Assembly (NCBI GenBank): GCA_013141375.1
Contig: JABFRC010000373.1
Span: 1 to 36,891, forward strand
Reading direction: 5' to 3'
Length of the DNA: 36,891 bases
Source: Methylococcaceae bacterium
GTDB taxonomy: Bacteria > Pseudomonadota > Gammaproteobacteria > Methylococcales > Methylomonadaceae
Below are positions 1-36,891 of the stretch, piece after piece. The position numbers were made by a program, and so were the translations under genes. The notes under the pieces are model-generated. The model searched no databases and was not told the origin of the DNA. It saw nothing but the letters and a program-made list of their open reading frames with translations. Positions within the stretch are counted from its first letter, which is position 1. Each line of letters starts with the position of its first letter.

Positions 1-69
1 AATATTTCATTAGCAAAATATCATAATAACAGCAAACAACGCTGAACTTTGAAAGCGGTACTTGCTGTC

Positions 70-264
70 TCAAGCCCCACTAACAGCTTTAGAAGAAGCT
101 TTCATCAAAGCGATTCTTAACGCCCCGGTCAAACTCGCCCCTAAACCCAAGCGCATTGCTAGTGCAGGTAGCAGTATCATCGAAGCAACAGCCAGACCGG
201 TGCCTAATAACAAGGAACCACTGACTTCATTTTCGGCTTCAGTGTTTGAAATTTTCTCATTCAT
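70..264 (-). CDS. Small hypothetical membrane protein (64 aa)
   Basis: I do not recognise this protein. The frame is open further upstream, but ATG at 264 is preceded by an excellent Shine-Dalgarno (AAGGAG, six bases away), so the 64-residue form starting MNEKIS is preferred. A polar, acidic N-terminus of about 15 residues is followed by a glycine/alanine/leucine-rich hydrophobic segment (about residues 17-50) that can form one long or two short membrane helices, and a short basic/small-residue tail. It is transcribed away from hslV, and a sigma-54-like promoter element lies at a fitting distance upstream. No family could be assigned; the ribosome site and promoter are the main reasons to believe it is expressed. 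Confidence 0.6.
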   Translation of the reverse strand: MNEKISNTEAENEVSGSLLLGTGLAVASMILLPALAMRLGLGASLTGALRIALMKASSKAVSGA

Positions 265-311
265 TTTTAACTCCTTATTTCTATCAAAAGATGAAAACAC
301 AAAGCTAATAA

Positions 312-327
312 TGCAGTTTCAATGCCA
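312..327 (-). promoter_or_regulatory. Candidate sigma-54 (-24/-12) promoter of the 64-aa membrane protein gene
   Basis: On the minus strand the sequence reads TGGCATTGAAACTGCA. This fits the RpoN consensus TGGCAC-N5-TTGCA: GG and GC are separated by exactly ten bases, with TGGCA and TGCA intact and one mismatch on the inner side of each element. Transcription would start near position 300, giving a leader of about 36 bases that contains the AAGGAG site. One match of this quality could occur by chance in a window this size, so its position upstream of a gene is what supports it. Confidence 0.45.
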
Positions 328-523
328 AAACATAAGCCATTGAATTTATTTATTTATATTTTACACCACCTATTGTTTTTTAAAAAAACAGGTGATATGA
401 CCTATTTTTGATGCGTGAAATCCCCTATTTTTTTAAACCATCACTCACTCACCGCATTTTTCGCACTTTTGAGAAGAGACCATGTAGAATTACGCATTGT
501 GTTTTATTACAAGGGTTACTTAA

Positions 524-1069
524 GTGTTTAGAGGAACAACCATACTTTCTGTTCGCCGCGGCAATAAAGTTGTCATCGGCGGCGATGGCCAAGTTACCTT
601 GGGCAATACCGTCATGAAAGGCAATGCCCGCAAAGTGCGTCGGCTTTATCATGACAAAGTGATCGCCGGATTTGCCGGAGCAACCGCCGATGCTTTCACT
701 TTATTCGAACATTTTGAAGGCAAATTGGAAAAACATCGCGGCAACCTAACCCGCGCTGCAGTGGAAATGGCCAAAGACTGGCGTACTGACCGCGCTCTAC
801 GCAAATTGGAAGCACTGCTTACCATTGCCGATGCCAAGACTTCGTTGATTATTTCCGGCACCGGTGATGTCATTGAACCAGAATTCGACTTAATGGCGAT
901 TGGTTCAGGTGGAGCCTTTGCACAAGCGGCCGCAAGGGCATTGCTTGAAAACACTGACCTGAGCGCACGCGAAATTGTCGAACGTTCATTAAATATTGCT
1001 GCCGACATTTGTATTTACACCAACCATAACTTGCGCATTGAAGAACTCGACGCAGAGCCCAACGATTAA
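524..1069 (+). CDS. hslV: ATP-dependent protease proteolytic subunit HslV
   Basis: HslV is the N-terminal-threonine peptidase ring of the HslVU (ClpQY) protease; it degrades damaged or regulatory proteins in the cytoplasm when capped by HslU. The start is GTG at 524, with a weak AAGGG site upstream. It gives a four-residue propeptide (MFRG) before the catalytic Thr of the TTILSV motif (Thr5), matching the mature N-terminus of the family. The [14 protein letters not shown] block and the C-terminal YTNHN..IEEL segment are typical. At 181 aa it is close to the 176 aa of E. coli HslV. The gene ends four bases before hslU, so the two subunits are surely co-transcribed. I saw no clear sigma-32 heat-shock promoter upstream. 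Confidence 0.97.
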
Positions 1070-1073
1070 GCCA

Positions 1074-2399
1074 ATGACTCAGATGACCCCCAAAGAAATC
1101 GTAAACGAACTGGATAAGCACATCATCGGTCAGGCTAATGCTAAACGCGCGGTCGCCATCGCACTTCGTAATCGGTGGCGTCGTCAGCAGGTCGATGTGA
1201 AACTGCGTGATGAAATCACTCCAAAAAACATTTTAATGATTGGCCCCACCGGGGTTGGTAAAACCGAAATCGCCCGTCGCTTGGCAAGACTGGCCAATGC
1301 GCCTTTTATTAAAATCGAAGCCACCAAATTCACTGAAGTGGGCTATGTCGGTCGTGATGTTGAATCCATTATTCGTGACTTGGCCGATTCAGCGGTAAAG
1401 ATGACCCGCACTGCTGAAATGGAAAAAGTGCAAAATAAAGCATTTGATGCCGCCGAAGAAAAGATTCTGGATATTTTATTGCCCAGAGCACATGGCGGCA
1501 TGCTGTCAGATACCGAAGAAGCCACCCGACAAAAAATGCGTAAAAAATTACGTGAAGGGGATCTTGATGATAAAGAAGTCGAAGTCGATGTGCCGGTCAC
1601 CCCAGTGGGTGTGGAAATCATGGCACCTCCCGGCATGGAAGAAATGACCAGCCAGTTGCAAGGCATGTTCCAAAATATGGGCCGCAACATCACCAAGATG
1701 CGCAAAATTCCCATCAAGAAAGCCCTAAAAGCATTGCAGGAAGAAGAAGCGTCCAGACTTATCAATGAAGAAGACATTCGTGCTCGCGCGGTAGAAGCAG
1801 TGGAACAAAATGGCATTGTCTTTCTTGATGAAATCGACAAAATCTGTAAACGCTCCGAACTGGGCGGTGGCGGCGGTGAAGTATCCCGCGAAGGTGTACA
1901 ACGTGACTTATTACCATTGGTTGAAGGCAATACTGTCACAACCAAATATGGCGCGATCAAAACTGACCACATTTTATTTATTGCCTCCGGTGCCTTCCAT
2001 TTAACCAAACCGTCGGACTTGATCCCTGAATTACAGGGCCGATTCCCGATCCGAGTGGAACTTGGGGCGCTATCAGCTGACGATTTTGTGCGCATTCTAA
2101 CGGAACCCAATGCCTCGTTAACCGAGCAATATACGGCTTTGTTAGCGACTGAAGGCGTTTCGCTAAGCTTTGCAGCCGATGGTATCAAACGCATAGCCGA
2201 ACTAGGTTGGCAAGTTAATGAAACCACCGAAAACATTGGCGCCAGACGGTTACACACCATACTCGAACGGCTGTTGGAAGAAATCTCTTATAACGCACCT
2301 GATTTGTCCGAGAAAACCATCATCATTGATGCCGCTTATGTCGATCTACATTTGACTGAATTTGTCGAAGATGAAGACTTAAGTCGTTATATTTTATAG
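1074..2399 (+). CDS. hslU: ATP-dependent protease ATPase subunit HslU
   Basis: HslU is the AAA+ unfoldase that recognises, unfolds and feeds substrates into HslV. Starting at ATG 1074 the protein has 441 residues, near the E. coli length of 443. The frame is open upstream inside hslV, but the family starts at MT.MTPKEIV; a second ATG at 1083 is equally possible. Visible features: the N-terminal [16 protein letters not shown] segment, Walker A GPTGVGKT at residues 57-64, a charged intermediate (I) domain around residues 110-240, Walker B with FLDEID, and the C-terminal EDLSRYIL tail that docks into HslV and activates it. It lies directly behind hslV. Confidence 0.97.
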
Positions 2400-2485
2400 C
2401 CCAGCTAAATTGACTCTTGGGTTTAACCATGAATAATTCCAAGAGTTGAAAACTTACTACAACCTGCTCTTTCAAGAGAATCTTA

Positions 2486-2884
2486 ATGCGCTTAACGGCA
2501 AAACCCAGTAATACCCACCCAACCGAAATCAAGCTGCATCAGATTTCCAATATACTGGAAATCAGTTTTGATGACGGCAACGTGTTCACCCTGCCCTGCG
2601 AATATTTGCGAGTCTACACGCCGTCCGCAGAGGCCGTTGGCCATGCGCCCGGCCAGGAAGTACTCCAGGTGGGCAAAGAAAATGTGACTTTCATCGAAAT
2701 TAAACCGGTAGGCAATTACGCGATTGCACCTACCTTCAGTGACGGTCATAACACCGGCATTTATACTTGGGATTTGCTTTACAAGCTGGGTTCAGAATAC
2801 ACCGAATTATGGGCAAACTACTTAGCAAAACTGGAAGAAACCGGATACAACCGCAGCCAAACCACAGATAAACGGTATAACTAA
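2486..2884 (+). CDS. DUF971 domain protein (gamma-butyrobetaine hydroxylase-like N-terminal domain)
   Basis: This 132-residue protein is a stand-alone DUF971 domain, a small zinc-ribbon-like fold also found at the N-terminus of gamma-butyrobetaine hydroxylases. Recognisable parts are TEIKLHQ..N.LEISFDDG, the LPCEYLRVYTPSAEAVGH segment, and the C-terminal HNTGIYTWDLLYKLG motif. Stand-alone copies have no firmly established function; the neighbourhood between hslU and ubiE is recurrent in gammaproteobacteria, which suggests a household role. The ATG at 2486 has an AAGAGA site upstream. The stop codon is followed immediately by the ubiE ATG with no spacer, so translation of the two is probably coupled. 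Confidence 0.9.
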   Translation: MRLTAKPSNTHPTEIKLHQISNILEISFDDGNVFTLPCEYLRVYTPSAEAVGHAPGQEVLQVGKENVTFIEIKPVGNYAIAPTFSDGHNTGIYTWDLLYKLGSEYTELWANYLAKLEETGYNRSQTTDKRYN

Positions 2885-3634
2885 ATGACAATCGACAACA
2901 CCACCCATTTTGGATTTAAACAAGTCGCCAAAGACGATAAAGTTAAGCTGGTTCGCGGCGTTTTTGATTCAGTTGCAGGTCAATATGATGTAATGAATGA
3001 CCTGATGTCACTTGGCATACACCGCATCTGGAAACGCATTGCCGTGCAATTAAGCAATGTGCGTAAAGGCGAACAAGTGCTGGATCTTGCCGGTGGTACT
3101 GGCGATTTAACCACGCTTTTTGAACAACGCGTCGGCAAAGAGGGCCAGGTTGTTCTGGCCGATATTAACTCCGAAATGCTGCGCACAGGCCGGAATCGTC
3201 TTATCGATAAAGGCTTAGTCGGCAATATCCGCTATGCCCAAGTCAATGCCGAATGCCTGCCGTTTGCCGACAACAGTTTTGATTGCGTGTGTATTGCATT
3301 TGGCCTGCGCAATGTCACCGACAAAGATGCTGCTTTACGCTCCATGTACCGCGTTTTAAAACCGGGCGGACGCGTTATTGTGCTGGAGTTCTCGCACCCC
3401 ACCGACAAAATCACTGAAAAAGTGTACGACTTTTACTCGTTTAAACTGCTGCCCAAAATCGGCAAAATTGTCGCCAAAGATGAAGACAGCTATCGCTATC
3501 TGGCCGAATCGATTCGCATGCATCCTAAACAGGACGAATTGAAACAAATGATGGTTAATGCAGGGCTGGAACGCTGCGAGTATTTCAATATGACGCAAGG
3601 CATCGTTGCCGTTCATAGAGGTTATAAACTCTAA
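2885..3634 (+). CDS. ubiE: Ubiquinone/menaquinone C-methyltransferase UbiE
   Basis: UbiE is a SAM-dependent C-methyltransferase that methylates 2-methoxy-6-polyprenyl-1,4-benzoquinol in ubiquinone synthesis (and demethylmenaquinol where that pathway exists). The 249 residues match the family length. Visible motifs: [12 protein letters not shown] at the N-terminus, [26 protein letters not shown] motif [13 protein letters not shown] at 65-76, and the [24 protein letters not shown] block. It is followed after three bases by ubiJ, its partner in the Ubi complex, so this is the ubiquinone part of the operon that starts upstream. Confidence 0.97.
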
Positions 3635-3637
3635 GCT

Positions 3638-4252
3638 ATGGCAATCAAACCGCTACTCATTAGCGTTCTTGAAAGTGCGCTGAATACCTATCTTGCGTTA
3701 GACCAGAATTCAGCCCAACTATTGGCGCCGCTGGCGGGTAAGGTGATTGCTGTAAATATTCAGCCTTTTGACGAAACTATATACCTCTGCCCCAGCAATG
3801 ATGCCATTCAACTGCTTGATCAGTTTCCCGGTCAAGCAGACACCCTGCTCACCGGCTCCTTGTCGGCATTAGGTTTCATGGGCTTAAGCGCCACACCAAT
3901 GCGCGCAATATTTTCCGGGAACGTTAAAATCGAAGGCGATATTCATGCCGGACAGAAGTTTCAAGACTTGTTCGTGAAACTGAATATCAATCTGGAGCAA
4001 CACCTTGCCAAACTCACTGGTGAAACGATTGCCAATAACATCAGTCAATTTTTCCGCAGTGGAAAAGACTGGAGCCAAGAGTCGCTAGAAACTTTCCGGC
4101 TGAACACCGCTGAGTTTTTACAGGAAGAAACCCGCGAGTTACCCGCCAAAGCTGAAATAGAGCTTTTCTTTCAACGTGTTGATGATCTACGCACAGATTT
4201 CGATCGTCTTCAAAGCAGAATAGATCGGCTTGAAAACCTTCATAGCCAATAA
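3638..4252 (+). CDS. ubiJ: Ubiquinone biosynthesis accessory factor UbiJ (SCP2 domain)
   Basis: UbiJ is a lipid-binding accessory protein of the cytoplasmic Ubi complex that makes ubiquinone; its SCP2 (sterol carrier protein 2) fold is thought to hold the polyprenyl intermediates. The 204-residue protein shows the SCP2-like domain at about residues 15-115 (LLAPLAGKVIAVNI, then FSGNVKIEGD) and a charged heptad-like C-terminus (about 165-202, RVDDLRTDFDRLQSRIDRLE) likely to be a coiled coil, as in other UbiJ proteins. It lies three bases behind ubiE. The usual third gene, ubiB, is not next: acnB follows on the same strand after a 134-base gap. Confidence 0.92.
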   Translation: MAIKPLLISVLESALNTYLALDQNSAQLLAPLAGKVIAVNIQPFDETIYLCPSNDAIQLLDQFPGQADTLLTGSLSALGFMGLSATPMRAIFSGNVKIEGDIHAGQKFQDLFVKLNINLEQHLAKLTGETIANNISQFFRSGKDWSQESLETFRLNTAEFLQEETRELPAKAEIELFFQRVDDLRTDFDRLQSRIDRLENLHSQ

Positions 4253-4386
4253 TTTCACCCCGGATTATCGCAGTAACAGGGAAACAATCCGTTTCTTCAT
4301 AGTGTGTCAAATGACCCACTTTAATATTGCATAATGATCAACAGTAGCTGTTTCCAATTCTTAACTCACACCTTAAGGAATACCAC

Positions 4387-6954
4387 ATGCTAGAACAATA
4401 CCGTCAACAGGTTGCCGAACGTGCTGCTGAAAGCATACCGCCAAAACCTCTGGATGCTGAACAGGTAGCGGCTTTAGTCGAATTGGTTAAGTCTCCCCCT
4501 GAAGGTGAACAAGAATTTATCCTGGATTTATTAAGCAACCGCATACCGGCAGGGGTTGACGAGGCTGCTTATGTTAAAGCCGGATTTCTTAACGCTATTG
4601 CCAAAGGCGAAATCAGCTCGCCGATTCTGACTGCAACACGCGCCACCGAATTACTCGGCACCATGCTCGGCGGTTATAACGTCGCCCCCTTAATCGACTT
4701 ACTGGATCACCAAGAGTTAGCACCGATTGCGGCCAAAGCCTTATCCCACACATTGCTGATTTTCGATGCCTTCCACGATGTTCAAGAAAAGGCTGATGCG
4801 GGCAATACCCACGCCAAACAGGTTTTACAATCCTGGGCAGAGGCCGAATGGTTTACCGCTAAGCCCGAAGTACCGGAAAAACTCACGGTAGCCATTTTCA
4901 AAGTGCCTGGCGAAACCAACACCGATGACTTATCGCCGGCCCCGGATGCCTGGTCGCGCCCTGATATTCCATTACACGCCAAAGCCATGCTGAAGATGCC
5001 GCGAGAAGGTATCACCAACGCACAACAACAAATTGCAGATCTAAAACAGCACGGTTTTCCAGTCGCTTATGTCGGCGATGTGGTAGGGACCGGCTCATCA
5101 CGTAAGTCGGCGACCAATTCGGTATTGTGGTACACCGGTGATGACATTCCGTTTATCCCCAACAAACGCGCCGGTGGCGTCTGTATTGGCAGCAAAATCG
5201 CACCAATCTTTTTTAATACCATGGAAGATTCTGGCGCGCTACCCATTGAGTGCGATGTCAGCCAACTAGCCACTGGCGATATTATTGATATTTATCCGCA
5301 TCAAGGCGTAATCAAACGCCACAACAGCAATGACACCATCACTAAATTTGCCTTAAAAACCGACATCATTCTCGACGAAGTCCGTGCCGGCGGCCGCATT
5401 CCGTTGATTATCGGCCGCGGGCTCACCGATCGTGCCCGTAAGGTATTAGGCTTACCAGTATCGACTGTCTTCAAACGCCCAAGCGCTACTCAAGACAGCA
5501 GCAAAGGCTATACGCTGGCACAGAAAATCGTCGGCAAGGCTTGCGGCGTTACCGGTGTTCGCCCTAATACTTACTGCGAACCGCATATGACCACCGTCGG
5601 TTCACAAGATACCACCGGCCCGATGACGCGGGACGAGCTAAAAGATCTCGCCTGTTTGGGATTTTCAGCCGATTTAGTGTTGCAATCTTTCTGCCATACT
5701 GCCGCCTATCCCAAACCGGTCGACGTCACCATGCAACATACCCTGCCCGATTTCATCATGAATCGCGGGGGCGTGTCCTTGCGTCCCGGCGACGGCATTA
5801 TTCACTCCTGGCTGAACCGCACGCTATTACCTGACACCGTCGGTACCGGCGGTGATTCTCATACCCGTTTCCCGATTGGCATCTCCTTTCCGGCAGGTTC
5901 CGGTTTGGTAGCGTTTGCTGCTGCGACTGGTGTAATGCCCTTGGACATGCCGGAATCGGTATTGGTGCGCTTTTCCGGCAAACTACAACCGGGCATTACT
6001 TTGCGGGATTTGGTCAATGCGATTCCGTATGCAGCCATTCAACGCGGCTTACTGACTGTCGAAAAGAAGGGCAAAAAGAATATTTTCTCAGGACGCATTC
6101 TGGAAATTGAAGGCTTGCCGGATTTAAAAGTCGAACAGGCATTCGAATTATCCGACGCCTCGGCAGAGCGCTCGGCCGGTGGCTGTACCGTTCGCCTTAA
6201 CGAAGCGCCGATTCGCGAATACCTGACTTCCAACATCACCTTGTTGAACTGGATGATTGCCCAAGGTTATGGCGATGTGCGCACTATAGAACGCCGCATC
6301 AAAGCCATGGAAGCCTGGCTGGCGAATCCGGTATTGTTACAACCCGATGCGGATGCCGAATATTTTGAAATCATCGAGATCAACCTGGATGAAATCAAAG
6401 AACCGCTTTTGGCCTGTCCTAACGACCCGGACGACATCAAACCATTGTCAGCTGTCGCAGGCACCAAAATCGACGAAGTATTCTTGGGCTCGTGCATGAC
6501 CAATATCGGCCATTTCCGGGCCGCAGGCAAATTGCTGGAGCAACAAAAAGGCGAGTTACCTACCCGCCTTTGGGTGGCTCCACCGACAAAAATGGATCAA
6601 AGTCAGCTGATAGAAGAAGGCTATTACGGCACCTTCGGCAAAGCCGGTGCAAGAACCGAAATGCCTGGCTGTTCGCTATGCATGGGTAATCAAGCGCGTG
6701 TCGCCGAAAACTCCACAGTGGTATCTACCTCGACGCGCAATTTCCCTAATCGCTTGGGCAACGGTGCCAATGTCTATTTGTCTTCTGCAGAATTAGCCGC
6801 AGTATGTTCAATTTTGGGAAAAATCCCTAGCTTTGAAGAATACATGGGCTATATGAATCAGATTTCTCAAAGCGCTGACGATACTTATCGCTATCTTAAC
6901 TTTGACAAGATTGACAGCTATCACACTCAACCTGAAGCAAGCCCTGCCCTATAA
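4387..6954 (+). CDS. acnB: Aconitate hydratase B (bifunctional aconitase / 2-methylisocitrate dehydratase)
   Basis: AcnB interconverts citrate and isocitrate through cis-aconitate in the TCA cycle, using a [4Fe-4S] cluster. The 855-residue length fits AcnB (E. coli 865). In order: an N-terminal HEAT-like helical domain (about 1-160), the swivel domain in its AcnB-specific early position (about 160-370, with [19 protein letters not shown] and [10 protein letters not shown]), then the catalytic core with [20 protein letters not shown] and the cluster cysteines in [15 protein letters not shown] and [12 protein letters not shown]. The start ATG has AAGGAA upstream. A 134-base gap separates it from ubiJ, so it probably has its own promoter, though I could not settle on one. 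The next gene starts 12 bases after its stop. Confidence 0.97.
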
Positions 6955-6966
6955 GAGTTGTTTTCC

Positions 6967-8064
6967 ATGCCTGGTTTACTCGAAAAGCAATACCAGGACT
7001 GGGTGTCGCAGGGGCGACTTGATGTCGACCCTGCACAAATCCACGCATTAAAAAAACTCCAAACGCTTCAACTCCAGCTGTGTGATCAAATTTCATTCAA
7101 GCCCAAAGCTATAATGAAAAAATGGCGACGCCCTGCCCAATGCCGCAATATTTATCTTTTTGGGGAAGTTGGCCGGGGCAAATCCATGCTCATGAACATG
7201 TTCTTCCAAAGTTGCCCGACACAACAAAAGCGCCGGGTGCATTTTCATGCTTTCATGCTGGAATTGCACAACTTCGTTCATCATTGGCAAAATCAGGGCG
7301 GTGTAGACGCTATTTCAGCCTTGGCAGAACATCTCAGCAGCGCAAATAAACTACTCTGCCTGGATGAATTTCATATTTCCGATATTGCTGACGCTATGCT
7401 TATTGCGCAGCTGTTTGGTAAATTGTTCGAATCCGGCTTGGCCATCGTAACCACATCCAACTTTTGCCCCACAGAACTGTATCAAGGCGGCTTGCAAAGA
7501 GAACTGGTTCTGCCTTTCATCAAAATTCTCCAAGAAAGTGCAGAGGTGGTTGAATTATCCGGCACCAAAGACTACCGAAAAGCTCAATCTCCATCAGAAA
7601 ACAATCACTACTTCTATCCCCTCGATAGCCAGGCATCAGAGTTTGCCAAGCAACAATATAACCATTTGACTGATTGGGCTCCCATCCAACCTGAAACCAT
7701 TCAAGTGCTAAGCAGACAGATCAAGCTCACGGCGGTATCTGGCAATATTGCACTAGCATCCTTTCAAGAATTGTGTACCCAGCCACTTGGCTCGGTTGAC
7801 TATCTGGTTATCTCACGCCATTTTGAAACACTCATCCTCACAAATATCCCGAAACTAACCCCTGAAAACAGGAACGAAGCCAAACGCTTTATCACACTTA
7901 TCGACATTCTTTACGAACATAAAGTAAAGTTAATATGTACTGCCGAAGTCCCACTTAATGAATTGTACGATACCGAAGATATACTTGATTTTCGCCGCAC
8001 ACTCTCAAGGCTTTTTGAAATGCAATCTACGCAGTATTTAGCTCTAAACGACGATAACCATTAA
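6967..8064 (+). CDS. zapE: AFG1/ZapE-family cell division ATPase
   Basis: This belongs to the AFG1/ZapE P-loop ATPases; E. coli ZapE binds the FtsZ ring and is needed for division under stress, while mitochondrial AFG1 relatives act in protein quality control. Starting at ATG 6967 (AAGAG nine bases upstream; an in-frame TTG at 6958 is less likely) the protein has 365 residues, the usual size. Seen: the N-terminal LL..Y...V..G.L..D..Q..AL..L pattern, Walker A GEVGRGKS (66-73), FHAFMLELH, Walker B LLCLDEF (129-135) followed by DIADAMLIAQLF, TTSNFCPTELY and GGLQRELVLPFI. It is only 12 bases behind acnB, so probably co-transcribed. ZapE is the best name, but cell-division function is inferred from the family. 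Confidence 0.88.
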   Translation: MPGLLEKQYQDWVSQGRLDVDPAQIHALKKLQTLQLQLCDQISFKPKAIMKKWRRPAQCRNIYLFGEVGRGKSMLMNMFFQSCPTQQKRRVHFHAFMLELHNFVHHWQNQGGVDAISALAEHLSSANKLLCLDEFHISDIADAMLIAQLFGKLFESGLAIVTTSNFCPTELYQGGLQRELVLPFIKILQESAEVVELSGTKDYRKAQSPSENNHYFYPLDSQASEFAKQQYNHLTDWAPIQPETIQVLSRQIKLTAVSGNIALASFQELCTQPLGSVDYLVISRHFETLILTNIPKLTPENRNEAKRFITLIDILYEHKVKLICTAEVPLNELYDTEDILDFRRTLSRLFEMQSTQYLALNDDNH

Positions 8065-8072
8065 GGAAACTC

Positions 8073-8660
8073 ATGAAACACAAAATAATCTTACTGACTG
8101 CCTCATTGGGCTTGGTTGCAATACTACCGAATCATGCCAACGCCGAGAACTGGAAAGATGCGCTGAATTCAGTCAAAGAAAAGGCAAAAGGCAAATCATT
8201 AAACTCACTTACCCAAAAGTTGCCGGCCAATGCCCAAGCAGCTAACGCAATACAGGATATTAAATCAGGAAGCTTGACAGAGTTATTGGTGAACAAAGTG
8301 GGCGTCACTCAAGCACAAGCCGAAGGTGGCGCAGGTGCATTGTTTCAGGCAGCAAAAACCAAAATGAAACCGGAATCCTTTGCTGAATTGGAACAAAGCG
8401 TTCCAGGCATACAGTCCATGTTGGCAAAAGTGCCCGTTCAACCAGCTAATCTCGGCGCCTTAGCAGGAGGCTTGTCATCTCTAAAAGGTATTACAGGAAA
8501 CTCATCAGGGGAATTGCTTGCAGCCGCTTATGCTTTCAAACAACAAGGGATGTCGCCATCGATGATTCAACAATTCATTCCTGTCGTCGTTGAATATGTT
8601 AAAAATAACAGCAATGGCATCTTGGCCAACACCTTAAGTTCGGCGTTGATTGGACATTAG
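8073..8660 (+). CDS. Exported DUF2780 (VcgC/VcgE-like) protein
   Basis: A 195-residue secreted protein of the DUF2780 family, whose function is unknown. A Sec signal peptide is clear: a basic MKHK start, a hydrophobic core, and a probable cut after residue 24 (HANA|EN), so the mature protein is periplasmic or extracellular. The DUF2780 part spans about residues 65-195 and shows the recurrent pattern LLVNKVGVTQAQAEGGAGALF, VPGIQSML, then a GN..ELLAAAYAFKQQGMSPSMIQQFIPVVVEYV block. The start has a good AAGGAAA site and lies eight bases behind the ZapE gene, so it is probably the last gene of an acnB-zapE-DUF2780 unit. A strong hairpin terminator follows. Confidence 0.85.
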   Translation: MKHKIILLTASLGLVAILPNHANAENWKDALNSVKEKAKGKSLNSLTQKLPANAQAANAIQDIKSGSLTELLVNKVGVTQAQAEGGAGALFQAAKTKMKPESFAELEQSVPGIQSMLAKVPVQPANLGALAGGLSSLKGITGNSSGELLAAAYAFKQQGMSPSMIQQFIPVVVEYVKNNSNGILANTLSSALIGH

Positions 8661-8682
8661 ATCTACTTATACAGCTTCAATA

Positions 8683-8716
8683 AAAAAGCCTTTAACTCAA
8701 AGAGCTAAAGGCTTTT
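8683..8716. terminator. Bidirectional rho-independent terminator between the DUF2780 gene and mltD
   Basis: An 11-base-pair stem (AAAAGCCTTTA paired with TAAAGGCTTTT) around a short loop, with A-runs on one side and T-runs on the other. It lies between two genes that end toward each other and can stop transcription from both. Confidence 0.88.
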
Positions 8717-8743
8717 CATGTTACTTCCAAAACGCAAAATAAA

Positions 8744-10444
8744 TCAGGTAGTTCGATTTCCCGAACTAAGAATAACCTTGATTATTTTGCCAGGCGTTAA
8801 TGATTTGTTAACTGCAGTCGGAGCATTCCATTTACGCAAATCAGTCACTGAAACATTAAACTTGCGGGAAATCTGGACCAGTGAATCGCCTTGCCTTACG
8901 ATATAGCTAATCGAGCGGGCATTATTAGCGCTTGCAGTCACGGGTACAGCACTAGAAGCAACCGCAAGACTTTGCCCAGCAACGCTCTTGATTTTTAATT
9001 TCTGCCCAGACACTAAGGCCGATTGCGGATTGAGATTATTCATCTGAGCAACCTCTTTGGCTCCCATAGAGAAGCGTTTCGCCACATTAAAAAGGGTATC
9101 GCCTTTTTTTACAGAATACGATTGAGCCGTCGTCAGTGCATTGTCATTGTTTGCTTTAGCGGTTAGGAGTGGCAGCCCAGCATACTTGCTCGTTGCTTTA
9201 GTGCTGACGCCAGGTATTTGCAGAACCGTTCCTACTCTAACAACGCTTGATGTCAGATGATTGGCTTTACGCAGCACCTCTATGGAGGTGTTATGTTTTC
9301 TGGCAATAGCGGTTAAGCCTTCGCCTGCCTTCACTTTGTATAGAGATGTTAATAATCTTGGCTCAGGCTCTTCGCGTTTCGCTAAAATTGAAGTATCTCT
9401 TGGAATAAACTTTTGCTTCACACGTTCGTCATAAGGCAGTTGCGCCAAATTATGTTTGAACGATTCCACTTTTTCGACGGGAATCAGCAATTGATGCGGG
9501 CCTTGGGGCGAAGTCGTTGCGTGATTAAAGCCGGGATTAAGTTTTAAAATCTCAAAAAGCGGGGTGTCGGCTAATTCAGCAGCTTTAGGCAAATCCAACT
9601 GGGAATGCACATCAACCACCTCAAAATAAGGTTTATTCGGAATGTGCTGCAACCGAATATTGTAATCGTCGGCATTGGCGAAGATTCTGGCAACCGCCAA
9701 TAACCTGGGTACATAATTCATGGTTTCTTCAGGAAGACTTAAAGACCAGTAATCGGTTGGCAAATTAAGATCTTCATTGCGCTCAATGGCTTTTCTAACA
9801 TTGCCCTTACCGTAATTATAAGACGCCAGGGCAAGCAGCCAATCTCCATCAAAAGTCTCACTCAGCTGTTTCAAATAGTCGGTTGCCGCTTTGGTGGAGG
9901 CATAGACATCACGGCGACCGTCGTACCAGTAGTTTTGCTGCAGACCGAAATCGTTACCTGTTGACGGAATAAACTGCCAAAGACCAGAGGCGTCACTTTT
10001 GGAATAAGCATCCGGCAAAAACGCACTTTCAACCACTGGTAACAACGCTAATTCGCCTGGTATATCCTTGGCATCGATTTCTTCGAGGATATGATGCAAA
10101 TACGGTTGGGCGCGCTGCTGAATAATCGCCAACGATGCCGGGTGCTGTAAATACCATTCAACTTCACGGTCGATCCGTTCGTTATCTATATCAGGTAAGG
10201 AATACATTGCAAGCATCCGCTCCCATACTGTGTTTTTATGGTCGGAAGAGATTTTGACTTTATTTTTATTAAAAAAACCGGTTTTATTAGTAGGGTGCCT
10301 GACATAGCCATTGTCAACCTGACTTGACTGTGGCGGAGTATCGCTGATACTCAGAGGTGCTTTGGATGTATCGGTACAACCGACAATTATTAGCGAGATC
10401 AAAAGTAATAAAAAATTAGCTGACCTGTTAAAATTAACCTGCAT
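8744..10444 (-). CDS. mltD: Membrane-bound lytic murein transglycosylase D with three LysM domains
   Basis: MltD cleaves peptidoglycan between MurNAc and GlcNAc, forming 1,6-anhydro-MurNAc ends, from the inner face of the outer membrane. The 566-residue preprotein has a lipoprotein signal (hydrophobic core, lipobox IVGC, Cys23). The SLT domain spans about 125-235, with probable catalytic Glu139 in LLPVVESAF, then SDASGLWQFIPSTG and LALASYNYGKGNV. Three LysM peptidoglycan-binding repeats follow at about 368-410, 443-486 and 513-558; E. coli MltD has two. The ATG at 10444 has an AGAG site close upstream. It is divergent from a yafS-like gene, a remnant of the mltD-gloB-yafS-rnhA-dnaQ order of enterobacteria, without gloB. 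Confidence 0.95.
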   Translation of the reverse strand: MQVNFNRSANFLLLLISLIIVGCTDTSKAPLSISDTPPQSSQVDNGYVRHPTNKTGFFNKNKVKISSDHKNTVWERMLAMYSLPDIDNERIDREVEWYLQHPASLAIIQQRAQPYLHHILEEIDAKDIPGELALLPVVESAFLPDAYSKSDASGLWQFIPSTGNDFGLQQNYWYDGRRDVYASTKAATDYLKQLSETFDGDWLLALASYNYGKGNVRKAIERNEDLNLPTDYWSLSLPEETMNYVPRLLAVARIFANADDYNIRLQHIPNKPYFEVVDVHSQLDLPKAAELADTPLFEILKLNPGFNHATTSPQGPHQLLIPVEKVESFKHNLAQLPYDERVKQKFIPRDTSILAKREEPEPRLLTSLYKVKAGEGLTAIARKHNTSIEVLRKANHLTSSVVRVGTVLQIPGVSTKATSKYAGLPLLTAKANNDNALTTAQSYSVKKGDTLFNVAKRFSMGAKEVAQMNNLNPQSALVSGQKLKIKSVAGQSLAVASSAVPVTASANNARSISYIVRQGDSLVQISRKFNVSVTDLRKWNAPTAVNKSLTPGKIIKVILSSGNRTT

Positions 10445-10482
10445 TCTCTTAGCCCTAGGGTGTGATTTAACTAAACGATTTC

Positions 10483-10488
10483 ATTATA
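10483..10488 (-). promoter_or_regulatory. Candidate -10 box for mltD
   Basis: A perfect TATAAT on the minus strand, about 40 bases upstream of the mltD start. No convincing -35 hexamer at 16-18 bases was found, so either the promoter is activator-dependent or this is a chance match. Confidence 0.35.
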
Positions 10489-10541
10489 GCTCGTTTGAGT
10501 CGAAAATCACTAAAGTCGCGACTTAACACTTATGTAGAGCA

Positions 10542-11252
10542 ATGAAACGTAATTTTCTGTTTTCATATTACCAAACGCCACGCGGCAAACTGCTTAAAGA
10601 CCTTGAAGTAGAATATCTCCAACGTTCCATTACGGTGAGTTGCCAACAAACGATTTTACAGATTGGCGGACTCGGTTGGGAAAATGACTTTATCGATAGC
10701 ACCTTGTATAAAAGCTTTATCATTCTTGACTCCAAACAACTCGGCGCTTGCCCGGCAAAAAAAATTCAAGCTAAATCCTACTTATTACCATTGCAATGCA
10801 ATAGCGTCGACATGATTCTGCTTCCACATATTTTAGAGTTTGACGCCTTCCGCTTCCAAAGTATGAGGGAAATTGAGCGTGTACTAAAACCCGAAGGCGT
10901 TGTTGTTATTTTGAATTTCAACCCATGGAGCTTTTGGGTTCGCTACCAATTTTTGTGGGACAAGAAAATGTCAGACTCCTGGAGAGGTCATTTTTTATCA
11001 CAATCGAGAATGCTGGACTGGTTAAAGTTATTAAACTTTGAAGTCACTGTCACCTCAGAATTTCATTTGGATTCAGTGAGGTCGACGCATGACAAATCCA
11101 TTACCAAAAACTGTTCGTTATCATCAACAGCCTATGGAATCAGAGCCATAAAACGTCGCTATAATCTTATTCCGCTCACGCCGGTTGAGGCCACTCAGCC
11201 TCGCCTGGCTATGGCACATTTGATCACTTCAGCCAAAGAACAACACGAATGA
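10542..11252 (+). CDS. YafS-like class I SAM-dependent methyltransferase
   Basis: A 236-residue protein that looks like a methyltransferase of the Methyltransf_11 type, as E. coli YafS, which also sits just before rnhA. Seen: TILQIGGLG at the motif-I position (about residue 36-45), [19 protein letters not shown] (motif II-like) and [22 protein letters not shown] (motif III and beyond). Motif I lacks the usual acidic D-x-G-x-G form, so SAM binding may be modified. The substrate is unknown for this family. The stop codon overlaps the rnhA start by four bases (ATGA), so translation is coupled with RNase HI. The 97-base gap upstream is shared with divergent mltD. Confidence 0.8.
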
Positions 11253-11689
11253 CCAAATCAGTAATCATACATACAGATGGTGCCTGTCGAGGCAACCCCG
11301 GACCTGGCGGCTGGGGCGTTTTGCTTTTTTATAATGGCATAAAAAAAGAACTGTATGGAGGCGCACCAGAAACAACAAACAATCGAATGGAATTAATGGC
11401 GGCCATACAAGCGCTGGAAACGCTTTCCGATCCTTGTGCAGTCGTTCTGAACACCGATTCAAAATATGTACTGCAAGGCATCACCGAATGGATGATTAAT
11501 TGGAAAAAAAGAGACTGGAAGACTGCCAACCGTCAACCGGTAAAAAATGAAGATTTGTGGCGCAGGCTAGATGCCGCGATTCAGCGCCACCACATCACTT
11601 GGCAATGGGTAAAAGGTCATAGTGGCGACACGGGTAACGAAAAAGCCGATGCGCTTGCAAACGCAGGCATTGATTCATTAACCCGCTAA
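11249..11689 (+). CDS. rnhA: Ribonuclease HI
   Basis: RNase HI cuts the RNA strand of RNA-DNA hybrids (R-loops, primers). The 146-residue protein keeps all catalytic residues at the E. coli numbering: Asp10 ([16 protein letters not shown]), Glu48 ([10 protein letters not shown]), Asp70 (NTDSKYV), His124 (VKGHSG) and Asp134 (GNEKADALA). The start overlaps the stop of the methyltransferase gene. Its stop lies only four bases from the end of the oppositely oriented HNH gene, so there is no room for a separate terminator between them. Confidence 0.98.
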
Positions 11690-11693
11690 GTCA

Positions 11694-12071
11694 TCATTTC
11701 TTGTCCATTAATGCTTTTAAATCCGCAAATGGATTGTGTGTAGCCACCGGCGAAGACGACTTACCTGACGATTTGCCGCCAAACCGGGTTTCTTCGTAAC
11801 GCGCATGCTCGTTATCATGACAATAAAGACACAGTAATTCCCAATTGCTGCCGTCGCCTGGATTGTCGTCATGATTATGATTTTTGTGATGAACAGTAAG
11901 CTCAGTCAAATTCTTGTGATCGAATTCGCGAGCGCAACGTCCACACACCCACGGATATAACTTAAGTGCCTGCCCGCGATAGGACTGCTCCCTAAGCTCC
12001 TGATTGCGCCTGGCATCGGTAACAATCTGGTTTAACTTTGCTTTATCTGGTTGTATTTTCTTTATGGTCAT
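11694..12071 (-). CDS. yajD: YajD-family HNH nuclease domain protein
   Basis: This 125-residue protein matches the YajD family of small HNH proteins (E. coli YajD about 115 aa). The HNH/zinc signature is complete: CxxC at Cys43/Cys46, the LTVHHKNHNHDDNPGDGSNWE core with His61-His62, and a second CxxC at Cys81/Cys84 followed by His85 and His89. Nuclease activity is implied by the motif; the cellular role of YajD is not well established. A GGGATAG site precedes ATG 12071. It runs against rnhA and dnaQ and so interrupts the usual rnhA-dnaQ pair; its start region faces dnaQ across 57 bases. Confidence 0.88.
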   Translation of the reverse strand: MTIKKIQPDKAKLNQIVTDARRNQELREQSYRGQALKLYPWVCGRCAREFDHKNLTELTVHHKNHNHDDNPGDGSNWELLCLYCHDNEHARYEETRFGGKSSGKSSSPVATHNPFADLKALMDKK

Positions 12072-12128
12072 AACTATCCCGCTTCCAATTAGGAACTATT
12101 TTTGGTGGCCGAATTATAAGGTAACTGC

Positions 12129-12854
12129 GTGAATAATCGAACATTTACACATCGACTGGTGGTTCTCGACACCGAAACAACGGGGCTTAATCCTCAAGAA
12201 GGCCATCGCATCATCGAAATTGGCTGCGTCGAGCTCATCAATCGGCGCTTAACGGGCAAGCGTTTTCACGTTTATATCAATCCTGACAGAGCCATCGACG
12301 CAGGAGCAATAGAAGTTCATGGAATTACTAATGAATTTTTATACGACAAACCTCGGTTTAAAGACGTATATGAAGACTTCATTGCGTTTATTAATGGCGC
12401 TGAATTAATCATTCATAACGCACCGTTTGATGTCGGGTTTATCAATGCTGAATTTTCAAAACTAGGCAATCAGACCGCTGACGTTAATGGTCTTTGCCAG
12501 GTGTTTGATACCCTAACTTACGCCAGAAAAAAACACCCCGGCCAACGCAATAGCCTGGATGCACTTTGCAAACGCTATGGCATTGACAACAGCCATCGAG
12601 ATTTACATGGCGCGTTGTTAGATGCTGAAATATTGGCAGATGTTTTTTTGATGATGACCGGAGGTCAAGCCTCCTTGCTCGATGAAAATCAATCGAAAAC
12701 TGAAAATATCCAGGTGACAGCCCAGCCAATTCGATCTATTACAAATCGACCAAAACTTAAAGTAATACCATCAAACGATGATGAAATTAACGCTCATCAG
12801 CAACGACTGGAAGCGATTGAGAAAGCTAGCGGGGGGTGTCTTTGGAATAAATAA
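12129..12854 (+). CDS. dnaQ: DNA polymerase III epsilon subunit (3'-5' proofreading exonuclease)
   Basis: DnaQ is the proofreading exonuclease of the replicative polymerase core and binds alpha through its C-terminus. Length is 241 aa (E. coli 243). The DEDDh active site is intact: Exo I DTETTG with Asp14 and Glu16, Exo II HNAPFDVGFI with Asp101, Exo III with His160 and Asp165 in HGALLDAEIL. The C-terminal segment (about 185-241) is the flexible alpha-binding tail. The start is GTG at 12129, with TAAGGT about six bases upstream; the next in-frame methionine is far inside the protein. A strong hairpin terminator shared with deaD follows. Confidence 0.97.
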   Translation: MNNRTFTHRLVVLDTETTGLNPQEGHRIIEIGCVELINRRLTGKRFHVYINPDRAIDAGAIEVHGITNEFLYDKPRFKDVYEDFIAFINGAELIIHNAPFDVGFINAEFSKLGNQTADVNGLCQVFDTLTYARKKHPGQRNSLDALCKRYGIDNSHRDLHGALLDAEILADVFLMMTGGQASLLDENQSKTENIQVTAQPIRSITNRPKLKVIPSNDDEINAHQQRLEAIEKASGGCLWNK

Positions 12855-12885
12855 ATCCCGGACATTACCTGTCCGGGATGCTTTT
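12855..12885. terminator. Bidirectional rho-independent terminator between dnaQ and deaD
   Basis: A perfect 10-base-pair stem (ATCCCGGACA with TGTCCGGGAT) around a TTACC loop. It is followed by GCTTTT on the plus strand and by a T-rich run (TTATTTATT) on the minus strand, so it can serve both converging genes. Confidence 0.88.
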
Positions 12886-12901
12886 AGATGGGATTGACGA
12901 A

Positions 12902-14674
12902 CTACTCGGCTTTAGGTTTAGCCTTTACTGAGGTAGAGCTCAATCTTTTTTTGCTTTTATCTTTTCTTTTATCGTCATCATGCTCAACACGACCGTTCAT
13001 TATTGAAATATTCAATTGCTGACCGACCACTCTCACCTTCTTAAGCTCCTGAATCAGTTCATTAGGCATGCCGGCAGGTAACTCAACCGTGCTGTAATCA
13101 TCTTGTATTCTGATGCGCGCGATATGGTCGCCATCGATACCGGTTTCATTGGCGATAGCGCCAACGATGTTACCGGGTTTTACGCCATGATTGTGGCCCA
13201 CTTCGATGCGATACACTTCCATTTCAATATCCGCACCAAAACTGCGCTTCGGTTTTTTATCACGTTGCGGACGATCACTTCTTTCAAAACGGTCGCCTCG
13301 CTCCGGTCTTTCACGATCTTCACGCGGATCTCTAGCTTTTTTCGGCAGATTTTGTAACAGCAACGGCGTGTCACCTTGCACCAATTTAGCAAGTGCAGCG
13401 GCAATTTCCAGTGCCGACACGTTATGCTCACGCTCATATTGCTCAATTAACTGAGTGAAAAAGCTCAATTCTTCGGCAGCCAAGGTATCAGTAATATTTT
13501 GTTTAAAACGGGAAATACGTTTGTTGTTGATTACTTCGGTTGAAGGCAAGCCCATTTCTTCAACTTTTTGTTTGGTGGCGCGTTCAATGTTACCTAACAG
13601 CTTTCTTTCTCTGGGAGCAATAAACAAAATCGCATCACCAGTCCGACCTGCACGACCGGTTCTGCCGATACGATGCACATAAGATTCGGTATCGTAAGGA
13701 ATATCGTAGTTAACTACGTGGGTGATACGATCAACGTCCAAACCGCGCGCGGCAACATCGGTGGCTATTAAAATATCCAGCTTGCCGCTTTTAAGATTGG
13801 CAATCGCACGCTCACGTAGTGCTTGAGACATATCACCGTTAATCGCTGCTGCAGAATAACCGCGGGCTTCGAGTTTTTCCGCCAGCTCAACAGTTGCCGT
13901 TTTGGTGCGCACAAAGATAATCATGCCGTCGAAGGTTTCAGCTTCCAGAATGCGCGTTAAAGCATCCAATTTGTGAATGCCGCTAACCAGCCAATACCGC
14001 TGACGGATATTCTCGGCCGATGCTGTAGTGACCTTTATCGTGACGTGTTCAGGCTCATTTAAGTACTGATCAGCAATCTTTCGTATGACCGAAGGCATGG
14101 TGGCTGAAAACAAGCAAATTTGTCTTTGTTCAGGCACTTGCTCAAGAATCCATTCAACATCATCAATGAAGCCCATGCGTAACATTTCATCGGCTTCATC
14201 AAGCACCAAAAACTTAAGTCCGTCGAGGTTCAATGTACCCTTGCGCATGTGATCCATCACACGACCAGGAGTGCCGACGATAACGTGGGCACCGCGTTTC
14301 AGTTGTCTTAACTGAGTGGTGTAATCTTGTCCGCCGTAAATTGGCAGGACATGAAAGCCTTTTATATGGGCAGCGTAACGTTGAAATGCTTCGGCGACTT
14401 GTATCGCTAATTCACGCGTTGGTGCCAATACAAGAACCTGGGGGTCCTTTTTATTCAGATCAATGCGCGACAAAATAGGCAAGGCAAAAGCCGCCGTTTT
14501 ACCGGTACCGGTTTGTGCTTGTCCTAGAACATCTTTGCCGGACAGTATTAATGGGATAGTTTGAGCCTGGATAGGCGAAGGTGTTTCATAACCGACATCA
14601 TTCAGCGCTTTTAGCACCGGTTCGATCAGAGCTAAATCACGGAATGAGGGTAATGTAGAAACAGCATTGGACAT
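12902..14674 (-). CDS. deaD: DEAD-box ATP-dependent RNA helicase DeaD/CsdA
   Basis: DeaD unwinds structured RNA, helping ribosome assembly and mRNA decay, especially in the cold. The 590-residue protein has the full helicase set: Q motif FRDLAL...GYETPSPIQAQTIP, Walker A AQTGTGKT (53-60), DEAD at 159-162, SAT at 190-192, and HRIGRTGRAGR near 335. A charged, Arg/Asp/Glu-rich low-complexity linker (about 440-480, rich in DRERPERGDR-like runs) leads to the DbpA-type RNA-binding domain (about 482-560), then a Lys-rich tail. This layout matches DeaD rather than RhlE or SrmB. ATG 14674 has a CAGGT site upstream. A candidate sigma-70 promoter lies about 60-90 bases upstream. Confidence 0.93.
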   Translation of the reverse strand: MSNAVSTLPSFRDLALIEPVLKALNDVGYETPSPIQAQTIPLILSGKDVLGQAQTGTGKTAAFALPILSRIDLNKKDPQVLVLAPTRELAIQVAEAFQRYAAHIKGFHVLPIYGGQDYTTQLRQLKRGAHVIVGTPGRVMDHMRKGTLNLDGLKFLVLDEADEMLRMGFIDDVEWILEQVPEQRQICLFSATMPSVIRKIADQYLNEPEHVTIKVTTASAENIRQRYWLVSGIHKLDALTRILEAETFDGMIIFVRTKTATVELAEKLEARGYSAAAINGDMSQALRERAIANLKSGKLDILIATDVAARGLDVDRITHVVNYDIPYDTESYVHRIGRTGRAGRTGDAILFIAPRERKLLGNIERATKQKVEEMGLPSTEVINNKRISRFKQNITDTLAAEELSFFTQLIEQYEREHNVSALEIAAALAKLVQGDTPLLLQNLPKKARDPREDRERPERGDRFERSDRPQRDKKPKRSFGADIEMEVYRIEVGHNHGVKPGNIVGAIANETGIDGDHIARIRIQDDYSTVELPAGMPNELIQELKKVRVVGQQLNISIMNGRVEHDDDKRKDKSKKRLSSTSVKAKPKAE

Positions 14675-14734
14675 GGATTTACCTGTTTGGATATAGAGGC
14701 GCTTAAAGGCGCTAAGGAATTGTTTTTCAGGGCT

Positions 14735-14763
14735 ATTGTATCTGATTGACGGGTTAATTGCAG
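14735..14763 (-). promoter_or_regulatory. Candidate sigma-70 promoter for deaD
   Basis: On the minus strand CTGCAA and TACAAT are 17 bases apart; the -10 fits well (5/6) and the -35 poorly (3/6). The predicted leader would be about 55 bases, so no long cold-shock leader is implied. Confidence 0.35.
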
Positions 14764-14844
14764 TAAAAACAAGGGCTGTTTGCCGAACAACCTGCTCTCC
14801 AATCAGAAAGCCAATTCAAAAAAATTAACTTTATGCAATTCAGC

Positions 14845-15456
14845 TTATAAACAATCGCCAAATTCAATCGTCAGCAAGCGACAATCAAAAAAAGTGTTGG
14901 GGAATTTTGTGCTGATAATAAATCGCAAAAAATACTCCACAAACATGTACAGAGTGACAGTTCGTGCAGCACCACTGTATAAGCGGTGACTACAATGCGT
15001 TGAACAGCGCCATACAGATGTCGTCCACCAAATGACAGGTAACAACAGCATTAGATGAACTGTCTTCCAGCTGGCAATCGTATATGTCACATTCATTACC
15101 CGATAATCAGCGTAAAATAACACCGCATTCGCGAACATAAAAAACGGCCAGAAGGCTTGTTTTAACGTTGTTTCGCCCTGCCACATGGCACGCAATAAAA
15201 AATAGATATTCGAAGTTTTGGGCTGTTTCCAGTTATTTAGCACATCAGGTGTGTTGTAATAAACTAATAAGAATATCGAAAATAAGAAAATACCCATCTC
15301 CATTTCATTTAAAAGATGGGTAAAGGCAAATATAATTGGCAGTGTATTTATAAACATGACCAGTAAATTTCGGTGGGTTAAAAACTTCATTCTATAGCCC
15401 ACTTTAAATCGGTCAAGAATACGCTTTCGCATCGACACCTTATGTAAATCCGACAT
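14845..15456 (-). CDS. Hypothetical multi-pass membrane protein
   Basis: I do not recognise this 203-residue protein. It has a basic N-terminus (about 1-30, with RKRILDRFKVGYR) and four or so hydrophobic segments at about 31-48, 52-67, 104-121 and 130-145, plus a weaker one near 165-182. The arrangement LLRAMWQGETTLKQAFWPFF, then VIWWTTSVWRCS, is a pattern seen in many small bacterial membrane proteins in which a W-G-E...AFW helix is followed by a W..VSVWR helix; no function follows from it. A GGTGAAG site precedes ATG 15456. The gene is divergent from the RND efflux operon (101 bases between starts); no regulator-like domain is seen in it. Confidence 0.65.
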   Translation of the reverse strand: MSDLHKVSMRKRILDRFKVGYRMKFLTHRNLLVMFINTLPIIFAFTHLLNEMEMGIFLFSIFLLVYYNTPDVLNNWKQPKTSNIYFLLRAMWQGETTLKQAFWPFFMFANAVLFYADYRVMNVTYTIASWKTVHLMLLLPVIWWTTSVWRCSTHCSHRLYSGAARTVTLYMFVEYFLRFIISTKFPNTFFDCRLLTIEFGDCL

Positions 15457-15557
15457 ACTTCACCAGAAGCTGACTGAATTTAACCCATACTCGAATGGCT
15501 ATGCCTTCACGAAGATGTATGTATGGATAACATCAAACGCCACCAAAGAACCATTGC

Positions 15558-16763
15558 ATGGAAATAAATAGCACTTCATCACGAGCCCCTCAACATAGAA
15601 TAACTGAAGGCAACTCCCCAAAAACATCTCTCGGTTTTATGGCGTTCACACTACTGGCTTTTTTGCTAAGTGCTTGCAACAACTCGGCACCAACACCAAC
15701 AAACAGCCCAAACCAACCGCCGCCCAAAGTAAAAGTTACCCAGCCCATTTCACAAGAAGTCACTGAATGGGACGAATTTACCGGCCATATTGAAGCCATT
15801 CATTCGGTTGACATCAGAGCGCGCGTCAACGGGTATCTTGACAAGGTTAATTTCAAAGCCGGTGAAAAGGTAAAAAAAGGTGAGCTCTTATTTCAAATTG
15901 ATCAGCAACCCTACCGCGCGCAATTAAACTTGGCCAAAGCAGAACTTGACGGCGCCAAAACCAAGCGTGATTTGGCAAAGAATGACTTGGAGCGCTCAGA
16001 ACATCTGTTCAAAGCTAAAGCCATATCCGCTGAAGAGCACGATGCCCGCAGCAAAGGTTACCTAGAAGCCATGGCGGCTGTTAAATCTTACGAAGCCAAA
16101 CTTGACATTGCTAAGCTCAATCTGGATTTCACAGAAATTCGTTCACCGATAGACGGACGTGTCAGCCAGGAATTAATTACCGAAGGCAATTTAATCAATG
16201 CCGAATCCACGCTACTGACGAACGTGACGTCAATTGATCCGGTTTATGTATATCTGGCCGTTGATGAGCGCGCAATATTACGATATCGCCGCAATCCACT
16301 AACCTCAAGCCAGCATAACTTCAAAGGGACTCCAGTCAGGCTTGAACTGGCCGATGAGCATGATTTCCCTCATCAAGGCCATGTTGACTATGTTGCGCCG
16401 AAAGAAGATCTCGCCACCGGCACTATCACTTTACGAGCAGAATTCCCTAACGAAAAAGGCGTGTTAAGCCCCGGTTTTTTTGCGCGCATCAAAATACAAG
16501 GCAATTCTCCATACCCCGGCGTGCTTGTACCTGACCGGGCAATCAGCACAGATCAGGATCAACATTTTATCTGGGTAGTCAATCAAGACAATCAGGTCGA
16601 TAAGCGCCAGGTTAAACTCGGCGCCCACATCGAAGAATCCAGAGTCATACAAGAAGGCCTGAAAGCTGATGAATGGCTGGTCATTGAAGGCCTGCAGAAA
16701 CTTAAACCCGGTATCAAAATCGATCCGGAGCGCGTTTCTGGCAGCATCAAACAAGAGAAATAG
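15558..16763 (+). CDS. RND efflux periplasmic adaptor (MexA/AcrA family)
   Basis: Membrane-fusion subunit linking the inner-membrane RND pump to the outer-membrane channel. The 401-residue preprotein has a long polar N-terminus (about 25 residues) before the hydrophobic signal and lipobox LSAC, with Cys40 as lipidation site; a shorter start was not evident. Then come the first half of the lipoyl/beta-barrel domain (VDIRARVNGYLDKVNFKAGEKVKKGELLFQID), an alpha-helical hairpin (about 120-190), the second lipoyl half (FTEIRSPIDGRVS) and the beta-barrel/membrane-proximal domain (LSPGFFARIKI..., LVPDRAI). It begins a three-gene operon; the RND pump gene starts three bases after its stop. Substrates cannot be read from sequence. 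Confidence 0.93.
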   Translation: MEINSTSSRAPQHRITEGNSPKTSLGFMAFTLLAFLLSACNNSAPTPTNSPNQPPPKVKVTQPISQEVTEWDEFTGHIEAIHSVDIRARVNGYLDKVNFKAGEKVKKGELLFQIDQQPYRAQLNLAKAELDGAKTKRDLAKNDLERSEHLFKAKAISAEEHDARSKGYLEAMAAVKSYEAKLDIAKLNLDFTEIRSPIDGRVSQELITEGNLINAESTLLTNVTSIDPVYVYLAVDERAILRYRRNPLTSSQHNFKGTPVRLELADEHDFPHQGHVDYVAPKEDLATGTITLRAEFPNEKGVLSPGFFARIKIQGNSPYPGVLVPDRAISTDQDQHFIWVVNQDNQVDKRQVKLGAHIEESRVIQEGLKADEWLVIEGLQKLKPGIKIDPERVSGSIKQEK

Positions 16764-16766
16764 CAA

Positions 16767-19700
16767 ATGAATCGACTGTCAAATTTTTTTATCGACCGTC
16801 CAATATTCGCTTCGGTACTATCGATTGTCATCGTATTGCTTGGCACTATCGCCCTCATTCAATTACCGATCGCTCAATACCCTGAAATCGCACCTCCTAC
16901 TGTACAGGTTAGCACCGTCTATCCAGGCGCCAGTGCCAAAGTAGTGGCTGAAACCGTAGCCACCCCCATCGAACAAGAAGTCAACGGTGTCGAAGACATG
17001 CTTTATATGTCTTCGGACTCCACCAACAGCGGCAGCATGTCATTGACTCTCACGTTCAAACCGGGAACCAACCTGGATAAAGCGCAAGTTCTGGTTCAAA
17101 ACCGGGTCGCACTTGCCGAGGCCAAACTTCCAGAAGAGGTCAAGCGTCAGGGTATCAGCGTAAAAAAACGCAGCCCGGATTTAAGCCTTGTAGTCAACCT
17201 GGTCTCCCCGGATAAACGCTACGATAGTGTTTATTTGAGCAATTACGCACTATTGCAACTTAAGGACACCCTGGCTCGACTGCCTGGTGTCGGCGACATT
17301 CTGGTTTTTGGTGCCCGTGATTACAGCATGCGTTTATGGCTAAATCCGGAAAAAATCGCCGCTCGAAATCTGACGGCCGGCGAAATCGTCAACGCCATTC
17401 GCGAACAAAACATACAAGTTGCCGCCGGCGTAGTGGGCCAACAGCCTACCCAAGACAAAGCCGACTTTCAGTACACAGTCAGCACCTTGGGACGGCTTAC
17501 CACTCCCGAAGAATTCGCTGAAATTGTCATTAAGCAAGGCCCAAAGGGTCAGGTTATCTACCTTAAGGATGTTGCCCGAATTGAACTGGGTGCCAAGGAT
17601 TACAACTCAGGCCTGTTTCTGGATGGCGATCCCACGGTAGGACTTGCCATCTTCCAACTGCCGGGCTCCAATGCATTGGAAACCAAAAAAGCAGTTGTGG
17701 CTGCTATGGAGCAGCTAAAAACAAGATTTCCGGAAGGTCTTGATTATCTCCTTGTGTATGACACCGTCGTATTCGTTCAGCAATCCATAGATGCTGTGGT
17801 AAAAACCCTATTTGAAGCCATTTTACTGGTCGTACTGGTCGTCGTCATTTTCCTGCAAAACTGGCGGGCCACCGTTATTCCGTTGCTGGCTGTACCCGTG
17901 TCGTTGATTGGTACCTTCGCCATGTTGAGCGCGATGGGCTTATCACTCAACACCTTATCCTTATTCGGACTAGTGTTGGCGATAGGGATTGTGGTGGACG
18001 ATGCCATTGTCGTGGTTGAAAACGTCGAGCGTCATATTGGCCTGGGTCTGTCGGCCAGAGACGCCACCCGCACCGCGATGAGCGAAGTGGTCGGCCCAAT
18101 CATCGCCACAGCACTGGTGTTGCTGGCAGTATTTCTGCCCACCGCTTTTATTACCGGGGTTTCTGGTGCCTTTTACAAACAATTTGCGTTGACGATCACC
18201 GTTTCCACTGTCATCTCGACATTTAACTCACTTACCTTAAGCCCTGCCCTGTGCGCACTGCTGTTGGACCGTGCGCATGATACAAAAAAAGATGCACTGA
18301 CCCGATGGATCGATCGTTTGTTTGGCTGGTTCTTTGTTCGTTTTAACCATTTTTTTGACCGCTTTAGCGTCGGCTATGCCCGCTTGGTCGGCCGCCTCAT
18401 TCGAATAGTCGCGGTGGTATTAGTCGCCTACGTCGGTCTTAATGGCCTCAATTTCCTGGCGTTTGAAAAAGTACCCACCGGCTTCATCCCGCAACAGGAT
18501 CAAGGTTATCTGATTATTTATGCTCAATTACCGGATGCCGCTTCTCTTGCTCGCAGCCAGGAAGTTGTTCAACAGGCGTCCCGCATCATCCTGGACACTG
18601 AAGGCGTTAAACATATCAATGCCTACGCAGGCTGGTCGCTGTTAACCGGCGCTAATCAGGCAAACGTTGCCACCATGTTTGCGCGTCTTGATGATTTTGA
18701 AGAGCGCACAGGCCATCCAGAACTGCATGCCAATGAGCTGGTCAAAAAGCTGGCTCAACGCCTTGCCAACGTCCAGGATGCCCGGATTGCCGTATTTGCT
18801 CCTCCTCCGGTTAGGGGATTAAGTTCTGTCGGCGGTTTTAAACTGCAAATTCAGGATCGCTCAAATGCCGGCATTGCAGAACTTCAGCGCGTTAACACCG
18901 ACCTGACTGCCAAGGGCAATCAGCAACCCGGCTTGGTTGGGCTGTTTTCAACGTTTCGTGCCGACGTGCCGCAATTATTCGTAGACGTCGACCGCATCCG
19001 CGCCAAATCGATGAATGTACCGTTAAAGGATGTTTTCGATACCCTGCAAATCTACCTGGGTTCACTGTATGTGAATGATTTTAATATCTTCGGTCGCACC
19101 TATTCGGTGGTTGCTCAAGCAGACTCACAATTTCGCATGCATCCGGAAGACATCAGCAAATTAAAAACTAAGAATGCACAAGGCAACATGGTGCCGCTGG
19201 CCTCGATTGTTGATGTTAAGCAAATTAAAGGTCCAGATAAAATCACTCGTTACAACATGTATCCGGCCGCAGAGATTAACGGCAGCACCCTGCCCGGCAT
19301 AAGCTCCGGCCAAGCCATTAACATGATGACTAAGCTGATGAACGATGAATTACCGCCCGGCTTTGGTTTTGAATGGACAGAGCTTAGCCTGCAACAAGTA
19401 TTGGCCGGAAACGTTGCCTTCCTTGTATTTCCGTTAAGCGTCATTTTTGTATTTTTGGCGCTGGCAGCACAATACGAAAGTTGGTCATTGCCTCTGGCAG
19501 TCATTTTAATCGTGCCGATGTGCATCTTGTCTTCGATGACAGGCATCTGGTTAAATAATATGGATAACAACATTTTTACCCAGATCGGCTTCATCGTCTT
19601 GGTGGGACTGGCAAGTAAAAACGCCATCCTGATTGTCGAATTTGCCAAGCGCCGTCAGGAAGCTGGGCTAAATCGTTTCGATGCAGCGGTGGAAGCGGCG

Positions 19701-19949
19701 CGTATCAGGCTAAGACCCATTTTAATGACCTCCTTCGCCTTCATTATGGGCGTATTTCCGTTGATGATAGCAACGGGGGCTGGCGCAGAATCCAGACGTA
19801 TATTAGGTACGGCCATGTTTAGCGGTATGGTGGGTGTCACTATCTTCGGCCTGCTGTTAACACCGGTGTTTTTTGTTGTTATCCAAGGTTTAGTAGAGCG
19901 TAAATCACCTCCCCCTGTTGCAAGTCCTTCTGCCGGTTCCGAACCATGA
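16767..19949 (+). CDS. RND multidrug efflux transporter, HAE-1 family (AcrB/MexB-like)
   Basis: Proton-driven inner-membrane pump of a tripartite efflux system. The 1060-residue length fits the HAE-1 group. Seen: the N-terminal helix with FFIDRPIFASVLSIVIVLLG, first porter loop (about 35-335), the central helix block with the proton-relay aspartates Asp411-Asp412 (GIVVDDAIVVVENVERH), the second porter loop with PTGFIPQQDQGYL (about 560-875), and the second relay block with Lys951 (GLASKNAILIVEFAKRRQ). These residues are those needed for proton coupling in AcrB, so the pump looks active. The last four bases overlap the outer-membrane channel gene. Drug or solvent export is a family inference. 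Confidence 0.95.
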   Translation: MNRLSNFFIDRPIFASVLSIVIVLLGTIALIQLPIAQYPEIAPPTVQVSTVYPGASAKVVAETVATPIEQEVNGVEDMLYMSSDSTNSGSMSLTLTFKPGTNLDKAQVLVQNRVALAEAKLPEEVKRQGISVKKRSPDLSLVVNLVSPDKRYDSVYLSNYALLQLKDTLARLPGVGDILVFGARDYSMRLWLNPEKIAARNLTAGEIVNAIREQNIQVAAGVVGQQPTQDKADFQYTVSTLGRLTTPEEFAEIVIKQGPKGQVIYLKDVARIELGAKDYNSGLFLDGDPTVGLAIFQLPGSNALETKKAVVAAMEQLKTRFPEGLDYLLVYDTVVFVQQSIDAVVKTLFEAILLVVLVVVIFLQNWRATVIPLLAVPVSLIGTFAMLSAMGLSLNTLSLFGLVLAIGIVVDDAIVVVENVERHIGLGLSARDATRTAMSEVVGPIIATALVLLAVFLPTAFITGVSGAFYKQFALTITVSTVISTFNSLTLSPALCALLLDRAHDTKKDALTRWIDRLFGWFFVRFNHFFDRFSVGYARLVGRLIRIVAVVLVAYVGLNGLNFLAFEKVPTGFIPQQDQGYLIIYAQLPDAASLARSQEVVQQASRIILDTEGVKHINAYAGWSLLTGANQANVATMFARLDDFEERTGHPELHANELVKKLAQRLANVQDARIAVFAPPPVRGLSSVGGFKLQIQDRSNAGIAELQRVNTDLTAKGNQQPGLVGLFSTFRADVPQLFVDVDRIRAKSMNVPLKDVFDTLQIYLGSLYVNDFNIFGRTYSVVAQADSQFRMHPEDISKLKTKNAQGNMVPLASIVDVKQIKGPDKITRYNMYPAAEINGSTLPGISSGQAINMMTKLMNDELPPGFGFEWTELSLQQVLAGNVAFLVFPLSVIFVFLALAAQYESWSLPLAVILIVPMCILSSMTGIWLNNMDNNIFTQIGFIVLVGLASKNAILIVEFAKRRQEAGLNRFDAAVEAARIRLRPILMTSFAFIMGVFPLMIATGAGAESRRILGTAMFSGMVGVTIFGLLLTPVFFVVIQGLVERKSPPPVASPSAGSEP

Positions 19950-21388
19950 TTTATCAGATATCCATCCCGCAGCGCATAGGAACTGGGCCAATTTTCGCCG
20001 CATTACTGTCATTAACTATTCTGACTGCGTGCAGTGTAGGACCAGACCATAAAACGCCGACAACTGAGCTCCCTGCTACTTTCTTAAATGCTGACCCGCA
20101 TGATTTCTCGACGAAAAACATCGAAGTTGCCTGGTGGAAATTGTTCAACGATGCTGAATTAACAGGCTTAGTTGATCAAACGCTAGCTCATAATTTCGAC
20201 CTAAAAACCGCTGAAGCCAACCTGCTGGAAGCACGCTCGCTTTATATTGAAGCGGGCTTGAATCTATTACCGACAGTCACCTCGCATGGCAATTACACCG
20301 AACAAAAGCGCAGTCTTGCCGCACTTAACAACAGAGCGTTTGTGCCACGCGAGTTAAAACTTTTCAATACCGGTTTTGACGCCTTCTGGGAAATCGACCT
20401 GTTTGGACGGGTGCGCCGTAATGTTGAAGCGAATAGCGATGAAGTCGATGCCCAGGATGCCAGTCTGCGTGATCTCAAGGTAAGCTTGATCGCAGAAGTT
20501 GCACGCAATTATTTTCAATTACGCGGATTGCAAGCGCAGCTGGCTGTGGTCAAAAAGAACGTCGACAATCAGAGTCGCACCCTTGAAATCACCAACATCA
20601 AGCTTGAAAACGGCCGCGGCACAGAGCTTGATAGCGCCAGAGCCTCTGCGCAATTGGAAACGACGCGAGCTAACATCCCCCCCTTACAATCGGCGATCAA
20701 TCAAGCCATCCATCGACTTGGCATACTCACCGGCCAACTGCCAGGCGCGCTCACACAAAAGCTTGCACAACCTGCGCCGCTACCCAAAATGCCCGAGATT
20801 ATTCCTGTAGGCAATCCTGCAGACTTACTGCGCCGACGCCCAGACATTCGCGTTGCGGAAATGACTTTGGCGGCATCAACAGCGCGTATTGGCGTTGCTA
20901 CGGCGGATCTTTTTCCGCGAGTCACGTTTGTCGGCACGATATCGCTTGAAGCAGCAACGCTATCGGGCATTGGTGCAGTAGGCTCGGAAACCTTTTCAGT
21001 CGGCCCCAAAATCAGCTGGGCGGCGCTGGACTTGGGCCGCGTCTATGCACGCATTAAAGCCGCCGATGCCCATGCCGAAGCCAGCCTGGCCCAATACCAA
21101 CAAACTGTATTGAACGCATTGGAAGAAGCCGAAAACACTCTCACCGCTTATAACCAGGAACGCGCTCGCACTGAAATATTGCGCGCTGCGGCGAATGCCG
21201 GAGAAAAGGCTCAAACCCTTGCACAACTGCGTTTCAATGAGGGCATTGACGATTTCCTGACTGTACTGGATACCGAACAGCGCTTGCTGCAAGATCAAAA
21301 CCAACTGGCAGCCAGTGAAACCGCATCGGCAACCACATTAGTAGCACTCTATAAAGCGCTTGGAGGGGGCTGGGAATTCACAAAATAA
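19946..21388 (+). CDS. RND efflux outer-membrane channel lipoprotein (OprM/NodT family)
   Basis: TolC-like outer-membrane factor completing the tripartite pump. The 480-residue preprotein has a signal with lipobox LTAC (Cys29) followed by the typical SVGPDHKTP start of NodT-family lipoproteins. Two OEP repeats follow (about 75-255 and 280-475), with FDAFWEIDLFGRVRRNVEA, the LLRRRPDIRVAE motif between them, and FSVGPKISWAALDLGRV in the second. Its ATG overlaps the pump gene stop by four bases (ATGA), so the three products are translationally linked. No TetR, MarR or two-component regulator gene is adjacent. Confidence 0.94.
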   Translation: MIYQISIPQRIGTGPIFAALLSLTILTACSVGPDHKTPTTELPATFLNADPHDFSTKNIEVAWWKLFNDAELTGLVDQTLAHNFDLKTAEANLLEARSLYIEAGLNLLPTVTSHGNYTEQKRSLAALNNRAFVPRELKLFNTGFDAFWEIDLFGRVRRNVEANSDEVDAQDASLRDLKVSLIAEVARNYFQLRGLQAQLAVVKKNVDNQSRTLEITNIKLENGRGTELDSARASAQLETTRANIPPLQSAINQAIHRLGILTGQLPGALTQKLAQPAPLPKMPEIIPVGNPADLLRRRPDIRVAEMTLAASTARIGVATADLFPRVTFVGTISLEAATLSGIGAVGSETFSVGPKISWAALDLGRVYARIKAADAHAEASLAQYQQTVLNALEEAENTLTAYNQERARTEILRAAANAGEKAQTLAQLRFNEGIDDFLTVLDTEQRLLQDQNQLAASETASATTLVALYKALGGGWEFTK

Positions 21389-21569
21389 TTGATAACTTAG
21401 CTTATGGATTTAGCTGTCTGCTAACCAGGCAAGTATCAAGCAACTCTGGCATTAACCGTGTGTTCAACTTAAAATGCCCACCTTAAAAATACAAAACTAG
21501 CGATACACGGCGCGCCAAATCCGACGCATTTCAAGCCCTGTAAGGCTCACCCACCACCGCAATGGACCT

Positions 21570-22478
21570 ATGACTGATTTTAAACTGACACATCTCAAAC
21601 AGCTGGAAGCCGAGAGCATCCATATCATCCGGGAAGTTGCTGCGGAATTTGAACGCCCGGTGATGTTGTATTCAATCGGTAAAGATTCTGCCGTTATGCT
21701 ACATCTGACCATGAAAGCGTTCTATCCCGGCAAACCACCATTCCCGATGCTGCATGTAGATACCACCTGGAAATTCAAGGAAATGATCGAGTTTCGCGAC
21801 AAATTGATCAAGGAACTGGGCCTGGATTTATTAGTGCATATTAATCAGGATGGCGTCGATCAAGGCATCGGCCCATTCACTCATGGCAGTAAAAAACATA
21901 CTGATGTGATGAAAACTGACGGCCTCAAGCAGGCTTTGGATAAATACCAGTTTGATGCCGCTTTCGGCGGTGCTCGCCGTGATGAAGAAAAATCTCGCGC
22001 GAAAGAGAGGGTGTATTCATTCCGCGATAAAAATCATCGTTGGGACCCCAAAAATCAGCGCCCGGAATTATGGAATATCTATAACGGTAAAGTAGACAAA
22101 GGCGAAAGCATTCGCGTGTTTCCATTGTCCAACTGGACTGAACTGGATATTTGGCAATACATCCATCTTGAAAACATTCCGATTGTGCCGCTGTATTTTG
22201 CCAAAGAGCGTCCAGTAGTCGAGCGCGACGGCATGTTAATCATGGTCGATGATGAACGTATGCCCATCGGTCCCGATGAAAAAGTAGAGATGAAGAAAGT
22301 GCGTTTCCGCACTTTGGGATGTTACCCGTTGACCGGCGCAGTGGAATCTGAGGCCACGACCCTGCCGGAGATTATTCAGGAAATGCTGCTGACAACGACC
22401 TCTGAACGCCAAGGCCGCTTGATTGACCATGACCAAGCTGGATCCATGGAACAGAAAAAGCGCGAAGGCTATTTTTAA
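21570..22478 (+). CDS. cysD: Sulfate adenylyltransferase subunit 2
   Basis: CysD makes adenosine 5'-phosphosulfate (APS) from ATP and sulfate, driven by GTP hydrolysis on CysN; first step of assimilatory sulfate reduction. The 302 residues equal the E. coli length. The PP-loop SIGKDS at 35-40 binds ATP pyrophosphate; other landmarks are [28 protein letters not shown] and the [14 protein letters not shown] block, ending in KKREGYF as in the family. It leads the cysDN pair, 45 bases before cysN. The 181-base gap upstream holds no other gene; I found no convincing promoter there. Confidence 0.97.
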
Positions 22479-22523
22479 TTAAGCTTGCAACCGCCACTTC
22501 ATCACAGTTATTCAGAGAGCACT

Positions 22524-24146
22524 ATGTCCCATCAATCCGATTTAATCAGTAGCGATATTAACGCGTATTTAGCGCAACACGAACGTAAGGAATTAGTCCG
22601 GTTTTTAACCTGCGGTAATGTTGATGACGGCAAAAGTACGTTGATTGGACGTTTGCTGCACGATTCCAAAATGATTTACGAAGACCAGCTGGCGGCTGTT
22701 CAGGCTGATAGTGTTAAATCCGGCACGACCGGCGCCGGTAAAATCGATTTGGCGTTGTTGGTCGATGGTTTACAGGCCGAGCGCGAACAAGGCATTACTA
22801 TTGATGTGGCTTATCGTTACTTTTCGACTTCCAAACGCAAATTCATCATTGCCGATACACCAGGGCACGAACAATACACCCGAAATATGGCCACCGGCGC
22901 ATCCACTTGCGATTTGGCTATTATCTTGATCGATGCTCGCTATGGTGTACAAACTCAAACCAAACGCCACAGCTTTATTGCTTCATTATTGGGCATTCAA
23001 CATATTATTGTTGCCGTCAATAAAATGGATTTGGTCGAATACAGCGAAGCGACGTTCAATAAAATCAAACAAGATTACTTAACATTTACCAAAACGCTAG
23101 ATTTGCATGACATTCGTTTTATCCCGATGTCGGCACTGGATGGCGACAACGTCGTCAACCCAAGTGAATCGATGGCCTGGTTTGATGGCGCACCGTTAAT
23201 GGAAACCTTGAACATCATCGAAATCGCTAACGATCGCAATTTTTCCGACGCACGCTTTCCGGTGCAGTATGTGAACCGCCCCAACCTTGACTTTCGCGGC
23301 TTTTGCGGCACGATTGCATCAGGTATTTTTCGCAAAGGCGACAAGGTCACCGCGTTGCCGTCCGGTAAAAGCAGTACAGTTAAAGCCATTGTTACTTATG
23401 ACGGCGAACTTGATTTAGCGTTCGCACCGATGGCAATCACCTTAACACTGGACGATGAAATTGATGTCAGTCGTGGCGATATTTTGGTAGGTAACGAGCA
23501 ACAAAGCGTTGCTGTCGCCGACAAATTCAAGGCGCATGTCGTCTGGATGGCGGAACAAGCCATGACACCCGGCAAACAATATGTGATTAAACTGGCTACG
23601 CGCAGCGTTTCCGGCTCCATAGCATTGATACATCACCGCATTGATGTAAATACACTGGAACATCACGATGCCAGCGTGTTGCAATTGAATGAAATTGGTT
23701 CATGTACCTTATCGGTCAACGCGCCAGTCGTATTTGATGCTTACAAAACCCACAAGGGTACAGGCTCCTTCATCATTATCGACCGTTTGACTAATGGCAC
23801 GGTTGGTGCCGGCATGATTGTTGGCATCCACGATGATGAGACAACACAACCAGTCAGCGCTGAAGAGCGTGCAGCAAGATTTAGCCAGGTGCCCACTGCA
23901 ATTGCATTAACAGGTGCCAACAACCTTGAAGCGGCTTATCAACTGGAAAGAAAACTGTTTGATACCGGCCACGCCAGCACCGTTCTGGAAACACCGAATG
24001 CGGCGCTGGTACAAGCCATTAAACACGCCGGTTTGATTTGTCTGATCATTAATGGATCGGAGTTTTCAGACTTAAGCTATGACACCGAACAAAATTCGCT
24101 GGATGATATTTACAACGCATTGAAAGAGCAAAAGATCATCTATTAA
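22524..24146 (+). CDS. cysN: Sulfate adenylyltransferase subunit 1 with a degenerate APS-kinase-like C-terminus
   Basis: CysN is the GTPase subunit of ATP sulfurylase. ATG at 22524 follows a GAGAG site and is preferred to a TTG 39 bases upstream; this gives 540 residues, against 475 in E. coli CysN. The EF-Tu-like GTPase domain has GNVDDGKST (31-39), ADTPGHEQ (110-117) and NKMD (166-169), then the beta-barrel domains. From about residue 445 the extra tail aligns by eye with the start and middle of APS kinase (CysC), as in CysNC fusions: R...[26 protein letters not shown] and [12 protein letters not shown]. The P-loop GxxGxGKST is lost, so this kinase half should be dead. No cysC or cysH lies nearby. 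Confidence 0.93.
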
Positions 24147-24159
24147 TCCTTATAACCTG

Positions 24160-24187
24160 ATGGCCTTGTAAAACTACCAATGGTGGG
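24160..24187 (+). repeat. Intergenic motif, copy 1 of 2 (ATGGCCTTG-N-AAAACTA)
   Basis: A 28-base stretch between cysN and the rhomboid gene that matches 22 of 28 positions of a stretch at 33399-33426, ahead of the GNAT gene. The shared core is ATGGCCTTG, one variable base, AAAACTA, a short variable part and GGTG. Both copies are intergenic, on the same strand, and upstream of a gene start. With two copies this may be chance. Confidence 0.3.
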
Positions 24188-24190
24188 CAA

Positions 24191-24880
24191 ATGATACCGA
24201 TTAGAGATACTGCGCCTTGTTACAACAAACCATTGGTAACTTGGGCGATTATCGTCATTTGCTCGGTCATTTTCGTGACCATGCAGTTCTTGCCGGATGA
24301 TGCCAATTTTAAATTACTGTATCAATTTGGCATGGTCCCGGCGCGTTACTCAAACCCGCAATGGCCTATCAGCTTCGGCATTCCTTTTGATGGTTATTTG
24401 TCCTTTTTAACCAACCTGTTTTTGCATGGCAACTGGGGCCATTTATTGGTCAATATGTGGTTCCTGTGGATTTTTGCCGACAATATCGAAGATCGCATGG
24501 GTCGTTTGCCATTCTTGTTGTTCTATTTGATCTGCGGCTTACTAGCAACGACCATGCAATGGTTGTTTGATCCTTCGCTCAATGTGCCGGTGGTAGGTGC
24601 ATCCGGGGCTATCGCCGGAGTATTGGGTGCCTACTTTTTCTTGTACCCGATGGAACGCGTGATTATCTGGGTACCGATATTTTTTTTCCCGGTGATACTG
24701 GAGGTCCCAGCCATCGCTTTTCTGGGCATTTGGGTGATATTACAACTGCACGACGCCACCACTGCGACCTTGTATCAAGAGGGCTTGCCAGCCAATGTAG
24801 CTTGGTGGGCGCATCTGGGAGGATTTATCGCCGGCACCATTTTGTATCGGTTTTTTGTTAAGCCGCTTCGTGAACAATAA
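24191..24880 (+). CDS. Rhomboid family intramembrane serine protease
   Basis: Rhomboids cleave membrane proteins within or next to their transmembrane helices. The 229-residue protein has six predicted helices and the catalytic pair: Ser138 in GASGAIAG (GxSG) and His208 in AHLGGFIAG. Supporting motifs are NLFLHGNWGHLLVNMWFLWIFADNIED after helix 2 and the conserved early segment IPIRD. The start ATG is preceded by GGTGGG. It lies 44 bases behind cysN on the same strand, so read-through from cysDN is possible, but a sulfur-related role is not implied. Substrate unknown. Confidence 0.92.
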   Translation: MIPIRDTAPCYNKPLVTWAIIVICSVIFVTMQFLPDDANFKLLYQFGMVPARYSNPQWPISFGIPFDGYLSFLTNLFLHGNWGHLLVNMWFLWIFADNIEDRMGRLPFLLFYLICGLLATTMQWLFDPSLNVPVVGASGAIAGVLGAYFFLYPMERVIIWVPIFFFPVILEVPAIAFLGIWVILQLHDATTATLYQEGLPANVAWWAHLGGFIAGTILYRFFVKPLREQ

Positions 24881-24890
24881 GAAACCTAGC

Positions 24891-24919
24891 GTCACAGCCA
24901 AGCTTTTTTAAGGTATAAT
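24891..24919 (+). promoter_or_regulatory. Candidate sigma-70 promoter of the 108-aa membrane protein gene
   Basis: A perfect TATAAT (24914-24919) with GTCACA 17 bases upstream (4/6 match to TTGACA). Transcription would start near 24926, giving a leader of about 40 bases to ATG 24966. Confidence 0.55.
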
Positions 24920-24936
24920 TTTCGCTTAAAAAGCTT
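24900..24936. repeat. Inverted repeat around the -10 box
   Basis: AAGCTTTTTTAAG (24900-24912) and CTTAAAAAGCTT (24925-24936) are near-perfect inverted copies with one extra T in the left arm. The 12 bases between them hold the TATAAT box. It may be an operator at this promoter or a weak terminator for the rhomboid gene; no T-run follows the stem. Confidence 0.5.
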
Positions 24937-24965
24937 CTTCAGAACTATTTAGGGTATTGGGTGAT

Positions 24966-25292
24966 ATGAATAAAGTTAATGTTGCATTGGTAAGATTGCT
25001 TCAGTTTGTGGTTTTTGTATTTTTTGTGTTCGCAGTAACTGCCTACTTTGGCGCATTGGTCTTGTTACCACTGGATTTGATCGTACTGTTGAGCAAGCTG
25101 TTATCTGTAATTGGTTTTAATGCCTTTATTGGTGCTTTGGTTGCGGCGCCTGCAGTTGGATATTTGGCATTTACCGCTTACAAAATTCCAGGCTTAGGCA
25201 GCATCCTTGTTGAGACTGGCGTGGATTTGGTAAAAACCGGCAAAGCTCGCGTTGATGCTTTCAACAGCATTGCCAGCGCAGTAAAAGCGTAA
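24966..25292 (+). CDS. Small hypothetical two-helix membrane protein (108 aa)
   Basis: I do not recognise this protein. From ATG 24966 (AGGGT and GGGTG upstream; an in-frame TTG at 24957 is less likely) it has 108 residues: a short basic N-terminus, a hydrophobic helix at about 8-45 that may be one long or two shorter spans, a second at about 50-68, and a polar C-terminal third (about 69-108) with VKTGKARVDAFNSIASAVKA that looks amphipathic. It has its own promoter candidate with a perfect TATAAT and is closed by an unusually long hairpin terminator, so it is probably a single-gene transcript. Confidence 0.7.
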   Translation: MNKVNVALVRLLQFVVFVFFVFAVTAYFGALVLLPLDLIVLLSKLLSVIGFNAFIGALVAAPAVGYLAFTAYKIPGLGSILVETGVDLVKTGKARVDAFNSIASAVKA

Positions 25293-25298
25293 ATTTTA

Positions 25299-25348
25299 GA
25301 CACAAAAAAGGGGCCGACGATGTTTGTCGTCGGCCCCTTTTTTGTGTC
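25299..25348. terminator. Bidirectional rho-independent terminator with a 22-bp perfect stem
   Basis: Arms at 25299-25320 and 25327-25348 are perfectly complementary over 22 bases around a six-base loop (TGTTTG). Each arm holds the GC-rich block GGGGCCGACGA next to an A6/T6 run, so the structure is symmetric and serves both the small membrane protein gene and uvrA, which end toward each other here. Confidence 0.93.
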
Positions 25349-25365
25349 TGCTATTTTTGAAAACT

Positions 25366-28188
25366 TCACTCAAAAAAGCGTTTGAGATAAACACCGGTAT
25401 GCGACGCCGGATTCTCGGCAACCTGCTTGGGCGTTCCCTGCGCAACTAAGGTACCGCCACCACTGCCGCCTTCCGGCCCCATATCGATAATCCAGTCTGC
25501 CGTTTTAATCACATCCAAATTATGCTCAATCACGATGACGGTATTGCCGTGATCGCGCAAGGCATGCAGCACCACCAACAATTGCTTGATATCGTGAAAA
25601 TGCAAGCCGGTTGTCGGCTCATCCAAAATATACAAGGTGTCGCCGGTATCGCGCTTGGATAACTCCTTGGCCAGTTTTACCCGCTGAGCTTCACCGCCCG
25701 ACAAGGTGGTCGCATTCTGGCCCAGCGTGATGTAACTCAAACCTACTTCCATCAAAGTTTGTAACTTGCGCGACAGTGTCGGTATGGCGCTAAAAAACTC
25801 GGCCGCATCTTCAACCGTCATCGCCAGCACTTGATCGATGGTTTTACTTTTATAGCGAATTTCCAGCGTTTCGCGGTTGTAGCGCTTGCCATGGCACAAA
25901 TCGCAATGGACAAAAATGTCCGGCAGAAAATGCATTTCCACTTTAATCACGCCGTCACCTTTACAGGCTTCACAGCGGCCACCTTTGACATTAAAACTGA
26001 AGCGACCGGGCGTATAGCCGCGCGATCGCGCCTCCGGTGTTGCAGAAAACAATTCCCTGATCGGCGTAAACAGGCCTGTATAAGTTGCGGGATTTGATCG
26101 CGGCGTGCGGCCGATCGGGCTTTGGTCAATATCGACGACTTTATCGAATTGATCTAAGCCTTCAATCGAATCACAAGGCGCAGGAATTATCCCGGCCCGA
26201 TTGATCAGCCGTGCAGCATGAGCATATAAGGTGTCATTCACTAAGGTCGACTTGCCGGAGCCCGAGACGCCAGTCACACAGGTCAACAAACCAACCGGAA
26301 ATGAAATATCAACATTTTTCAGGTTATTGCCATGCGCATTACGGAGCGTGATTTGCTTAGCTTTATCGTTAGCCGTTAATTTGGCAGGCACGTCGATTCT
26401 GATTTTTCCGGATAAATATTGACCAGTTAACGAGTTCTCATTGCCAAGGATATCTGCCAAAGTGCCTTGAGCGACGATCTGCCCGCCATGCACTCCAGCA
26501 CCGGGACCGATATCAACGATGTGTTGCGCAGAGCGAATCGCGTCTTCGTCATGCTCGACTACAATCACTGTGTTGCCCAAGTCTCGCAGCCGGAACAAGG
26601 TGTTCAACAGCCGTTCGTTGTCGCGTTGATGCAGCCCTATCGAAGGCTCATCCAACACATACATCACGCCAACCAAGCCCGCGCCAATTTGGCTGGCCAG
26701 GCGAATGCGCTGGGCTTCACCGCCGGACAAAGTGTCGGCGCTTCTATCCAGCGTCAAATAATCCAAACCGACATTAACCAAAAATTGTAAGCGCTCCTGA
26801 ATTTCTTTAACAATTTTTGCCGCCACCTCTCCGCGTTGGCCTGGCAACTCCAGTCCCTGAAAAAAGCTTAGTGAATTGCGAATCGGAAAGCTTGTGATGT
26901 GATGAATTGGCAGTTCATTCACAAATACATGTCTGGCCGCCAAATTCAGGCGAGCGCCATTACAGGTATTACAGGGCTTCTGTGATAGATATTTTGCCAG
27001 TTCATCCCGTACAGTTTGAGAGTCCGTCTCAAGATAGCGCCGCTCCATATTGGCAACGATCCCTTCAAACGGATGGCGGCGGGTTTTTGTGCTGAACTGA
27101 CTGGTGCCGTGGGCGAAATCAAAAGTAATCTCTACATCACCACTACCGTACAGCAACACATCACGGATTTTTTTCGGCAATTCTGACCAAGTCACTTCCG
27201 GGTCGAATCCATAATGCTTGGCGAGCGAAATGATCAATTGATAGTAGTAAGCATTGCGCCGATCCCAGCCACGAATGGCACCGCCAGCCAGACTAATATC
27301 CGGGTTATGAATAATCAGCTCAGGATCAAAATGCTGTTTAACACCCAAGCCGTCGCAGGTTCCACACGCGCCTTTGGGGTTATTGAAGGAAAAGATGCGC
27401 GGTTCCAGTTCGGGCAGGCTATAGCCGCAATGTGGACAGGCATAGCGCTCGGAGAAAAGCAGTTGGCTATCATTATCCATACTGGCAGCAATGGCGATGC
27501 CACCCGCAATGCGTAACGCAGTTTCGAAAGATTCTGAGAGTCTAAGCGCAATGTCGTCACGAATTTTGAAGCGATCGACAATCACTTCAATCGTGTGCTT
27601 CTTTTTTAGATCCAGCGCAGGTGGTTCGTCGAGTTCACAAATCACGCCATCAATCCGGGCTCGAATAAAACCCTGACCGCGCAAATCCTCAATCAATTGA
27701 ACATATTCACCTTTACGTTCGTTAATGACCGGCACCAGCAACATCCAGCGCTGATCCTGTGGCTGCCCCAGCACCATATCCACCATTTGGCTGACGGTTT
27801 GCGCTTCCAGCGATACATGATGTTCCGGGCAGCGCGGCGTGCCAGCGCGGGCATATAACAAACGTAAATAATCGTAAATTTCGGTGATGGTACCTACAGT
27901 AGAGCGCGGGTTGTGCGAAGTGGATTTTTGCTCGATAGAGATAGCCGGAGACAAGCCTTCGATGTGATCGACATCGGGCTTTTCCATCATCGATAAAAAC
28001 TGCCTGGCATAAGCTGAAAGCGATTCCACATAGCGCCGCTGGCCTTCGGCATAGATGGTATCAAACGCTAGAGACGATTTGCCGGAGCCGGAAAGGCCGG
28101 TAATGACTATCAGTGCATCACGGGGTAAATCAAGATCGATGTTTTTTAGATTATGGGTGCGCGCGCCGCGGATACTAATGGTGTCCAT
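25366..28188 (-). CDS. uvrA: UvrABC excinuclease subunit A
   Basis: UvrA dimers find bulky DNA lesions and load UvrB in nucleotide excision repair. The 940 residues equal E. coli UvrA. Two ABC modules are visible: first Walker [21 protein letters not shown] (about 31 onward) and second [16 protein letters not shown]; signature [12 protein letters not shown] and [15 protein letters not shown]; Walker [14 protein letters not shown] and [10 protein letters not shown]. Zinc modules show CPHC...CGTC and CEAC...CDLC. It starts at ATG 28188 with a GGA-containing leader. I looked for a LexA box (CTGT-N8-ACAG) in the upstream gap and saw none, so SOS control is not evident. Confidence 0.98.
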
Positions 28189-28220
28189 TAACTCATTCCA
28201 ATCAATAAATCTGACCGGCT

Positions 28221-28249
28221 AATATACGGTTAAAGCTGTGCTAAAACAA
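28221..28249 (-). promoter_or_regulatory. Candidate sigma-70 promoter for uvrA
   Basis: On the minus strand TTGTTT and TATATT are 17 bases apart, about 30-60 bases upstream of the uvrA start. The -10 matches 5/6 and the -35 3/6. Confidence 0.4.
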
Positions 28250-28269
28250 ACACCGAGGGCAGAAGAATA

Positions 28270-28303
28270 AGCCCCCCGAACACGATTGCCGTGTCGGAGG
28301 GCT
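28270..28303 (-). terminator. Hairpin terminator after the OmpA-like lipoprotein gene
   Basis: A long GC-rich stem on the minus strand (AGCCCTCCGACACG with CGTGTTCGGGGGGCT, one wobble and one bulge) around the loop GCAAT. It is ten bases past the lipoprotein stop codon. The tail after the stem (TATTCTTCT) is only moderately T-rich. Confidence 0.65.
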
Positions 28304-28313
28304 GTGTTGCCGC

Positions 28314-29009
28314 TTATTTCAGATTAGGGCAATCGATGTAGCTTGGATGAGTCGTACTGATTGTGACAATACGGTTTTCCTGGTTTGGTGTTTTATCGGG
28401 CCCAGGGCCTTCGCCTATGGATTTAATATTGAGTTGCTCTGCCTTAGCCCCGTGCTCAATCAGCAGTTTTTTAACCGATTCTGCCCGTTTATCAGACAAA
28501 TGTTGGTTACTGGTTGACGAGCCTACCGTATCAGCCGAGGCAATTAAATCTGCTTTTGCATCTGGATGCTCATGCAGATAGTGACCTATATGACCGATAC
28601 CGACATCATTGATTTTAAACGGTGTCGCGATGCCGGTTTTAAAATAGGCGGCAACATGATGGACATCTTCGTGTTGATGATGATTAGGACCGTGAACTTC
28701 AGTCAACCATTGACATAACTCTTTTTCTGATTCCAGACGATGATGAGCTGCTTCTTTAGCAGCATCCAGTGCTTTTTGCTGTTCATCGATGTTCCAGTAA
28801 TAATCTTTTTCCCAATGTTTCAAAATGCGATTGGCAGTTTTCAACTTTTCTTCCGCCAATTCCTCATGGCGTAACGATTGACCATAATGTCCACTGTAAG
28901 CGGCGTCAATTTCTGATTTGAGAGCGGATGTGTCTTTTTTCGGTGTTGCACAGCCAACCAGGGATGCAGCCAGAACCACAAGCGGCAGACAAATATATCT
29001 AGTTTTCAT
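28314..29009 (-). CDS. OmpA-family C-terminal domain lipoprotein, histidine-rich
   Basis: Outer-membrane lipoprotein of 231 residues. A signal with lipobox LVGC (Cys20) leads to a helical, Lys/Glu-rich segment (about 28-100), a histidine-rich stretch (His106, 110, 111, 113, 117, 118; more at 140-148) and an OmpA-like peptidoglycan-binding domain (about 120-222). Asp160 in ADTVGSS and Arg175 in NQHLSDKRAESV correspond to the residues that bind diaminopimelate in OmpA, so cell-wall binding is likely. The histidine cluster could bind metal, which is only a guess. A GAGGAT site precedes the start; the gene lies 34 bases after a TIGR04073 gene and is probably co-transcribed with it. Confidence 0.85.
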   Translation of the reverse strand: MKTRYICLPLVVLAASLVGCATPKKDTSALKSEIDAAYSGHYGQSLRHEELAEEKLKTANRILKHWEKDYYWNIDEQQKALDAAKEAAHHRLESEKELCQWLTEVHGPNHHQHEDVHHVAAYFKTGIATPFKINDVGIGHIGHYLHEHPDAKADLIASADTVGSSTSNQHLSDKRAESVKKLLIEHGAKAEQLNIKSIGEGPGPDKTPNQENRIVTISTTHPSYIDCPNLK

Positions 29010-29043
29010 AGTGTTATCCTCGTAATCAAATGGTCTCAGTGGT

Positions 29044-29454
29044 TTACTTGCCGTTATCTAACGGGCCGTAATGAGTCCAATAGCCGGGGTAATGCAGGCC
29101 GAAGTAACGAGTATCCTCGCTAAAGCGCTCCCAGACATAAGGCGGAGTAATAAAATCATCACTGGGTATCGGCGAGGATAGCAACTCCGCAACGCCAACT
29201 AATGTGCGACTAACCGTATGCCCTACACCGCGTAACGTACCCCAGGTTAATCCGACAAAAATATTTTGCTCTTTACTGATGTTGACAATGTTTTTGGGCA
29301 ATTCGATAAAACCAGTGCCTATGTTAAAAAAGCCCTGATTCACTTTAGAGGTAAAGCCCGCCAGATAACTCTGTTCTTCCTCTGCATTAGCCACGGAACT
29401 CGCCAAAAGCGCACTGGTTAAAACGCAGGCGGTAAATAATTTACTTATTCTCAT
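29044..29454 (-). CDS. Exosortase-associated family protein (TIGR04073-like)
   Basis: From ATG 29454, chosen for its strong GGGGAG site (an ATG 24 bases upstream is in frame but has no such site), this is a 136-residue exported protein. A Sec signal peptide ends near residue 24 (VANA|EEE). The mature part has the TIGR04073 pattern: NQGFFNIGTGFIELPKNI, then SKEQNIFVGLTWGTLRGVGHTVSRTLVGVAELLSSPIP and TPPYVWERF. The family name comes from co-occurrence with exosortase systems; function is unknown and no exosortase gene is in this window. It leads a two-gene unit with the OmpA-like lipoprotein, so an envelope role is likely. Confidence 0.78.
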   Translation of the reverse strand: MRISKLFTACVLTSALLASSVANAEEEQSYLAGFTSKVNQGFFNIGTGFIELPKNIVNISKEQNIFVGLTWGTLRGVGHTVSRTLVGVAELLSSPIPSDDFITPPYVWERFSEDTRYFGLHYPGYWTHYGPLDNGK

Positions 29455-29484
29455 TGTATTACTCCCCTTGTGTTGCATTTTAAT

Positions 29485-29504
29485 CCCCGTTATTGCTAAC
29501 GGGG
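29485..29504 (-). promoter_or_regulatory. Leader hairpin with a GCAA tetraloop upstream of the TIGR04073 gene
   Basis: On the minus strand CCCCGTTA and TAACGGGG pair perfectly over eight bases around GCAA, a stable GNRA-type tetraloop. It ends about 30 bases before the start codon, just ahead of the ribosome site. No T-run follows, so it is more likely an mRNA leader structure than a terminator. Confidence 0.55.
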
Positions 29505-29553
29505 GACGAAAAACACTTGCAGAACAACACTAAACCAGAGCTAACAGATAGTC

Positions 29554-29580
29554 AAATAACTTACCTTAAGTAAGTTATTT
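29554..29580. repeat. 11-bp perfect inverted repeat, possible operator
   Basis: AAATAACTTAC and GTAAGTTATTT flank a five-base centre (CTTAA). The site lies about 100 bases upstream of the TIGR04073 start and overlaps a TTGACT that could be a -35 element on the minus strand. The low GC content and lack of a gene ending close by argue for a protein-binding site rather than a terminator, but either is possible. Confidence 0.45.
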
Positions 29581-29689
29581 AAAGGATTTGGAGAGATGGC
29601 GAGCCGCTATGGGCAAAGACGCGAAAGCCACAACATCATGTTTTATTGGGCATAGTAAGTAAACTAGATGATGAAAATTATGCAAAAGG

Positions 29690-30652
29690 CTAAACCTTTA
29701 AAACACTGCCACCTTCGTTTCTTGCGCTGGCAACAACAAAACTAAGCTTGTCGTTGTCTGAAAATTTTGCTCCGGCTTCTGCAACCAAGCGTTCAGCCAG
29801 ATGTTGATTGGCTACCGCGCAAAATCCGGTCGGCCCCCATGAGGTTTGCCCGATCGCAACCGCGCCCTGTTGTGCGAACCAATGTATGGCCTTGGCCACT
29901 TCTGCACTGGCAAACACACCCCCCTGAGCTGTGGCAAAATGCTCACCCACCGATTTTTGCAATTGACTGATGGTATCGCCAAATTGCTGGAGATTTTGCT
30001 CGGCCACTGCAGGCAAACCTTGCATCAGCAATAGATAACACAGGCGTGCTGCTTCCAAATGCGAAAATGTCGGCAGTGCTTTAAACGCCTGTACTTCTTG
30101 CTGACCATGCAAGCCCTGCCCCCGCTCATCAAAAACCAGAATAAATCGCCAATCTTCGGGCACAGGCAATCGCGACAACACAGGCGGTGTCACAGTATGT
30201 TCTCCACGACCACCATCGACCACCAGCCCCCCTTGTTCGAACACGCCAATACCAATCCCGGAACGCCGTCCACGATCAGTCAGCGCCGCAATATCCCGAA
30301 TGCTTAAACCTAAGTTGTAATACGCATTTAAACCAAGACCGATCGCCAAGGACATTTGCGTGCCAGAACCCAAGCCAACATGCTCAGGAATTGCAGATTC
30401 GATAGAAATATTCAGTTGATCGGATACATGTAAAGCATCAGCCAGCAAGGTAAGACATTTTTCAGCGCGTTGCGCACAAGGTCCGGAAACACTCCGCTGT
30501 TCAGCGTGAGTAATTGTCAGTCGAGTGCTAATTTCATTAAGTGCAACGCCTATGCTGCCGAAATGGCGACCAAGAGACCCGCTTAAATCGATAAAGCCCA
30601 TGTGCAATCTGGCGGGAGCGATGACGGTGATTTTTGAATGTTCGGCTATCAA
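29690..30652 (-). CDS. Beta-ribofuranosylaminobenzene 5'-phosphate synthase family protein (H4MPT biosynthesis)
   Basis: RFAP synthase joins a benzoate (p-aminobenzoate in bacteria) to phosphoribosyl pyrophosphate with loss of CO2, the first committed step to the arylamine part of tetrahydromethanopterin, the C1 carrier used by methylotrophs to oxidise formaldehyde. The 320-residue protein has the GHMP-kinase-like fold of the family: ITVIAPARLHMGFIDLSGSLGR at the N-terminus, the PEHVGLGSGTQMSLAIGLG loop (89-107), RSGIGIGVFEQGGLVVDGGR and the C-terminal IGQTSWGPTGFC. The start is TTG at 30652 with no clear Shine-Dalgarno; no ATG or GTG lies between it and the conserved N-terminus. It is 51 bases behind the HAD gene. 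Confidence 0.9.
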   Translation of the reverse strand: MIAEHSKITVIAPARLHMGFIDLSGSLGRHFGSIGVALNEISTRLTITHAEQRSVSGPCAQRAEKCLTLLADALHVSDQLNISIESAIPEHVGLGSGTQMSLAIGLGLNAYYNLGLSIRDIAALTDRGRRSGIGIGVFEQGGLVVDGGRGEHTVTPPVLSRLPVPEDWRFILVFDERGQGLHGQQEVQAFKALPTFSHLEAARLCYLLLMQGLPAVAEQNLQQFGDTISQLQKSVGEHFATAQGGVFASAEVAKAIHWFAQQGAVAIGQTSWGPTGFCAVANQHLAERLVAEAGAKFSDNDKLSFVVASARNEGGSVLKV

Positions 30653-30703
30653 AATTGAAGTGTGTAGTAACGCATAAGAGTGGCCGGATTATACATCAAC
30701 CGA

Positions 30704-31369
30704 CTATGCCCGGCTAACCGCCAGCGCCAACTCGACTAAATCATTTACAACCCAGTTACTCTGCTTGGCAGCTTGCGCGTCGATCGAAAAAGTTGAAGGC
30801 ACATAAACACAAAACGCTCCGGCATTGACTGCAGCAGCAACGCCTGTCGGCGAATCTTCAATGACCAAGCACTGCTTAATATCTGCCTGTAAACAGGCTG
30901 CCGTATGCAGATAAATATCAGGAGCAGGTTTGCCATGTTGAACATCATCGCAGGTCACTATCAGTGGGAATAAGTCTTTGAGCCCTGCCAGCGCCAGGCA
31001 TTCATGGGCGTTAATCTTCGGACTATTGGTCGCCAGGGCAAAAGGTAGTGCCTGCTGTTTGATGATATTTAAGAGTTGGGCAAACCCCGCTTTGACAGCA
31101 ATCCCATCTTTTTCAACATTCGCCCGCCAATGGCTCGCGCTTAACTGGTTAAACGCAGCCAAATCAAAGTCGGCACCGCAGTGCGCCAGCATTAGCCGTT
31201 CTACGTCAGCATGCTGCAAACCGGATATGGCTTGACCAAAATCATCACCCAGCTCAAACCCCATCCCCTCAGCCGTTTGCTGCCAGGCCTTGATATAAGT
31301 GCTTTCGGTATCCAACACCAAGCCGTCCATATCGAAGATAACCGCGGCAAAATCAGCCAAATCGATCAT
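30704..31369 (-). CDS. HAD superfamily phosphatase (subfamily IA, beta-phosphoglucomutase-like)
   Basis: A 221-residue haloacid-dehalogenase hydrolase of the small-phosphoester type. Motif I DMDGLVLDTE supplies the nucleophile Asp13 and acid/base Asp15; motif II is ATNSP; motif III Lys lies in HGKPAPDIY; motif IV is EDSPTGVAAAVNAG. A helical cap fills about residues 18-85. The start overlaps the stop of the nucleotidyltransferase gene by four bases (ATGA), and RFAP synthase follows, so the gene is probably part of an H4MPT-linked operon. The substrate cannot be told from sequence; a phosphorylated pathway intermediate is an inference from context. Confidence 0.88.
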   Translation of the reverse strand: MIDLADFAAVIFDMDGLVLDTESTYIKAWQQTAEGMGFELGDDFGQAISGLQHADVERLMLAHCGADFDLAAFNQLSASHWRANVEKDGIAVKAGFAQLLNIIKQQALPFALATNSPKINAHECLALAGLKDLFPLIVTCDDVQHGKPAPDIYLHTAACLQADIKQCLVIEDSPTGVAAAVNAGAFCVYVPSTFSIDAQAAKQSNWVVNDLVELALAVSRA

Positions 31370-32292
31370 GACAACACTTTAATAAATTCACCGCGCGCTT
31401 CCCGACTGGAACCAACCACAATACGTTGATGGCCTTGTGACGATTGCTCCAGCATCCCGGACACCAACACCGTTTCACCGCATAAGGCCTGACCGGTGTA
31501 TGTTGCGGTAAAGCTGACTATCGAGATAATATGTTCATGATCGATTTTGAATTCAGCCGGATAGTCAAAGCCGTAAGTGTCATCAATAACCTGGCATTGC
31601 AACGTGATCGGGCCGACTTTTTGGTAACCCTCGACATGATCGATTGTCTGATTACAAATAAAATTCAAATCGAATTTCCTGCCGTTAATCATGGCTTTGT
31701 TCGCCTTGCGCTGCTCATGCCACACATACTCATCAAAACTTAACTCACAATCACGGCGATTATAAGAATCCTGCCAGTCTCGATCAGTTAAATCCTGTAG
31801 TTTGCCATCAGCGATTAATCCGGCAGTCACTGCGCGGCATTGATGAAAAACATCTCGCCCGTAACACACCACATCAATATCCGAGCTTTGCTTTTGCACA
31901 CCAATCAGCAAGGAGCCGGTAATGCCGATATTGGCTAAATTCAGTCCGTGTTGCTGAAACAAAATCGCCAGACTAAGTAAATCCTGCTCAACCGGATCAT
32001 GATTATCAGCCTGCAACAACTGCTGAAATCGTTGTTTCGGCTGATGGTGTTTGGAGATTTTTTCCTTTGAAACAGCATGCAAATGCGCATCCAACACCTG
32101 CGAATAATGTAAATAGTGTGGATGATGCTGCTTAAGAAAATCGTTGGCCACGTCGGTATCGACTTTGCGCCAGCTATCTTGGTGCGGTACATAGCGCAAG
32201 AAACACAGCACTTTGTCGGCTTCCATGCCCTGCCCGACAACGGCAAATACCAAGCCTTCGGCGGTCTCAATAAAATCTTTGGCGACAAACAT
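31366..32292 (-). CDS. Predicted nucleotidyltransferase, archaeal-like, in the H4MPT-linked operon
   Basis: A 308-residue protein starting at ATG 32292 (MFVAKDFIETAEGLVFAVV); the frame is open to a TTG at 32337, but the shorter start resembles archaeal relatives that begin RDF.ET..GL.FAVV. An N-terminal domain (about 1-100) with CFLRYVPHQDSWRKVDTD precedes a polymerase-beta-type nucleotidyltransferase core: GITGSLLIG (Gly-Ser at 126-127) and SDIDVVCYG (Asp138, Asp140 as metal ligands). The C-terminus ends in SSREARGEFIKVL. No specific reaction is known to me. It is the first gene of a minus-strand unit with HAD phosphatase and RFAP synthase, which suggests a role in tetrahydromethanopterin synthesis or its control. 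Confidence 0.75.
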   Translation of the reverse strand: MFVAKDFIETAEGLVFAVVGQGMEADKVLCFLRYVPHQDSWRKVDTDVANDFLKQHHPHYLHYSQVLDAHLHAVSKEKISKHHQPKQRFQQLLQADNHDPVEQDLLSLAILFQQHGLNLANIGITGSLLIGVQKQSSDIDVVCYGRDVFHQCRAVTAGLIADGKLQDLTDRDWQDSYNRRDCELSFDEYVWHEQRKANKAMINGRKFDLNFICNQTIDHVEGYQKVGPITLQCQVIDDTYGFDYPAEFKIDHEHIISIVSFTATYTGQALCGETVLVSGMLEQSSQGHQRIVVGSSREARGEFIKVLS

Positions 32293-32423
32293 CTGCTCAC
32301 TCACTGGATTAAAAATCAGAGTAATTTTAACACGCAAAGTTAATGAAATTGCTGGGCTGGTTTAATTCAGGTTCAGCAAACTATGCTAATCTGCCGGCAC
32401 TGTAAAATAACGGGGGTAACGTC

Positions 32424-33065
32424 ATGGATACACTCAATCAACTTTCTGCAACCCTGGCCTTAACAATGGGTCTGGCCTGGGCCAGCGGTATAAATCTTTA
32501 CGCCACACTATTCACTTTGGGTTATCTGGCCAACACCGGCAACATCACCCTGCCCGCCGATTTACAGATCGTCGCAGACCCGATGGTCATGGGTGCAGCC
32601 GGCCTGATGTATTGCATCGAGTTTTTTGCCGACAAAGTCCCCGGCGTAGATACCGGTTGGGATGCCCTGCATACCTTTGTCAGAATTCCTGCCGGTGCAA
32701 TGCTGGCGGCCGGCGCGATCGGTGATTTGAATCCTGTCGTTGAACTGACTGCGGCGATTTTGGGCGGGGGCATGGCGGCCACCTCACATGCCACGAAGGC
32801 CGGAACTCGGGTGTTAATCAATACATCCCCCGAACCCTTTAGTAATTGGCTGGCATCAGTCGGTGAAGATATTGTGGTAGTCACCGGTGTCTGGGCGTGT
32901 ATCAACCATCCTGTGCTTTTTATAATTGCATTGATTATGTTTGTCGCCCTCGCCATCTGGCTGCTGCCACGCATCTGGAGCGGCATTAAAAAGGTCTTCC
33001 GTTTCATTGGAAAACTATTTGGGCAACAAGAAAACACACTTCCAAGACTCAATCCGCCCCAATAA
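32424..33065 (+). CDS. DUF4126 family membrane protein
   Basis: A 213-residue inner-membrane protein of the DUF4126 family, of unknown function. It has hydrophobic segments at about 10-35, 50-66, 88-118 and 150-180, with the family's recurrent pattern: GLAWASGINLYATLFTLG near the start, then FFADKVPGVDTGWDALHTFVRIPAGAMLAAGAIGD and AATSHATKAGTRVLINTSPEPFSNW, followed by a final helix and a basic tail (RIWSGIKKVFRFIGKLF). The start has a strong GGGGG site. It is divergent from the nucleotidyltransferase operon, and the promoter of the tRNA genes begins just after its stop. Confidence 0.87.
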   Translation: MDTLNQLSATLALTMGLAWASGINLYATLFTLGYLANTGNITLPADLQIVADPMVMGAAGLMYCIEFFADKVPGVDTGWDALHTFVRIPAGAMLAAGAIGDLNPVVELTAAILGGGMAATSHATKAGTRVLINTSPEPFSNWLASVGEDIVVVTGVWACINHPVLFIIALIMFVALAIWLLPRIWSGIKKVFRFIGKLFGQQENTLPRLNPPQ

Positions 33066-33069
33066 AAGA

Positions 33070-33098
33070 TTGACTGAATCTTAATAATCGAGTCTAAT
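33070..33098 (+). promoter_or_regulatory. Sigma-70 promoter of the tRNA-Phe pair
   Basis: TTGACT and TCTAAT, each 5/6 to consensus, are exactly 17 bases apart. The following GGCGCT is a GC-rich discriminator, typical of stable-RNA promoters under stringent control. The start would be near 33105, a dozen bases before the first tRNA. Confidence 0.8.
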
Positions 33099-33118
33099 GG
33101 CGCTCTTTTTGCAGGTAC

Positions 33119-33194
<76 letters not shown>

Positions 33195-33219
33195 CCTCAA
33201 AATGAACACCGCATCAATT

Positions 33220-33295
<76 letters not shown>

Positions 33296-33304
33296 TGAAT
33301 ATTT

Positions 33305-33331
33305 AAAAACCGACTCTAAGTCGGTTTTTTT
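33305..33331 (+). terminator. Rho-independent terminator of the tRNA-Phe operon
   Basis: AAAAACCGACT and AGTCGGTTTTT form an 11-bp stem with a three-base loop, followed by further T residues (T7 in all), ten bases after the second tRNA. Confidence 0.93.
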
Positions 33332-33398
33332 ATGCCCGTTAGTTTTTGCTTTTACTAATATTCATTAATTCGGGCGAACACTAAAATATTGCATTTGT

Positions 33399-33426
33399 AT
33401 GGCCTTGAAAAACTATCCGAGGTGAG
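33399..33426 (+). repeat. Intergenic motif, copy 2 of 2 (ATGGCCTTG-N-AAAACTA)
   Basis: Second copy of the 28-base motif at 24160-24187, 22 of 28 positions identical. It lies in the 138-base gap between the tRNA terminator and the GNAT gene, 43 bases before the start codon. A TTGACA follows at 33427-33432, but no good -10 is seen 16-18 bases after it. Confidence 0.3.
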
Positions 33427-33469
33427 TTGACATCGTCTAAAATGCGCCCTTTTTTCGGCATTTCTGACT

Positions 33470-34069
33470 ATGACTAAAGATATTCGCATTGAAAGATGGA
33501 GCGGTGCGGCACTGGAGAAGTTTATTCCGGAGCTTGCCAGGCTTAGAATCGAGGTATTTCGGGACTTTCCTTATTTGTATGACGGGGATTATGAGTACGA
33601 AAAAAAATACCTGCAGACCTATGTCAATAATCCTGAGAGCGTTATCGTGCTGGCCTTGGATGGTGACGCCGTAGTCGGCGCCTCCACCGCACTGCCGATG
33701 AAGTTTGAAACCGATGAACTTAAAAGACCGTTTCTTGAAAACGGCTACGATCTTGACGATGTGTTTTATTGCAGCGAGTCGGTGTTAAATAAAAACTACC
33801 GCGGCTTGGGTATTGGCGTACGCTTTTTCGAACAGCGTGAAGCCCATGCCGAAGATTTGGGCGGCTTTAAGCACATCACTTTTTGCTGCGTAGAACGCCC
33901 TATCGACCACCCTCGCCGTCCGGCGGATTACGTGCCTCTGGATCAATTCTGGAATAAACGCGGTTATGTCAAACATCCGGAATTAAGAACTGAATACATA
34001 TGGAAAGATTTGGACGACGCCGAGGAAACCCCTAAACCCATGACCTTTTGGCTTAAACATGAACGTTAA
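33470..34069 (+). CDS. GNAT family N-acetyltransferase
   Basis: A 199-residue acetyltransferase of the GNAT superfamily, which moves an acetyl group from acetyl-CoA to an amine. Seen: the N-terminal LARLRIEVFRDFPYLYDGD segment, beta strands VIVLALDGDAVVGASTALPM (about 57-76), and the acetyl-CoA loop VLNKNYRGLGIGVRFFEQRE (about 104-123, R-G-L-G-I-G). The C-terminal part, with DHPRRPADYVPLDQFWNKRGYV, is typical of the subgroup found next to, or fused with, carbon-nitrogen hydrolases. Its end overlaps the hydrolase gene by 11 bases, so the two are translated together. Substrate unknown. Confidence 0.9.
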   Translation: MTKDIRIERWSGAALEKFIPELARLRIEVFRDFPYLYDGDYEYEKKYLQTYVNNPESVIVLALDGDAVVGASTALPMKFETDELKRPFLENGYDLDDVFYCSESVLNKNYRGLGIGVRFFEQREAHAEDLGGFKHITFCCVERPIDHPRRPADYVPLDQFWNKRGYVKHPELRTEYIWKDLDDAEETPKPMTFWLKHER

Positions 34070-34922
34070 AATCGCCACCGCACAATACGACATTAGCTTT
34101 CTTGATAGCTGGCAGGATTATCAAACCAAAGTTGAGCGCTGGGTAGAATACGCTGTCAGTCAGCAGGCAAAAATATTGCTGTTTCCTGAGTATGCCAGCA
34201 TGGAACTTGCATCGCTATTCGGTCAGGAGGTTTACTCTTCTTTAAGCAAGCAATTACTGGCCCTGCAATCACTTCTGGATGACTACATCAAGCTTTATCA
34301 GGGCTTGGCGCAAAAGCATCAATGTTACATTCAGGCAGGCACATTTCCGGTGGAAATTGAGCCGGAGGTATATCGTAACCGAGCCTATTTGTTCTGGCCG
34401 GACGGCCGATTTGATTTTCAAGACAAGATCATGATGACGCGTTTTGAAAACGAGCAGTGGCTGATCAAAAAAGGCCAGGAACTTAAGTGCTTTGATACCG
34501 AGTTTGGCAAAGTAGCGATAAATATTTGTTACGACAGCGAGTTTCCACTACTGGCAAGAAAACAGGCAGAAGCGGGTGCCACATTGATTCTGGTGCCTAG
34601 CTGTACAGACACTGTGGCGGGTTTTCATCGGGTTAAAATTGGTTGCCAGGCAAGAGCTCTAGAAAATCAATGCTATGTCGTCCAGGCATGTTTGGTGGGA
34701 GAAGCGCCTTGGTCGGAAGCCGTGGATATTAATGTCGGTTCGGCGGGCGTTTATACACCTGTAGACCGAGGTTTTCCCGATAATGGGATTCTAGTTTCCG
34801 GTGTGTTAAACAAGGTGGAATGGGTGTTCGCAGAGCTTGAACTCGCTTCCGTTACTACCGTTCGTGAACAAGGACAGGTTTTTAACTATCGGGATTGGCC
34901 GTTACAACAAGCCGCTGTTTAG
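34059..34922 (+). CDS. Carbon-nitrogen hydrolase (nitrilase superfamily)
   Basis: A 287-residue amidase or nitrilase-type hydrolase. The Glu-Lys-Cys triad is intact: Glu44 in LLFPEYAS, Lys123 in FQDKIMMT and Cys157 in NICYDSEFP. The rest keeps the family's VPSCTD...[12 protein letters not shown] segment. It begins inside the end of the GNAT gene, and the two proteins also occur fused in other bacteria, which suggests that they act on the same small molecule, perhaps acylation and deamidation of one compound (inference). The stop codon overlaps the rpoS stop, head-on, by four bases, so no terminator separates these opposing genes. Confidence 0.93.
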
Positions 34923-35935
34923 CTAAAAATTGATTCAAAGGAATAGCCATTTACTGTGAGTATTTCTTTGAGTCTTTTTAAGCCATCCATTTGAATCTGT
35001 CTTACACGCTCGCGCGTTACATTTAACTCCAGCGCTACCTGCTCCAGAGTGGCATCATCATAACCACACAGACCATAACGACGGCAAATTACTTCGCGCT
35101 GTTTTTCAGGCAGCTGAAATACCCAATTGGTAATGTTTGCCTTGATGCCGTCTTCTTGAATTTTTTCGTCATGCGCTTTGGAATGGTCATCAGAGATGGA
35201 ATCAACCAAAGGCTTGTCAAAATCCTTACCACCGGGAATGTCTATTGAAGTCACCCGCTCATTTAACCTGAGCATTTTTTCGACCTTGCTGACCGGTTTA
35301 TCAAGGTGAACGGCAATTTCTTCGGCAGTGGGTTCGTGGTCAAGCAACTGAGTCAGATGACGCTGTGCTTTGAGATAGGTATTCATTTCTTTGACGATAT
35401 GAATCGGCAACCGAATGGTTCGGGTTTGATTCATGATCGCGCGTTCGATCGTTTGCCTGATCCACCAAGTCGCATAGGTTGAAAATCTGAAACCACGATC
35501 AGGATCAAATTTTTCTACAGCTCTGATTAAGCCTAAGTTACCTTCATTGATTAAATCGAGCAGTGGAAGACCACGATTTAAATACCGACGTGAGATTTTC
35601 ACCACAAGTCGTAAATTACTTTCAATCATCACTTTGCGGGCGCTTTCATCGCCTTGCAAGGCTTTTTTACCGTAGATTTTTTCTTCATCTGCAGTCAACA
35701 ACTTAGACTTGGCCAGTTCATTAAGATAAACGCGGGTAGCATCCATCTCAGTATCACGACGGCTTTCAATAGCAATTGTCGAGTCGACATCTAAAGCCTC
35801 AACCACATCAACAGAAACCTCTAGCGCATCAGGATCAGCCTCGACATCCTCATCAACTTCACCTACGAAAGCAAAGTCATCATCAAATGATACACACATA
35901 TCATTGTTTGTGGGTTCAACTAGCTCTTCTTTCAT
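34919..35935 (-). CDS. rpoS: RNA polymerase sigma factor RpoS (stationary phase/general stress)
   Basis: RpoS directs RNA polymerase to stress and stationary-phase promoters. The 338 residues compare with 330 in E. coli. An acidic N-terminal stretch (about 17-51, many Asp/Glu) precedes region 1.2 ([21 protein letters not shown]), region 2 with [20 protein letters not shown] and [19 protein letters not shown] (125-167), region 3, and the region 4 helix-turn-helix ([20 protein letters not shown]). The start has an AGAGG site. It lies 38 bases behind nlpD; in E. coli the main rpoS promoter is inside nlpD, and the same may hold here, though I did not identify one. Confidence 0.97.
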
Positions 35936-35973
35936 AATAGCCTCTAGTGTTTACTGCCCGATCCGAGGGACTT

Positions 35974-36822
35974 TTACTTCTTTGATAAAAAATTAATTGG
36001 ATCTAATGGCTTGCCATTTTTTCTGATCTCAAAATGCAATGCTGGTCGTTTCGATCCGATTTGTCCAATTTCGGCGACAGCTTGGCCTTTATTTACGACG
36101 TCCCCTTCGGCCACAAGTAATCGGCTATTGTTCCCATAAGCGCTTAAATATAATTCATTGTGTTTAATAATCAGCAAATTGCCGTAGCCCAGCAAACCTT
36201 GCCCACTATACACCACCTTACCTGCTTCGGCAGCCGTCACCTGCTGCCCCGAACTTCCGGCAATATCAATCCCTTTATTATGTGCTTGGGAAAACGCTTT
36301 TAACACTTTTCCCTTCACCGGCCACTGAAAGTTTAACTTTAACACTTTTTCATTATCAATTGAAATAGTTGATTTTTTTTCTTCAGCGACCAATGTTTTT
36401 TCAGTAACAACCTCTTCAATTGGTTTTTTGTTTGTCGATTTATTTGCGATAACCTGAGGCTTTTCAACCGGCAAAAAAACTTGTTTTGGTGAGCTTGTTT
36501 TGTTTTTGATACTGCTTGCCTGATTTTTGCCTTCAGTTAAGGGATTAGGGGCAAACAGTTTAATTTGTTGCCCGGCTTTCAATAGATAAGGAGGATGTAA
36601 ATTATTCCATTGTGCCAACACCCGAACGTCCAGACCTACGTTTGCGCTAATGGCTGCAAGTGTTTCGCCTGGCTGTACCTGATGGTAACGACCATGATCT
36701 TTCTGAGTTTCAGGAAAATACGCAGTAACTGGCGCGAAGTTTGGCTGATTGGCACAACCGCTTACCAATGTAAAAAGCATTAACTTTAAAAAAAACGTTG
36801 GTTTGCAGTAAGAACGCTTCAT
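35974..36822 (-). CDS. nlpD: NlpD-like LysM/LytM lipoprotein, amidase activator
   Basis: NlpD sits in the outer membrane and activates the cell-separation amidase AmiC. Starting at ATG 36822 the protein has 282 residues: signal and lipobox VSGC (Cys23), a LysM domain at about 46-90 (YHQVQPGETLAAISANVGLD), a Lys/Thr-rich linker (about 95-160) and an M23/LytM domain (about 167-278). The zinc ligands of active M23 peptidases are mostly lost: Asn182 replaces the first His (HNKGID), and Ala261 replaces the first His of HxH (PALHFE). So it should be a non-catalytic activator, as known for NlpD. It is directly upstream of rpoS, the classic gammaproteobacterial pair. Confidence 0.93.
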   Translation of the reverse strand: MKRSYCKPTFFLKLMLFTLVSGCANQPNFAPVTAYFPETQKDHGRYHQVQPGETLAAISANVGLDVRVLAQWNNLHPPYLLKAGQQIKLFAPNPLTEGKNQASSIKNKTSSPKQVFLPVEKPQVIANKSTNKKPIEEVVTEKTLVAEEKKSTISIDNEKVLKLNFQWPVKGKVLKAFSQAHNKGIDIAGSSGQQVTAAEAGKVVYSGQGLLGYGNLLIIKHNELYLSAYGNNSRLLVAEGDVVNKGQAVAEIGQIGSKRPALHFEIRKNGKPLDPINFLSKK

Positions 36823-36828
36823 CGTCAA

Positions 36829-36891
36829 TTATTTAGATAATAAAATTTTTTTAGCCGAATTAATTTTAGCCGCCAGATAATCTGAGCCACC
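36829..36891 (-). CDS. Possible C-terminal end of an upstream gene, cut by the window edge
   Basis: From the window edge the minus strand reads 20 sense codons ending in TAA at 36829, six bases before the nlpD ATG. The predicted end, SDYLAAKINSAKKILLSK, is basic and helical. This spacing would suit a gene co-transcribed with nlpD, but 20 codons are too few to identify it, and it does not look like the end of Pcm or SurE that I would expect here. Confidence 0.25.
   Translation of the reverse strand, partial: GGSDYLAAKINSAKKILLSK

Follow-up and report, generated by a model that had tools for sequence, protein, structure and literature searches.

What does a predicted nucleotidyltransferase do at the head of an operon that ends in a gene of H4MPT synthesis? 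Most methylotrophs rely on tetrahydromethanopterin (H4MPT) as their main cofactor for handling formaldehyde, and we know of no proven enzyme for several steps in the synthesis of its tail. Likewise, we know of no biochemistry for the nucleotidyltransferase described here (NT). In the window, the whole stretch of 36,891 nucleotides that was analysed, three genes on the minus strand form an apparent operon with NT in first, a HAD phosphatase in second and mptG, the predicted RFAP synthase gene, in third position. NT (31366..32292) encodes 308 amino acids. Its open reading frame had been listed as 31366-32337 from a TTG codon, and the start was moved to the ATG at 32292, where relatives align. 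The HAD phosphatase gene (30704..31369) shares its first 4 bases (31366-31369) with the end of NT, and 51 bases (30653..30703) separate it from mptG (29690..30652), for which the listed TTG start was kept as it agrees with relatives beginning MIVQHSK. The tight three-gene arrangement described in the first-pass annotation, with its 4-base overlap and 51-base spacing, is thus borne out by the coordinates of the open reading frames. Promoter-like and terminator-like sites were found in our scan at or below chance level. Based on the analyses presented below, NT probably helps to build or modify H4MPT or its partner methylofuran, and is not needed by all H4MPT users.

The predicted structure of NT (mean pLDDT of 94.5 for residues 1-222) starts with an N-terminal, mostly beta domain (residues 1-83, minus strand 32044..32292), followed by a polymerase-beta-type nucleotidyltransferase core (residues 95-215, 31648..32010), recognized via VIA-align and Foldseek, and a C-terminal OB-fold domain (residues 222-308, 31369..31629), recognized via VIA-align. 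Within the core, the GS motif (G126 and S127, 31912..31917), the DxD metal-binding motif (D138 and D140, 31873..31881) and the third catalytic Asp (D208, 31669..31671) were each present in 104 of 104 sequences. As is typical of the polymerase-beta superfamily, GS is followed by DxD, with the third acid placed on a following strand of the model. The core also shows the superfamily fold, with middling scores obtained from a model built without the OB domain: terminal uridylyltransferases (TUT7, Cid1), DNA polymerases beta, lambda and X and CCA enzymes were matched at Z 6.3-8.0 over 82-95 residues (VIA-align), and the 50 rows listed are all such enzymes, judging by their titles or by what is known of them. 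Using Foldseek, the top match was a poly(A) polymerase (E 2e-3). Because polymerase-beta-type folds are alike at this level, these structural rows do not pick a substrate for NT. The OB domain matched SSB, PriB, RPA and HIN domains (Z 7.8-9.2, 67-81 residues, VIA-align), and a fold search with the whole protein mostly returned OB-fold and lysyl-tRNA synthetase rows.

Profile searches place NT at the edge of the NTP_transf_2 superfamily (PF01909). The window protein scored 20.6-20.7 bits, just below the curated cut-off of 21; its score in the genome search was 22.6 bits. Of 20 NT members, 19 matched at E-values up to 10 (best member 2.7e-6). NT keeps the GS, DxD and third Asp residues as well as the fold of this superfamily but carries an extra N-terminal beta domain and the C-terminal OB fold. 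No whole-length Pfam or NCBIfam model was found for NT. An NCBIfam search gave no credible match (best E 0.088), one PDB sequence search gave none at E up to 10 and the best match of another was unrelated (E 0.045). Judged from its sequence, NT has an intact active site of the polymerase-beta type. An anti-phage defence role was considered as well and rejected, as the best PADLOC match (E 0.013) belonged to no meaningful family. Among the viral contigs scanned, 36 pattern matches were obtained and none of them was a relative of NT.

The HAD phosphatase (PF13419, 3.5e-27) falls into the beta-phosphoglucomutase-like group and is part of a very common family. Its four catalytic motifs (DMDGLVLDTE, ATNS, GKP and EDS) are present in the window protein and in the consensus of 68 relatives, where they are largely kept. 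It resembles the beta-phosphoglucomutase family TIGR02009 in these motifs and over residues 8-190 (135 bits) but scores under the subfamily cut-off of 153. The mptG product passes the RFAP synthase subfamily model TIGR00144 (165 bits, cut-off 113.5) and fails the RFAP equivalog NF040726 (180.7 bits, cut-off 328). Its assignment as RFAP synthase is therefore based on subfamily and island, not on NF040726.

The grouping of NT, HAD and mptG exceeds chance. Among the best 80 of 390 relatives, the HAD gene lies within 1.5 kb after NT in 62 of the 75 loci with room and mptG at most 2.5 kb from NT in 48 of 67, and each of seven other window neighbours is present in 0 to 2 of the 80 loci (anywhere in the locus, above 100 bits); these loci are the closest of the 390, so the sample favours near kin. 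NT-positive genera include Methylomonas and Methylobacter, and NT loci were seen in the laboratory strains Methylotuvimicrobium buryatense 5G (locus L075) and Methylomonas sp. LW13 (locus L086). In the own family, mptG is found within 1.5 kb directly downstream of NT, with HAD between them, in 24 of 33 genomes. In order genomes of other families, mptG is directly downstream in 0 of 45, with the two genes on separate contigs in 26 of these. A location of mptG apart from NT in most methylotrophs had been named beforehand as evidence against a shared role; such separation holds for the other families and does not hold for the own family. Outside the own family, 12 of the 16 order loci examined carry the HAD gene downstream of NT at a distance of no more than 2.3 kb; outside the order, it adjoins NT in 0 of 7 loci examined.

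Further, the NT-HAD operon of many relatives extends into orf5-like/ATP-grasp, mch, RimK/MptN-like, CitG-like and fae genes. A second and different linkage of NT to a methanofuran/H4MPT island was observed in another family. In this genome (G730, locus L149), NT is located directly beside mfnB and comes after that gene, a dihydropteroate-synthase-like gene and a PTPS gene. The island also holds mptG, mtdB, mch and MfnD/E/F-like genes, the latter three scoring under the NCBIfam equivalog cut-offs. None of the titles listed in searches of the open-licence literature concerns the NT-HAD pair, which may still have been mentioned earlier. Neither 'RFAP' nor a word beginning with 'methanopterin' occurs in the text of the Methylococcus genome paper (PMC517821).

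Across the class, NT is an H4MPT-linked gene that is near-exclusive to H4MPT-type genomes. We used a class sample of 369 genomes, 48 of them mch-positive and 321 mch-negative. All 11 NT-positive genomes, spread over 6 families, carry mch, and NT was found in 0 of the 321 mch-negative genomes (Fisher p = 6e-11, uncorrected for relatedness; the genomes are related and p-values thus overstate the number of independent events). This is in agreement with a smaller class sample searched with a single NT protein as the query, where 4 of 143 genomes were NT-positive. Eight NT-positive genomes outside the order are all mch-positive, with an RFAP synthase over the cut-off in seven and a fragment in the eighth. 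In the order sample of 101 genomes, NT and RFAP synthase occur together in 78, both are missing from 20 (families f223 and f260) and 3 carry only one of the two. The tie between NT and H4MPT proposed in the first-pass annotation is thus supported, two of the 80 NT-positive order genomes (G759 and G789), which lack both RFAP synthase and mch, being the exceptions, and the wide occurrence without H4MPT that would have spoken against it is not seen in the class. Both exceptions are incomplete assemblies, G759 being 85% complete in 340 contigs and G789 91% complete in 530.

The broader proposal of a missing step in bacterial H4MPT synthesis in general had to be abandoned. NT was not detectable in 37 of 48 mch-positive class genomes, including one (G119) that shares its family with an NT-positive genome, and was absent from 19 of the 20 phylum-sample genomes with an RFAP synthase over the cut-off, all 14 that belong to other classes among them. 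NT is therefore dispensable or replaceable, and a universal H4MPT step is ruled out. Hexulose-phosphate synthase over the cut-off was found in 6 of 11 NT-positive and 0 of 32 NT-negative mch-positive genomes; this search omitted five of the 37 NT-negative genomes (G070, G586, G694, G714 and G551), and G696, with an mch match below the cut-off, was omitted from both this and the CitG search. A RuMP-pathway gene as the sole explanation of NT was rejected since the other five NT-positive genomes lack a hexulose-phosphate synthase over the cut-off.

With slightly better than even confidence, we interpret NT and HAD as a lineage-specific accessory pair of H4MPT (less likely methylofuran) synthesis or tail modification in a subset of gammaproteobacterial methylotrophs. 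Through its metal-dependent GS/DxD/D site, NT would most likely move a nucleotidyl or phosphoribosyl group onto the sugar-phosphate tail of the cofactor, while HAD would remove a phosphate in the same branch. Here, we infer both the substrate of NT, the cofactor or a precursor, and the bond made. This interpretation is based on the intact site, the conserved operon, the near-exclusive presence in H4MPT-type genomes and the second linkage in G730. Factors that count against it are the OB domain, which would suit a nucleic-acid substrate, the two order genomes without mch, the many mch-positive genomes without NT, the absence of HAD beside NT outside the order, the distance of mptG outside the own family and the fact that NT also tracks hexulose-phosphate synthase. 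An operon-heading nucleotidyltransferase with a full catalytic site that is missing from all 321 mch-negative genomes of the class sample represents a sharp, testable candidate. NT would either alter the structure of the cofactor, making methanotroph H4MPT unlike the Methylorubrum form, or represent a methylotroph-specific control on formaldehyde oxidation.

The structural matches raise the question of whether NT and HAD could be a housekeeping or nucleic-acid pair, acting in RNA end addition or nucleotide repair, with the H4MPT link resulting from shared ancestry of methylotrophs and an operon accident. Poly(A) polymerase, terminal uridylyltransferases and CCA enzymes as top matches, an OB fold resembling SSB and PriB, the location of NT away from mptG in order genomes outside the own family, the two NT-positive, albeit incompletely assembled, genomes that lack both mch and RFAP synthase, and distant relatives on Streptomyces plasmids would all fit such a role. 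We consider it rather unlikely, however, as absence from 321 mch-negative genomes is unlike the expectation for a housekeeping gene, NT is linked to cofactor genes in two different ways in two families and polymerase-beta-type folds are too alike for the structural rows to choose a substrate. The tracking of hexulose-phosphate synthase would instead suit a control function where NT nucleotidylates an H4MPT-pathway enzyme, following GlnE-like logic, and the phosphatase reverses or balances this, one possible purpose being to adjust the oxidation of formaldehyde in RuMP methylotrophs. All 6 searched mch-positive genomes with hexulose-phosphate synthase over the cut-off carry NT, which is dispensable for the pathway itself and shares an operon with pathway genes. 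Such protein control is nevertheless very doubtful given the 5 of 11 NT-positive genomes without this synthase over the cut-off and given that none of the Pfam matches of NT belongs to a protein adenylyltransferase family. In addition, HAD enzymes of the beta-phosphoglucomutase-like group act on small phosphates and not on AMP-protein bonds.

NT could also work in methylofuran rather than H4MPT synthesis. It is found directly beside mfnB in G730, the islands mix genes of both cofactors and orf5, orfY and orf17 function in methylofuran synthesis according to excerpts of PMC8141765. We regard this as distinctly unlikely, since the nearest cofactor gene in the own family is mptG, whose product carries out the first committed H4MPT step (excerpts of PMC6787355), and no nucleotidyl transfer is needed for the methylofuran steps that excerpts of PMC8141765 describe as open (transaminase and glutamate-tyrosine ligation). 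Compared with the archaeal-like H4MPT/methylofuran cluster of the Methylorubrum extorquens type, the islands are alike in combining mptG, mch, fae and orf5-, orf17- and mfnB/E/F-like genes, but neither a nucleotidyltransferase nor a HAD phosphatase is among the cluster genes named in excerpts of PMC8141765 and PMC5020050.

Returning to the accessory pair in H4MPT synthesis, a CitG-family gene (PF01874) is present in H4MPT islands and in 48 of 48 mch-positive genomes searched, a likeness to the CitG/CitX system of the citrate-lyase prosthetic group. In CitG/CitX and MdcB/MdcG prosthetic-group synthesis, triphosphoribosyl-dephospho-CoA is formed and nucleotidyl transfer follows, with MdcG being an NT-fold enzyme. 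By analogy, the CitG-like protein of the island would attach an ATP-derived alpha-ribosyl-triphosphate to an H4MPT precursor at its deoxyribitol end. NT would then displace pyrophosphate in a CitX/MdcG-like manner and so form a phosphodiester linkage with a small hydroxy-compound, and a phosphate would be trimmed by HAD. This specific route is quite doubtful. The MdcG profile PF10620 was matched by only 1 of 20 NT members at a non-significant E of 0.098, with no CitX match listed, and CitG also occurs in NT-negative genomes so that its pairing with NT is not exclusive. If true, the H4MPT of gammaproteobacterial methanotrophs would have an extended tail where Methylorubrum has dephospho-H4MPT, and chemistry would be supplied for unassigned methanopterin tail steps.

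The Streptomyces relatives are nucleotidyltransferase-domain proteins (e.g. WP_331761115.1) from 20 plasmid records, which align with 90-93% of NT at 24-27% identity. In contrast to NT, two aligned members have lost the third Asp and the KFD motif, and these same two have a phosphotransferase and SAM methyltransferases as neighbours rather than H4MPT genes.

We find the known bacterial tetrahydromethanopterin (H4MPT) island and, added to it in the lineage of the window, a lineage-specific module formed by a nucleotidyltransferase (NT; 31366-32292, minus strand) and a HAD phosphatase (30704-31369, minus strand). Neither gene is among the cluster genes named in the accessible portions of PMC8141765 and PMC5020050, and no paper on the pair was found in the open-licence literature searched. 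The open reading frames of the 3.9 Mb genome's window confirmed the three-gene arrangement proposed in the first-pass annotation: NT encodes 308 amino acids from an ATG at 32292 on the minus strand, the HAD start overlaps its end by four bases, and 51 bases separate HAD from mptG (RFAP synthase; 29690-30652, minus strand). The mptG product scored over the TIGR00144 threshold and under the stricter NF040726 threshold of NCBIfam.

A genome scan returned 390 NT relatives, of which the best 80 were retained, so that the resulting counts lean to close kin; among these 80, the nearest named ones, titled Methylobacter sp. and Methylococcaceae bacterium, showed 81% and 80% NT identity, which points to a gammaproteobacterial methanotroph as host. 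Of the loci with room, 62 of 75 had HAD within 1.5 kb after NT and 48 of 67 had mptG within 2.5 kb; seven other window genes, counted at more than 100 bits anywhere in the locus, were present in 2, 0, 0, 1, 0, 0 and 0 of the 80 loci. Neighbours were then clustered over 103 loci (80 + 20 + 3), with cluster identities established on one set, that of locus L024. Chiefly downstream and on the same strand as NT, we observed HAD (68 loci), mptG (54), an ATP-grasp gene (28), the H4MPT marker mch (23), a RimK-like gene (19), a CitG-family gene (16) and fae (14). In Methylobacter and its relatives, NT and HAD thus occupy the first positions of an H4MPT island. A flavin reductase-like gene formed a six-locus cluster adjacent to NT or close by, in most cases immediately upstream (L087, L155, L157, L158, L159, L163); its PF01613 assignment rests on the L159 copy, and the protein could catalyse a reduction in the same pathway.

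Across 101 genomes sampled evenly from the order, mptG sat no more than 1.5 kb downstream of NT in 24 of 33 genomes of the window host's family versus 0 of 45 others, where it was found within 10 kb in 2, farther along the same contig in 17 and on another contig in 26. The NT-HAD pair is spread wider than NT-mptG adjacency: among order loci fetched outside the family, 12 of 16 had HAD downstream of NT on its strand within 2.3 kb (exceptions: L160, L163, L164, L167), as against none of 7 loci from outside the order. In G730, a genome of another family in the same class, NT directly follows mfnB, a dihydropteroate-synthase-like gene and a PTPS gene. This island further contains mptG, mtdB, mch and MfnD/E/F-like genes; the three Mfn-like ones fall under NCBIfam equivalog cut-offs, the MfnF-like one passing TIGR03123 ('probable H4MPT-linked C1 transfer pathway protein'). 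This second, differently ordered linkage, seen in one genome, is the strongest single argument that NT belongs to cofactor synthesis.

Profiling against mch supported the suspected tie to H4MPT. Among 369 genomes of the class, 48 carried mch over the cut-off, plus G696 below it, and all 11 genomes with NT were mch-positive, compared with NT in 0 of the 321 mch-negative genomes (Fisher p = 6e-11, related genomes being counted as independent); by family, the 6 with NT all fell within the 26 with mch. The eight NT-positive genomes outside the order all had mch, with RFAP synthase over cut-off in seven and as a fragment in G684. Across the order sample, NT and RFAP synthase were both found in 78 genomes and neither in 20; NT alone occurred in G759 and G789 and RFAP synthase alone in G842, and the assemblies of these three genomes comprise 340 to 600 contigs. 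The NT match of G820 is a fragment, and G771 and G758 each contain two RFAP synthase matches over cut-off. When mch was sought in five NT-positive order genomes, it was found in the window genome, G136 and G634 and not in G759 and G789; these last two break the rule, unless the genes are missing from their assemblies, which are 85 and 91% complete. Marker genes call for caution as proof of H4MPT, since haloarchaeal relatives of mch and RFAP synthase are thought, in PMC8305020, to serve folate or another purpose.

A universal role was rejected. The idea that NT supplies a general missing step of H4MPT synthesis fails in 37 of the 48 mch-positive class genomes, which are without NT. RFAP synthase was over cut-off in 20 of 398 phylum genomes (below in 2), and NT appeared among those 20 only in the window genome, leaving 19 without it, taking both samples as the same genomes (listed handles agree) and given that the search may overlook NT relatives as remote as the 25%-identical Streptomyces ones. 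Many genomes have the pathway genes and no NT, so NT either adds or replaces something. G119 and G620, both mch-positive members of family f121, differ in that G620 has NT and G119 does not, which suits the two to a comparison of cofactor structure.

The NT protein matched PF01909 slightly below cut-off; NCBIfam gave no credible hit, and PDB none by sequence. In the predicted structure (residues 1-222, mean pLDDT 94.5), core residues 95-215 align with polymerase-beta-type enzymes, namely TUT7 (Z 8.0, 85 residues, 2.6 Å) and DNA polymerases beta and X and CCA enzymes (Z 6.3-6.7); these values are middling, but the matches shown are all of one enzyme kind and the motif is intact. With this core and GS, DxD and the third Asp invariant in 104/104 sequences, NT is very probably an active transferase. 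Its substrate is indicated neither by the fold nor by the modelled OB domain (residues 222-308, mean pLDDT 85.8, Z 7.8-9.2 in the matches shown). Distant relatives on Streptomyces plasmids (L169, L170) lack the third catalytic Asp and lie between phosphotransferase and SAM methyltransferase genes.

CitG enzymes convert ATP into a 5''-triphospho-ribosyl ether, from which CitX/MdcG form a phosphodiester with loss of pyrophosphate; MdcG has the NT fold, and the methanogen H4MPT tail contains an alpha-ribosyl phosphodiester to hydroxyglutarate. The MdcG profile matched 1 of 20 NT members (E 0.098). A CitG-family gene was present in all 48 mch-positive genomes searched (11 with NT, 37 without; e.g. 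L024:13642-14586 and, at the G730 locus, L149:13773-14750), by eye near mch in most. M. extorquens, according to PMC6193120, uses dephospho-H4MPT. By analogy with this two-step chemistry and from the difference between the two tails, NT could, on thin evidence, be the maker of the tail phosphodiester, which it would form in lineages having that bond. The distribution of NT would also suit a control role: all six searched mch-positive genomes with hexulose-phosphate synthase over cut-off carry NT, compared with 0 of 32 NT-negative ones having the synthase, but five NT-positive genomes lack it. NT thus tends to occur in lineages that handle much formaldehyde and is not tied to them.

In the window strain the island is split, since NT, HAD and mptG lie on the window contig and the remaining H4MPT/methylofuran genes on a second contig, C129 (locus L173, 3640-11639): an orf5-like ATP-grasp gene (47% identity), mch, MptN-like, CitG-like, fae, MfnD-like and MfnF-like genes. 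At the contig end, adjoining the orf5-like gene, lies an ORF (L173:11004-11639) which we take to be transposase-like, as if marking the split point. A gene for a HisA-like protein recurs among or next to the H4MPT/methylofuran genes, on the strand opposite to theirs, at L024:15256-15963, L149:10876-11784 and L173:5759-6466, assigned by PF00977 for the L149 copy and by eye for the other two.
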